A stretch of DNA of 64,000 nt from positions 124,001 through 188,000 of the forward strand of contig JAPNXP010000001.1 of the NCBI GenBank assembly GCA_028753945.1, read 5' to 3'. The stretch is from Hexactinellida sp. DTS-2022 (Eukaryota > Porifera > Hexactinellida). Of this stretch, positions 1-64,000 are shown piece after piece. The stretch's first letter is position 1. Every line of letters begins with the position of its first letter. A model generated the notes under the pieces. The model saw nothing but the letters and a program-made list of their open reading frames with translations, searched no databases and had not been told where the DNA came from. The translations under genes were made by a program, and so were the position numbers.

Positions 1-6
1 TGAGAT

Positions 7-1216
<1,210 letters not shown>

Positions 1217-1279
1217 CTAGCGCTGGGAACAGGCATAGAGAGGTGTGTTATAACCAAACAGGCGTATTGAATAAATACA

Positions 1280-1285
1280 TTTATT
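1280..1285 (-). terminator. poly(A) signal of the PH-Costars-LIM gene
   Basis: TTTATT on the plus strand reads AATAAA on the minus strand, 70 bases after the stop of the PH-Costars-LIM gene and 64 bases before the GMPR start codon. Placement fits, but no transcript evidence is available. Confidence 0.5.
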
Positions 1286-1354
1286 GAGTTATAAGTGTCA
1301 TATAAAAATATAAAATTGAACTAAGAAAGAGACGGGATAGGCTAATAAGGGGCG

Positions 1355-3656
1355 TTAGGAGGGCAGAGAGGGGTCGCCCCCCTCCAGCTCGCGGTAGCCC
1401 CCTGAGGACAGAAAGGACCGCTCGTAGTGCACGGTGCAGTAGTACCTATCCGCAATAGTCGCGAAGTTGGTGGGAGAGAGCGTGGCCTGGCACACACAGC
1501 ACCTGAAGCACCAGCGATGGAACGCCTTGTCCGTGGCGCCCACGAACTCCACCTGGTAGACCTGCTTCCCGCAGACGGCGCACTGGTTCTGTCCGTACTG
1601 CTGAGTGCCGGCTCCGAACTTGCGGTGCTTCCCGGGGGGGCTGCTCTCCCCTGCTCGCGACACCCTGGGGCTCACGGGAGGGGTCCGGAGGAAACTCTCC
1701 TTTCTGATCTCTCCGATGTCTTCCTTCAGGAGCGTGATGAGGGTCCGGTCGTTGACCCCCTGGAAGAGGACCTCCCCCTCGTACCAGAGGATGCCCAGCT
1801 TCTTCCCGGTCTTCAGGATACCGGTCAGAGCGTCGAATATGTTCGCAGTCTCATCGAACAAACAACCGAACTCCACCTGCGTCTGTCCGCCCGGAACCAC
1901 GTGTCCCAGTCGGAGTATCTCCTCCACCAGCTTCTGCACCTCGCCCCCCACCCACTCCACGGCCCTCTGCACGCGGTCCTCTCGCGCCGTCTCCGCGGGG
2001 TCCTCCCCCTTAACCACCTCCGGGCCCGGGCCCGGGGGCGGGGCTGTCTCCTCTATCTCCTGCGAGAAGCTGAAGGGCGCCTCTCGGGCCAGAGGGGACG
2101 TGGAGGGGACAGAGGGGACCTGTCGGCGCCAGGCCTGCGAGGGGCGCGAGTCGTCCGGGCCCTCTGACACCTTTACGGCCTCCATCCGCATGGAGGCGAA
2201 GGAGGGTCTCTTCTTGGCCAGGTACTCCTCCGAGGGAGGGTCCGGCTGGTCCAGCGGCTCTGTCGCCGCGTAGCTGCCGAGCACCTGGCGGAGCTCGTTC
2301 AGACTCTCCTCCTGCAGCCGCACCACCTCCGGGGTTACGTCCTTGCTCACTAGGAATGCGTGGGGCGGAGGGATCACCTGCTCGTGGAGAGGCACTGGGG
2401 ACGCGCGCGGCTTCCGGGGCCCGGACCTGGGGGAGATCCGGCCCGGCCCGGCGGGCTGCATGCGCTCCTTGATGGAGGCCAGATTGGAGGAGGTGGACAC
2501 GAGTCTGGGGCCAGGGCGAGGGGGCGAGGGCGGGGGCGTGTCGATGCGGCGCATAAACTGGTCCGGTATCCGGATACGCTGTGGCTTCCTAGCAACAGAA
2601 AGGGACGTATGGAATGTGTAGCGAGTATAGCAACCGAACTGACCTGGTTATCCGCTGCAGATCCTGCGCTGAGCGCATGGGCAGCTCGTGCTGCGTGGCC
2701 AGCCGTCGGAACCTTTCCATCTTCTTCATGAAGTCCCGCTCCTCCTCCTCCTCGCGCCGCTTCGCCAGCGCCAGTCCGGCCTGAGTCGGCTTTGGCTGCG
2801 AGTGGGAGGTCTTCTTGAAGCGCTCCCAAGACTCGAGCTCCGGGGGGTCGGGCCGCGGCTGGAAAGTGAAGGGCCCGTGCTCGGGGACTGCGGACTGCAC
2901 CGGCTTCTCCGGCTCGCGGGTCTTGGAGGGCCTCCGCTTGAGCGTGACGACGGTGGAGCTGGCGTCGGAGAGGCGCTGCACGCGCTGGGCGAGCGGCTCC
3001 ACCTCCTCGGGCTCCCCGAAGTTCTGCACGCGGGAGAGCGAGGGGGAGGGCTGGGCCCCGAAGAGAGTGGCCAGCTGCGCGCGAGCCATCGCGCTCTTGC
3101 GGTGCCCGTAGGACTCGAGGATGGCCTCCTTGTCCTCCGGCTCCACGCCCCTGTCCCCCGCCCGCATGTCCTCCACGCTGAGGGCGGGCCCGTTCGGGCC
3201 GGACACCTTGTGTCGCTGTGAGCTGAGCGTCCAGTTGGAACTGAATGCGAACTTGTCCGCCACTGAGTGCAGAGCCTCGTCCCAGGCGCTGAGGTGCGTG
3301 GAGTCGGAGGTGTAGTAGAAGTGGCGCTTCTTCCTAACCATGATGCACATCTTGCGGTCGTGCTGGAGGCCGCGCGGCCACTTGACACCTCTGAGCTCCG
3401 AGACGGGCTCCCCGGTGCGAATCCTCACAGAGGGCTCCTTGAGGTCTATTCTGAGGACGTGGCTCTTGGCAGAGGCGTGTCGGAAGCAGAGCAGAGACCC
3501 GTCCCCCTTGAGCACCCAGAACCGGTTGCGCCACACGGAGGGGAGCAGCGGGCGGTGCTGCAGATGGACCAGGTAGTCGGAGAGGGCAACCGACTCTTCC
3601 TCCTTTTCTAGAACAGGCTTAGTTCCTACGTGTGGAGTCTTGATAGGCTCCGTCAT
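1355..3656 (-). CDS. PH-Costars-LIM domain protein (2 exons)
   Basis: Exons 3656-2644 and 2588-1355 (55-bp intron) give 748 aa. Domains in order: a PH domain (about residues 25-130; RNRFWVLKGDGSLLCFRHAS opens it and a terminal helix HLSAWDEALHSV closes it), a long charged and proline-rich linker, a Costars domain (about 548-635; LVEEILRLGHVVPGGQTQVE, then FDETANIFDALTGILKTGKK and YEGEVLFQGVNDRTLITLL) as in ABRACL and the ABRA C-terminus, and one LIM zinc finger (about 675-730; CAVCGKQ, HRWCFRCCVC, YYCTVHY). Costars and LIM proteins both act on actin, and PH domains bind phosphoinositides, so a membrane-to-actin adaptor is inferred. The start chosen is ATG 3656; an in-frame upstream ATG at 3731 would add a hydrophobic leader, but an acceptor-like CTCACACAG precedes 3656, so that stretch looks like 5' UTR. 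I know of no standard family with this order. Confidence 0.85.
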
Positions 3657-4179
3657 ACTATTCGCTGTGTGAGGTAAAGATAGTTCAAACAACAACAGCG
3701 AAGTCAGTAAGATGAGCAAATAGTTGTACAAGAATTACAGAACCAACATGCGAATTCTTGTTATTTATATCCTAGTTGTTTGGTGATTTCTAATACTCAG
3801 CATTACACATTATGCAATTATAACAAGATTTAGCTTTTGAATGTGCCAAGAAAATTCGTAAACATTTGAATATTTCAAAATTTGTTCCTACTTAGTATAA
3901 ACAACATTCCATTGAGCCTTGATTAGCCAAATCCTAATCAACAATGTTACTATTTATAGCGAATAATGAGTGGATTCATTGTTCCCATCCTGTATATAGA
4001 GAAGCTAGAACTCACACATCCAACACATTCAGAGTCCAAAAATATCGATGATCAGACGCTGTTTAAGTCCATTGGATTAAATTCAGTTAATTAAGTCACA
4101 GCCAAAACTAACTGTCAATAGAGTGAAATTCCGTGAAGTTTAAAATGGTACTTTTAATAACAATACTATGCATTACGGG
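3657..4179. other. spacer without a recognised gene
   Basis: AT-rich 520-bp stretch between the start of the PH-Costars-LIM gene and the stop of PMS2. It should hold the promoter and 5' UTR of the former and the 3' end of the latter. I see no coding exon or repeat in it. Confidence 0.6.
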
Positions 4180-6237
4180 TTACGAAAGAGTAGTCAAGTA
4201 ACGCATTGTGGGACGGCCGTGTGGACATTGCCACGGATGCTCCATTTGTGCCATATTTCGTACAATTCTGCTCATTTCAGAACCACTCAAAGCTGTCCCT
4301 ATCATGACTGCGCTCCTACAAGCTCTCGACGCGAACATAGACCTGACCTTAGAGGGCCTGCACAAGACCCCGGGTCTCTCCTGCAGCAAGAGCGCCATCT
4401 CCTCGATGTCGTCTTCTCCGAATATCCACCCTTTGGACATCGGGAGGGTGCGCAGCTTCAGGCGGCGTGTCGGGGAGCAGTGCTCCTCTACGATAATGCC
4501 AAACCCGTTCATCTCGTATGTCTCCAGATTGTCCATGATAACCAGTTCCGTGGCGACAGACAGCTCGAGAGGGAGGGGGCATATGAGAGGCTGCGAGCGG
4601 ATGCGCTCTGTCGTCTGTAGAGACTCGAAGCGGTGCTTCTCGTCAGTGGCATGCTGGTCGATAATAAACAGGTGCGTACCCAGCCTAGTCACGATAAACC
4701 CCAAGTTAAACTGGCCCACTATCTCCATCGAACTAAACGAATCCTTCGACAGTTCTTTCCTAAGTTCAGCCTCCGCTTTATCGTTCTGTTCAGGATTAAT
4801 CCGAGCAGAGAATGTGACATCGGTGAACTGAGGGCCGTGAGCGGAAGTACCACAATTATTTGCCTTCCGGATGCTCTCGATGTCAACAGAAACGGTAACT
4901 TCTCTCCTCGTTCTCTCTGAGCTGCTATCCGTGTCCGTTATATATTCTGAGTACTCCAGCTGAGCCAGGGGCGTGGGCTTGGCAGGATACAAGCTATACT
5001 TATGTTCTACGGTCTTGTTACTTGCGTTTTGAGATTTACTCCTTTGTAAGGACGGTATGTTCTTAGGAGAGTCGTGTTTATAGATAGAGAATGACGGAGC
5101 AGCAATCTGTTTGCTGATACCCTTAAGAGGCTGGTGAGATAGCGTAGATACAGGAAGGAGATTAGTGGAAGTGCTGAAAGTAGTCTGGAAGTCCCTGAAT
5201 AGTTTGTGGATGCTGGATCGGATTATATCCAGCATCAAGTGTTCCGAATGCACCAGGATGGACCGCTTGTCCGGAGTGAGATTGACGTCGAGTTGGTTTG
5301 CTCTCGTACCGATGCTTAGCGACACAAACGGGAAATGAGACCTGTCGAACTCGCGGAATAACTCGTTCAGCATTCTAGAGAGGAGGAAGTAATCGCAGGG
5401 ACGGGAGTTCAGAAAGAAGAACTGGCGGTCACAGCTGTTCCTGCCCGCCCCGGGCTCCGGAGAGGAAATGTACCCGCTCAGATCGATTTGGTCGAAGAAC
5501 TCGTTGGAGACAGCTGAGCTAGTCGTGACGTCATCATAATGACACTTTGTAACCGGAATTATATACTTCAATGTTTTGGATCCGAATATAGAAACGATAG
5601 CGTCTCTCATGCTAGAGCTCCCGTTGGTGCTGAAGAGAAGAGAAGTGGCCCTCTTGCTTGTAAGGAAACACTTGAATCTGACGTCATAGCGCACAAGGCA
5701 GTATCCGTAGAGGGTCTGGAGCAGTTTGTTGAACTCCCTTTTTATGTTCTTCACGAGCTCTATCCTCCTGACCGGTAGGTTCACGAATATGTTCTTAATT
5801 GAGACCCTGGTGCCAGTTTGAGCCGCGCAGGGCGAGCTGCTCGCCAGCTCTCCCGCGCAATCGTACTCGAGACAGGAGCCCACCTCCTCTGACGAATGCC
5901 GCGTCACAACAGACAGACTGCTGACTGCACACATGCTGCTCAGCGCCTCTCCGCGGAATCCGAACGTTTCTAGTTCCTGTAGGTCTGAGAACTCCGAGAG
6001 TTTGGACGTGAAGTGCTTCAGACAGATCGTGGGAAAGTTCTGCGGGAGAATCCCTACTCCGTTGTCGACTACCTCCATCGACTCGCTCCCATAGTTGTTC
6101 AGATAAACCTCTATAGCCGTGGCCCGGGCATCCAGACTGTTCTCAATCAGCTCCTTGAGGGTGGCAGAGAGACTTATGATGACCTGGCTGGAACAGATCT
6201 GGTGCACCGCGTCTCTGGAGAGAGGCCTGATCGACAT
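4180..6237 (-). CDS. PMS2: Mismatch repair endonuclease PMS2 (single exon)
   Basis: MutL homologue that nicks DNA in mismatch repair as the MLH1-PMS2 (MutL-alpha) heterodimer in the nucleus. 685 aa with no intron. The GHKL ATPase is intact: LKELIENSLDA (catalytic Glu32), VVDNGVG, and GFRGEALSSM. The C-terminal endonuclease is intact too: DQHATDE at residues 527-533 with the following FE, ACRSAVMIGTALS, and the terminal CPHGRPTMR zinc-binding motif. Human PMS2 is 862 aa; the difference is the shorter disordered linker between the two halves. PMS2 rather than PMS1 or MLH1 is called from the endonuclease motifs. The start codon is 143 bases from the IFT121 stop, so the promoter must overlap the IFT121 3' UTR. 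Confidence 0.97.
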   Translation of the reverse strand: MSIRPLSRDAVHQICSSQVIISLSATLKELIENSLDARATAIEVYLNNYGSESMEVVDNGVGILPQNFPTICLKHFTSKLSEFSDLQELETFGFRGEALSSMCAVSSLSVVTRHSSEEVGSCLEYDCAGELASSSPCAAQTGTRVSIKNIFVNLPVRRIELVKNIKREFNKLLQTLYGYCLVRYDVRFKCFLTSKRATSLLFSTNGSSSMRDAIVSIFGSKTLKYIIPVTKCHYDDVTTSSAVSNEFFDQIDLSGYISSPEPGAGRNSCDRQFFFLNSRPCDYFLLSRMLNELFREFDRSHFPFVSLSIGTRANQLDVNLTPDKRSILVHSEHLMLDIIRSSIHKLFRDFQTTFSTSTNLLPVSTLSHQPLKGISKQIAAPSFSIYKHDSPKNIPSLQRSKSQNASNKTVEHKYSLYPAKPTPLAQLEYSEYITDTDSSSERTRREVTVSVDIESIRKANNCGTSAHGPQFTDVTFSARINPEQNDKAEAELRKELSKDSFSSMEIVGQFNLGFIVTRLGTHLFIIDQHATDEKHRFESLQTTERIRSQPLICPLPLELSVATELVIMDNLETYEMNGFGIIVEEHCSPTRRLKLRTLPMSKGWIFGEDDIEEMALLLQERPGVLCRPSKVRSMFASRACRSAVMIGTALSGSEMSRIVRNMAQMEHPWQCPHGRPTMRYLTTLS

Positions 6238-6291
6238 GTTAGGAACAGTACTATAGTTAGCATAACACAGATATGTATTCGTTTATTGTTG

Positions 6292-6297
6292 TTAGAT
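6292..6297 (-). terminator. poly(A) signal of IFT121
   Basis: TTTATT on the plus strand (AATAAA on the minus strand), 83 bases beyond the IFT121 stop and only 55 bases upstream of the PMS2 start codon. This shows how tightly the two genes are packed. Confidence 0.5.
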
Positions 6298-6379
6298 GGC
6301 AAACATAACTAACATTCCTGATACAGCTAATAAATACAAACAGATTGGGTTCGATAGGATAGTGATAGGGTTGCAGGTG

Positions 6380-9300
6380 TCAGTCAATGGGAGAGTGGCA
6401 GAGGGGACAGAACTGCAGGCTGTCCTCAATGGTCTCCTCGGCCTTGTGCTTGCAGACTCCGCAGAACCAAACCACGCCCTCCTCCGCCATCAGCGGGCGG
6501 CCGGTGAGCACGCTGATGGGGAACTTGGTTTCGCAGGAGGGACAGGTGCCGCTGTGACAGGGGATGGCGGACTCGCAAGAGTAGCAGGAGTGCGTCCGGG
6601 GCCTCTCGTCTCGCACTGAGAACCTCGTGAATATCTCCATTGCCAGCGCCTGGATCTGCTGCTGCAGGTCTTCTCCTATCACTGGGACATTACACACACG
6701 CATGAATAAGGTGTGATTACATACCTAATCCCGGTATGGTCTCCAGCTTGCAGAAGGCCCTCGAGCAGACTGCGAACGAGTGAGCCATGGCAGCAGTGAG
6801 CGCCAGCAGAGAGTACACGGCTCTAGGCGGGAGGATGTCGTCATAGCTCTGCAGCTGAACAGCTGTTACCATTGCGTCCGTGTACTTCTGCTGGTACAGC
6901 TGTCTCTGCGCCAACAGAAAGAAGTGGTACGCCTCGGCTCCGTGCCACGCCCGCTCGATGAAGTTGGTCCGTCCCGCGGTGACGTCATGGTGCAGCAGCC
7001 CCTCCAGGGAGAGCTGGGTGTTCTGTCCCTTCCTTTGCTGAGAGAGACTCTTCAAGCGCTCCTGATGCTCTCTACGCATAATTGTATTAACGTACTATCC
7101 ATGGTTATAGCAACACTACCCACCTGACAAGCAGCGCCTTGAGCACGTGCAGCTTCTTGAGTCTGAGGGGACTCGCCCCCTGGGTCCGCTGCTCCAGACA
7201 GACCCTCTGCAGCAGCTCCGCCCCCTCCACGCTGCGGTTAGACTTCCGGTAGAGCTCCACCGCCTCCAGCAGCTTGCCCTCCTCCAGGAGCCGCGACACG
7301 TACCGGAGCAGGAGAGAGTCAATCTCCGGGAAAGAGTGCGTCTTGGCCAGCTCCACCGCCCGGTCCCACTGGTTGAGTCGCACGCAGGCATTAACCGCAG
7401 CCTTAACGTTATTGCAGCGGAGATTAGCCCGCAGACACTGCTCGGCCATGCCCGCGTTGAGGAATATCTCTCCGAGTCTGGAGAGGAGGGCGTGTCCGTC
7501 CGGGAGAGTGGCCAGGAGCCCCTCCAGCCCCGAATAGTTCTCCAGGATCTGGTAGCAGTGGACCAGCTTCTCGTGGTTCTGGGCCTGCCATTAAGCGCGA
7601 TTAAACGGAGAGAAACAACAAACATACGAGTACCTACCTGTACGTAGTACGTGACAGCTTGCTGCCACTTCTGTCTCTCTGCGAAATAGTCTCCGATGGC
7701 ATTCCACGCGCGCTCGAGCATCGCGTCGTTTCCCGCGCCGCCCGCGGTTCTGAGCAGCTGCACCACGCGGAACCAGTCGCCCAGCTTCATTCGCAGCTCC
7801 AGCGCCAGGTCCTTGCGGTCGATCTCCAGATACAGCTTCTCGGCCTCGTCGAACCGACTGAAGTAGGCCGCCACCTCCGCGCGCTGCTTCGGCTGCGAGT
7901 CCAGCCGCCGGAGCCGCTTCAGGAACTGGATGCCCTGGTAGTCCGTCCCTCTACACCCCCCTAGCGTAACTACCTGTTAGCAGCAAAGGAATGCTCACCT
8001 TACGAACGCCTTCTCTGCCAGGTCCATCTCCAGCTGTTCCAGCGCCTGCTCCGCCAGCAGGTGCCAGAGCCGCGGGTGCGGGTTCTTGTCCACGAATCTG
8101 AAACAGTCGTCTATGGCCACCTTCTTGATGAGCTCCCTGCAGTCCCGCAGACTCTTGACCTCGTGCACAGAGGTGCAGATGTCCTGCGGGTTGTCCGGGT
8201 TCTTCATTATCTCATCCATGTGTCCGCTCCGCACCTAACCAACAAAATCAGCTCTCAGCTGACCTAACAGCTGATTAGTGTACCTGCAGGTTGCTGAACT
8301 CGCAAATGTAGCCGGAGCTGGCTACCGGCTCCTCCGGGTCCACACCACGGATAATGTACATTCTGGTCTTCTCCATGCAGGCGAAGAGGTCTGGGTTGTC
8401 CGAGGCCCAGCAGAGGTGCCATACGTCCTTCCGCTCAACTTCAAACGGCAGCTGCAGCCCCAAGGTCCCGTCGGGGCCCGGCTGGGAAAAGTCGAAAATG
8501 CAGAGAACGGCGTTTGTGTCGATTATGGAGAGTTTGGTGGAGGTGCAGTTGAGCGCCAGGCTCTGGGGCCTGGAGCGGAGATGGAACTTCTTCTCCAAAG
8601 AGAGTTTTGGCAGAAAGTACCTTCGTATAAGATATTAATCCCCGGAACCATGGATATCCGGGGCCTTACCTCTGCATGAGGCCAGACTCCCTTCCGACCA
8701 CTAGCGCCTTTTCGGAGGCGCAGATGGCGCAGATAGGGTCGGAGGTGTCGGCGAGAGCAGTCGAGAAGTCCACCCCCCCGGGCCCCTCCTCTCCGCCCTG
8801 CTTGGACCGAGACACGCCGGTGCCCGGGGCCAGGTCGTCCACGTGGAAGACTCTCTCCCTGTTGTCGAACCTGCGGGCCTGGGAGGCGCTGGTGAACTCC
8901 CGCGCGGTCTGGGAGGCCCGGTACTGCCAGGAGTAGACCCCGGTCCGGTTGGCCACGAACACGTGCGTGCCGGACATGTGCAGGAAGAGCGGCTGTATGT
9001 CCAGGTAGTTGGAGTCCATGGGCGTCCCAATCGAGTTGCAAATAACCGCGATGTACTGCTGCTTGTTCTGCTGCTCGGCCCTGGCCACCAGCAGGCAGAA
9101 CTCCCCGCAGCCTCTTAGAGACAGCAGACTCTTCACATACTTGAGATGCTTCTCCCCTGCCATGGTTACGATAAGGAGCAATGGAATGTCAAACAGCAAC
9201 CAGGGTACCTGAGTGCAGATTCCAGAATATAACAGCTGTGTCGCTGCGCCCAGGCTTGGAATAGGCGTAGCAGAGAGTGTTGGCGAAGTAGCACCACTCG

Positions 9301-10643
9301 TAGCTGGGTCTTATGTTCGCGAAATAAATGAACGAGTCGACAGCAAGGGCGATTCTAAGGCTGTAGTCCTCCCAAGAGATGGAAGACAGGTCCCTCCCGG
9401 GCACCTTCAGGGTCCTGAGGTGCTCTCCGCTCGCGGAGTAGAACACGGCCGCGTTCATTTCCTTCTCCTGTCCGACTACCCTCAGGGCCCCAGCCAGCGC
9501 CAGGATGGAACCGTCACAGCTCCAAGCCACGTCCGTCAGACGCATTCCTATGCACACAGTGTGTAACTAAGCAGCAGCCTAACGAGAGAGCAGTACCGGT
9601 GTCCAGGAGGATGGGGGCGGGGTCCTGGTCGCTCTGCATCAGCTGCACGCGTCCGTTCTGGAAGCAGATCGCGAGGGCGGGCCTCTGGGGGTCCGGGCCC
9701 GCCCCTCCGCGAGAGCCGCGCGGATGGTACCACCTGATCGCCGCGAGGGTCGCAGGCGCGGAAATGTTGTTGAGACATTGCGCGGCCACTCTTCCGATGG
9801 GACTTCCGTGATAATCGTATGCGTGTATTTCTCCTGATTGAATAATAATTTGGTTATTGTGCAATAAATAAGATAATGAAACTAGCAAATAAGATGCTGA
9901 GAAGTGCAACTGTGATCATTCCAATTAAACAAAATCATTTCATTACTAATCACTGTAAGATTAGTAGTAATGCAATTACACGTAGGATTAACACTAACTG
10001 ACATAGAAACAAATATAATTGTACTTACGCTAACCTGTAGCAGTTCCGAACAGTATTTTCTTTGAGTCAGGCGACCATGCAACTTTATGCAGCTGCATTC
10101 CTTTCAGCTCCTTGCCCCAAATCCTGTTGCCATCCACCGACCCGACAATAACAGCTCCGTCTTCGTATATAATGCATATCTTCTGTCCGTCCGCGTTCCA
10201 GTGCATGTCTCTCACCAGGCTCTTCCCGCGGTTGTTCAGCATCTCTTCGATCCAGTTCCCTTATAGCACAGCACACAATAAATATACTTATAACATAGGT
10301 CGAACTATTACTCACCATCATGCAGAGTCCACACGATTATGAGACCGTTCTGGTCGCTAGACGTGAGTCGCTGGAAAGGTTCGTTCCAAGCGACCACGCC
10401 CACCACTGCCCCGTTGTGTCCCTCCAGTGGCTGGTTCATGGTCAGATTGCTGGGGGCGGCTAGCCCTCTGGCCTTGGCGTCCCGCGTCTGCTGGGACCCG
10501 GGGGCGGTCGCCTCCAGGCGGAGCACCTTCAGGAGGCCCTGCTCGCCCCCACAGGCGATCCAGCCCTTCTCCTTGTTCCAGGAGATGCTGTGAACGCGGA
10601 GCCCGTTGGGAATTGCAATCTTCTTACTGAGGTAGACAAACAT
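6380..10643 (-). CDS. WDR35: Intraflagellar transport protein 121 (11 exons)
   Basis: IFT-A core subunit needed for retrograde ciliary transport and ciliary membrane protein entry. Exons: 10643-10316, 10259-10035, 9833-9597, 9547-9209, 9156-8670, 8620-8284, 8234-7999, 7950-7638, 7584-7124, 7071-6725, 6681-6380. The sum is 3612 bp (1203 aa; human WDR35 about 1180). All phases agree. Hallmarks: start [22 protein letters not shown] segments such as [20 protein letters not shown] and [15 protein letters not shown], then the alpha-solenoid ([51 protein letters not shown]) and the C-terminal CxxC zinc segment ending [11 protein letters not shown] 10643 is chosen over 10655 because the homologues start MFFYLSKK. 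Nine of ten introns are 49-57 nt. The last acceptor could also be 6 bases further in (exon from 6675); both keep frame. Confidence 0.96.
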
Positions 10644-10655
10644 TATGTCTCGCAA

Positions 10656-11644
10656 AGCAAAGTATATAACTCTCTACTAGTAAGCAGGAAATGGTAGATA
10701 TTAATCAGATTGTATCTGACTGCTGGGTAATTACCACTACAAATTGTAGAATTCAAATAGTATGCCACAGTAGGCTAAAATTAGCTCAGATAACTTAGAT
10801 AATATTAAATGCATCACGTTTTCAATTTGCTGATAAATAGAAATATACGTGGACATGTTATTAAATAAAATGGAGAATTCTGTAAGGTGTTATGGAACAG
10901 GAATTTCCAGAAAATATAAACTTTGTCCCAAATTAATCATTTGAATAACTTTCAATTTGTTTGTGGCTGAGCAGAGTGTAGAATCTTATTATGATAACCT
11001 ACTGCATTTGTGCAATTGCTATATTTGGGAATCTAAGGGAATAGGACGGGAAATTTCAAAAAATTTAGGGAGAAAGGTTAGAAAACACAAGGGATGAATT
11101 TATCGCTAGTGAATGGGCGTTTCAAGATGAGATAAGTGTTAAAATGACCATTGGAGAGTTTGTTATACCGCATTTTGTTAAATCTCTGTGCCATCAAGAG
11201 CCCAATACTTTATAGAATAGTCAAGCGGAATATAATATGATATAAAATAAACATATCATTTGAACTAGAATGTACAGAGTAAATACACCTGTCAAGGTAG
11301 AATTTCTATCCCTCTCCCAAGACAACAAAATAGGTTCAAGCTAGCGGTAAGTGCAAGAGGTGTTCATGTTGGAATCTCAGCAACTTTGAGTTATAGAAAT
11401 ATCTCAACAGAGTGTACCGATACATTAATGAGTTACAGAAATCAAATAGTTCTAAAAGTGGCTACCTCGGTTGAATAGGTCCAGCTATTCCGCCGATAGA
11501 ATAATTTGTTGGCTAATCTACAATCAAATCAAAACAAGGCTAAAACAGTATTACTTTAACTTAAACAGAGACATGCGAATGTATTATCTCCCGTATCACT
11601 CACAGCACAGTGGATGGTTGTCAAAGATGTTTCTTGCCAAACAT
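10656..11644. other. AT-rich spacer
   Basis: About 1 kb between the IFT121 start and the YTHDF-like stop. It is AT-rich with stops in all frames. It should hold the IFT121 promoter and the YTH gene 3' UTR. No exon or clear repeat recognised. Confidence 0.6.
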
Positions 11645-13455
11645 CTAACACTTGAGAGTTTTGTGCAACAATTTCGGTCTGAACTCGATGCTTTTATCCA
11701 GCAGTGAACTTCGCGCTTTGAAACTTTTAAATATGTCGAGCGCCTTCCTGGCCACGTCCCAAGAAACCTCCATTCCGTCGCGACACATCCTGAAGGGGTT
11801 GTTGTACTCGCTGATGTTGGCCAGGTGCAGCTTGGGGACGTTCTTCAGGTAGAACCATTTCACGTGGAACTTTCCCTTCCAGTTATCGTCGTGCCAGAGC
11901 CCGGTGAGCGCTTCGAAGTCCACAGAGGACTTCATCTCCGCGCATCCGTACATGTAGTCCATCCTGGCCGCCCCGTAGAAGAGAATGACGCTGTTCCCGT
12001 CGTTAATGGCCGTCTGAAGGGTTTTGTTGCCCCGACTGGTGCTGCTCCAGACCCCGTAGCGAACGGACTGGAATATGTTCTCCTCCACGGTGGAGGTGAG
12101 TATGAAGAACTTGGTCTGCTTCTGGTTGGGGTTGAATGGGAGTCCTATGTTGTAGTTAACCAGGTGGGACACGTCCGGGTAGAACTCTGTGCTCTTGCTT
12201 CCCACTGCACACAAATAAATAAATAAATAAATAAATAGATAAATAAATACACAAATAGATAATAAAATAAAATAAATAAATAAGTAAATAGCTAATTAAT
12301 TAAATAGATAATTAAAAAAATTAAAAAAATAATAAATTAATAAATTAATTAATTAATAATTAAATAACTAAATAAGTTAAAACACTTAAGACAGGAAAGG
12401 TTACTCACTGGTGGGGGAGTGTTGTCTGTGGTGCATGGAGGGGTAGTGGTTGGTCCGCTTCGGCCCCTGTCTGGGCCCCATGGTGAACTTCGGGGCGTGA
12501 GGGTCCATGGCGGACGTGGGGGGAGGGTTAGGCTTGAACGAGTAATTGGTAGGAGCCTGGTAGAGGTCGGCTGTAAGCTGGAAGGCTGGTTCTTTGTACT
12601 GAGCTGGTATTGAGTAATATGCTAATAAATTAGTTAAATACATTGAACTAAGCACATAGGGATAAGGCATGCATCGGATTATAAGCTCTTACGGTGTATG
12701 TGTTGCTGGGCGTTCAGGTCTGCTGTGGGGATTCCGTGATGGTAGATAGGGGGCGGTTGCGGGAGGTGTGTGTACATCCCATGGCCTCTGTGTGGATGCA
12801 GGTGTTGCGTGTGGTCTAAGGGGGACTACTATTAACCCAGCACATTCAGTGGCGCATGCAAACAGATACCTACCTTGCCGTCTGTGTAGGTGTGGGTCTG
12901 GATGCGAGTAGGCCTGAGTGTGTGCGTGGTTGGCTTGCATTGACCTTGAGCTGTGGCCGCTGTGTGAGCGGTGCGTAGGGGAGCTATTCTGAGGCTGCCC
13001 CGAGTCTCTCTGGTGAGCTGCGTCTGTCAGAACAAGCGTTAACCTAGAACCTACAAATACAAAGCGGGCATACCTGCGTGTGGGTGGGGACGTCTCCCGC
13101 TCTCTTTGGACCGTCTTTCATTATCGCGTCTGCCTGGGTCGGCTGGCGTGTGCTCTTTGTGCTCAGACGCTTTCTTGGGCTGCTCTTCGCGAGGAGTCTC
13201 CTTCTCCTTCTCGCTCTCGGCGGGACTGGCTCCCGGGATCCCCTTCTCCAGCTCCACCTCGGGCACGCCTGCCATCATGGCGATGTAGATGTACGGGAGG
13301 TCTAGCCCCGGGAGCTTCTTGTAGGAGGCTTCCTTCTCCTTTTCGCGAGCGAAGAAGTCCGCACACAGCATCTGCACCTGCTCCGGGTCCGTGATCCCGG
13401 CCGTGAGCACCAGCGCGGGGTCGCTCTCGATCATGCATGTCTCTGTTACAGACAT
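11645..13455 (-). CDS. YTH domain m6A reader, YTHDF-like (5 exons)
   Basis: Exons 13455-13074, 13023-12874, 12815-12693, 12603-12409, 12204-11645 total 1410 bp (469 aa), all GT-AG and in phase. The last exon encodes a full YTH domain of the YTHDF type: TKFFILTSTVEENIFQSVRY, GVWSSTSRGNKTL, YGCAEMKSSVDF, GLWHDDNWKGKFHVKWFYLK, NPFRMCRDGMEV. The cage tryptophans that hold N6-methyladenosine (GVW, GLW and the third in DNW/WF) are present. The first four exons encode a disordered N-terminus, very rich in His, Pro and Gln in exons 2-3, in place of the P/Q/N-rich tail of animal YTHDF proteins. Expected role: cytoplasmic binding of m6A mRNA and control of its decay or translation. The start may instead be ATG 13434; an acceptor-like CTGTAACAG sits between the two ATGs. 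Confidence 0.88.
12213..12385. repeat. (AAAT)n-like low-complexity tract
   Basis: The last intron of the YTH gene is filled with AAAT/AATT tetranucleotide repeats. The coding strand carries the complementary ATTT units, so the region before the acceptor is T-rich. Confidence 0.9.
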
Positions 13456-14971
13456 AAGTGTAGCAGCCTGGATACTGAGAGCAAATCTAATCCTCATTTG
13501 ATAATAGTACAAGTTAAAGGGATTCGGTCCTAAGCGCAGCACGCAGAATATGCAACGTAGAGTTACACAGGTCAGTTGATTAGCTGCACTTCAGGCAGTA
13601 ATGCGATAGCGACATGAGGCTGATATAAAGTTTGATGACGATAATTAGAAAATTAAAATTTCAAATCAAAAGTATATAATTAGAAAGAATGGCTATCATA
13701 AGACAATAGCACAATCGATATAGCGGACAGCATACTATAATAGCTAAGAAATACTTGGCAAATCAAATAAGAGAAATTTTGATTTTAATCAAGTCTTAGA
13801 AGGATATGCAAGAAGAAGTAAATAGAACTCGGCTCAGCATAATAAAAGTAAAGAAATAGATGTTTTATCCCAATTAATCAATAACTCCTTATTTAGTAAT
13901 GAAATGTAGGGACAGTCCCATAAGTAGTATAAACAAACATAAACAATCCCCTGAAGCTAGGAAGCATTTATGCCTGGAAAATAATTGAATGGTTTGTTGG
14001 AGCTCTCCCAGGAAATATATCTGTACAGTGCAGTTGGGTAATAGTGAAAGTTCAAAGAATCTATGTGAGATTATTAATTATATTATTACTTTGGGAATTT
14101 GCAAATCGTCCACAGCATATTAATGAATAAGATATTAACTATTTGCATTTGTTTAGAATACTAGTTACAAATTATTTGTAAGGTGAAAGCACTGACTTCG
14201 ACTAAACTGTACATGTAAAACACCAGACCAGAGTATATTAGTATTACTCATTTACAATTTACGTAAATAATTAAACTATACTGTAGCTGTGTCTGTGTGA
14301 GTACGTACTTGTTTATCTGTTTGATATTTGAGCGATTGCATCGAAGTGATATTAAAGTTAGACAGAAAATTCATTTGTATTCTGTAGATTAGCTTTAAAT
14401 AAAGCCAGTGTTCATCCGTCGCGAAGCGACAGAGATCAAAAGCTCGTGAATAATAAAATTAATGAAAAAAGACCTGAAACAGTTCGCTGAACTGTTGATA
14501 AATCGAATCATACAATTAAACGGGAGTCATTCAAGATCAATAGCCACATTGACCATATAGTGATTTCAAAAGTGAATGTATTATATATATAATTCTTATT
14601 AGACAATTCGCGGCCCTGTATAATTACTAACTACAACGCGTGGTGTAAAGTGACAGCTTGTTATTATTGATACCTCATATCTAACAATTCCTAAAAAACA
14701 ATAAAAAATCAAACTGCTCAAATAGCTCAATTGAACTTTAGGGATAATTTAATGACTAATGCCCAATAAAAGTTATGCTTGTTGAAGACACATGCACTAG
14801 AACTGAAATGAATATGATCTGATATCAATCAACACAAATTGTAAAGCATGGTTGAGGAATGTTTCCTAAACTTTCATAATATAGACAACAGCCGAAATCA
14901 TATATAAATAGAGAGAGAAAGTACACACAATAAAATAATTAAATAAAGAACCCAACGAATAACAAGGAACT
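13456..14971. other. divergent spacer between YTHDF-like and DAPP1-like genes
   Basis: 1.5 kb AT-rich region separating two divergently transcribed genes; it must contain both promoters. It includes one 13-bp palindrome-like GTCGCGAAGCGAC at 14418-14430, also seen at 23097 and 23129. No exon recognised. Confidence 0.6.
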
Positions 14972-15814
14972 ATGGACGATAATACAGCTGACACCAAGAG
15001 CATACCAGAATGCATCGAAGATAGGGTGCCCCTCTCTGAGGAGGAGGTGGATGAAGTGGGGAACAAAGGGGACCCATTCAAGCGTGTGAAGTGGTACTAT
15101 CCCGGACTGAGCGGGCAGGACGCAGAGGCAGTGCTGCGCACGTACCGCATAGACGGGAGCTACATCCTGAGATCCTTCTTCCCGATAAGGTCGGAGGCGG
15201 TGTCTGCAACGCGAGAATACGCGGTGTATGCCTGGTTCGGGGACAGGTCCTGGCAGTTCCGAGTCGAGTACGTGGAAAAGAGCGGGGAGGTTAAGTTCGG
15301 ATTAAAGATTTACGAAAGTGTAAAAGAGTTCGAGACAAAAATGTTAAGAGGATACGAGCTGAGTAATGGTAGATACAGAATCAACCTGAAGAAGCCCATT
15401 CCCAATTACATACAGCCTTCCATTACCAAGGAAAAGAATTTCGCGCTTTTGAGCACACCAGAGCAACTGATCTTAACAGGACTTCAGCCCGAGCAGTTGA
15501 ACTACGAGATGCACAACGGGTACTTAATCAAGCAAGGCCACCTGTTCAAGAGCTGGAAGAGAAGATGGTTTGTGCTGAACAAGAATACACTAACATACCA
15601 GAGGACGAGTAGGAGTGGCGAAACCGCCATCAACACGATACACCTGTCTACTATCGAAAAGCTAATACAAGACGACCACAACTATAAGCAGAAATATTGC
15701 TTCACAATTGTAAGAAACGATGGCTACAAACTAACAATGTCAGCTGAAAATGAAACAGAGTACAAACGGTGGATAGAGAAATTAGGCAAAATTGTAAAAT
15801 TGAATAATAACTAA
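14972..15814 (+). CDS. DAPP1-like SH2-PH adaptor (single exon)
   Basis: 280 aa, no intron. An SH2 domain spans about residues 41-140 (WYYPGLSGQDAEAVL start, DGSYILRSFF as the phosphotyrosine-binding FLVRES equivalent with the central Arg kept, QFRVEYVEKSGEVKFG). A PH domain spans about 182-275 (NGYLIKQGHLFKSWKRRWFV, then the closing helix ETEYKRWIEKLGKIV). The order and the spacing match vertebrate DAPP1/Bam32, and the KxG...K.RRWF pattern of the PH beta1-beta2 loop is the type that binds PI(3,4,5)P3 or PI(3,4)P2. Expected role: recruitment to PI3K products at the plasma membrane downstream of tyrosine kinases. The C-terminal tyrosine and extension of vertebrate DAPP1 are absent. It is not certain that this is a one-to-one orthologue. 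Confidence 0.88.
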   Translation: MDDNTADTKSIPECIEDRVPLSEEEVDEVGNKGDPFKRVKWYYPGLSGQDAEAVLRTYRIDGSYILRSFFPIRSEAVSATREYAVYAWFGDRSWQFRVEYVEKSGEVKFGLKIYESVKEFETKMLRGYELSNGRYRINLKKPIPNYIQPSITKEKNFALLSTPEQLILTGLQPEQLNYEMHNGYLIKQGHLFKSWKRRWFVLNKNTLTYQRTSRSGETAINTIHLSTIEKLIQDDHNYKQKYCFTIVRNDGYKLTMSAENETEYKRWIEKLGKIVKLNNN

Positions 15815-16816
15815 AATATTACTGTTACTACAAATCAGATAAATAAATACATTCAGTATTAATATCACTATTTTTGTGGGAGTACCCAAGGAAATCAGGG
15901 ATAATTAACATAATTTTAACAATAAAGTGAATCCTGTTCTCCAGTGAATATTGCTCCTCCGAATATTCCCTGGGGAAATAATGTTTGGGGAACAAAACAT
16001 GGGGAAACAGGATTCAGTATGAAATGATACGGCATCAGTCGCAAAAAGTGAGTATCGAATTTGTTCAAGCTTAGGCAGAACAGTCTAAACCAAAATACTA
16101 CTAATCTATAAATCGCATTCAACACGAACAACAAGCCATGTGTAAAACGGTACAACAAACACAGTACACAAGACTGAAAGAAACACACGTTTGTAAGGAG
16201 GGACCGTCACTAAGCAAGATTACCAAACAGAACAGAAAACTCTGCACTAGTACTTGTACTTAACCACCGACAATTAAATTTCTGCAACTTCAATTGGGCA
16301 AATGCTTTGGGCTCATTTGAATAGCTTGAACAATGGCTCACACAATTAGAAAATGAGATAACTTAATTTATACGTGCAGAAGAATCGAGAAATTCCAAAT
16401 GGTTCTGCAAGAAAAGAAATCTTCAAACTAATTGGACCTTCAATTGAGAGCAGACAACACAAGAGTAAGAGAGAATGGGTTATAAAGAATCAAAATTTAC
16501 TACATTCTAATAAGGATAATTAAAATAGAATTAATTAATTAATCAATCGAGTTGATAAGAACTACGCGTAATAAAGTTATAAATGTTATCCGGAATATTA
16601 CATTTGAAAAGATAAGGATCTCCAGCTCGAAAAAAATTGCAGATGGATGTAGGATAATGCAGTAACTTAATTAATTAAATAAATGGATAGCGTTTATTAA
16701 GGCAAGCCATTAAAACAGTATATCAGTTAAAATCTTTTCTAACTCACATATCTACAACTTGTTTCATGTGTACTTTATAAGAACAATATGCGTTCTATAT
16801 CAAACCTGTCAAGTGT
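15815..16816. other. convergent spacer
   Basis: 1 kb AT-rich region between two convergent genes, the DAPP1-like gene and TMEM41B. It holds both 3' ends. No exon or repeat family recognised. Confidence 0.6.
15842..15847 (+). terminator. poly(A) signal of the DAPP1-like gene
   Basis: AATAAA 28 bases after the stop codon, in a short AT-rich 3' UTR. Confidence 0.55.
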
Positions 16817-17994
16817 CTAGTCATGATGAATGGTAACTGGAGAACGCCCCCTCCACTCTGCCCACTTTTGATAAGCGACAGGAGAGAGGGACAGAAGGGC
16901 AAAAGAGGCGGTTATCAGGACTGAGCTCATGGAGAACGCGTCGCCCGTGGTCGTGAGGCTATAGAGGGTAGTGCCGGCTCTGATGAATATGAAGGAAGGC
17001 GGAGCGACTCCAACGAATGTACCGATTATGAACGGCCATAGGGGCACGCCGATTTGAGGAGAAGCGATGTTAATGAACCAATTCGGTAAGAAAGGAGTTA
17101 TTCGCAAGAAAACAATGTAGAAAATGAGATGGTGTCTGTGTCTCTCCACCTGCTGCTTCCAACTGGATATCTTCTCTCCTAAGTTGAACCTACGCAACAC
17201 TCATATAACGTTATCTACCTTAGTTAATTAAGCACCTATAGTTAATTAAGTGTGCTAACCTTGATATGATGGTGGCACCGATGAGGTTGGCTAGCAGATA
17301 GCAGTTGGTAGCGCCCACCGAGCTACAGATACAAACCAGCAGGAGAGCCATGGGGAAAGGAAAGAGAAAGCCAGATAGGATAGTGAGTCCAATGCTTCCA
17401 GGGATAGCGAATGTCTGTAGAAATAAGTACGTGGTGAATACGCCGACGGTCACAAAGAGGTAGTGAGTCTCTTTGTAGCGAGAAAGAACTCGTCCCAACT
17501 CCTTTGCATCCTCAATGTCTCTTGGGAAACAGATATAATATAAGCCTAACAGTCAGTAGAACTTGCATAATACGAGACCGTCGGATTGACAATTGTCGGG
17601 TAATGCAGACTATAAGCTCATTGAAAGGAAAGTGTCGGTTCTGCTGAATTACGGATTAGTGGTACGATTATGCAGGTTCTATTGTAACAGCATTCTATAT
17701 AAAGACAGCGTATATTGAATTGAATCTACTCTTAGAATACTCTTCGATCTAGAAATTTTAAATTCGAAAGCGAATAGCTGATAAATTCCTGAGATTGGGG
17801 TATTACACAAGTACGTATATGAAATAAAATATAAGGTGTGGGTACCTTGGCAGCTTGATGGTCTCTCTCTCTCCCTCCTCCAAGTCCGGCATGTTGTAGA
17901 ACACAACTCCGATGAGAGACAGGCCGACCAGAAAGAGAATAAGCAGGAGATAACCCGATCTCCTCTGTGAGTTATTGTTTGGCGTCTCCTCCAT
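16817..17994 (-). CDS. TMEM41B: TMEM41B-like ER scramblase (3 exons)
   Basis: Exons 17994-17846, 17520-17260, 17189-16817 total 783 bp (260 aa). The product is a VTT/DedA-superfamily membrane protein of the ER, where TMEM41B scrambles phospholipids and is needed for autophagosome growth and lipoprotein secretion. Diagnostic segments: LGRVLSRYKETHYLF, FLQTFAIPGSIGLTILSGFL, the re-entrant loop LRITPFLPNWFINIASP, and IGTFVGVAPPSFIFIRAGTT. An N-terminal membrane span (LLLILFLVGLSLIGVVFYN) is encoded by exon 1. The proline pair and glycines of both re-entrant loops are kept. TMEM41B rather than TMEM41A is favoured by FLRITPFLPNWFIN, but an animal with a single ancestral gene cannot be excluded. 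Confidence 0.94.
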
Positions 17995-18347
17995 CCAATA
18001 AATACCTAAGCTAGGTACAAAATAGTAATATTTTTAATTATGTGTAAGGATTCATTCAAGGGATGATACTAAGGTAGCGATTCCCAACATTTCTAAGTAA
18101 ACTCTAACTGAAATATCTCAAGATTCACCCACTGAAATATGAAATAGGGATCTAAATTTGCCCATAAATACATAAATGACACACATTGGCAGTTAGAGGC
18201 TAGACAGACGGTCTCCGTAAATACTTATTTTAAAGATATTCCATATTCCTGCTGGTCTGCTCTGCTGTACCTACTAAATACACCACAATTATCACAAAAC
18301 AGTGTCAGAAGGCCGCACAGTTAACCCCATACGCATACAGGATATAA

Positions 18348-18452
18348 CAGGGCCGGCGGAAGCGGTCAGGCCAATAGCCTGGCGATTCATACGTCACTAG
18401 TTAGGACGGGAAAGCTATACCTGACGAATTTATAACTGTTTCCGCCGGCCTG
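18348..18452. mobile_element. short inverted-repeat element, CAGGGCCGGCG family
   Basis: Begins CAGGGCCGGCGGAAG and ends TTCCGCCGGCCTG, so the ends are near-perfect inverted repeats of about 13 bp around an internal 80 bp. A second element with related termini is at 22351-22495. Size, GC-rich ends and the CAGGG start resemble non-autonomous hAT-type elements. No clean 8-bp target duplication is visible, so the class is a guess. Confidence 0.55.
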
Positions 18453-18663
18453 GCCTGTATTAGGTCTATAGCGAAACAGAGATCGCGCGTGAGCTAACAC
18501 AGAAATAATATTGTTTCAGAATTATAACACTTCCCATTTACAGGGTCTAACATTTAGCTGTAAATAGACAAACGAAATATTTGTACTGCGATCGTCTGTA
18601 TTACTAGTTATGTGAAAACGCTACATACGAAGGGCTGACAATTTTGGAAAGTCAAGAACCGGT

Positions 18664-18804
18664 GTAAGCGCGTTTAGGGAACCCGCGTTTTGGGGGCCCG
18701 ACCCTAAAACGCTAGTAATTTAGGGCCTGGGGGCGGGAGGCCCAAATCACTAGCGTTTTAGGGTCGGGGGCTCCCAAAAACGCGGGGTCCCTAAAGCGCG
18801 CTTA
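18664..18804. mobile_element. foldback (snapback) element
   Basis: The left arm from 18664 (GTAAGCGCGTTTAGGGAACC, onward through CCCTAAAACGCTAGT) pairs almost base for base with the right arm 18738-18804. The arms are about 60 bp and the central loop about 10 bp. The whole unit would fold into one long hairpin. Part of one arm recurs at 19848-19893. Confidence 0.8.
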
Positions 18805-19483
18805 CAGTGCCTTACACACTAGTCAAATCTGTTCCCCTCTCTATAAAATTGAACTAGGAATAGTAAAACATGTGAAAACGCTGTTAAATAGTTTTTAACT
18901 CAATCTCATTCGAATTTACAAAAGTGCAAAATACTAACTAAACTATAACATGTGTAACAACCGAACAAAAGTTTATCAAAACTTAATGCTGACTAAATGA
19001 GCAACAGTCGTTCCCAATCCGTTTGTCATTTTTCAATTTTTAGTAAAATCTACAATGGGCTCTCAGTACCTAATGACTAGTAATGAGCATGCTCTCAGAA
19101 ATTTTCATTATAAGGAATTATTCCAAAAATCTCAAAATATGGACAAAGAACCAATCAAGAAGGACTAGTATCATACTTTCAATTAATTAAACAAGACTGT
19201 GGATACTATGTCAATACCCTCATTTTACCCAGCTATATAATATTATATTAATTTTAAGATGTTGCAGCAGTTAGAAATCTTAGTTCATAATCATCATAAT
19301 TATTAGCTAATTTTAGTTAATTAATTAATTAAAAATTAATTAAAAATTAATTTAATTACTAACTTCGCTAATACACCTGCATCGAGATGAGTATGCTCGT
19401 TAGACTTTTCAATACCTCCATACTCGACAACTATTCTACTAGCACTAGCACTCTATAGCTATCACTATATTGTTTCTGACTTC

Positions 19484-19740
19484 CAGGGGCTTACAGCGCC
19501 CACCAGTCGCCCACAGGCACGTAGTTCACGGGGGGGCGAGGGGGGGCGACTGCCCCCCCAAAAGTACTTCTCGCCCCCCCTCCCAAGAGAATTTAGGAAG
19601 TGTTCGTTATAGTAAATAGAGTGACTCGTCCCCCCCCTTGCCCCCCGACTCCCTGCACTTGCCCCCCCAACATAAAACTTGCCCCCCTGAATTACATACT
19701 CTAGCTACTTGCCTGGTCGCCCAGCTGGCGATGGGATTAT
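19484..19740. repeat. block of C and G homopolymer runs
   Basis: At least ten runs of six or more C or G (such as GCCCCCCC and GGGGGGGCGA) in about 250 bp, inside AT-rich surroundings. Runs of G are at the left and runs of C to the right, so the block can also pair with itself. It looks like the decayed end of a transposon. No coding sequence is visible. Confidence 0.6.
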
Positions 19741-19774
19741 TTTATAACGTGAATCTGTTACTGGAAAATTGGTA

Positions 19775-20045
19775 ACCGAAAAGATTGGTCAGGGGGACCA
19801 AAATTCCACGGAGAAATGGTCCTAGAACCAGTTTTCCATGGAATTTTGGCCCCTAAAACGCTTGGGTCCCCATAACGCGCTTACACCGGATCAATTTTTC
19901 GGGGCCCAATTTTCCAGTGACAGGCTTATTCATAAAATTTTTGGTCCCAATGAATGTCACGAAAATTTTGGTCCCATTGGAAAATTGGTCCGGGGGGACC
20001 AAAATTTTCGTGGAAATTTGGTCCTTCTGTGGAAAATTGGTCCCT
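19775..20045. repeat. inverted cluster of GGGACCAAAATT motifs
   Basis: About ten copies of GGGACCAAAATT or its complement AATTTTGGTCCC (and one-base variants) in both orientations, ending 36 bases before the start codon of the orphan coiled-coil gene. The segment 19848-19893 in the middle is a reverse half copy of the 18664 foldback element. Confidence 0.7.
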
Positions 20046-20080
20046 CTGAGGTTTGTGTTTATTTAGTTACCGTATTTACT

Positions 20081-21972
20081 ATGGCCACGGAGCCTGTCTC
20101 TCTGCCCCAGAACAACTCCCTCCAGGCCCTCGGACGGCTGGTGGAGGAGAGGAAGCGGGAGGTTGGGGACCGCTTCCTGGAGCTGAGAGCTGCACTTCAG
20201 CAGTGCGAAGAGGGCGTAGCTGGGGGCCTGGAGAGGCTGTACTCAGATACGAGGGAGAGTGTGGAGAGCAGCGAGAGGACTGTCTTACAGCTGGAGGAAG
20301 CTAAGAACGGTTTCCAGGCTACTCTAGTTGATAATAAGATGAACGCATTCCTACAAACTACAATCCAGAATATTGATGCTCAGATTGCGGAGGTTCGTAA
20401 CTCAACTGCTTTAGTCCCCAAACATATTCAGCTGGAGTGGAGGAGAGATGCCAAGCAATATATTCTGACCCTTTGTAAGGTCATCTCGTCAACAGATGAT
20501 ACTTCCTGTGGCACCGGGGCTCCGGAACCTATTCCCCAACCAGCTCAGGTAATATGACTTGAGTGTTAAATATTTAAGTTATTTTGTATATTTATAGAAT
20601 ATTGAAACTGAGACTGTGCAATGCAAGCAGCAGGAGGCTCCGGAGCGAGAGCACGCGCCAAAAAGTAATTAGTAGATCTGCGGTTAGCCACATTCTTGTT
20701 CTGTTTACGAGCTTTCTGCAGGCGGGAGTTCGTCTAGAAAGCAGTCGGTGCTGCTGGCGTGGATAAGGCAGGTGCAGACCGGGGAGAGAGACGAGGTTAT
20801 GCCTTTCAGCGTCCCGAGGCACGAAGGCAAGCAGACCCAGGTCGTGCTAAAGACTGTAGGTGCAGACGCACCTAAGGCGGTACCTGACCGCGGTTAGTTT
20901 GCTCTCACGGAGACCAGCAACAGAGATATTAATTCTACTTCCTTTTAGCGAAAGGACAAGTTGTTGCTGACTCGTATTCTCAGCCTGGAATAAGCAAGCA
21001 GACATTGAGAGAATTGGTTAGTTCTTGCGGCGCATGTCTAAGCACTGGTTTCATGAGTCATTCCACTGATAGGAGAAGTGCAGGACTGAGATTGAGCTCC
21101 TGAAGCAGCGACATGCAACCGAGACTGCAGAGCTTCTGAAGAGAGAGGAGAAACACAAACAGACAATATCCGAGTTGAAAGGTAGACTAGCAGATAAGGA
21201 GAAAGCTAACTATAGTAATTCTAGTTATATTATATAATGAAATGTTTTAGATGTTGATCGGGTGAGACAGCTCGAACAACAGCTCTCTGATAAAAACAAG
21301 GAAAATACAACTCTAAAAGCATACATTGAAGAAAAGAATGCAGAGAATAAGGTCCTTAGAGAGAATCTAGATAATTCAATGAAAGAGCTCGAGATGACTA
21401 AGTTGGAGTTTTACAAATTATCTGCTCAGTCCAAACTAGACAGCAAGCATCAATCAGCTGACTGTTATGCTTCCAAACCACCGACTCAAGGTTAGCTGGT
21501 CTTAGTACTGTTATAGGAACTTACATTTCCTATTTAACAATGCAATGAGAGTAATAATTTATAGTATTTATTTTAATTAGAAATTAATTTCAAAGCGAAA
21601 CCATCTCCAAGAGCTGCTATTAATCCTATTCAACATAAATACAAGATTACTAAAATTTATTTTAATGGAAAATGGGCAAATTTTCACGTATTGAGCCAAG
21701 TAGAGAAGCCTGAGGAGCTAGTAGGAGAGCTAGCTTTGTGTAAATCTAAATTAGGCGACAATCACATCGTTGGAACTATTAAAGTTATAATTCCAAGAAA
21801 ATACAATTATGAAAAGATCATTGCAGGAATCGAGTTCTTGGATCCACTGGGGGACAGCAACGGTGAGTATGAATTTAGAAAATATTTCAAAACAGAGAAA
21901 AAACATGCTATGTTCCTACCGATTAGTGAGGTGTACATTTCCCATCCGGAGCAAAAATTGTCAGACATATAA
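20081..21972 (+). CDS. orphan coiled-coil protein (7 exons)
   Basis: Exons 20081-20548, 20598-20664, 20722-20892, 20949-21016, 21073-21181, 21251-21490, 21581-21972 total 1515 bp (504 aa), all phases consistent. Residues 1-156 are helical with heptads (LGRLVEERKREVGDRFLELR, LERLYSDTRESVESSERTVL); a second coiled coil lies in exons 5-6 (RHATETAELLKREEKHKQTI, VRQLEQQLSDKNKENTTLKA). The C-terminal 130 residues look like a compact, mostly beta domain (KITKIYFNGKWANFHV, FLDPLGDSNGEYEFRKYF) that I do not recognise. The N-terminal coil, ending IQLEWRRDAKQYIL, is faintly like the coiled coil of TRIM-type proteins, but no RING or B-box is present. Function unknown. Start is the first ATG; the stop codon overlaps an AATAAA. 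Confidence 0.75.
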
Positions 21973-21977
21973 ATAAA
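21972..21977 (+). terminator. poly(A) signal overlapping the stop codon
   Basis: AATAAA begins on the last base of the TAA stop of the orphan coiled-coil gene, implying a 3' UTR of only some 20-30 bases if used. Confidence 0.4.
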
Positions 21978-22350
21978 TGTTGTATCTGGTCAGTTTTTTA
22001 TACTAATTTTTATTTTTATTTTGTCGAGCACTTGAATATTCCTATTTTATATTAACACAGCAGAAAAATCTTTCTCACACTATTTTATTATTTGTTTATT
22101 ATATACTAGCCGAAAAGCCGCCCTCCGGGCGGCGATTTTCTACTAGTTTACTACGCTTTACTACGCTTTGTATTTGGTGGTAAGTTTCATTTTCACGTTT
22201 AATCGCTTTCTCGCTGTATTGGGAGTTTGTTTACAATCATTACCAACACGCGAACATTTTTTAAGTGGCATACGTATAGTTGATAACAGGTTTGGATTTT
22301 GTATGTAAATTATGACTGAAGTTGGAAAAATATGTCAACCCGATCTATAA

Positions 22351-22495
22351 CAGGGCCGGCGCCACCGGGGGTATCCTGGGTGTCCGGACACCCACTGCCT
22401 CAAGGAAATGAAGCGATTATTGGACAGTGACATCCACTAGACTATACAGTGACACCCACTACGCCCACACGTCATAATACGTGGCGCCGGCAATG
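22351..22495. mobile_element. short inverted-repeat element, CAGGGCCGGCG family, copy 2
   Basis: Left end CAGGGCCGGCGCCAC; right end GTGGCGCCGGC followed by AATG in place of CCTG. Inverted ends of 11-15 bp around about 120 bp. The interior differs from the 18348 element apart from the termini. It abuts the next element directly. Confidence 0.55.
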
Positions 22496-22496
22496 A

Positions 22497-22694
22497 TACA
22501 GTCAGGTTTTTTTATTATGAACATTCAAGGGACCAAAAATTGTGTTCATAATAGAGAGACTTCATAATGAGCGAACTCAACTTAATACAAACCCTATGTA
22601 AGTGGTTAAATTGGGACCATAAGGCTTGCTCATAATAAAAAATCTTCACATTAAGCAGACGAAATCTTGTTCATAATAAGCAGACCTGACTGTA
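22497..22694. mobile_element. TA-flanked MITE, family A copy 1
   Basis: TA-CAGTCAGGT ... ACCTGACTG-TA: perfect inverted ends inside a TA dinucleotide duplication, about 194 bp, no coding sequence. The interior is rich in TTCATAATA and TTATTATGAAC. A second copy in opposite orientation lies in an intron at 55563-55763. TA targets and size point to the Tc1/mariner/pogo superfamily; the transposase source is not in the window. Confidence 0.85.
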
Positions 22695-22892
22695 TAGCAA
22701 TATAGTTAGAGAATTTTAACTCAATACCTTGAAAAAAATTGTTACCAAACAATTTCTACACTAGAGTCTTCTTCTGGACCCAAATAAACATAGAAAAAAA
22801 GTTGCAAGCCCAAACCCGTGAGGAAAATATTTTACACGGGTTGCAGTTTCTGATTTTCCATAGTAAATCGCCGACATTTCTGGAGCTAACTT

Positions 22893-23085
22893 CTCGAATT
22901 TAATTGGTTAAAGGTTTTGTCACCTCGGGGATGGGAAGATGTGAATATTTTTCTTAAAAATTCCTTATCTGGAGTGGTGAGATTATTCCTGGATAATATG
23001 CAAAATTTGGTACAGATCGGTTCAGGCATCTCAGAGATGTAAGGACAGACAGACAGACAGACATTGTCTTTTATATATACGAGCC
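22893..23085. repeat. dispersed repeat family B, copy 1
   Basis: Starts CTCGAATTTAATTGG, contains TTTTGTCACCT and GGGAAGATGTGAATATTT, ends in GACA repeats and TTTTATATATA. Same order of motifs as the copies at 23300-23660 and 26790-27172. Confidence 0.7.
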
Positions 23086-23096
23086 CTTCGGTCTCG

Positions 23097-23196
23097 GTCG
23101 CTTCGCGACGGATTACTCTCTCACAAAAGTCGCGAAGCGACTTTTGTTCGTTCGTATTAGGCACTACACGATACAATTAACGGCCGCTTCGCGGCC
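23097..23196. repeat. cluster of three GC hairpins
   Basis: GTCGCTTCGCGAC (23097-23109), CAAAAGTCGC-GAA-GCGACTTTTG (23123-23145, perfect 10-bp stem), and GGCCGC-TTC-GCGGCC (23182-23196). The three share a GC(T/A)TCGCG core in AT-rich DNA; the first also occurs at 14418-14430 in reverse. Confidence 0.75.
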
Positions 23197-23299
23197 TTTC
23201 CATCCCCAAAAGCAATCACATTAATAATGAGTTTTAATAGCTCAATAAATTTCAGTTGCACGATAAGAAAGCTCAAATCAAAATAATACTAAAAGAAAA

Positions 23300-23660
23300 A
23301 CAGGCAATAGAATAGACAAATGATTGATTGGTTAAATGAATTTATTTTCAATCAATCAAATTGCAGCCTCAGAAAATCTTTCTATATGCACAGTCTATTT
23401 ATACTAATTGAATAAGTTTGCTGATCCATACTAATGTCTAATGTACCCTCGAATTTAATTGGCTAACATATTTTGTCACCTTCAAATGTGAATATTTCTC
23501 TTCAAAAACCAATAGATCGTTGTCGCAGTACAAAATTACCCCTGTATACACATTTTCAGCTTTCTAGGACTCGTAGTCTTTCCAATTAATTCTGGACAAA
23601 CAAACAAACAAACAAACAAACAAACAAACACACAACAATTGCGCTTTTAATATAGAGATA
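23300..23660. repeat. dispersed repeat family B, copy 2, with (ACAA)n tail
   Basis: Shares GATTGATTGG, CTGATCCATACT, CCCTCGAATTTAATTGGCTA and TTTTGTCACCT with the copy at 26790. The 3' end has eight CAAA units (about 23596-23629), then AATTGCGCTTTTAATATA. A variable microsatellite tail at a common end suggests retroposition. Confidence 0.75.
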
Positions 23661-23719
23661 ACTTCAGTCCTATTTATCTAACTAGTATTATTGCCAGTTA
23701 GTTTATACTGTTGCGTAGA

Positions 23720-25669
23720 ATGACTACCACATCCATGCCTGTGTTGAGCCTTGGCCAGGGTTCCCTAATGAGCTTCCAATCCTCCACTCCTGGCACCAAT
23801 CCTCAGCCGAACCCGTCCGGGGGCTTGGGTCTCTTCAGCAGCACCCCCTTCTCCTCCTCCCAGCCCCAGCCCCAGCCTGCGCTCAACTTATCCACCCTGG
23901 GAGGGCCCGTCGGGGCCAGCCAGACGCTCAGCAGCGGTCTCTCCCTCGGACCCTCCGCGACGCGCCCCCAACCCCTCACCCTGGGGACTCCTGCGACCCA
24001 CACGCTTGGCTTGGGCGGGGCAGTCCCCCAGACCAATGCTCCGGCCTCTCTGGCCAGTCTCATACAGCGACCCACTCTCGCAGGCGCGCCCGCGCTCTCT
24101 CAGGGGGCATCCCTCTCCTCTCCAGGACAGCCCCAGTCCCTGCTTGCTGGTGCTCCTCAGTCTCTGCTAACTGGTGGTGCTCCCCACTCTCTGCTAACCG
24201 GTGCTCCCCAAACTCTGCTAACCGGTGCTCCCCACTCTCTGCTAACCGGTGGTGCTCCCCAATCCATGCTAGCTAGTACAACTCAGTCTCTACTTACCGG
24301 TGTCCCTCAGCCCCTACTAACTGGTGGTGCTCCTCAATCCCTAATAACCGGCGCTCCACAGCCCCTACTAACCGGCGCCCCTCAATTGCTAACCGGTGCT
24401 CCTCACTCCCAGGTGCCTAGTGTCCCCCAGTCCCTACTAACTGGTGCTCCTCAATTACTAACCGGCGCTCCTCAGCCCACCGTGCCCGGTCTATCCAGAG
24501 GCTTACCCCAGACGGGCTACCCGGCAGGAGGCGGGCCTCAGACAGCCGGGGTGTCCGCCCCCAGCTCCACAGCGGCGGTGCTGAGTCTGGGCGGGGCCCT
24601 GCCCCAGAGCGGGCCCGGGTCCGGCGGCCAGAAGCAGTCGCGCCCGCAGGACGCGAAGGACGCGGAGATCGACCCGGCGCTGGAGCAGCTGGTGGGCAGC
24701 CTGTCGGGGTTCATCCGACAGCAGAAGGGCCTGCAGAGCGAGCTCGGGAAGATGGAGAACCGGTCTCTGCAGAGCTGCGACTCGGAGCACAGAGCCATGT
24801 CCCGCTCCCTGGCCGAGTGGAAGCGGGGGGTCTCCGAGTACTCCAGCCAGGTGGCCACCCTCAAAGAGGAGTCCATACAGGACATACGGGTGGCAGAGGT
24901 GGCTCAGCGGACCCACGAACTGCCCTCCTCCCTCCAGGGCGACCACTCGGACCCCAGACTCTACTTCCGGATGCTCTCCTGCCAGTTCGCGGAGCGACTG
25001 CAGTACTACCAGCAGGTGGTGCAGGAGCTGGGCAGGAGCTTCTCGCAGCTGGACACGCGCGCCAAGACCCCCCAGGAGGTGGCGGAGATATTCAAACTCA
25101 TCAACGACAACTTCCTGACACTCGCCTCCAACATATACTCGCTGCACACTCGCGTGGCTCAGTTGAAGGACAACCTTCTCTCTTATTCGAATATTTACTC
25201 TAAAGAGATACAGATTAGTTTCCCCAGACGGGTCCCCTCGCTCCCCAGCAGCAGCAGCAGCGGACAGCTCAGGTCCGGCCCCACCCCCTTCTCCCTCTCA
25301 GAGGCCTCTCTCCTCTCCCACAGGTACAGCATGGGCAGTTTGGGGACCGATATGCACGTCACCGGATCTCCTCACGCCTTCGTCCCGGCTGTTCAGAGCT
25401 CCCCTTTCGGACTCTCTGTCGCCGGCAGGACGCAGCCCCTCCCCCTCTCCGCCGCCCTGCAGCCCCCCAGCAGATTCACCTCCTTCACAAACCCCGCCCA
25501 CTCGCCTCAGACCCTCACCCAGAAGGCCAGCCAGCTGCCCTCTATCAACCTCTCTCTCGCCCCGGTGCAGGCCCCCGCGCCCTCTCAGTACCCCGCCCCC
25601 GCCGGGTTCTCCCCCCACAGACGGGGCAGCATCTCCGGGGAGTCCGAGGAGAGCAAGCGGATGAAGTAG
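23720..25669 (+). CDS. NUP58: Nucleoporin NUP58/p58-like, FG-poor (single exon)
   Basis: 649 aa, intronless. Residues about 319-490 are the helical core of the NUP62 complex partner NUP58: LEQLVGSLSGFIRQQKGLQS, an array of helices, then DPRLYFRMLSCQFAERLQYY, QQVVQELGRSFSQL and NDNFLTLASNIYSLHTRVAQ. This part matches metazoan NUP58 in order and spacing, including the following GPTPFS. The flanks are low-complexity as in NUP58, but the expected FG repeats are missing: I count a single FG (SPFGLSV). Instead residues about 140-257 hold some 14 units of (S/P)LLTGAPQ. Expected place: central channel of the nuclear pore with NUP54 and NUP62. The start is ATG 23720; no in-frame upstream ATG exists. 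Confidence 0.85.
   Translation: MTTTSMPVLSLGQGSLMSFQSSTPGTNPQPNPSGGLGLFSSTPFSSSQPQPQPALNLSTLGGPVGASQTLSSGLSLGPSATRPQPLTLGTPATHTLGLGGAVPQTNAPASLASLIQRPTLAGAPALSQGASLSSPGQPQSLLAGAPQSLLTGGAPHSLLTGAPQTLLTGAPHSLLTGGAPQSMLASTTQSLLTGVPQPLLTGGAPQSLITGAPQPLLTGAPQLLTGAPHSQVPSVPQSLLTGAPQLLTGAPQPTVPGLSRGLPQTGYPAGGGPQTAGVSAPSSTAAVLSLGGALPQSGPGSGGQKQSRPQDAKDAEIDPALEQLVGSLSGFIRQQKGLQSELGKMENRSLQSCDSEHRAMSRSLAEWKRGVSEYSSQVATLKEESIQDIRVAEVAQRTHELPSSLQGDHSDPRLYFRMLSCQFAERLQYYQQVVQELGRSFSQLDTRAKTPQEVAEIFKLINDNFLTLASNIYSLHTRVAQLKDNLLSYSNIYSKEIQISFPRRVPSLPSSSSSGQLRSGPTPFSLSEASLLSHRYSMGSLGTDMHVTGSPHAFVPAVQSSPFGLSVAGRTQPLPLSAALQPPSRFTSFTNPAHSPQTLTQKASQLPSINLSLAPVQAPAPSQYPAPAGFSPHRRGSISGESEESKRMK
24130..24490 (+). 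repeat. coding minisatellite in NUP58
   Basis: About 14 units of 21-30 bp with consensus GCTCCTCAGTCTCTGCTAAC followed by TGGT or CGGT. The length differences are multiples of three, so the frame is kept (GAPQSLLT, GGAPHSLLT, GAPQLLT). Units differ by silent as well as replacement changes. Confidence 0.9.
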
Positions 25670-27372
25670 CCGCCCGCTCCGAGTAGGTTAGCTACTGATA
25701 ACTGTAGGATTATTTGACACAATTTAATATCTTTATTGTTATTAATTGAATTCAGGCTCACTTTAACCTAACATTCTTAGTTTCAACACACACATTCAGG
25801 CATGCATTGAGACAGGATTAAATGTTAGTGTTGTTATATTATGGCATTCATTATAAATTTAAAGAGTCTATGGACTCTATTATCATTTTCAGCCCTTAAG
25901 TTGTTTCCGAACTAAGTTTGTCATATGAGGTAAATTCTCGCATGCTATTATCATATGCTTAAGGAGGTGTTTAATTAAGTGAGAATATTAGTTCATCCAA
26001 AAGCTATGCAAAATATAGCATACTCTTGTTATACAGTTGATTCATAAGTACAAGTATGATATTATATGATACAAGCTGCTCGCCCGCGCTACGCGCGTTC
26101 TTACAACTTGCACTCGGGCCTGTGGCCCTCGCTTGTATTTAAAACAGTTGTATTTTTAAATACATACTCCAATAGACTTAATGCAAATTGAGTAATGTAT
26201 GGCATGATTGAGCTCAAACTGATTCTAGGAGCCTATAAAATGTCGGTTATGTAACGAAAAATTAACAAAATTATATACCCCCTCCCTATATCTCGCTTTT
26301 GCCATTTTGTAATAAAAAAGGACGGGCTGTAATACTTACCCCTTGGCATTACTTAAAATTCAACGGCCCTATACACAGGTTGATTATATTACGGGGAATC
26401 ATATGGGTGATATTTAGGTGACCGCTAGTACACACATAACAGTAATGCTATTGTTTCAGAGTAGGGCTGTGCCCCCCTAAGCTGTCTATTTATCCATGGG
26501 CCCTAGGGCCTACGCCTAGCCATAGGTATATACGTATAAGGACAGAAAATAAATTGGGAAATACTAATCAGCGCCTGTATTGTTGAATATTTATGCTAAT
26601 TAGAACTTACAATTTTCTAGATATTAACGCATGTCCGTGTATATTAATGAACCGACTCCAAATAGAAATTAATTAAATATCACTAAGGAACTGTACAACT
26701 CTGTGGACCCCTGACTTTGGGCTGTGGAGAAGTTATTGAATTGATTGGTAATAATCAAATAGACACAATAGAATGATAGAAATGTATGGGTAAACAGTGT
26801 ACTAAACACACACTGAACACAAATGACTGATTGGATAATTGAACTTCCTCTAGACCAATTAAATCACAGATAGGCATTCTATAACGCACACTTAACAATT
26901 GATAGAGACACTAAAATCCTTTTATACGAATTGAATGCTAGCTGCTAATCCATACTGGAAAACCCTCGAATTTAATAGGCTAAAGTTTTGTCACCTATAG
27001 GGAAGGGAAGATGTTATTTTTTTTCTTAGATATTAGAACTTGTTCCTAGAAACAATATTTTCCACCCCCCTGCCAAATTTCAAGTCTGTAGCTCTTACCA
27101 GTTCCTCAATCAATTCCGAACAAAACAAAAAAAAAATCATTGTGATTTAATATATAAGATATCCCCTACTGTCGCATACATTCATTAAATTCCTAAACTA
27201 CAGCGCTAATAACGCGTGTTGGTACATAATCCAGCGGTTAGTTGTTCCATTCAGTGTTTATATTACTTACCCAACGACTTATCAGCGAGTTAATCATTAT
27301 GAATACTTTGGGTCTCTTCCCTATTCACCACTTGTACTCTCCATCAGCTAATTAACCTAACACTTATTCAAG
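25670..27372. other. long spacer with repeats
   Basis: 1.7 kb between NUP58 and the triple-CH gene. AT-rich; contains a short structured element at 26070-26140 whose ends pair (ATACAAGC ... GCTTGTAT, with CGCG-rich interior), and family B copy 3 at 26790-27172. No exon recognised. Confidence 0.6.
26790..27172. repeat. dispersed repeat family B, copy 3
   Basis: Shares with copy 2: GACTGATTGG, CTAATCCATACT, CCCTCGAATTTAAT, TTTTGTCACCT, a CAAATTTCAAG-like segment and the end ATTGTGATTTAATATA after an A-rich tail. Same orientation as copies 1 and 2. Confidence 0.7.
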
Positions 27373-27380
27373 TATAAATA
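27373..27380 (+). promoter_or_regulatory. TATA-like box of the triple-CH gene
   Basis: TATAAATA 120 bases before the start codon and 42 bases before an upstream ATG at 27415. Reasonable position for a core promoter; AT-rich context lowers confidence. Confidence 0.4.
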
Positions 27381-27414
27381 CACAGCTATACAACAGTTTA
27401 GCTAATGTTTGCTA

Positions 27415-27546
27415 CACTCCTGCGGCTGCTCTTCTTCCTAATTGTTTTATTCAAAGTCAAACAATATATACAGAGACGGAATTCCGTTGAAGATGTCCGA
27501 AACTTACGAAATAAGTCTTTCAAGTCCAAAGCGAAATCCGTTTAGC
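27415..27546 (+). CDS. possible upstream ORF
   Basis: 43-codon ORF from ATG 27415 to TAG 27544-27546, reading MFATLLRLLFFLIVLFKVKQ and then basic residues. It starts before and overlaps the main start codon (27493) in another frame. If the leader is unspliced it would reduce translation of the triple-CH protein. The product has one hydrophobic stretch. No evidence that it is made. Confidence 0.25.
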
Positions 27547-30419
27547 GCCATTAAAAAGGCTAGCTCTCTCAAATCAATTGAAGATAACGTGTATGAGCGT
27601 GATGTGAGTTAAATATTATTATTTTTCAAGGTTGTATAATACGCGAATTCTTCCTCGCGTATAACATATAATGCGTATTAATTAACGTTTTTACATACTT
27701 ATTGGGCATAGAACAGATAACAAAATTGAGCTATTTAGAAGGGGAAATATATATTGCATTCCGAGGAAAATATATTATTCTAACTGTAAAAATATGTTAG
27801 CTGTCACAATAAATCGATTATTACGTATACATTATTTTCAAAAAACATAAATGTTTCTTTTCGAATATCTTCTGTAAATAAGAACATAATTTCATGATAA
27901 TAAAGCAACTTAACGCACTACGTATTATACTGTACGCATATTATCCGTGCACCTTTCTATCGATTGCTTCCATCAGGTTCTGAGGAGCTGGGCTAGCCAC
28001 GTGCTCGGGAGGAGCTCAGACTCGACAGACAGTCTGGACTTATCAGACGGAATATGTCTCATTCAGTTAGTCGACAAGCTGTCTCGGAGACACAACACTC
28101 TGTTGCAGCATACAACTCCTGTGTTACAATTTCAGAGACTCGACAACTACAAAAGTATGCTGGCTTTCCTCAGAGCACAAACGAGGGTGCAGTTACCTCC
28201 GGAAATGGGTGAGTGCCTAAAACATAAATGTGTTATCTCTATTAATTATATATATTTGTATCATTACATTATTTGTATGAACAGATGCGGAAGGCTTGCT
28301 ATTCGGAGACATGGACATGCAATACGAGCTAGTCTGGCAGCTGGTAAAGAGCTACAAGCTATGCGCATCACAGCGCACAGTGCTGAGTTGGGTGAATAGG
28401 CTCGTTACTCAGAGGAGAGTGCGAAATTTCGCGGGCGATTGGGCAGATGGCATAGTCCTGCACAGTTTTGTAAATTCAATTTTAAGAGGCAACAATCCTG
28501 ACTGTATAACCCCGAAAGAAGCGTTGCCACAAGACCTGTTGAAAATGACATTAGCCACCGCTTCCAAAGCTAAGAGTGTTCCCCCTATCCTAACCCCACA
28601 CCTCCCCATCGACCTGTACCCAAACCCCAAACCGCTCCTCACTTACCTCTCTCTGTTCATTCCTCTCTACGTCTCAAACATTAAGCGCTGGCTGCACAAC
28701 ATGCTGCCTCTTAAGAAGTTCTGTGATTTCAAATCTTGTTGGAGCGACGGACATCTCCTGTCTCTCCTTCTCGACAAAGTTTATCCAGGAATGTGTAGAG
28801 AAATAGTTATGAAATATACACATAAACAGCTGCCCGTTAGTCTACAGCTCAACAACGTAAGGGAACTGTTGACTCGAGCGGAAACTTATCTCAACATCAA
28901 ATCTAATTTAGACCCAGATGCTATTGTCAACAGGTAAATATATATTCATAATTTGCCCTTATTCTGAGTGTTACATTATTATTTAGTTTTATTACTACTA
29001 CCTTATTAAGTAAATTTGTATACAATCTTTGGTAGGAATATGATTAAGCTGTACTAATTAAGTTGAAATGCTGCATCTAAGTTTGTTAGCGCACAGCTGT
29101 TATAACGCTATTCTCCATCCCGACTAGAAACCATGTGTTACTCGTATCATACTTCTTGTGCCAGTTATCTATTCGCTTAGATTAGGCAAATAAGTTAACA
29201 TCACTGAAATAGTTCACATAAGTAGATGATATTTATTGGCTAAACACCTGACTATGGTTTAATAGTAAACGTTGTACCGTTATCAGAAACGAAATTTTCT
29301 CTAATTTGCAACTTATTCACGATTTGAATAATTTATCACAGATGTCTAAATTTATGATTAATTTATACATCATAGCTACTTGTGATTCCAGCCTCTTGGT
29401 TAGTAATATAGATAACTTTATTAGCGTGTACTGTGCAATGTTTGAGGTAATTAATAGAGACAAATGTATCCTTTTTGTTAATTCCAGAATCCTTGCCAGC
29501 ATCTGTGTCTCGATTGGGCAATCTAAACTCCTGAGCCAGAGTTACTTGAATTTATTGAACTTGTATTATTGCTTTCAGTTTCAACTTTCCAGTAGTATTG
29601 GAATCTCACACTAATGCAAATCTCAATTCACTGAGTTATTAACCGCATTTATTCTGTAGTTCTGCCGAGGTACTCTCGATCGCGATATTCCTGGATGATA
29701 TTCGCAGATACAGCTCGATAAAGCGCCCCAGCCGGAAGCTCCTCGCGGTGCAGACCTCGGACTACGACACGGCCAGTAGCGACTCTTCCAACACCAACTC
29801 CGTCAGCAGAACCTTCTCAGAGATGAGCATGGGCTACGTGCCCGCCCCCATACAGAGGTAATGTTATTCTGCATTATACGTGTTTACCAGCATTAACTCA
29901 CTATTGTCCCACAGACTCCGCAGCAAGTCATACGATTCTCTGAGCAGATTTCCCGAGAGCACTCCAGCGCCAGAGCCCCAAGAGGGATCTTTTCGATTCT
30001 ACAGCGCCAGCTCGCGACCAGACCTAGTGTCTATTCCTATCCAGGGGGAGGGTCCCTTCGTCAGGGCGGCAGGGGAGCGTCTGAGCTCTCTCTCCATGGA
30101 GGGGCGGGGGGCAGGTTCCTATCGCCAGTTCCCCGCTCACATGGCCTACTCACTGGATAGCTACACTAACGGGGAGGCCACCAACGCCAAGATGGACGTG
30201 GGCATCCGGGAGGTGTCTCTGGAGATTAGCCAGCAGAGCCCTCTTCGCTTGGAATCTAGCGACAAGCAGAGCAGCCAGAAGAGGAGAGGAAAGTGTCGCT
30301 ATTGCATAATCTCTGTTCTTATTCTGGCTATTCTCCTGCTCCTGCTCCTCATAATGGCAGCTGGATCTTTCATTGTGGCCTGCACAGTGGGGAGAGTCTG
30401 TATATCGAAACATATCTGA
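27493..30419 (+). CDS. triple calponin-homology protein with C-terminal membrane anchor (5 exons)
   Basis: Exons 27493-27603, 27977-28208, 28285-28933, 29660-29857, 29915-30419 total 1695 bp (564 aa), phases consistent. CH1 about residues 38-137 (VLRSWASHVLGRSS, LSDGICLIQLVDKLSRR, LDNYKSMLAFLRA, YELVWQLVKSY). CH2 about 138-235 (VLSWVNRLVTQRRVRNFAGD, WADGIVLHSFV, PNPKPLLTYLSLFIPLY). CH3 about 236-345 (IKRWLHNMLPLKKFCDF, WSDGHLLSLLLDKVYPG, NVRELLTRAETYL, LSIAIFLDDIRRY). A Ser-rich tail follows, then a single hydrophobic span (residues about 527-552, CIISVLILAILLLLLLIMAA) and a 12-residue end. Tandem CH domains bind F-actin. The design is like calmin (two CH plus C-terminal span) but with a third CH; the tail is not a KASH peptide. 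Expected role: tethering actin to an internal membrane. Confidence 0.82.
28934..29659. other. large intron of the triple-CH gene
   Basis: 726-bp AT-rich intron, far longer than the typical 50-nt introns here. An open stretch at 29306-29614 is AT-rich with no recognisable domain and no need to be coding, because the flanking exons join in phase without it. Confidence 0.6.
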
Positions 30420-30754
30420 TGTCTGTTTGAGTACATGTGATCAGTTCATTTGTAGATGTATATTGTTGTACTTGTACTCATTAAATTTACATAAATAGAA
30501 TTATGTACAGTGCTCCAATTAAACTTAATCGCATGTATTAACAACCCTTGGCTAGGGGAGGGAGGAACTTTGAACCAGCCTATAAGTAGCAATAATAATG
30601 TTCTCCTAATCGAATCGAGTTAAGTTCCAAGGAACAGAGGTGTACCAATAATAGGCATGTGAGATTGGAATTGATATACGAGTTGCATCCAGTGTATTTT
30701 ACAGCCATTTGTAAATACGCTCCTAATCCTTGTCTGATCCAATTTTCATACGCC

Positions 30755-30886
30755 TAAATCTCAAATTAATGTTACGTATAGCCAGCCATAGGAGAGGATT
30801 CCAAATTTTCGCGCTCCTATTTTGTAATTTCCAAAAATCATGCTCCAAAAGGAGCGTCTCGCGCTCCTGGATAATTCCTTGGTTGC
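30755..30886. repeat. dispersed repeat family C, copy 1
   Basis: Shares AAATTAATGTTACG, TAGGAGA, CCAAAAATCAT and CTCCAAAAGGAGCGTCTCGC with the copy at 47668-47803, same orientation, about 80 percent alike by eye. Contains a GGAGCG-TCTCG-CGCTCC hairpin near its right end. Confidence 0.8.
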
Positions 30887-30899
30887 ATCCCAATTGTAT

Positions 30900-31034
30900 T
30901 ACAGTAGATGTCGGATATAAGCACACTATGTTGGAAAACGGTGCCATAATTATTAAACCCTGTATAATTTATGTTGGTTATAAGAACATTAAGTGCAGTT
31001 CCCGACGATGTGCTTATAACCGGCATCCACTGTA
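30900..31034. mobile_element. TA-flanked MITE with 25-bp inverted ends
   Basis: TA-CAGTAGATGTCGGATATAAG ... the complementary right end CTTATAACCGGCATCCACTG-TA. Ends are inverted over about 24 bp with few mismatches; total about 133 bp. The style (CAGT start, TATAAG inside the repeat, TA target) is that of pogo/Tigger-derived MITEs. Confidence 0.75.
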
Positions 31035-31322
31035 CTGATAATATTGAGACATTCTTGAGAATATCCAGACATATTATCGTCTAATTTGGTCAAGTTTTGG
31101 TCAGAGGTCAACTGAAGTATTCGATTACACAGTTTTGGTGAAATTGGTTTTCCTAACTTCCTAAGCTGCTGCCGTTGAGAATCCTTTGTTGCAAGTGCGG
31201 TTATATACATTTCTGATATACACATCTTTTGTTTAGAATCGATCCATATCCATCTTATAAGTGATTCGAATAGAGCTAATTACCTCTAAACTTGTGTGCA
31301 TCATTAGTTCTGCTGAGTGTAA

Positions 31323-34300
31323 ATGGACATCGAACGGACCCTGGCCAGTCTTGTTCTGGGGAAGAAGGTAATTTGGGCGGAGGAGTCTGCCTCTTCGGAC
31401 TCTCTCTCCTGGAGCTCGGGCTGCATCGTAGCCATGCATCCCAACAGCATCGGCTCGGGCTCTGTCAACGGCGCGTTGGACCCGCTATCCAACTCCCACA
31501 GCCTCTGTCTGGCCCTGGAGTGCGACGACCGCGCCTCCTCTAACCGCGGCATCACCTGGCTGCTGCTCAGCAACTCCTCCCTCAAGCACGTCTACGTGCA
31601 GATCGGGGTGGGCCGCGTCAAGAAGCAGGAGGGGACCCACTCGCCCGTGATCTGGTACTACCGACCGCTGCTAAGCTCCTCCTCCTCCCTCCTGCCCATC
31701 GAGTTCCTGGGGGTCCCCCTGACCCTCCCCCCGCCCATGGCAGACTCCTCCGCCGTATCAGGACTAGACCTGGACAGCGCCAACGAGCTGCTCGACGAGG
31801 CCGGCCGGAAGGAAGTGCTGGACTGGTTCGACCGGGAGTGCTTCCTGAACTGCCTGCTGACCGGGGACCTGCCGCTGGCGGAGTACGCGGTGAAGATATT
31901 CAGCACGGACTACGGCATCTGGTGGAAGGGGATCGTCCGACAGCACGACCGGAGCTCCCGCGAACTGATCATACAGGATCCCTACCAGCAGTACCTGCGA
32001 GTGAACCCAAAGTTCGTCCTGGTGAGACTCATCTGCACACCCACGGGGTCCAACCGGACAATCGGCATTCAGCAAAGGAGCAGCAGTAAGTAGTCAGTTC
32101 CTGCGGTTATTCAGCTGGCCTGGAGCGGGGCAGGAGTGCAGTCTCGCGCTCTCTAGCGGCTCCAGGTACGGCTTTATTCATGAAAGCTATTCAACACTCT
32201 GTATATTGGTGTACATTCACTTGTTCATGCTATATTTATTGTCTGCTCTAGGCTCCACTCAAGACCCCCCTGTCTCCTCAGCTGCTCCCCTGCCCTCTGT
32301 CCCCCTCCCCCTCCCCGCCCCCAGCGCGGTCACCTCGCCTGTCCAGCCCGCAGAGGGGCCCAACGACCCCAGGTCCAAGAACAAAATACACTCAAAGAAA
32401 AGTGAGCTTTCTGAGAATGACTTCGCGGTGCTGAAAGGGATCGTGCAGTGTATGTCCCACCCGGCCCTCCCCTCGGACCCCTCAACAGCTGACCAGTCCC
32501 CTGCGTCGGTCCCCGCGGCCCCTCCTACCCCTGACGACCCACGTCTGTTCCAGCCGCACCTCCCCCCTCACGCTCCCGGCTCTAACAAACCCAAGAACAT
32601 ATACTGGGGAGGCTCCCCTATCAGCAGCGACGAAGACAGTAACCAGATTGCAGCTTTGGAATGCGATAGGGCATGTAGCGACGAGAGGAACAAGCCGAAC
32701 AGAGGCTCGCAGGTGCGACAGGGGCCCGACACCAGCGAGAGAGGCAGGCCGAGACAGCTGTTCCCTCCGCAGCCAGCTGACCGCAGGCCCGAGCAGAGCT
32801 TCAAGCAGACACACGGGAGCAGAGGTCCGGAGCGGGGCCGGCGGTTCGGCCGCGAGGAGCGCGAGTGCCACAGGCCGCGGCGGGAGAGGGAGGAACCCGG
32901 ATACAGACACGAGCGTCACACCCGCGAAGCGCACAGCTACCAGCCTAGAGCCATGCATGCTGAATCAGAGCCCCCCGGGGATCCCGTCTGCGTGTCTCCT
33001 CTCCAAAGCAGGGGCCTCTCCTCTCCTCTGCTGATGCCCCCTCGGAACATGTCGCCCCCTCCGATGCCCCTCATCCCTCCGCCCCACCACTTCATGTCTG
33101 CGCCTTCTCTCCTGTCCCACCCCAACTTCATTCCCCCCGGCGCCGCCCCCTATCCCCAGCAGCTCTCCTACTCGCCCCCCTACCCCCCCGGCCCCTACCC
33201 GAACGGGCTGCAGCCACAACTCACTCAGGTCCCGGGCCCCTACTCCTCTCCCATACTATTCCCAAACTTTGCGAATCCGAATCCCCTCAACCAGTCCCCG
33301 CCGGCCCCCTGGGGGGTCCCTCTCCCGTCCTATCCGATCCCGAGCCACGCTCCGCGGTCCCCGGCCGTGGAGCGGAGCGGGCGGGGCAGACACGGGTACA
33401 AGAACAACCCCAACAAGCGGGACTTTGTTCTCTCCCACTTCAAGCAGGCGCACTCCCCCAGGGAGCTCTTCAGTAACATAATCCCCCTCGCGAGAGAATC
33501 CTCCCCTGAACCCAAGCGGACAGCCCCGCCCCAGGAGAAGCGACCAACAGCTGGGAGAGGGGAGAAGCAGGCCTCCCCTCCCGGGAACGAAGCGGACCCC
33601 AGCCCCCCCGTCTGCAGCCCCATCCTAGAGCCGCTCAGCGAGCCTCTCTCGGACCAGGAAGAGCAGGAGGGCCCGAGTGACGTCACAACACAGATTGCGG
33701 AACTCCCAAGAACGCCCGTGGCGCCAGCTGTTCTGTCTGTGGAGATAAAGTCCCCCGCCTCCGAGACGGATGTGGAGGAGTCCCGTCTCGAGATAGTCCT
33801 CCCGGGAGAGGACCCCTGCGAGCCGAGGGGTCCCCAGACCGCAGCTGCTGTCCCGCGGGTACTCGTGACGCAGGAGCTCGAACAGCCCGACGAGTCTCCC
33901 TCGCTAGAGGAGAGCAGACCGGTTCCGGAGCCATTAGTAACGCCTCCTGATAAGCTGACAGGTGTTCCCACCTGTGACGACCCACTGGTGCCAGACCCTA
34001 CAGCTCTGGAGAGGGCGAGAGTCCGGCCTCCGCTCAACGTGGCGCACAGACACGCAGAACCGCGGATACTGATAGCTCCTATCGACAACTCGGTTCTTCA
34101 CACCTCCTTCAGATCGGAAGCTAAGTCTCCTCTCTTCTCGCCGCCGCACCGAGCTACTCCTCTCCAGCTGCCGCTCCGGTACTCCGCCGCCATCTCCTCC
34201 GACGAGTCTCTCAGATTCAGCGTCCCCTTCCCCCTGCCCAAGACCCCGGAGGAGTCCCCCCAGTCCGACAGGAGCAACCCCAAGTCCCCATCGATCACGC

Positions 34301-36447
34301 CCTCCCCCTCCAACCTGCCCGCCGCCCAGACAGAGCCCCGCCCCGCGGAACAGCTGGAGCCGCTGCCGAGGGGCGCGAAGTCAAAGCGCGGAAAGCGCAA
34401 GTCTGATACGCCTGCGAGAAAGCGGCAGCGCCGAGCCACCACCCAGGTGCGCCTGTGGGACGAGGAGGTGCCCGGGCTCCTGCAAGACGACGCCTGTCTC
34501 TTCTACTGCCAGGCCATCCCCAAATGCCTCGAGTGCAAGAAGCACCAGCACCACTCCAGCATGTCCTACCTCACTCAGCTCGTCAACGAGAGACGCGCGG
34601 CCTGCGGGTTCATCGGGTTCCGGAAGCTCTCCGACCTCAACAAGACCAACTGCGTTGTGACTGGCTTCCTGACGGACAAGGAGGCGGACAGCTACGACCT
34701 GAACCTCTGGCGCTTCTCTCCCCCCTCGGAGCCCTCCCGCTGCATCCCCCCCAAGGAGGCGGTCTACCTGCTCACCTCGCTGCAGCGCTACTTCTGCGCG
34801 TGCATGCTCCCGGACGTGGAGCTGCACCACGCCGCCTCGCAGTCGGTCGCGCTCTCGCAGGTCCCCAACCATGGACACCCGGCCTGGAAGAAGCACGTGT
34901 ACCAGGCGCGGGAGCTGTGCGACGTGTGCGAAACCGCGATTTTCAGCGGGCACTTCTTCTGCGACGCGTGCAGCTACACGGTGTGTCGCAAGTGCTTCGA
35001 GCTGAAGTCCGAGCTGCCCGAGACGGAGCAGGACCTGTGCAAGGAGTTCATGTGGCGCTACTGCGCAAAGAAGCACCGCAAACACAAGCCGAGCGACCTG
35101 CTCATCGCAGAGATCGTCCCGCGGGACATTGTGACTGAGACTCACCAGGAGATGCACTCGGTCCTGAGGAAGCTGGATATTGACAGGAGCTGTGTGGTCT
35201 ACGAAAAGCTGGCCCTGCAGCCCCCTGACTCCAAGGTGTGTCCCGAGGCCATCCCTCTCACGGTCCCCACCCCCTTCCCTGTCCTCGCCCCCTACACCTA
35301 CCTCTGCGACGGGCAGATCCTCAACCTCCTCGACGCGAAGCACGAGGCGAACATTCGCCAGTTCCGCCAGTACTGGAACCGCGGGGAGCCTCTGGTGATC
35401 AGCAACTGCCACCGGGACCTGTGCGCCGGCCTCTGGCAGCCCGAGAGCTTCTCGCGGGACTTCGGGGACGAGGTGGTGAAGCCGGTCGACTGCCTCACGC
35501 GCAACGCGGTCTGCACCATGAAGCTGAGCACCTTCTGGAACGGATTCACCGACATCTCCGAGCGCATCCAGTCCACGGACCAGGTCCCGCTCATCCTCAA
35601 ACTCAAGGACTGGCCCCCGGACCACGACTTCATGGACAAGATGCCGGAGCGCTACGAGGACTACACCGCCAACCTGCCCATGCCCGAGTACACCACTCGG
35701 GAGGGGACCTTCAATCTGGCCTCCAGACTGCCCCCAGAGTTCCTCAAGCCCGACCTGGGACCCAAAATGTACATCGCGTACGGGTCCGCCGCCTTCGACT
35801 CGATGGCCACCACCTCTCTCCACATCGACATATCGGACGCTATGAACCTTATGATATTCGTGAGCAGGTCTGTCACTACGGTCCCCGACGCTGACCTGGA
35901 GAGAATCATACAAGACGAGATAACTCAGATCGATCAGCTGATCGCCGAGAGTTCCATCGAGGTACAGGAGCGAGCTAAGAACCCGAAGAACATTCCTGGC
36001 GCCCTATGGCACATCTTCTCAGCTGACGATAGTCCCAAGATCCGCCGATTTATCCGCAGGTACCAGGAGGAGACGAACACGCCTGTAAAGGAGACCTCGG
36101 ACCCCATTCACGACCAGTCCATCTACCTGGACCAGGAGCTGCGGCGGCGGCTGGCCGAGGAGCAGGGGGTGGTCGGGTGGGAGATCATCCAGTTTGTGGG
36201 CGACTCCATCTTCATTCCTGCTGGGGCGCCGCATCAAGTTAAGAACCTATTCAACTGTATCAAAGTGGCAGAGGACTTTGTTTCCCCTGAAAATGTGTCG
36301 CATTGCATTCGCCTGACAGAAGAGTTCCGACACCTGTCTAAGTTCCACACGAACCACGAAGACAAACTCCAAATTAATAACATAGTCTACCATTCGGCCA
36401 AGGACGCGATTGGCACTCTGAAGAAGGTGCTGGAGAAATACAGTTAG
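31323..36447 (+). CDS. KDM3: KDM3-type H3K9 demethylase (2 exons)
   Basis: Exons 31323-32085 and 32252-36447 total 4959 bp (1652 aa). JmjC oxygenase that removes mono- and dimethyl from H3K9 in the nucleus. The N-terminal exon encodes the conserved KDM3 N-terminal region (MDIERTLASLVLGKKVIWAE, YLRVNPKFVLVRL). A long disordered Pro-rich segment follows, then the Cys-rich zinc finger (CLECKKHQHHSS; CDVCETAIFSGHFFCDAC; CRKCFELK), and the JmjC domain (FNLASRLPPEFLKPDLGPKM, LHIDISDAMNLM, PGALWHIFSADD, FIPAGAPHQVKN). The iron ligands are visible: His1445 and Asp1447 in LHID, His1582 in APHQV. The usual ending (EDFVSPENVSHCIRLTEEFR) is complete. Family members are KDM3A, KDM3B and JMJD1C; a single ancestral copy cannot be placed more finely. 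Only one 166-bp intron. Confidence 0.95.
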
Positions 36448-36642
36448 TTGTGCTAGCTAATTTGTTTAATGCTGCGAATCACACTTCATCAGTTTGTCTG
36501 ACTCAATTCACTAAGAGCTGTAATTACATTACATTAGCTTTGATATACGTAATTATTCTATTAATTAATTTCATTTGACATTAAGTCGGCTTGTGCTATT
36601 GTACGTACGTTGCAACAATAAGTTCTTACCAGACATAGTTTG

Positions 36643-38010
36643 ATGATACACTCGGTTAGGAAGACAGTAGCCAGGTCTGCAGATCTATGCTCCTCTCTCC
36701 ACCTGGCGCCCGCGCGCCCCGCCCTGAGCCTGCGCCGCGAGCTCGAGGAGCGGAACCTGCTCCACCAGGTGACAGACGGGTCGGTGCTGGATATCCTGGA
36801 GACAGGGGGACACACCGTCTACATGGGGATCGACCCGACAGCTGACAGCTTGCACTCCGGACACCTGAAGCCCCTCTCGTGTCTGGCGCACATCCTACGT
36901 CACGGGAACCGCGGGCTGCTGCTGCTGGGAGGCGCCACCGCAAGAATCGGAGACCCGAGCGGCAGACTCGGAGAGAGGCCGCTGCTGGCTCCTGACGAGA
37001 TTCGGCTAAACTCCGCAGCCATAACACGGGCACTGAGGGGGATAATGAGCTCCCTGGGGGTCTCTGATAGGGTCACGTTTGTAGACAACGCGGAGTGGTA
37101 CAGCGATATGAAGGCTCTGGACTTCTTCTCTGAAGTGGGGTCTGCTCTGAGGCTATCGGTAATGCTGGGCAAGGAGAGTGTCAGGAGCCGCTTGTCGCAG
37201 CCCAACGGACTTAGCTTTCGGGAGTTCTCCTACCAAGCCTTCCAGGCGTACGACTTCCTGCAGCTGCACCGGCGCCACGGCTGCTCGGTGCAGCTGGGCG
37301 GGGCCGACCAGTGGGGGAACATAACCGCAGGGTGCGACTTGGTGCGCAAGCTGGCGGGCTCTGTCGTGTACGGACTAACGACTCAGCTGCTCCTGGACAG
37401 CAGGGGGAACAAGCTGGGCAAGTCCCTGGGCGGGCACCCGGGCAGCACCCTGTGGCTCTCCGCACACAGGACTGCGCCGTACACGCTGTACCAGTCCTTC
37501 TTGGGACTGGACGACAGCACGTGTCTGGAGCTCTGCAAACAGCTGCTGCCGGCAGGGCTGGAACAGCTGCGCGCCCTGGACAGCGAGCACATCGGCAATC
37601 CCGCCGCAAGGACTGCTCAGAAGCAGCTGGCCGCTGACGTCATACGGATGGTACATGGGGAGGACGAGCTCAGAGTAGCGGAGCTGGCAACCCGCGTCGC
37701 TTTTGAGGATCCCTCTCAACTCAGCGAGTTGGGAGACGGAGATATTTCCCAGCTGATTTCCTCCGTACCATGTACTGGTCTCTCCCTGCAGGAAGAGACG
37801 GGAGCTCTCTGGAGGGAGCTCTTGGTTAAAACTGGAATTACTTCTACCTTGGAGCTTGCTCGTAAGGTGATGTCTCAGGGCCTGTCAGTGAATGGAGTTA
37901 GAGTGGAGAAGGAGGAGGAAACGTTCAATCCATCACTGCACCTCCTCAAGGGAAAATTAACTGTTGTTAAGATTGGGAAAACTGTAGCTTTTATTTCCTG
38001 GCAGGAATGA
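36643..38010 (+). CDS. YARS2: mitochondrial tyrosyl-tRNA synthetase (single exon)
   Basis: Charges mitochondrial tRNA-Tyr. 455 aa, intronless, of the bacterial TyrRS type. Class I signatures: DPTADSLHSGHL (HIGH equivalent) and GNKLGKSLGG (KMSKS equivalent, KLGKS as in animal YARS2). Tyrosine-pocket and dimer segments follow the family (YQAFQAYDFLQLHRRHGCSV, QLGGADQWGNITAG, TAPYTLYQSFLGLDD). A C-terminal S4-like region closes it (LARKVMSQGLSVNGVRVE). The N-terminus is basic and Ser/Ala-rich, as a mitochondrial targeting peptide should be. The start is ATG 36643. It lies 195 bp downstream of KDM3 on the same strand. Confidence 0.96.
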   Translation: MIHSVRKTVARSADLCSSLHLAPARPALSLRRELEERNLLHQVTDGSVLDILETGGHTVYMGIDPTADSLHSGHLKPLSCLAHILRHGNRGLLLLGGATARIGDPSGRLGERPLLAPDEIRLNSAAITRALRGIMSSLGVSDRVTFVDNAEWYSDMKALDFFSEVGSALRLSVMLGKESVRSRLSQPNGLSFREFSYQAFQAYDFLQLHRRHGCSVQLGGADQWGNITAGCDLVRKLAGSVVYGLTTQLLLDSRGNKLGKSLGGHPGSTLWLSAHRTAPYTLYQSFLGLDDSTCLELCKQLLPAGLEQLRALDSEHIGNPAARTAQKQLAADVIRMVHGEDELRVAELATRVAFEDPSQLSELGDGDISQLISSVPCTGLSLQEETGALWRELLVKTGITSTLELARKVMSQGLSVNGVRVEKEEETFNPSLHLLKGKLTVVKIGKTVAFISWQE

Positions 38011-38168
38011 TCACTTACTTGTTAGTAATTATTAAATCCTTTGTTATTGCAGGTTAATGAGGTCATTATTATTAGCAATTGTTAGATGGGATTTATTAGT
38101 TACTAGTTATTTATTTTCCCATAGTATTTATGCTCATTCACGTTTAGCACAACTAACCTACAAGTTTG

Positions 38169-38408
38169 ATGGAGTTTGATTTTGATAGCCTACTACACAT
38201 CGGGTTGGCTATTGGAGCCATCTTCCAACTGGTTTGTATCTTGGCTATAATAGTGCTTCCGTTTCCCGAGGAAGAGCAGAAGAGAGAAGAACTGGACGCT
38301 AGCAGTGAGTACGAATCTACTGCAGTAGTGAAAGGGCCCTCCAAGCCCCCACATGATGGCACTCTGACCAAAAGAAATAAAGGGAGGGAAAAGAAACTGA
38401 AGAAATAG
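38169..38408 (+). CDS. MANBAL: MANBAL-like small membrane protein (single exon)
   Basis: 79 aa, UPF0239 family. One membrane span near the N-terminus (LLHIGLAIGAIFQLVCILAI, then IVLPFP), an acidic stretch (EEEQKREELDASSEYES) and a basic Lys-rich C-terminus ending KKLKK. Human MANBAL has the same plan, with GLFLGAIFQLICVLAIIVP in the span. The function is not established; the C-terminal lysines resemble an ER retention signal. The start is ATG 38169. It follows YARS2 by 158 bp. Confidence 0.9.
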   Translation: MEFDFDSLLHIGLAIGAIFQLVCILAIIVLPFPEEEQKREELDASSEYESTAVVKGPSKPPHDGTLTKRNKGREKKLKK

Positions 38409-38774
38409 CTCTGTTCATTTTGTTGTTGCAGATTTTATCACTTTATTTTTACTTATTTTTACTATTTTACTTATTTTTCAGAGATTTGATACTAATCCCT
38501 AATTACTTATAGGAATTTCTTATTTTCCAGGACTCCATATTTTTTGCAGCATTTTATCGAAATATCTCAACTCAATGTTTACTTCACTTGATTATTCTAA
38601 TATTTTAGAAGAAGTCAGGAGATATATGAGGTAATTGTAACAGTAACGATTGTCTGTGACGACTTGTCTGTGACAAATTGTCGTGTAACGAAATGTCGGT
38701 ACATATCCGCATATGAGGTGATACTATGCATATATAAATATACGGCTACACTATTGATAATAACAAAACACTCC
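38409..38774. other. spacer with a short tandem repeat upstream of SC5D
   Basis: 366 bp, AT-rich. At 38649-38698 an imperfect 14-16 bp tandem repeat reads TTGTCTGTGACGAC, TTGTCTGTGACAAA, TTGTCGTGTAACGAAA. No exon. Confidence 0.55.
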
Positions 38775-39566
38775 ATGGATCTATTACTACACCTCTTGGA
38801 CACTACCCTCCTCACACCTTATGTGTACCCGGACACCTGGAGTGAAGACAACATTGTCAGACAAGCGGTGACTGCCTGGTTCATTATACTCATTTCGGCT
38901 TGGCTACTCTATCTCGTATTCGCCACCTTTTTGTTTTATTTTATGTTTGACCATTCTCTAATGAAAGACCCCAAATTTCTAACAAATCAAGTAGGCAAGG
39001 AGATAAGGTACGCAGTAGTGAGTATCTTTTTCATGAGCTTTCCTACCCTCGCCTGTTTTCTCTTTGAGATCAGAGGTTACAGCAAGCTCTACCTCGATCC
39101 CATGGAGTTTGGTTGGGCATACCTTTTCAGTTCTATCTTATGTTTCCTTCTATTCTCCGACATTTTAGTTTACTTCATTCATAGAGCATCTCACGAGTCA
39201 ACTTGGTTGTACAGAAATATTCACAAACGCCATCACCGCTGGATCATCTCCACCCCCTATGCTAGCCACGCAATGCACCCCGTAGACGGCTTCCTTCAAA
39301 GCGCCCCTTACCACCTGTTCGTGTTCTTGTTTCCGTTCAATAAGGTACTGTACCTTGTTTCGTTTATGTTTGTTAACTTTTGGGCCATTTCTATTCACGA
39401 CAGCACCTATGCTGTTCCTGCTATTCTAGAGAGTGTGATAAACGGGTCTGCGCACCACACAGACCACCACACCCGGCTTGTATACAACTACGGTCAGTAC
39501 TTTACTTTCTGCGACAAGCTATTCGGCACTTATCTGCATCCTAAGGTCCAGAGAAAGTACGCTTGA
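38775..39566 (+). CDS. SC5D: sterol C5-desaturase (lathosterol oxidase; single exon)
   Basis: 263 aa, intronless, ER membrane enzyme that introduces the C5(6) double bond in sterols. The N-terminus (TTLLTPYVYPDTWSEDNIVR) and FDHSLMKDPKFLTNQVGKEI match SC5D closely. The di-iron histidine clusters of the fatty acid hydroxylase superfamily are present: HRASH, HKRHH, and the last HHTDHH after SVINGSA. IRGYSKLYLDPMEF and ASHAMHPVDGFLQSAPYH are also SC5D-specific and separate it from methylsterol oxidase. Several membrane spans are visible. ATG 38775 is chosen because homologues start MDL at this point. Confidence 0.95.
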   Translation: MDLLLHLLDTTLLTPYVYPDTWSEDNIVRQAVTAWFIILISAWLLYLVFATFLFYFMFDHSLMKDPKFLTNQVGKEIRYAVVSIFFMSFPTLACFLFEIRGYSKLYLDPMEFGWAYLFSSILCFLLFSDILVYFIHRASHESTWLYRNIHKRHHRWIISTPYASHAMHPVDGFLQSAPYHLFVFLFPFNKVLYLVSFMFVNFWAISIHDSTYAVPAILESVINGSAHHTDHHTRLVYNYGQYFTFCDKLFGTYLHPKVQRKYA

Positions 39567-39901
39567 AGGAGCCCTTGGAATCCAATTTGTTAATTACATT
39601 AGCTTTTCGTGTAATTAATTAATTTTAGGTAGAATAAGCAGTAAGCAACTAATATCAACGATTAAATTAAAAGATGAAATCCCCAAAATTTAGTATTACG
39701 TCAGGGGTGCATCGTGCTATATTTTCTAAAGTACAGTCGACTCTGCTTAATAGAGTCACCGGTAAATTTTTCTCCGCTTATTAATGGGGCCAAAATTTCA
39801 CAGGATTTATAGGACATAATTACAGTTGTTAATAATTACGAGTATGAATATGTCTAGTGGTAAGGGTATAAGACTATTTGGTTATATTCTATACAGCTAA
39901 A
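39567..39901. other. spacer with a pogo-like MITE
   Basis: 335 bp between SC5D and MED4; most of its right half is the repeat at 39732-39829. It must also hold the MED4 promoter. A CTATACAG just before the MED4 ATG could be a 5' UTR acceptor. Confidence 0.5.
39732..39829. mobile_element. pogo-like MITE, family D copy 1
   Basis: Starts TACAGTCGACTCTGCTTAAT, continues CACCGGTAAATTT and CCAAAATTTCACAGGATTTA, ending near TAGGACATAATTACAG. Shares about 95 bp with 52509-52612. TA-flanked. Confidence 0.75.
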
Positions 39902-40648
39902 ATGAATTCTCAACAAAAAGTTATTTTCGATCAACCAGTAAAAAAGATGCTTCTTGAGACATTGAAAGATTTCGCAGCTCTTGTACAGAATTTGTTTGAT
40001 AATATAAATGACCCCACAAAGAGTTCTGCTCAGTCTACAGACCAGCCTTCCTCTCGAGAACCAGACTCCTCTATGAAAAACCTTATCTCACAATTAATTG
40101 GGAAAGAAAGTGAAATTCATCAAATTCTAGATGTTGCTTGCAACCAACACAAGTCCTATCTCGATCTACAGACCCTGAGACAAGAGCTGATGGCTCTCAC
40201 GCAGCAGATACACGACATCCAGAAGCGGCTAATAGACAGCGAGTCTCTCCTGGAGCAGGTCATCAACGACGCCGAGGTCCTACTGGAACAGTACGACGAG
40301 TCCAAAAAGTCTGAGATAGACACTGAGGAACTGATTACTTACGCTCACAAGATTAGTTTGGGAGGGGTCCTTGGCTCCCCGACATCCTGGGCTGGGCCTG
40401 ATTATCCAGAAAGGCCTTACCCCACGGACCCCGTGATGCGGGCAGGTGCGCTCGGGAGGCTCAGCAATCTCCCGCCTGTTGATAACCCATTGCGCTCCAC
40501 AAATAATACCAGTAGCAAGTTTGCAACAAATTTAACCGGAATACAGGAATCCACTTTATCACAGAATACGTTTTTGAGCTCTAAAAATGACGTTGAGGAG
40601 ATGACCGAAGATACTTCGTCTTCTTCTAATTCAGATGAATCCCCTTGA
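39902..40648 (+). CDS. MED4: Mediator subunit 4 (single exon)
   Basis: Middle-module subunit of Mediator, nuclear, linking activators to RNA polymerase II. 248 aa, intronless. A central coiled coil (LRQELMALTQQIHDIQKRLI) is followed by the MED4 signature: SEIDTEELITYAHKIS, then a proline-containing TSWAGP and RPYPTDPVMRAGALGRL. Animal MED4 shows the same YAHRIS...W.PGDPRRPYPTD..MR.G.LG pattern. The C-terminus is Ser/Glu-rich, as usual. ATG 39902 is the first in-frame ATG. Confidence 0.92.
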   Translation: MNSQQKVIFDQPVKKMLLETLKDFAALVQNLFDNINDPTKSSAQSTDQPSSREPDSSMKNLISQLIGKESEIHQILDVACNQHKSYLDLQTLRQELMALTQQIHDIQKRLIDSESLLEQVINDAEVLLEQYDESKKSEIDTEELITYAHKISLGGVLGSPTSWAGPDYPERPYPTDPVMRAGALGRLSNLPPVDNPLRSTNNTSSKFATNLTGIQESTLSQNTFLSSKNDVEEMTEDTSSSSNSDESP

Positions 40649-40934
40649 GGTCATACCATGAATATTTGGATAATCTTAGATTTTTCTCTAAATTCAAAAC
40701 ACAATGAGAATCCTCTAATTTCGTAATTAATTACTTTGAAATAGCTTCTTCTGTTCTTCATTTCAGAAATTCTTAATGATTATTTCAATAGTATGCAAAA
40801 CTCCGGCTTAATTCTGGTTTTGAACCTCTATAATTACACGAATATAAAATAATTTGAGGTATAGAGTAAAGCAGATGCAATGGTACAAAAGTTTTTCTAA
40901 ATAGAATAATAAAGTTTACACATAAATTAAATTA

Positions 40935-41561
40935 ATGATTGAAATGGAAAAATTAATATTTAAAGATTTAATGGACGCTCTGAACATGAAAATATGTAAC
41001 ATTGATAAATTTCATATTATCGAATGCTACACAGCTACTCGGTTCACAGTTGGACAACTCCGTCTCCTCCTCTCCAGTCTCTCAACCACCGAGTTCCGTT
41101 ACCGAGCTCTCGTAGCTCTTGTCGAGTACATGCCCACTGTCTTAGAGCAGGATGCGGTGCACATAGTTAACGCTATTTCTGAATGCGAGTCTCAGTGCGA
41201 GATAAGAATGGAGACTCTAAGTCTTTTGGTGAAATACAAGAAACTACAGGATAATGGAGATATAGAAAAGTTCTATAAAGTGGTCACTAGGAAGTCCCTC
41301 CCAGAGGATATACGCATGAGATTACAATTTACCGGTCAGAACAAATCAACAGAAGAAAGTGAATATATTAGTGGGAAGACGGATGAAATAGGCCCACTCA
41401 CAAACCCTCGGATGACTTTGCAAAAACGTGCAGATTTCCTCTGTCCGAATAGGAAAAATGGGGCTTGTAACAAGATACACCCGATGTATGCAGATACATT
41501 GGAAATCGAGGGCTGTCCTTCATCAAGTTCCGACATTACTCCCAAATGCTGCATTTTCTAA
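40935..41561 (+). CDS. DUF4476-like protein with C-terminal CAAX box (single exon)
   Basis: 208 aa, intronless. Residues about 10-110 are helical and resemble the DUF4476 domain: ATRFTVGQLRLLLSSLSTTE, FRYRALVALVEYMPTVLEQD, RMETLSLLVKY. This domain is found in animal proteins of unknown function. The second half is polar. The last residues PKCCIF form a CAAX box; Phe at the end is usual for geranylgeranyl or farnesyl transfer, and the neighbouring Cys could be palmitoylated. Membrane attachment is inferred. The codon use is AT-richer than in neighbouring genes. I cannot assign a function. Confidence 0.65.
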   Translation: MIEMEKLIFKDLMDALNMKICNIDKFHIIECYTATRFTVGQLRLLLSSLSTTEFRYRALVALVEYMPTVLEQDAVHIVNAISECESQCEIRMETLSLLVKYKKLQDNGDIEKFYKVVTRKSLPEDIRMRLQFTGQNKSTEESEYISGKTDEIGPLTNPRMTLQKRADFLCPNRKNGACNKIHPMYADTLEIEGCPSSSSDITPKCCIF

Positions 41562-42485
41562 AAACATATTACTAGCCTGTTTTTGCTATACTATTCCCCC
41601 ATTTTCACAATTATTGTGTTTTCGCTTTTTCACAGTAATATTATTGATATTGAAAATATTTGAACCGATAACAATTAAATCCTTCAATGATACATCTCTC
41701 TGTTTCACAATTATTGCCTTACTAATGTAGTTATAGAAAGATTTTATTAACTAGTACAAGTATGTTAATTTAGTCCTTCTTGCTAGATGTTATTAAGTCA
41801 ATGCACCAACTTAAGTATTGTCATTCTGGGTTGTACTATAATTACTAACACCTTTCGACAATTACAATTGCATTAATACAATTGCTTGTGCCACTCTGTG
41901 CTAGCAGCACTGGATTTTAATTAATTGATAAGCAATAAGAATCTGAGTTATAATGCATGACTACTCATCGAGATTTGCTTAAGCCTTAAGAGATTCAGTT
42001 GAAGACCCGAGTTCCGAAATTGACATTTCGATACATTCACGAATATAATCTATTTAATGTATTAAATCGTCGCTAGTGATTTTCCCCGAGTTTGGCCCTG
42101 ATAAGTCTAACGATTAACATGTCCAATCTACTATGAATTGGTCCTGAGTATTTAAATATGAATTTGCAATGTTGTGTTCTCATAACAACTAAGTTTATAA
42201 ATTAAACATTTTCAGAATGCTATGTATTTGTTTATTTACTCGCTTGTATGATAATTATATCTAATTACTAATTGGTAATATCTATACCACATTGGAATGG
42301 AATGAGAGCTCAAAATGATTCCTTTTAACTTCAGCTAAAACCTCCTTGGTTTTCTAGTATTGTTTTAGGTATACTTACTGTATATAACTAGAGGACTTCG
42401 AACTCAGTATTTATACACTCAATTTCTGTAAGTACCATAAATAAGTTTCATATCGGCTTAGCTAATCATTCCAACACAACGCATA
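41562..42485. other. AT-rich spacer upstream of KDM5
   Basis: 0.9 kb, stops in all frames. It must include the KDM5 promoter. No repeats or exons recognised. Confidence 0.6.
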
Positions 42486-45400
42486 ATGCATACCCAATCC
42501 ACGGATCCACTTTCTAGCATACAAGATTGTCCCGTCTTTGAACCCACCAAGGAGGAGTTTTCAGACCCAATCTTCTACATCACAAAGATACATCCCATAG
42601 GGCAGAACACCGGCATCGTGAAGATACGGCCGCCACCCGACTGGAAGCCTCCCTTCTGCAGAGACGGAGAGCAGTTCCAGTTCTACCCCCGCATCCAGTG
42701 TCTCCGCGAACTGGAGGGCGTCAACCGCGTGAAGCTAAACTTTACCGACAATTTTATTCATTTCTGGGACCTGCATGGGCAGAAGATTGTAAAGCCAGTT
42801 GTCGGGGGGCAGCCTCTCGACCTCTACAAGTTCTTTGACCTGGCCAACAAGGAGGGCGGGTTCCACCAGGTGTGCCTCCGGAAGCTGTGGTCTGGCATCG
42901 GCAGACAGCTTGGGCTCACATCCGACGTCCAGTGGTCCAGCGTGCTCAAAGACAAGTACCGCAAGCTGCTCTACCCCTTCGAGTACTTCCTCAAGATCCG
43001 CTGTCTCCTGCTCAAGGGAGAGGGGCTGGCTGAGGCCATGTACTCCAGTTCCAGGGGTCTGTTGCGTCCACTCTTCTCCTCGGTGGTGGAGTACGGGGCT
43101 GTTATGTGCTGCGCAGTAGAAACTCAGTCGAATAAGTCGGTTCTTACTTTCGATTCTGTCCACTGTTCTGACTCAGCTGCGCCTGGAGCTAAGCCCAAGG
43201 CGTCCACGCAGGGGAAAGACATAACGTGCCAGGCCTGTCGCTCCGGAGACGAGGAGCAGGTGCTGCTCATCTGCGAAGCCTGCGAAGTGGGGTTTCACAC
43301 CTTTTGTCTGTACCCTCCCCTGGAGGCGGTGCCCCCTGGCGACTGGCGCTGTCCCGGCTGCATACACAAGCTCTACAAGCCTTCCAGCGTCTTCGGCTTC
43401 GAACACACGAAGCTTCCTCTCTCGCTCAACTCGTTCTCTCACGCCGCGGACCTCTTCAAGCGGGCGTACTTCGAGAACAAGCCTGACAAAGTGTCCTGTC
43501 GAGAAGTGGAGCTGGAGTTCTGGAGCCTGCTGGCTTCTCCCGACTCTAGCATAGACGTGCACTACGGATCCGACCTGCACTCATCCCAGCACGGCAGCGG
43601 GTTCCCGTGTGACGTCACCGACTGCGCGCCCTCCGACCAGCACTACATCGAGAGCGGCTGGAACCTGAACAACATCGCCTATCTGGAGGGCTGCGTCCTC
43701 AAGCACGTGCCTGGCGACATAAACGGACTCAAGAAGCCCTGGCTGTACGTGGGCATGTGCTTCTCCACTTTCTGTTGGCACGTGGAGGACCACTGGAACC
43801 ACTCCATCAACTACCTGCACCTCGGGGACCCCAAGACCTGGTACGGGGTGCCCCCCTACGCGGCGAAGCAGTTCGAGAGCTGTGTGCGCGAATATGTCCC
43901 CGGGCTGATCGCGAACGACCCCCAGCTGTTGCACCACCTGATCACCATGATCCCTCCCAGCGTTCTCCTGGCGTACGGGGTCCCCGTGTTCCGGGCCGAC
44001 CAGCGCCAGGGAGAGTTCATCATCACATTTCCGAGAGCCTACCACGCCGGCTTCAACCAGGGGTTCAATTTCGCAGAAGCTGTGAATTTCGCGACCAAAG
44101 AGTGGTTCAAAATCGGAAGAGAGTGCGTCCAGGTGTACAAACAGGTCCAGAAGCCTCCAATCTTTAGCCACAACGAACTCATTTGCAGATGTTTCGCTTC
44201 CCCCCTCACCCCGGGCTGTTTCGGCCCATCCCTCTTTGAAGACATCCACACAATGGTCACCACAGAGTTGGACGCTCGGAAGCGAGTATTCCAGACCCCC
44301 ATGCACCACGCCCAGCTAAACTTCGAGCTCTTGCCAGAGACACACAGGAACTGCCACAGCTGCAAGACAGTCTTGTTCCTCTCCTCCATCATGTGTGACG
44401 GCTGCAGCTCCTCTCGCTTCTGCCTGGACGACCTGGACAGCCCCTGTCCCTGCGGCTCTGTAAGTCGGGTGTTCCAGTACAGGTACTCGGGCCAGGAGCT
44501 GCTCTCCATTCTAGAGGGCTCCAAGAAGCTGGCTGACGCGTACACGGAGTGGATGAGGGAGGCGGAGGCCGTTACTACTGCCCAGCAGCTCGAGAGACCG
44601 TCCCTGAGTGAAGTCGAGGGGTTGGTTGAGAGAGGCAGGAATCTCAAATACGAAGGGGACTATCTAACAGAGCTGTGTCTTATAATTAACAAGGCTAAAC
44701 TTGTTGCTAAACGCACACAGCAGCTCCTCTCGAAGCGAAGCGGAAGCAGACATTCCTTTTGGCTCTACGAGTTGTCAGAACTCGAAGAGTTATCTTCTGA
44801 GCTAGACTCTCTCCCCTGTATAGTGCCACAAACTCATTTCTTGCAAGAAAAGCTTCTCGAAACGAAAATACTCTTTGAGAAAGCCCAACATCTTATAGAG
44901 ATTAATTCTTTGGACGTTGAGCTTATCGGAGACGTGCTCTCTCAGGTGAATCAGCTGCAGGTGCACTCCCCTCTGTGTGGCACCCTCTCGGACCGACACA
45001 AAGTCGCCTCTTGGCTCAGAGATTACAACAAACTCTACGAGACCTGCACACAGGACACGTCCTACAAGGCCGCCCTGCTGGAGGCGCAGCAGATGCTGTC
45101 GGTAGCCAAGGACCTGCCCGTCACCTGCCAGGAGGTGCAGGCGTCCGTCGTGTGGCTGGACGAGTCAGTCTCGCAAGCCAACCTTTGGTTAAAGCTCTCT
45201 CAAACGGCCATCAGAGGGAAGAATAGACGCACTTTGGAAATTCTACAAGACATTTATAACGAGAATGATAAGTTAATGATCTCAGTTCCAATCCCCAGCG
45301 AGCTGACTAACACCATTAGAGACGCGCAGCTGTGGAAACACACTCACTCGGGCCTGCCCCCAACCCCCACCCTCTCCCAGGTGGAGGAGCTGGTAGCGAC

Positions 45401-46556
45401 CGCAGTGGGGCTTCCCGTGCTGCTACAAGGACTGGACAACTTGAAAAAGCTAAGTTCTGAGGCTGACAGCTGGAAACAAGTCCTGACAAAGCTGTTTATA
45501 ACCGAAAACTCGGATAAAGATATCTTGTTTAGTCTCCTCCCTGCGGCCTCGGTCCCTCAGGACGCCTCGTCCAAGCTGCATACACTGAAGAGTACCATGG
45601 ATTGTCTCGCCTCCCGGTCGAGACACAGCCAGCAGCAGGAGTCACAACTAATGACTTCGCTCCTGAAGCAAGAGCTCTGTTACATTCGCGAAATTCGAAA
45701 GTGTAACATGGAGATCCTGTACACCGCTTCCTCTCCCTCCCCGCCCCTCGACAAGATCCTGTGCGCCACCTGCGGAAAGCGCGCTTCGGAGCAGATGATA
45801 TTCTGCAACCGGTGTCTCGCCCTGCAGCACGGGCCCTGTGCCGGCCTCTCCCTCGCTAACATTGAGGTCACGCAGAATACGTTTGTGTGCGACAAGTGTG
45901 TGCGCACTAACAGACCTACTCTCTCGCAGGCAAAGTACCTGCTGAGCCTATGGGACGTGCAAGTTAGATCTCCGTACACGCGCGCGCTCCAGCTGTTGGT
46001 GGAGAGGGCGGAGAGATGGGAAGCCAGGTCTGCCAGCCTCCTGGACTCCTTCCAGCCGGTAGAAATGGAGACAGAGTCTCCTACCGGCCCCTGCTCTGCC
46101 CTCAACGCCCTCAATCTGTCCCAGCAGTACAAGGAGATAGAGGAGCACTTGATAGAGGGCCTGTCGGTAGAAATAGTTTTGGAGAACACCAGCGCTTGTG
46201 TGGAGCTGTGGAGGGAGGCGTTCCGACAGAAGAGGAAAAACCGTGGGCGAGGGAGGAAAATGGGATGTCCCAACAAACAGGATTCCTCTCAGACCAGGAA
46301 GCCTCGTCTGCTCAAACACAAGAAACCTGAAGCTTCGCATTCTGGCCCTCAGCTGCAAAACAAGGCTGAGTCTGGTAGTGACGACACTTGTGCCGCTATG
46401 GAATGCAACTGTCTGCAAGAAGAGAACGTAGACTGGATACAGTGCGACACCTGCGAGGCCTGGTTCCATTTCAACTGCGTGGGTCTCACGAAGTCGGAGG
46501 TCAATACCATGGGCGACTACAACTGCTCGGCTTGCAACACATACACAATCAAATAA
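42486..46556 (+). CDS. KDM5: KDM5/JARID1 H3K4 demethylase (single exon)
   Basis: 1356 aa in one exon. Removes di- and trimethyl marks from H3K4 in the nucleus. Domains in order: JmjN (CPVFEPTKEEFSDPIFYITK), ARID (QPLDLYKFFDLANKEGGFHQ, DKYRKLLYPFEYFLK), PHD1 (CQACRSGDEEQVLLICEAC through WRCPGCI), JmjC (CWHVEDHWNHSINYLHLGDP, ITFPRAYHAGFNQGFNFAEA), C5HC2 zinc finger (CHSCKTVLFLSSIMCDGC, CPCGS), PLU-1 helical region, PHD2 (CATCGKRASEQMIFCNRC) and PHD3 at the C-terminus (CNCLQEENVDWIQCDTCEAW). Iron ligands His432, Glu434 and His520 are intact. The full set including PHD3 places it with KDM5A/B-type rather than KDM5C/D-type or fungal proteins. Being intronless at this size is unusual. Confidence 0.97.
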   Translation: MHTQSTDPLSSIQDCPVFEPTKEEFSDPIFYITKIHPIGQNTGIVKIRPPPDWKPPFCRDGEQFQFYPRIQCLRELEGVNRVKLNFTDNFIHFWDLHGQKIVKPVVGGQPLDLYKFFDLANKEGGFHQVCLRKLWSGIGRQLGLTSDVQWSSVLKDKYRKLLYPFEYFLKIRCLLLKGEGLAEAMYSSSRGLLRPLFSSVVEYGAVMCCAVETQSNKSVLTFDSVHCSDSAAPGAKPKASTQGKDITCQACRSGDEEQVLLICEACEVGFHTFCLYPPLEAVPPGDWRCPGCIHKLYKPSSVFGFEHTKLPLSLNSFSHAADLFKRAYFENKPDKVSCREVELEFWSLLASPDSSIDVHYGSDLHSSQHGSGFPCDVTDCAPSDQHYIESGWNLNNIAYLEGCVLKHVPGDINGLKKPWLYVGMCFSTFCWHVEDHWNHSINYLHLGDPKTWYGVPPYAAKQFESCVREYVPGLIANDPQLLHHLITMIPPSVLLAYGVPVFRADQRQGEFIITFPRAYHAGFNQGFNFAEAVNFATKEWFKIGRECVQVYKQVQKPPIFSHNELICRCFASPLTPGCFGPSLFEDIHTMVTTELDARKRVFQTPMHHAQLNFELLPETHRNCHSCKTVLFLSSIMCDGCSSSRFCLDDLDSPCPCGSVSRVFQYRYSGQELLSILEGSKKLADAYTEWMREAEAVTTAQQLERPSLSEVEGLVERGRNLKYEGDYLTELCLIINKAKLVAKRTQQLLSKRSGSRHSFWLYELSELEELSSELDSLPCIVPQTHFLQEKLLETKILFEKAQHLIEINSLDVELIGDVLSQVNQLQVHSPLCGTLSDRHKVASWLRDYNKLYETCTQDTSYKAALLEAQQMLSVAKDLPVTCQEVQASVVWLDESVSQANLWLKLSQTAIRGKNRRTLEILQDIYNENDKLMISVPIPSELTNTIRDAQLWKHTHSGLPPTPTLSQVEELVATAVGLPVLLQGLDNLKKLSSEADSWKQVLTKLFITENSDKDILFSLLPAASVPQDASSKLHTLKSTMDCLASRSRHSQQQESQLMTSLLKQELCYIREIRKCNMEILYTASSPSPPLDKILCATCGKRASEQMIFCNRCLALQHGPCAGLSLANIEVTQNTFVCDKCVRTNRPTLSQAKYLLSLWDVQVRSPYTRALQLLVERAERWEARSASLLDSFQPVEMETESPTGPCSALNALNLSQQYKEIEEHLIEGLSVEIVLENTSACVELWREAFRQKRKNRGRGRKMGCPNKQDSSQTRKPRLLKHKKPEASHSGPQLQNKAESGSDDTCAAMECNCLQEENVDWIQCDTCEAWFHFNCVGLTKSEVNTMGDYNCSACNTYTIK

Positions 46557-47039
46557 TTTTTTCATTCACACAAAAAGAATCAAAATTCGCCAAATTACTA
46601 TTTCCGAAAATTGATTCGCCATATTGGCAGTAATTTGATACAAACGCTAATAATCACTACACTACAACTGTCTTAATTCGCTATTATACTTCTTGTATTA
46701 CTTGCTAATATAATATTGTTAATTTTAACTCTCAAGTTGCATTTTATATAAATATTTGTAGAGTTGTTAATATTTATAATCTAAGTTAGACGCTCTTACT
46801 GTCCTCAATTCTGTATTTTGCTAACAAACCTAACTATACTATTTCTGCTAAAAGAGGTGGATTATTGATTTTGGCAATAACTCTTTGGGTATAAGCGCTT
46901 ACAAGAACATGCAAGTCGAAATGTCAATAATAATCATGAATCGATTATTTTAATTAAATGAATATTGAATTTTCCGAGTTACTACAGTGTAGCAAGTAAA
47001 ATAACAAGTCGCATTTCCACGAAAACTTGCTATTAGAGG

Positions 47040-47340
47040 AACATATTTAAAATGTTATGAGATGAGGCCACGGCCTAGTATGGAGACTAGCCGCCTAGTC
47101 GCCCCAACTCATAGGGATGTTATGTCAGTGGTTTCGTCCCATTGCAGGGACTCATCAGGAGGGTAACCCTCGACCACTTTTATTGCTCCTCGAGCCACCT
47201 AGTGTCTCTAGGTTACCAGTCGACTGCCGGACTAATCCACAGACTAACTCATGTAGTGTCCCGTACTGACACCTAGTGCCTTTCCCAGGGACACTACTCC
47301 TGAAGGTCTAGTGATGCCCGTGACAGATACATTACAGCGA
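47040..47340 (-). mobile_element. structured element hosting a hammerhead ribozyme
   Basis: About 300 bp of balanced GC in AT-rich DNA. Besides the ribozyme it holds a perfect 10-bp inverted repeat GTAGTGTCCC (47253-47262) with GGGACACTAC (47288-47297), and small hairpins such as CCTAG-TGTCT-CTAGG (47199-47213). High self-complementarity with a hammerhead is the pattern of retrozymes and Penelope-like element ends, but no reverse transcriptase, primer binding site or second repeat copy is seen here. The edges are estimates. Confidence 0.5.
47127..47178 (-). ncRNA. type III hammerhead ribozyme motif
   Basis: Read 5' to 3' on the minus strand: stem III strand AGTGG (47178-47174), T and C of the cleavage triplet GTC (47173-47172), stem I GAGGG-TTA-CCCTC (47171-47159), core CTGATGA (47158-47152), stem II GTCCC-TGCAAT-GGGAC (47151-47136), core GAAA (47135-47132), stem III strand CCACT (47131-47127). 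Every conserved core base is present, all three stems pair without mismatch, and the A15.1-U16.1 pair forms. Self-cleavage is predicted between 47172 and 47171. Because stem I is closed by a loop and stem III is open, this is the type III layout. The loops are small (3 and 6 nt), so the loop-loop contact that speeds cleavage in cells is uncertain. Confidence 0.85.
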
Positions 47341-47428
47341 ATAGTTATGATTGGTGAAATTATAGCCTCCACAAAAATATGTACCTAGAAACAATTTCAA
47401 AAGAATTATTACTTGTTACAAAATGTGA

Positions 47429-47527
47429 GGTCACGCAATATTAGGTCACGAATTGTAAATTGTAATGCACCTCGAAATATCTGGTCACGAATTGTACGAC
47501 CTTAAAATGTGAGGTCACGAATTGTAT
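47429..47527. repeat. four copies of GGTCACGAATTGTA
   Basis: GGTCACGCAATATT (47429), and three copies of GGTCACGAATTGTA (47444, 47483, 47513), all in the same orientation with unequal spacing. The reverse (TACAATTCGTGACC) recalls the TGTGACGA units upstream of SC5D at 38649. Confidence 0.65.
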
Positions 47528-47542
47528 GTATCCCAGGATTGC

Positions 47543-47570
47543 CGTGGGTATGGGGATTCCCATACCCACG
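47543..47570. repeat. perfect 12-bp hairpin
   Basis: CGTGGGTATGGG, loop GATT, CCCATACCCACG. A second partial palindrome (GGGGATTCCCATATGGATCCCC) continues to about 47620. It could be the core of a decayed inverted-repeat element. Confidence 0.7.
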
Positions 47571-47667
47571 TGAATGGGAATCAGATTTCCCCCGTGGGGA
47601 TTCCCATATGGATCCCCATAGGACACCCTTATGGATATCAATACAACTGATACAAGGCCATTACACC

Positions 47668-47803
47668 GCTTAATTAAATCACAAATTAATGTTACGGTAT
47701 ATAAGTATAGGAGAAAATTCCAGATTTTCAAGCTCCTAATTCAAATTTTCCAAAAATCATACTCCAAAAGGAGCGTCTCGCGCTCCTGTTTAATTCCTTG
47801 ATC
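47668..47803. repeat. dispersed repeat family C, copy 2
   Basis: Matches 30755-30886 in the same orientation, including CTCCAAAAGGAGCGTCTCGC. It is followed by GGTTATAACTGGGGCTTACTGTA, which resembles the right terminus of the 30900 MITE. It ends about 30 bases before the EFHB start codon, so it likely contributes to the promoter or 5' UTR. Confidence 0.8.
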
Positions 47804-47831
47804 TGGTTATAACTGGGGCTTACTGTACCTA

Positions 47832-49746
47832 ATGTATGCAAGCATAGAAATGGCTGCTGGTAAGCTGAGTCAGAGGAACTCGACTGCGCGGGACTGTCTC
47901 TCTGGGGAGAGCAAGAGACACACCACCCCTCCCCTGGTCAAGGTGTTTGAGGGTCAGACCCGTCCTGACGTAGGGAAGGCCCGTGTCCTGCATGCCTTCG
48001 CCCAGGACACCTCCCACTCGACCCACGAGCCACACGGCGTGACCACCAAACCCTCCGTGCAAGCCAAGGAGCTGCTCAACCCGCAGCCCAAGACCAGGTT
48101 CCAGGAGACCCTCAATGACACGATGGAGGGCGCTTATTTCAGGAAGAAGCTGAATAGACTAGGTTGCTCCATAGCCTCACAATAATTTGGTTGTTGTATA
48201 TTTTATTTATTTCATTTAGGGAAATGTCCGGATCCCAGGATGAATCTCCCTGACGACCAACAGCTGCTCCGGAATGAGATACCCTTCGGTAACCCCACAG
48301 TGTATAACGACACAGCTGGCGAGATTGTGAATCCTGAGAAGAACCGCGATAAGGTGGAGGAGGAGTGGAAGGAGGGACAGGACCTGTACAAGACGAGTCA
48401 CAACAGCTACCCCCCGGGGGACATGCCCGACCGGAACTACGACTGGTCGGTGTTCCCGCGGGACTTCAAGTACGGAGTGGAGACGCCGCATGACGTCAGA
48501 GGGACCGGCGTGAGTCGCGCCATGAAGTGGTCCCACGAGGCGGAGGAGGAGCAGGCCACGCACATCGTGCAGAAGAGACTGGACGACTTCAGGGAGAGAA
48601 CTCAGCCGCAGATCGGGAAGGTGAGTATAATGTCTTAATTCGGATAATTATACCGATTAACTAGGTGCATGACCCGATTCGCGACACGCTCCCAGTGGGC
48701 AACAGCCACGTGTTCGGCGTGTATCTGAAGCCGGACGAGTTCGGGGCGGGGGACCTGATCCACATGCGGGGGCCCGAGGGGGTCCTGCGCGGCCGGGACA
48801 GGGACAGGGGCGTGATAGCCTTCATAAGACAGCAGCTGAAGAAGGCAAACTACCACAACTTCGAGTCTCTCAAGGCCGCGTTCGAGCATTACGACAAGTC
48901 CCGGAGCGGGACGATCAGCGAGGAGGAGCTCAGGGACACCTGCTACCAGTTCGGCCTCCCGCTCGACTGCAACCAGCTGGACCTGCTGATGGGGTACTGC
49001 GACAGCGACGGACAGGGGTACATAGACTATGTCCGCTTCAGCAACTTCCTGAACTGGAAGGACAAGCTGCCAACTGGCTTCCAGATAGTTACTATAGACG
49101 AGGAGCCGTCTGCACCAAAGGTACCTATACCCCTCCCCCCAGCCCCCAGCTGAGTTTATAATGCTAATAGGAGAGCGCCCCCCCGACAGAGGCCCCGCGG
49201 GACCCTACGCCCGAGCAGATAGAGGCGGAGTACGCACAGGCCCTGGTGAAAGAGGGAGACATAGAGTACGATCCCTCCAAGCGCAAGGCCACGCCCAAGC
49301 TCCTCTCCAAGCAGATTGACAAGAGCGCCGCCCCCATCAAGACCTCTTCCCAGGCCATAGCCGCTACCGTGGGCGGCATATCTACCCGGGAACTGCCGTC
49401 CTTTGGCGTCCCGACAGTGCGGTCCGACCTCCCGGCCCCGCGCGTGAAGCGCGTCTCCGACTACACCAACTACGGAGACGAGTCCGACGCGTTCGGACTG
49501 CTGTACCCCTCCGTGTACTCCAACCGAGGCGTGCACGAGAGGGACTTCTTCGTGTCGCGCTCCCAGGAAGAGATCAAGAAGATATTCACCAACATAGGTG
49601 TCGAGATGGAAGATAAGGTGTTCGAGGAGCTCTGGAAGCGGGCTCTCGAGCTGGGGGGCGGCCAGGTCTCCGTTGAAATATTCAGAGCGTTGCTGGACAG
49701 CTTCGCCTCTGACCGGACTCTTGAGACAGCTGTGAGTCCGCATTAA
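47832..49746 (+). CDS. EFHB: EF-hand family member B, ciliary (4 exons)
   Basis: Exons 47832-48162, 48220-48620, 48665-49120, 49192-49746 total 1743 bp (580 aa). EFHB (CFAP21) is a microtubule inner protein of motile cilia and has also been linked to store-operated calcium entry. Recognisable blocks: LPDDQQLLRNEIPFGNPT, DPIRDTLPVGNSHVFGVYLK, KPDEFGAGDLIHMRGPEG, LKAAFEHYDKSRSGTISEEE, RFSNFLNWKDKLP, and the C-terminal GVHERDFFVSRSQEEIKKIF. The first EF-hand loop is canonical; the second (DSDGQGYIDYVR) has Arg in place of the last Glu, so it probably binds calcium poorly. The third acceptor is an unusual GAG before 49192, needed to keep frame. The last codons VSPH read past a GTGAGT donor-like site; another terminal exon is possible. 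ATG 47850 is an alternative start. Confidence 0.92.
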
Positions 49747-49902
49747 CAGCTGTTTATTGTCGCGTTAACCGATCCACTTATGCTATCCTATGTATGTTAT
49801 TGGAATGTGATCTGCACTACATATATCAATGTACGTATGCGTTAGTCACTTCGTACCTTGGTAGACTGACTGCTTAGAGTGTTCCGCAGTTGCATAGCTC
49901 TC

Positions 49903-51168
49903 ATGGCCACACGGCCCCGCGTAATCTGCCACAAAGAGAGAAAGCCCAGAGACAAGGAGAAGAGTGCAGAGACAGAGCGGTTCATCTCGGCAGACGAGTT
50001 CCTGAGAGAATTCTCATTTTCAATTGAAACAGAAAACTCAAACCGATTTACAAACAATTTTGTTGATTTTCCCAAAATCTCAGAGTTTAAATGTCCCCCC
50101 TCTCAGTTCTCTCCTGCGACCCTCGCCACGCCCCTCCTAGCCACCAGTCTCCAGGACCTCACCACCCAATCCGACACGCGTCTCCAGGAGACTCTCTCCG
50201 ACTCCCTCTCTATGCAGCTTCTCAAATCCAAGCAGCAGTCTCTCACAGACGTCACCTCGGACAAGAGGCTCGCTAGGAAGCAGCAGAAGAAAGCTGCCCC
50301 CAGGCCCCGCCTCCCCGACACCTCCACCTGCAGGAGAGACCGCAGGCCCGACTCCGGATCCAAAGCACCGACCCACTCAAAGGACAAGTTCGCGCTTCCG
50401 TCCGAAATAAAGCTCAAGACGCGAAAAGTCTCACATTACACTCCCGACGACTCTCACCAGATAACATTCGACTCCTCTCGCACTCTGGCCTCTAGGCCGC
50501 ACTCCGCAGAGGCCACTACTCCCCCCGGGCTCCCGCTCGACCTGCAGAACGGCCTCCTTCTGTCGGCTGCGCACCTCAACCTCTCCGCGCAGAGGGCCTA
50601 CGCGGATACCGAGAGGGAGGCGGTGCTGCAGCTGTCTAAGCTGCACGCGTACAAACAGAGACTGCTGGGGGACAGCTTCCAGCTGCGACAGGAGGAGGAC
50701 ACGCTCGAGATAGACTCCATGGCCAGCTTTGCGGCGGGAGAGCTCGGGAGCGTAGAGGAGCTCCTAGCGCGCCTGAGGCTGGCCGGCGCACAGGTAGCGA
50801 AGCTGTCGGACGCGCTGAGCAGGGCGCAGAGCTCGGTGAGGCTGCGCAACATAAGTCTCAGCGAGAGAGACAAGGAGCTGTGCGAGAAGCGGCTGGGAGA
50901 GCTCAGCTGTGCGGCGACCCGCTCACTTGCTCGGATCCGGCCTCTGCTGGGGCAGGTGTCGGAGGTGAGTGACAAGGTGCAAATAACCGCGAAGGAACGA
51001 GAGGGAGACCTGAAGAGACTGAAGGAAACGAGCGATAAGCTGGACCGGTACACGGGCGTGACGCTCTCTAAGTTTAGCCTCCAGTCCCACGTGGCAATGT
51101 TAGAAGACAACTTAGACATGATCAGAGAGCCAGAAAAGTTATACATGCCGTTTCCTGGCAATCTGTGA
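49903..51168 (+). CDS. orphan coiled-coil protein (single exon)
   Basis: 421 aa, intronless. The N-terminal half is basic and disordered (KERKPRDKEKSAETERFISA, RKQQKKAAPRPRLPDTST). The C-terminal half from about residue 215 is helical with long heptad runs (TEREAVLQLSKLHAYKQRLL, SVEELLARLRLAGAQVAKLS, RLKETSDKLDRYTGVTLSKF), ending LYMPFPGNL. I do not recognise a family. It starts 156 bp after EFHB on the same strand, so a ciliary or microtubule role is conceivable by neighbourhood only. An in-frame open stretch extends upstream to 49879 but has no ATG, so ATG 49903 is used. Confidence 0.7.
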   Translation: MATRPRVICHKERKPRDKEKSAETERFISADEFLREFSFSIETENSNRFTNNFVDFPKISEFKCPPSQFSPATLATPLLATSLQDLTTQSDTRLQETLSDSLSMQLLKSKQQSLTDVTSDKRLARKQQKKAAPRPRLPDTSTCRRDRRPDSGSKAPTHSKDKFALPSEIKLKTRKVSHYTPDDSHQITFDSSRTLASRPHSAEATTPPGLPLDLQNGLLLSAAHLNLSAQRAYADTEREAVLQLSKLHAYKQRLLGDSFQLRQEEDTLEIDSMASFAAGELGSVEELLARLRLAGAQVAKLSDALSRAQSSVRLRNISLSERDKELCEKRLGELSCAATRSLARIRPLLGQVSEVSDKVQITAKEREGDLKRLKETSDKLDRYTGVTLSKFSLQSHVAMLEDNLDMIREPEKLYMPFPGNL

Positions 51169-51260
51169 TTGTATTCCATCCCAATTCGCGCTGTTATTAA
51201 ACTAATCCATTTTACATCTCACTTTCAGCTGCGAGATCCCTATTGCCCATTGTTAGTCTG

Positions 51261-52151
51261 ATGCACACAGTGCTAAGGCAGGTTATCCTGCCCTCTAACC
51301 GTAGGCGTCTAGTAGCACTAACTTCTTCGCAGTGCCGCATGAAGCTGGGAGCTGTGGTGTCCGTGCTGAACCGGCACACGCCGCCTTCTCTCGCCGAGGA
51401 GTGGGACAACACGGGGCTGTTAGTGGAGCCCTGCGGTAAGACAGAGGTGCACAGGATCCTGCTAACTAACGACCTCACCGAGGCCGTGACCCGAGAGGCG
51501 GTGCGGGCCGGCGTGCAGCTCGTGATAGCCTACCATCCGCCCATCTTCTCTCCCCTGAGGCGACTCACGCAGGCCTCTGCCAAGGAGCGCATCCTGCTGG
51601 AGTGCATCAGACACGGAGTGGCTGTCTACTCGCCACACACCTCTCTGGACAGCGTGCAGGGGGGCGTGGGGGACTGGATGCTGACTGCCTTCAGCGGGGT
51701 GGGCGGGGCTAGCGAGGTGACCCTGTTAAAGCCGCACCCCTCTGTCCCGGGCGTGGGGGCAGGGAGGAGGGTCTCCTTCGGGGAGAAGGTGCCTCTAGAT
51801 AAGTGCATTGAGATAATAAAAGCTTTTCTGGGATTGAAACTAGTGCGAGTCGCGACCCCTGAGCTTAGCGAGGGCGTGTCCCAGCACGCGATTGGCTCGG
51901 TGTGCGTGTGTCCGGGGTCTGGGTCCTCGGTGCTAAGAGGGACATCCGGGGACCTCTACTGGACGGGAGAGATGTCCCATCACGATGTGCTGGACGCTGT
52001 GTCTAGGGGGAAGTGCGTGGTGCTATGTGAACACTCCAATACGGAGAGGGGATACCTGAGCTCTTATAGGGATTCTCTATTCGAGATGCTGGAAAGAAAG
52101 GTAGAGGTTGTCATTTCCCAAACTGACAAAGAGCCTCTTTCTATCGTCTAG
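51261..52151 (+). CDS. NIF3L1: NIF3-like protein 1 (single exon)
   Basis: 296 aa of the NIF3/GTP cyclohydrolase I type 2 family, a conserved dinuclear-metal fold whose exact reaction is unsettled. Conserved pieces: LAEEWDNTGLLVEP, NDLTEAVTREAV, the metal-site IAYHPPIFSPLRRLT, GVAVYSPHTSLDSVQGGVGD, and the C-terminal GSGSSVL and GEMSHHDVL. The insert domain is of normal animal size. The core family start is MKLGAVVSVL at 51339; the 26 upstream residues (basic, Ser/Thr-containing, no acid) look like a mitochondrial targeting peptide, so ATG 51261 is kept as start. An AATAAA follows 58 bases after the stop. Confidence 0.93.
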   Translation: MHTVLRQVILPSNRRRLVALTSSQCRMKLGAVVSVLNRHTPPSLAEEWDNTGLLVEPCGKTEVHRILLTNDLTEAVTREAVRAGVQLVIAYHPPIFSPLRRLTQASAKERILLECIRHGVAVYSPHTSLDSVQGGVGDWMLTAFSGVGGASEVTLLKPHPSVPGVGAGRRVSFGEKVPLDKCIEIIKAFLGLKLVRVATPELSEGVSQHAIGSVCVCPGSGSSVLRGTSGDLYWTGEMSHHDVLDAVSRGKCVVLCEHSNTERGYLSSYRDSLFEMLERKVEVVISQTDKEPLSIV

Positions 52152-52209
52152 CTGTGTGTGCTGTTAGTCGTATATTTGGGAATAGTATAATGTATTAATC
52201 TAAAAATGA

Positions 52210-52215
52210 AATAAA
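52210..52215 (+). terminator. poly(A) signal of NIF3L1
   Basis: AATAAA in an AT-rich 3' UTR, 58 bases after the stop. Confidence 0.5.
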
Positions 52216-52301
52216 TGTCCCAGGAAGGTTAACCACGATCCCATACTATCACAAACATCAGTGGGATTTGTCAGCTGTCAGTAATGACCATCTCTTATGC
52301 C

Positions 52302-52445
52302 CACCATACACGATGCATGCAATTGTTGCATTGTTGAATGTTTCATGCAACTTTGCGAACTTGTTGCATGGAAATAGTATTCTATTTTGATGCAACATCG
52401 CCTGAAAAAGCAACATATTGCATGCAACATTGTTGCATGTGTATG
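52302..52445. mobile_element. foldback element rich in ATGCAAC
   Basis: The left end CATACACGATGCATGCAATT and the right end (complement CATACACATGCAACAATG) pair over some 30 bp with gaps. GTTGCAT or ATGCAAC occurs at least seven times in 140 bp. No coding sequence or target duplication seen. Confidence 0.6.
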
Positions 52446-52508
52446 TAATTATTCTACGATGATGCTGTAATAAATTTGCCATAGCATTCTATTATGTTAG
52501 AATGATAT

Positions 52509-52670
52509 GTACAGTATACTCTGCATAATTAATAGAGCCATGCCACCGGTAGATTTCTCCGCTTAATCGGGTCAAAATTTCACAGGATTTATAGGACGGA
52601 ATGACAGTTTGGCTTAAAATATTTTCGGTTGATAAATTTCTCCGTTATTAAGCGGAGTCGACTTATTAAC
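52509..52670. mobile_element. pogo-like MITE, family D copy 2
   Basis: TACAGTATACTCTGCATAAT, CACCGGTAGATTT, CAAAATTTCACAGGATTTAT and the right end TATTAAGCGGAGTCGAC. The right end is the reverse complement of the left end of copy 1 at 39732 (GTCGACTCTGCTTAATA), so the inverted terminal repeats of the family can be read by combining the copies. About 160 bp. Confidence 0.75.
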
Positions 52671-53051
52671 GAATTGCAAGTATCTACATTATTGACACAT
52701 TCCGTTAGAATATTTTGCATTATGTAGTGAATTGCAAGAATAAGTAACCTTGCATATTTCGTTACTATGGGAAAGTAGTTTTAGCTATTTCAGGGCTTCC
52801 TAGCCTGTGAGAAATTCACTATGCCTTCTTCGGAAACTTTCTCACAGGTTCCCAACTTAGCTTGTTTATTGAATAATATAAGTAAGTGACTGTCAATTCA
52901 TTTTTGTGCACAACAACAAAAACAATCTTTTAACTTTTAAACGTTTTATTTAATTACGTATTGTGTATTGTCCAGTAATACCGCAAAAAATAAAGTAATT
53001 GTGTTGCCAAGCTTCAAAGGTATTCATCTTGCTTACAGATTAGTTTGTATG

Positions 53052-53059
53052 TATAAAAG
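53052..53059 (+). promoter_or_regulatory. TATA box of the PTB-to-FERM gene
   Basis: TATAAAAG 48 bases before the start codon. This is a consensus TATA box at a fitting distance if the 5' UTR is about 20 bases. Confidence 0.55.
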
Positions 53060-53099
53060 CATGTCCCAAAGACTAGTAAGCTTCGACTAATATGCACCA

Positions 53100-56000
53100 A
53101 TGCTTAGGACAATTTTCAAGCGTAGAAACAACCTCATTCCGATTAGCGCAACAGCTGATACCTTTGAGATCGAGTATGAACCGGAGATCGTGCTCCCGCC
53201 CTCCTCGGGGCAGCCCAAGCCCCCAGGCGCCCTCCAGACCACCTACGAGATGTGGTACCTCGGGAGTAAGCAGGTGGCGGAGGCCAAGACAATCTCTACG
53301 ATTATCTACACAATCAAGCAGGTTTGACCCATCTTTATCTCTCTAGATAGAAATACAATTTATCGGATTTATAGATGAAGAAGAAACCGAAGGGCATGTC
53401 CTTAGTGAAGTTCAGCTTTGCTCAGGGCACTCTGAATGTGATATCCCTTGGCGGGAACAGCGAGTCTATTCTCTCGCTTCCGTTCTACGCCGTGGCGCTG
53501 TGCGTGCTGGACCCGGTGAGAGGGGAGTCCGGCTGCATCGCCATCAGCTCCACGGTAAAGATGATACACCAGGTGCACGTGTTCAAAGGGATCACACACG
53601 ACCAGGTACTCGCTATCGTAACGTATTCAGTCTTTGTTACTCTGTTCCTTATGCAGGCTCAGGAGGTGGTGCTGGGACTCGGCCTCGCATTCAGTGAGAC
53701 AGGAAAAATCCAGAACCAAATCTTCGCAGAAAACCCTTCTCTCTTCCAGTGGGAGAATCAGATGTCCAGCAGCAGAGTGGACTACAACTACAAGCCCTCA
53801 GTCATCAACACCCCTCAAGCGCGAAACTCCCCCGTCCTCACGCCCCTGTCCGACTGGGACCCTCAGAAGACTCCGGCCTACAACGCAGGGAAGGCTATGA
53901 GGCCAAAGTTGAAGCAGGAGAGGGAGTTAGAGTGAGTTCCTAATAGCTAGTCCACCATCATACAGCTATACTGTACAATGTATAATACCATGGACTTCAC
54001 TTAGGTTAGAAGACAGCCAGCGGGCTCCTGCTACCGCCCGTCTCCACGCATCGGTTCTAACGCAGGCAGAGACCACACCCAAAGACAAGTACCAGCGTCT
54101 CGAGGAGATGGTGTCTGCCATCCAAGAGAGCAACAAGCAACTGATCGCAAGCTATAGGTAATGTCCCCATTCCATCCTCTAATTAAGTGATTTTGTTTCT
54201 CGAGTAATTCTTAATCGTTCCGCAGAATTATTGGTAATTCGATGTAAACACATTTCTTGTACAGTACACCGGAAACTAAGAACGGTCATAAATACTTAAA
54301 TCGATTGCTTGTCATAAATAAATTCGTGAATGAATTAAAGTGTATAATTCCGAAAGCTGCCAGCAAATTCTTTGGGGATTCCGTGATACAAAAGGTTGAA
54401 ATCACTGTCCCAATTGCTACTTACTTTTCTGATAACTGTGTGTTTAGAGGAGACCCCGGGCCGGGCTTCTTCCCGCAGGCGGTGCGGTCGGTGTTCTCCG
54501 GGAACACGCAGAAGCTGACGGAGCTGCTCAAGAGGAAGAACGTCGGCATCAACGCCAGAGACCCGAGTGGGAACTCTCTCATGCACTTCGCTACCCTGCA
54601 AAGCGACCCCAAGATGATACTATTCCTCGTTAAGCAGTGAGTTATACCTTCCTCCCTATATCCCTGTGTGGTTTGTGAACTGAGCTTGTTAGGAGTGCGG
54701 ACATTAACCAGGGAGGGACGCATGGCGCCACGCCCCTGCATAGGGCCGCTGCTGGCTACTCCTCTCAGATGATAAAGTGTCTGCTCAGACACAACGCGAA
54801 TGTTAACGCTCCCGACGACAGCGGGTGAGTAGCTAGTCGCTCTTACGAACCACAGAGTTATTATACTATACCCCTCAGGAGGAGTCCTATATACATGCTG
54901 TTCGTAAGGAGTGCTCCCAAGGGAGAGCTGGCCACACACCTGGTGGAGAACGGGGCTCTGATTACTCGGGAGGACCAGTACGGACTCAGACCGGCTGACT
55001 TATGGGTGGTACGTTATGCGTCTGTTTTTTACATTGTTATACTGTATTTTACATTGTTATACTGTATTATACATTGCTTTATACCGTGTTATGCATTGTT
55101 ATACACTCCACAGGATCTGCAGAGCTTCCAGCAGTCACTGGTGACCTCGCTGTGCAACTGCTTCATGCAGTCGGTGCCGGTGGGGTACAACCCGGGGGAC
55201 CTCCTGGAGTCCTCTTCAGCCAGCGTGTCTGGCAGTCTGCACACCACAACCATACCCACCAGACACGCCTCCGTTCTGTCTCTCCCACGAGTATGTATAC
55301 TGCTGTTGTTGTTGTTGTTGTTATTGTTGTTGTTGTGTTTGTGTTTAATGTGTGTCTAGAGCGAAGTGGACACAGTGCTAATGTTCCACAACGAGCCGCT
55401 GACGGAAGAGGAGCGAGTAGCAAAGCTGGAGAAGCTCCGTCTCTCTTCCTCCCAGTTCTCTCTTGTCTCGGAGGACCCGATTGCAGTGGAGGCCAAGAAG
55501 CTGCTGGAGAACACTGCAGCCATGGTTAAAGTAGGGGATAAGGTGCGTACCATACAAGACTGTATAGTCAGGTCTGCTTATTGTGAACAATGTTTCGTCT
55601 GCTTAATATGAACATCTTTTTATTGTGAACAAGCCATATGGTCCCAATTTAACAACTTACATAGGGTTTGTATTAAGTTGAGTTCTCTTATTATGAAGTC
55701 TCTCTTTTATGAACACAATTAACAGTCCCTTGAATGTTCATAATAAAAGAACCTGATTGTGTATATTAAACTCCAATTCCCTATTTGTGCTCCTAGATGG
55801 TGCATCACTTGGAGAAGGAACACCCCATGAAGCCGCTAGACCTCTCCGACATCGACCAGGTCCTGAGACAGGTGGGGGTGAGTGAGGACCTCTCCATGAG
55901 TCCCACCTTCTATCTGCAGCTCAAGAAGTTGCAGGAAGAAGTCAAGCGCAAGGACTGGGAGCGCCGCAAGTACGGACACAGCCTCAAGAAGTCGCAGTTC

Positions 56001-59000
56001 CGCGCGTTTAAGGAGGGGGACAAGCGGGGCGAGTGGGGAATGCGGGGTCTGGAGGGGAAGGAGCCGCGGGAGCTGTACCTCCCGGACGGTACTAGGCTGG
56101 ACCAACTCCAGAAGTCGGCCTCTGAGACGATGCTGCATCTCATCAAAGCGACTAAAGAGGTGTGTCTAATGTATAGGGCGTCTTGTCAAACAGTCCTTAT
56201 TGTTTGCTCAGGTTACGCCGCGTCAGACCATGGATGACGGAATGCTAGATACTCAGAAAGACACACAAATAAAACCGGGGTTTATACGGGCCATGCGACA
56301 GCTGAAAAAACCTATTTTCTCCTTCTTCACCAACGACGCACCCGCCCCACCAAAGGCGGAAGCGCGTACTAGGAGGAGCAACCAGTCCCGACACTCGCCG
56401 CACCCCGAGAAGCGGGCCCCCAAGCTGCGCCAGAGGCCCTCCTACGCGCCCAAACCTGTGGACATAGAGGAGGACCTGAACAGCATGCAGGTGGACTCGC
56501 TCTCGCTCTCCTCCGTGCCCGAGACGGGGAGCGAGCACAGCGAGATATTCAACAAACTGGTCTCAGAACTGGACCCCGAGGGGGACCGCATGGGCAAGAT
56601 AACGCAGCTGCCTCTCCTGGAGCACCCCTCCGTGTCAGACATGTTCAAGATGGAGTCCTTCTCCAGAGCAAAGACCAACACAGGTAACTACAAACCCATA
56701 ATAATATTCTTAAATCTAACTTCTTTAATTCAGAGCAGAGGCAGAACCTCCCTGGGGGCTGGGTCACCTCCCGGGAGGAGGGGCCCGCCAAGAGCCACTT
56801 CCAGATAGACCCCGACACGGGCAAGGCCAGATTCGTGTTCTCAGACGAGCCCAGACCGAGGTCTGACTCGGAGCCCACTAAGCAGCCGTTCGGACCGACA
56901 GTAAGTTAACTGTCCCTAGCTATTAGGTCAGCTGATGAGCCCTGTTAGGTGCAGGCTCCTGTGAGAGAGGGCAGGCGGGAGGAGGCGCTGCGCAGAAGAG
57001 CCGCTAACTACTCGGACAGCACCACCAGCTACCGCGGGACCAGGGCCACACCCACGCGGCCCGGTCACCTCTCCCTGGGCATGAGGTAGGTAGGCTCCTT
57101 TGCTAGGCTATTCCGTAGTGACTAGTGCCGCAGACAGGAGAGGTTCGAGACTCAGAGCAGGAGCAACATTTCGGGCGCCAGCACGATAATAGCGCACCCG
57201 CTGGGCCTGGAAGAGACCTGCTCCGAGCCAGGCGCCGCCTTCATACACAGACTGCTAAAGCTGTCCGCCAACCCGGAGTGTCTCGGGTACCTACTGGCAC
57301 ACATGGGGCTGCCCAAGTTCTTCAAGAGGTTCCTCTTGTACGCGAGGGCCTCTGGCGTCAGTGAGGAGATGCGCATCAATATGGGTATTCTCGTAAACAA
57401 CTTGTTCGAGGTAACACGATCGCATTGTTAGAGTCCATAAATTGAAACTATTGTACGTACGTAGGTGATGCACTATGAGAGTCAACGCAAGTCGATAGAA
57501 GCTGGAATGCTAGAGCTGGTGGTTCAGCTCGTGGACTCCTTCTGGCCGCTCCCAGTAAGTACCCACTGTCACACCTCACCTCAGCAATTATTTCTCTCCC
57601 TAGGCCGTGGCTCTCTCCATCCTCACGAGCGTGATAGACTCCGAGTGGCACCACGACTATCTCACGACTGTCGGCAAGTCCCCCATCGCGCCGCTGCTGC
57701 GCTGTCTCGACTCGGGCATCATGGACTCAGACAGCGGCATCGAGAGCGGCAGGAAGAGCACTGGCAAGCCGCCCCTCCCCAGGTACCTAGTGTCCTCATG
57801 AGTACTCACGTGACTTTATACACTGTGTCTGCAGGGGGTATAAAGAGAGCATGTACACGTCCAGCGGAAGCGTTATTTGGTCAGAGACCTCTCCCATGCG
57901 GAGAGTGGCGCAACCCGAGCACTTGCCTCCCTCTAGGTCCAGCAAAGACAGCGTGTGCGACTCGGGCAAGCGAAGCCTCGATTTTAAGAAGAAATTTGAA
58001 GAAACGAGGTAGGAATGTTATCTTAGGATTTCGGTTTGAAAGCTATTGTATTTACTCTGCCATTATAGTGAGCCCCTAAGGAGTGTCCTGTGTCCCATCA
58101 CCAACCCGAAGACAGTCATCCTACACATTCTGGCCTACGCGAGCCACAACGACACAATGAAGGCACAGCTGATGAGCGGGCACTCCCTGAGACCAATCAA
58201 TGAGTGTCTCTACGACTCCAACGAGGAACACACCTTGCTGGCCCTCAGCACCATAGCCAATGTCGCTCTCAAGACCTCCAGTCACCGAGTGCGATACTCA
58301 TACTCACGCATTCAACTGTTGTGTGTGTGCTGTTCTATTGCTGTTGTGTTTAGGTATTGGCAGAAGCCACACTGCTGAGGAAATTGAGGTCTTTTCTGAA
58401 ACAAGATTCCATGGTTGCGCACCAAGCAGCTCGCACACTCATCTATATGGGGGAATTCGATGTTGAAGATGTGTACCTATTCGATAAGCCTGACGCGACG
58501 AGTATTCAATATGCCAGCATTGAAGGTACGTGTGTATAACTGTACTGGCAGGTGGTTCCTTATGAAATCTCATCAATTTGTTTGCTTATTATTTCAACAA
58601 CAACAATTAATATAAATATTATACTATGCACAAATTCAAAGGGTCTACAAGACTAATTATATAGGCAGTGACTGTAGAGATAAATAAAGTAGATTTGTCG
58701 ATTCTTCAAACTCCGCTGTTAGCTGCTACTGTGTAGTCTGAACAGTTGCATCAACTTAGTACAGCCCCCTAGCTTGTTCCTCGCATTATTCAGGAGTGAA
58801 TCTTCGCTTACAATTTTCTCAGCACACAGTGTTTTGAGCGGTTTTAGAAGCATTACAGTCGCCAAATCGTCGATTAGTTTTTGTCTGCTTGGTTTCGTCA
58901 CATTTCCTGATTCTGGCATATATAGATCGCTCATTATTAGAACATCATAGAACGTGTTAGAACTGTCGTTGGTGGCGTATAAATACACATCCTTTTCGTA

Positions 59001-62000
59001 GACCAGATACCGGAGCATATCAACATCGCACGTAGAGGCCGCCAGGTGGAGAGCTGTCTTGTGACTCCCGTAAGGATTCAGCGCTTGGTTAATGAGGAAG
59101 TCTACCAATTTAAGCTTTAACTTGACATAAATGAGAGAGGTACATTCACCAGTTAAATCTTGCTCTATTAGATAGTGCAAACTACAACTCTCGTTAAACT
59201 CGTTAACAATATCTTCTCTGAGCTCCTCTCCACTCTCTCTGTCTTCAGGTCGCTTCTCAATCCACTCCACTATAAACAGAAATACTTCAATTAAGTGCTC
59301 CTGGCGAGACGATTCGCCCTTAAGGTAGTTTAGGAAATTCGGTTTGAAGTCTGCCAGTCTCACGTAGTTGCTATTCCTCGCACTTAACAATACTGTTAAG
59401 TGATTTAAATTATCTTTTATGTAAATAAATTCTTTGAGGGTTTTGAATATTGGTCTGAGATGGAGAGGCACGCAGTTATCTCGTTTGGAGAGTTCCTCGA
59501 AATGCTCGCAGATCATTACACTCAGCTCTGGGTTTGACTTTTTTTCAAATTTAAGAAGTAGTTTGATTATGTTGATCTCAGAGATAAGTTCAGAAATATG
59601 CATAAGCAAACTCGCTATGCTAGACACCTGTTCTATGGAGTGCAGGTTTAATCCAGTCGGTTTTCCGTGCTTCGTAGCTGTCAATACATAAGAATTCAAC
59701 TGTCCCCTCTCATGCATTAGAGTTCTTAAGAGAATTAAATGTAAGAGCCGCGGTGACGAAATAAATATATTATCCAGTATTTGTAAAACGTCTATTGGTT
59801 GGTTATGTTGACGGGCGTACGTAATAAGCCATGAATCATCTGTATTTGCGAATTCCGTATTATACAGCAATTGTAAGAGTTTCCCCATTTTAATATTGGC
59901 GCTGTGTTTGTCTAGCCCGTAAGGAGAATAGTATAGATTAACCTCGTTAGGAAATTCGGCGTTGTAGAAAGTCACACACTGTAGAATCGTTCCATCTAAC
60001 ACGGTCCTTCTCCGTCCGTCTTCTATGGAAGGGTCCGCGCCTCCAGCCAGGAGCAGACTGATGCACGCGAGTATTCGCGCAGCTTGGTTGTCGAAGCAGT
60101 TCCTATAGCTCTCAACGCAGTGGTGCAGTGCTGTCCTGCCAAACCTGTCCTTAACGTTAAGAGGGTACCCTTCTTCAATGCAGGTTCTGACGATAGCTTC
60201 TTCGCCTTGACTAGCTAGTTTGTGTAACGTGAATACACTGCTACATCTCATTTCAAGACCGCTAAAGTGAACCATGGATTTATACCAGCGTAGAGTTCTG
60301 AGCTATCGTTCTGTCTATAAATCACACTCACAGAGTCACAGTTATTAATAGATTATCCGTTTATCTTATTGCCTTAGCTCATGCGTCACAGCTCAAATTT
60401 TACGATTCTAGCTGGTATGAAATCCACGGTTAATCAGTAAATTAATTAAAAGAGCAGAAATTATTAAAGAAATCTATTATTTCTATACATCTGTATACAC
60501 TGCGTACTAACAATGCTCTTTAACACACAGACGGAACACCGTTCGTAAAGGGAGGCACTCTGGAAGCCCTGGTTGAGGTCCTGACGAACCTCCCGCGCAG
60601 TCTGTGGGGAGGAATCCAACTGATGTCTCCTGGCCCCAAATCGAACAACAACGTCAACGTATCTCTCACTAAGTCCAGGTCAAAGGCCATGAAGGTGGAA
60701 CCAACCGAAGAGAAGATATTCGAGTTCTTCCTAACCACATGCCGTTCCTTCTGCGAACCGATAATTCTATTCAGACTTCTCATCCATAGGTAAGTTAGCT
60801 AGCAGTGATGTGAGAAATTACTGTTATATTGGTCTTTAGATTCAGAGACAGGTTGTCTTATTCGATTTTCGATTGGAATCTCGTTGACCTCCCAGCCTCC
60901 CGGTTGGTATACCACACCCTCCCGCCGACAGCCACCGTCCCCAAGACGCAGAGACTGGTGCTCAGGGTCGTCCAGTCCTGGCTAAGGAACTTTCCAGAAG
61001 ATTTTAAGAAGCTGGACTACATGACGGAGGAAGTTAAGCACCTGCTACTCTACCCTCTCAAGAAGGTCAAAGGTCCGTACTACGACTACGGGCAGACCAT
61101 TAAGAATCTACTCAGCCAGATCCACGTAATGCCTCACTACTATTCTGTTGTTATTCTATTTCATTGTTTAATCAAATTAATTCTCAGATAAAACAACGCT
61201 TCAACGAGCCTGATCCGATCCTGCTTAGAAAGCCGCACCACCACCACATCTACCTTATAGTAAGAATATTGTGCACTGAGAACTATATACGAGTTATTAT
61301 AACATACACACCTAGTGCAACAAGTACATAGTGGAAGGAATGCTGCCAATAAAGCTTGAAGATGCCGTGTTATTAACCGCTCTGCAAATATATATTGAGG
61401 TACAGATTGAATAATATTCGACTGTGTAATATTATGTATAAACAAACCCTTTCTAGACCGTCGCTGAGAAAAAACAGAAGAGAATCTCCGCATTTTCCCA
61501 AGACAAGTTAGTTGTACTAGTACTATATATTATACTAGTACATACTATCTCATAAACTTAATAATTTGATTATTGTTTATTGTTCAGTTCCAAATGGAAA
61601 AGCATAATTCCTTCTGAGTATCTCAAGATTAAACACATTGGGAAGAGGTAACCACACAACGCATATCTAACTCTGTCTCAATGCCTGTTTTCCTGTTTGT
61701 GTAGAGTGAGAGAGAAACAAGCCGAGTACGCCCGCCAGCAGCTGAACGAGAGAGACAGCAAGCATCTCTACATCGGGTACTGCCACGCATTGCCTGGGTT
61801 CGGATGTCAATTCTTCGCAATCAAGGTGAGAACAGTCGCGATTTCACCAGTTTAAATTAAGTTTAACAGGAGTGTTCTTATCTTTAGGAGATAATTCTGA
61901 AGAGAAAATACTCCCCAGTCCAGTCCAGATTAATGGGCATTAGTTCAACCAAAATCGTTATATTGGATATTCAGACTAAGGTAGGCTCTCGGTTCTTAAT

Positions 62001-62156
62001 TAACAATCTGATACTTGCTACCGCTGCTTGCAGGATAGCATGATAGAGTTCCCATTCTCAACTCTAAAGTCCTGGTTCCCGAATGCAAACGACAAGACAA
62101 TTGTTCTCACCTTCAAGAAGCGAAGGTATCTCTTCCTTGTTCAGGATGCGAGGTAA
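53100..62156 (+). CDS. PTB-ankyrin-armadillo-RasGEF_N-FERM protein (about 28 exons)
   Basis: Exons: 53100-53321, 53375-53605, 53657-53931, 54005-54157, 54448-54636 (or from 54265), 54693-54824, 54879-55008, 55114-55290, 55360-55542, 55797-56159, 56212-56683, 56734-56900, 56949-57085, 57134-57410, 57465-57554, 57604-57782, 57835-58008, 58069-58288, 58354-58525, 60531-60789, 60840-61125, 61188-61259, 61316-61399, 61457-61506, 61588-61647, 61705-61825, 61888-61980, 62034-62156. Sum 5091 bp, about 1696 aa, every phase consistent. PTB: MWYLGSKQVAEAKTISTIIY, MIHQVHVFKGITHDQ. Ankyrin: GGTHGATPLHRAAAAGYSSQ. Helical arm-like repeats: LLALSTIANVALKT, LLRKLRSFLKQDSMVAHQAA. RasGEF_N: GGTLEALVEVLTNLP, FFLTTCRSFCEPIILFRLLI, LVLRVVQSWLRNFPEDF. 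FERM: LEDAVLLTALQIYIE, YIGYCHALPGFGCQFFAIK, LMGISSTKIVILDIQTK. No CDC25 catalytic domain is seen. A scaffold for membrane receptors and Ras/Rap signalling is inferred. The last helix of FERM is missing at the TAA; a GTAACT donor overlaps it, so further exons may exist. Confidence 0.8.
55009..55113 (+). repeat. intronic minisatellite
   Basis: The intron holds about four imperfect 18-21 bp units of the form TACATTGTTATACTGTATT. It is one of the few introns of this gene longer than 100 bases that shows tandem repetition. Confidence 0.8.
55291..55359 (+). repeat. intronic (TTG)n tract
   Basis: About twelve TTG units form most of this 69-bp intron and would serve as its polypyrimidine-like region before the TGTCTAG acceptor. 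Confidence 0.85.
55563..55763. mobile_element. TA-flanked MITE, family A copy 2
   Basis: Begins TATAGTCAGGTCTGCTTATT and ends ACCTGATTGTGTA. It is the reverse complement of the element at 22497-22694 along its whole length (CAATTTAACAACTTACATAG, ATTAAGTTGAG, CCCTTGAATGTTCATAATAA). It fills an intron of the PTB-to-FERM gene without touching the splice sites. Confidence 0.85.
58719..60275 (-). CDS. FEM1-like ankyrin protein nested in an intron (single exon)
   Basis: 518 aa, intronless, antisense and entirely inside the 2-kb intron 58526-60530 of the PTB-to-FERM gene. N-terminal ankyrin repeats (DRFGRTALHHCVESYRNC, LLLAGGADPSIEDGRRRTVL), a long helical middle, a second ankyrin block near residue 410 (GSHKTALHLAASTCDVDMLR), and a C-terminal end LLKPLKTLCAEKIV ... 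LMQLFRLHSSS. The plan and the ending resemble FEM1 proteins, substrate receptors of CUL2 ubiquitin ligases that finish with a VHL-box-like helix and a Phe-x-x-Leu-His end. Identity is low, so other ankyrin-SOCS-type receptors remain possible. The AT-rich coding sequence differs from the GC-rich exons of the host gene, in line with a separate origin, perhaps retroposition. Confidence 0.7.
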   Translation of the reverse strand: MVHFSGLEMRCSSVFTLHKLASQGEEAIVRTCIEEGYPLNVKDRFGRTALHHCVESYRNCFDNQAARILACISLLLAGGADPSIEDGRRRTVLDGTILQCVTFYNAEFPNEVNLYYSPYGLDKHSANIKMGKLLQLLYNTEFANTDDSWLITYARQHNQPIDVLQILDNIFISSPRLLHLILLRTLMHERGQLNSYVLTATKHGKPTGLNLHSIEQVSSIASLLMHISELISEINIIKLLLKFEKKSNPELSVMICEHFEELSKRDNCVPLHLRPIFKTLKEFIYIKDNLNHLTVLLSARNSNYVRLADFKPNFLNYLKGESSRQEHLIEVFLFIVEWIEKRPEDRESGEELREDIVNEFNESCSLHYLIEQDLTGECTSLIYVKLKLKLVDFLINQALNPYGSHKTALHLAASTCDVDMLRYLVYEKDVYLYATNDSSNTFYDVLIMSDLYMPESGNVTKPSRQKLIDDLATVMLLKPLKTLCAEKIVSEDSLLNNARNKLGGCTKLMQLFRLHSSS

Positions 62157-62594
62157 CTGATACGTTATTCTAGCTAGAAATACAGATTACAAAGTATACT
62201 ACTTCCTGAAGTTAATTTAAATTATACCTAATATTTGGATTGAGATAAGCAGTGTATAAATATTGGACAATTGGTATAAATGTGCAAGCAATTTGCATGT
62301 AAAACTTAGGCTATAAATTCGATAAGAATGAGAAGTCCTAACAAAGCACCTTACAAATTAGGAATATGGAAAGTCAAATTAGGAAATATTATATGGAAAG
62401 CCAAATTAAATACAACTTTCCTATTTCTCAATAGTTCGATCCCATTTGTGATAACTCTGGAAATGTGCAGGCCGACTAATCTATTCCTTAATTGAGTTCT
62501 TAAATATGGAAAGCTACAATACACATTCCGCAATAATATAATGCCAGATATTCAAATAGATTAAACTTGTTCTCTTATAAAACTGTTAGACTTA
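62157..62594. other. spacer or intron
   Basis: 438 bp, AT-rich, between the apparent end of the PTB-to-FERM gene and the calmodulin-like stop. It may be an intron of the former if more FERM-coding exons lie downstream. Repeated AATATGGAAAG motifs at 62363-62515. No exon recognised. Confidence 0.5.
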
Positions 62595-63080
62595 TTAGCT
62601 GGGATCCTCGTCTGTATTGAGCATCATGTGAATGAATTCTTTGTAGTTAATCTGTCCGTCTCCATCTTGGTCTGCCTCTCTAATTAAATCCTCGATTTCT
62701 TCCTCGCTGAATTTCTCTCCAATCTGTTTGAACATTTGCTTTAACTCTTCAGTTGTAATGAACCCATTCCCATCTCGATCCAGCTGCATGAACAGGTCCA
62801 TTATCTGCTCCCGCCAGTTGGACTCGTTTAATCGCTGAGTAGCAAACAGAATGAATTCATCTTTGTCCACTCTCCCGTTCTCATCAACATCCATCTCGGT
62901 GTATAGCGCTGTCAGTTCGTCTTCAGTTGGATGGTAGCCCATCCCGGACAGGAAGGAGGCCATCTCCGGGATGCACAGCTCGTCCTCGTTAGCCTGTATC
63001 GCCTCGTTCACCTCCTCCACTATCAATTTATTATCTCGTAGCTGCGACATCACTGGTTTGAATTTGGGGGCACTGGCCAT
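62595..63080 (-). CDS. calmodulin-like EF-hand protein (single exon)
   Basis: 161 aa, intronless, AT-rich. Four EF-hand units; loops 2-4 are canonical (DVDENGRVDKDE, DRDGNGFITTEE, DQDGDGQINYKE), while loop 1 (around QANEDELCIPEM) has lost the calcium ligands. The C-terminal half is close to calmodulin (FITTEELKQMFKQIGEKFSE, LIREADQDGDGQINYKEF) but the first 70 residues diverge and there is a 15-residue basic N-terminal extension. Centrin and troponin C are less likely because of the missing Lys-rich tail and the calmodulin-like last lobe. Expected role: three-site calcium sensor of unknown target. Confidence 0.85.
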   Translation of the reverse strand: MASAPKFKPVMSQLRDNKLIVEEVNEAIQANEDELCIPEMASFLSGMGYHPTEDELTALYTEMDVDENGRVDKDEFILFATQRLNESNWREQIMDLFMQLDRDGNGFITTEELKQMFKQIGEKFSEEEIEDLIREADQDGDGQINYKEFIHMMLNTDEDPS

Positions 63081-63312
63081 CTTTACAACTGATTGCTATT
63101 TAGTAGTATTAGTATAATTATCATTTAGTTTAACTGTGTTCGATCTCGAATAGAACTTGATACAGTTGTCACATTAACTATTAAATATATAAGCATATAT
63201 TATATTTTAATCAACTCTGAACAAGCAATTTGAAAAAGGATTAAGTTAATTAAGTTATCGTATAATATGCAACGAAATAAGCGCAGAATACAAATGCTCT
63301 ATGAATCAGTTT

Positions 63313-63984
63313 TCAAAGCGGAGGATGAATATTGACGTGTCCAGGTAGAGGCAACGGTTGATTGCAGTCTTCCTTTTGCATTGCGTTAGCATACAAAGAT
63401 CGATTGAAGTATTTATTCTCTAAGGTAAAAGAGGAAACTGTTTCCTTGTTATGAATTTTTCCGTTTACAGTTATTCGCCACATAACACCATCAATTCCTG
63501 AAATGGATAGCCATAGGTCATCTTCTGATTTGAACTCGTAAAACTCACTCTTTTCTAGAATCTTGTATTTTGTACCACACATTGAGGTTAGTTTTATGTT
63601 CTGACTCCCGTGATTGAGTATTATCAGTTTGTACGAGTTAGATTCCAATTTGAACTTAATAATAAACTGTTGCCCAGATACGTGTTGATCTTTTATAAGG
63701 ACATGGACATCCGTTAATCGTCGTCCGAAAATGATCAATTCTGTTAATCCGAGTGGAATGTTATAGAACGGACACATGTAGTTCAACAGGAGTTTCAGTT
63801 CGTTAGAGATTGACGAGATATCAAGGCCACTCACCAAGTGGGTGCCTATAACGCACCTGAGATCTGAATTATCTGGGCTGGGCGCTGGTCTCGGGGGCGG
63901 GGGCATTACACCAAAGGGCTCTTCCGCGTGATTCTGTAGCGAGTCATAGGGACCCAGTGTAAGGTTATAATGGTCAGATGACAT
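63313..63984 (-). CDS. orphan protein (single exon)
   Basis: 223 aa from ATG 63984. The N-terminal 40 residues are Pro-rich (PFGVMPPPPRPAPSPDNSDL). The rest appears as alternating beta strands (ELIIFGRRLTDVHVLIKDQH, GQQFIIKFKLESNSYKLIIL, DLWLSISGIDGVMWRITVNG). I do not recognise a family. The gene ends 16 bases from the window edge, so an upstream coding exon joined to this one cannot be ruled out. Confidence 0.55.
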   Translation of the reverse strand: MSSDHYNLTLGPYDSLQNHAEEPFGVMPPPPRPAPSPDNSDLRCVIGTHLVSGLDISSISNELKLLLNYMCPFYNIPLGLTELIIFGRRLTDVHVLIKDQHVSGQQFIIKFKLESNSYKLIILNHGSQNIKLTSMCGTKYKILEKSEFYEFKSEDDLWLSISGIDGVMWRITVNGKIHNKETVSSFTLENKYFNRSLYANAMQKEDCNQPLPLPGHVNIHPPL

Positions 63985-64000
63985 GGCCGCTATATTCGAT

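Follow-up and report, generated by a model that had tools for sequence, protein, structure and literature searches.

The window, by which we refer to the whole stretch of 64,000 nt of DNA analysed in the present study, contains a small ribozyme motif in the spacer between two genes. These neighbours were identified by their Pfam domains, namely JmjN/ARID/JmjC/PLU-1 domains of the KDM5 type at 42486-46553 and the C-terminal EF-hand of EFHB at 49171-49743, and the ribozyme lies on the strand opposite to both. The KDM5 gene is a single long open frame, as is a second large gene at 32026-36447 that appears JmjC-like by eye, and the genes of the window look dense and intron-poor for an animal. Regarding the host, TGF-beta and Ets domains are animal-specific, and a domain profile search of the genome found four and seven matches to them, respectively; the same search gave no matches for the Wnt domain, for which the positive control was likewise silent. 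The features of the spacer are as follows.

47053..47325, minus strand: solo LTR-like repeat of 273 bp that bears the ribozyme (genome matches with a shared 3' end; end motifs)
47127..47178, minus strand: type III hammerhead ribozyme (RF00008, scanner, fold, covariation over 75 copies)
47174..47178, minus strand: 5' strand of stem III, AGTGG, with its partner at 47127-47131 (scanner; stem III covaries in other copies)
47159..47171, minus strand: stem-loop I, GAGGG-TTA-CCCTC (RF00008, scanner)
47152..47158, minus strand: core CTGATGA (RF00008, scanner, core conservation among copies)
47136..47151, minus strand: stem-loop II, GTCCC-TGCAAT-GGGAC (scanner; covariation)
47132..47135, minus strand: core GAAA (RF00008, scanner)

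The type III hammerhead and its predicted fold

The initial annotation reported two core strings, a GTC cleavage triplet and three paired stems on the minus strand, and the sequence is as it described: from 47178 to 47127, the segments AGTGG, TC, GAGGG, TTA, CCCTC, CTGATGA, GTCCC, TGCAAT, GGGAC, GAAA and CCACT follow one another, and cleavage is expected between TC and GAGGG, i.e., between 47172 and 47171. The covariance-model check that it proposed with the Rfam hammerhead models also supported its reading of a complete type III hammerhead, because RF00008 (Hammerhead_3) matched 47178-47127 on the minus strand over the full model (1-54) with 61.9 bits (E 2.2e-11), which is above the gathering score of 48.5 bits. 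This was the sole Rfam match in the whole window, and a laxer Rfam scan of 45000-49500 added one match that fell far under the cut-off of its own family. A purpose-written scanner for type III hammerheads agreed, with 47178-47127 as its one site in the window, and the core CTGATGA...GAAA, the GTC triplet and the open stem III of this type are all present. Judged by the covariance model, the core, the pairing and the covariation described below, the feature is a complete type III hammerhead. Helix I consists of five pairs and a 3-nt loop; this loop had been regarded as less usual, a view that does not hold for RF00008 itself, since the structure line of that Rfam model has the same layout.

The claim that core and pairing together exceed chance was likewise upheld. 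Neither 385,269 reversed bases nor 20 shuffled versions of the window contained a scanner site, and a 26-nt motif, searched for in the genome as the suggested check for more copies, occurred with up to two mismatches at 320 places (157 + 163) versus none in the reversed control. A chance motif was ruled out by these results.

The predicted fold of the isolated 54-nt RNA is exactly the hammerhead structure (-20.7 kcal/mol, z -2.87), and an equally good fold was reached by two of 200 shuffles. When the whole 273-nt LTR is folded, the prediction retains stem-loop II and pairs other parts of the ribozyme with upstream sequence. The closing pair of stem II in other copies is C-G or T-A. In 63 of 88 copies, against 1.7 expected from shuffles, a box TGGTAAC or TGGTAGC precedes the ribozyme by 8-130 nt; in the window it is at 47212-47218 on the minus strand, and it can pair with the GTTACC of stem I. 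The longest complementary match between the upstream LTR and the ribozyme averaged 6.42 versus 5.96 in shuffles, which is too weak for a regulatory block.

The repeat family, its ends and its architectures

The ribozyme had been assigned to the KDM5-EFHB spacer. Both neighbours were confirmed; however, the ribozyme belongs to the repeat at 47053-47325 and is not peculiar to this spacer. When 46950-47500 was used as a genome query, 56 matches including the window itself were obtained, and the other 55 all lay inside 47043-47335. Most of the matches in the pile-up stop at one common 3' base, from which the window copy was delimited as 47325-47053 (273 bp). Its minus-strand ends are U3-type TGTCACGGGC at 47325 and U5-type CTCATCTCATAACA at 47053, in a TGT...ACA arrangement, and the ribozyme occupies nt 148-199; copies in general start with TGT and finish with CTCAYNNCA. 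RF00008 gave at least 68 scored genome matches, with 64 above the cut-off, and this count is a lower bound because 68 of 12319 first-look candidates were scored. The G+C content was 52.7% in the window LTR and 49.8-53.1% in L041, L043, L045 and L046. The aligned ends of the window copy are flanked by TATC and TTTT, with no convincing target-site duplication, and this copy is most likely a lone (solo) LTR that persists as a passive relic in the spacer.

Two further observations concern the distribution of the family. The interval C1:13.00-13.40 Mb holds eight exact motif places, all of which are minus-strand. L048 from this region matches L064 (13.9 Mb) over 578 bp at 94% but L062 (13.3 Mb) over only 127 bp at 85%, so these places do not simply form one duplicated block. 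In addition, L026 contains, at 2416-2469 (plus strand), a second hammerhead in the type III layout, in which all three stems differ in letters and the core is intact, and a piece related to it was present in L054 (1745-1827); it probably represents another LTR subfamily.

Target-site duplications were examined in the 61 copies with a recognisable U5 end among the 88 distinct ribozyme copies in the loci examined. An exact 4-bp duplication beside the upstream TGT was found in 19 of these 61, treated as solo copies, against 1.33 on average and at most 4 when the same test was run at 60 shifted offsets; the 19 include the window copy (TTTT) and L026 (TAAT), both of which were taken as chance. The window match is of low complexity and requires the start to be placed 48 bp outward, and the match in L023, which also counts among the 19, used an inner start, with the same GTAC at the proper start. 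A variant of the test that accepted any upstream TG yielded 24 of 63 copies versus a null of 4.75. Some of the 42 copies with a U5 end and no solo duplication are arms of composites, and the rest are unexplained.

Among composites, an exact 4-bp duplication was present in eight of ten, comprising all three direct ones (L041 CTCC, L042 CTAC and L043 ATAG) and five of the seven inverted ones (L010 ATAC, L021 ATAC, L044 ATAT, L045 CGTA and L046 CTAT). The remaining two inverted composites, L047 and L011, had no matching duplication, and L011 may represent two insertions because its arms come from different subfamilies. This test did not include L012 and L026, which have truncated arms, or L039 and L040, in which the repeats belong to different subfamilies; furthermore, L032 coincides with L010, and L030 and L033-L036 coincide with L046.

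Three arrangements of the ribozyme repeats are present: solos; direct pairs that enclose a short internal region with a purine tract; and palindromes centred on a hairpin at the repeat end. Both L042 and L043 have the LTR-internal-LTR form, at 684 bp each, with a type III hammerhead within the LTR, and L041 is a direct dimer with a period of 238 and almost no sequence between the units. L045 is a near-perfect palindrome in which two LTRs flank a 32-nt hairpin. L046 is one insertion with five LTRs, the LTR again holding a type III hammerhead: LTR, internal region, LTR and hairpin are followed by an LTR and more units in reverse, with U3-type ends on both sides and the same 4-bp duplication outside. 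The LTR pairs or arms of L041, L042, L043 and L045 are 97-98% alike. The predicted unit between cleavage sites is 238 nt in L041, 385 nt in L042 and L043, and 486 nt in L046. No long coding frame was present in the five elements checked, the longest M-to-stop frames being 70 aa in L043, 44 aa in L042 and 86 aa in L046. Whole direct elements are rare, and the internal region of L043 had four genome matches, two of them whole.

A hairpin of at least eight perfect pairs that starts in the last bases of the LTR was found in 13 of the 61 copies versus a null of 0.2, six of the 13 being located in two elements (four in L046 and two in L045). The sequences of these hairpins differ and their pairing is kept. 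The hairpin is followed by internal-type sequence in L011, L018, L021 and two repeats of L046, which indicates that it is not merely a by-product of palindromes. We infer from these arrangements that it normally belongs to the element, and that palindromes may form by self-priming of cDNA at this position. No tRNA-Met primer binding site was recognised by eye after the 5' LTR; the LTR is followed, also by eye, by TAATAACC... and the hairpin where a TGG-type site would stand.

Regarding a possible helper, RVT_1 gave at least 150 scored matches in the genome (of 608 candidates). Four elements, covered by flank pieces (L083-L090), were assigned to Ty3/gypsy by judgement from the length of the RVT_1 match and the layout, and their comparison with the ribozyme elements concerns short boxes only. 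The LTRs of these gypsy-like elements start with TGT, and TGA stands directly before the 3' LTR in all four, preceded by a clear purine tract in three; at the other LTR edge, ACA is followed by TAA. Exact 4-bp duplications were seen by eye in three of the four (CCAT, GTCT and AAAG) and not in the fourth. Similarly, a purine tract ending in TGA stands just before the 3' LTR in L042, L043 and L046; GGTGA followed directly by TGT is the box in L046 and L042, with TTGA in L043 and a TAA variant in L021. On the strength of these boxes, the ribozyme element was probably moved by gypsy enzymes. The sequence after the 5' LTR in the gypsy-like elements was TAAATAC, TAAATAC, TAATTCG or TAAATAAG, and not a TGG-type tRNA site. 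No gypsy or other autonomous element with a hammerhead LTR was found when the 150 RVT_1 matches were compared by eye with the first 100 motif places listed. Two of the places listed, L057 and C1:13.08 Mb, have an RVT_1 match less than 3 kb from the motif, and the partial frame in L057 resembles a non-LTR retrotransposon by eye.

Conservation of the ribozyme among copies

Across 24 loci, identity to the window copy was 91.1% (1161/1275) in the ribozyme versus 79.8% (3943/4939) in the rest of the LTR; these loci came from a whole-repeat search, and some are near-copies of each other. The trend was reversed in three of the 24 (L010, L022 and L026), where the rest of the LTR is better preserved than the ribozyme. 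In the distant subfamilies L041 and L045, the ribozyme alone aligns to the window.

The covariation alignment comprised 75 of the 88 copies, the 13 dropped being nine with indels or shifts, three identical rows of L046, and L057. In this alignment, 93.1% of the cells are paired, and six of the 15 pairs changed on both sides (31 cells). None of the covariation measures was reached by any of 500 shuffles, and this comparison should be read with the copies being related and the shuffles ignoring kinship. The core was intact in 73 of the 88 copies, a proportion that overstates conservation because loci were often chosen for holding the ribozyme. The second hammerhead of L026, with its new stem letters and intact core, also agrees with selection on the ribozyme.

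Relationship to known retrozymes and competing explanations

In the portions of the literature consulted, type III retrozymes with LTRs are described from plants and type I non-LTR retrozymes from animals (PMC4918200, PMC7229834, PMC7761336, PMC3088659, PMC7936874). The animal elements are portrayed there as having no LTRs, primer site or purine tract, and longer duplications (PMC7229834). The initial annotation considered type III unusual for an animal, and this was borne out by the literature, in which animal retrozymes are of type I. Type III hammerheads of animals are described in dipterans, termites and HDV-like RNAs, with a different architecture (PMC7936874), and two of the sources, as far as consulted, point to work in preparation on insect type III (PMC7761336, PMC7936874). 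An animal LTR retrozyme was not encountered in the accessible part of the literature searched, which covered few subscription papers and left bioRxiv preprints outside its scope.

The elements of this genome resemble the plant LTR retrozymes, as far as the source consulted describes them (PMC4918200), in having a type III hammerhead in the LTR, in occurring as LTR-internal-LTR elements, multimers and solo LTRs, and in being non-coding with 4-bp duplications and gypsy-like boxes at the LTR edges. The hammerhead in the LTR, direct LTRs around a non-coding internal region (L042 and L043) and 4-bp duplications were all found here, and LTR ends and a polypurine tract shared with Ty3/gypsy are represented by the short boxes in four elements. 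Conversely, the host is an animal, the units are 238, 385 and 486 nt in contrast to 400-1000 bp in plants, and the G+C content of 50-53% falls short of the >55% given for plant retrozymes in the text available (PMC7229834). A hairpin is located near the place of the tRNA-Met primer site of the plant elements, with no recognised site, and palindromic insertions are present (five of seven inverted composites have exact duplications), in both of which respects these elements differ from the plant ones as described.

We consider that the window copy is very probably a solo LTR of a non-autonomous LTR retrotransposon that carries a type III hammerhead in its LTR, i.e., an animal LTR retrozyme. The duplications, the direct LTR elements and the palindromes are the strongest results for this view, and catalysis, the circles and the helper are its weakest links. 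A DNA transposon or MITE whose long terminal inverted repeats each happen to hold a hammerhead is an alternative that appears unlikely. Ginger-like, integrase-related DNA transposons have TGT...ACA ends and 4-bp duplications, as do the palindromes L010, L021, L044, L045 and L046, in which the duplications are exact, and the two ends of the repeat resemble short imperfect mutual inverted repeats by eye. However, copies are not all bounded by inverted repeats, as this alternative entails: the ends and duplications are shared by solo and direct-repeat elements, the 3' repeat is preceded by a purine tract, and the box resembles that of the gypsy-like elements; moreover, a ribozyme suits an RNA intermediate and not cut-and-paste. 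That the family is a structurally complete and catalytically dead relic is very unlikely: the predicted fold of the whole LTR, which partly buries the ribozyme, would fit it, whereas the covariation, the better preservation of the ribozyme than of its flanks and the intact ribozymes in elements whose repeats are 97-98% alike argue against it.

A metazoan non-LTR retrozyme or a Penelope-type terminal repeat is highly improbable. The animal host, small non-coding hammerhead repeats, short predicted circles (units of 238-486 nt) and tandem dimers are features in common with metazoan non-LTR retrozymes in the account consulted (PMC7229834), L041 being a tandem dimer with almost no internal region, and Penelope-like elements and Terminons, as partially surveyed, are animal retroelements that likewise hold a hammerhead in their terminal repeats (PMC7229834, PMC7936874). 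In contrast to the type I hammerheads and >4-bp duplications of the former, without LTR or purine tract, the present elements have type III, LTR-internal-LTR structures with TGT...ACA ends and a purine tract, and 4-bp duplications (PMC7229834, where consulted); the latter are described with minimal type I hammerheads in these sources (PMC7229834, PMC7936874), and Penelope-like elements have their own reverse transcriptase and bear such hammerheads in pLTRs, whereas the hammerhead here is of type III and the five elements checked contain no long frame. Membership in both groups was rejected on type III and the 4-bp duplications. The RF00163 search gave no matches among 73 scored of 14702 genome candidates, with a positive control that was silent. 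Least credible of all is a regulatory ribozyme encoded by the host at the KDM5-EFHB locus; the motif is intact and stands between the two genes, but it is antisense to both and lies in a repeat with 55 further genome matches. A function at this locus was rejected because the ribozyme is one of many repeat copies.

The type III topology is shared with the hammerheads of dipterans, termites and HDV-like RNAs, for which a longer helix I with an internal loop, an extra hairpin and a loop-loop pseudoknot, and no LTR element, are described in the part of the source consulted (PMC7936874). Outside this genome, no relatives were found with the exact 27-nt motif in IMG/VR or with a 44-nt pattern in GTDB contigs. 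A looser 28-nt pattern of core and stem II matched two IMG/VR contigs, with two exact matches in L091 (9603-11461) and four in L092 (6625-8251), a few hundred bases apart. The scanner detected no type III layout in either contig, and the matches are probably phage hammerheads between genes. As evidence of transfer, these contigs were set aside for that reason, and the shared stem II may be convergent.

If the elements are animal LTR retrozymes, transcripts spanning two or more LTRs would cut themselves at each hammerhead, and the unit-length RNA (238, 385 or 486 nt) would be closed into a circle and copied by reverse transcriptase supplied by the gypsy elements of the genome. The gypsy integrase would recognise the TGT...ACA ends and insert the cDNA with a 4-bp duplication, and the cDNA may take the form of a solo LTR, a dimer, an LTR-internal-LTR element or a palindrome. 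In the last case, the 3' end of the cDNA would fold back at the hairpin of the LTR 3' edge and prime on itself. We tentatively propose, as a possibility suggested by the architectures, that in these animal LTR retrozymes the hairpin at the LTR 3' edge replaces the tRNA primer site, that reverse transcription of the circle ends in self-priming, and that palindromic cDNAs with two U3 ends are integrated by gypsy integrase. Retrotransposition by such a self-primed, hammerhead-dependent route was not met in the literature searched.

Hundreds of copies of a type III motif in an animal LTR architecture break the rule that separates plant from animal retrozymes in the literature as far as consulted. 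An animal LTR retrozyme shows either that ribozyme, LTR and gypsy helper came together independently or that transfer took place, and it would offer a compact animal system for testing retrotransposition through circular RNA, in which the palindromes may record the products of reverse transcription directly in genomic DNA.
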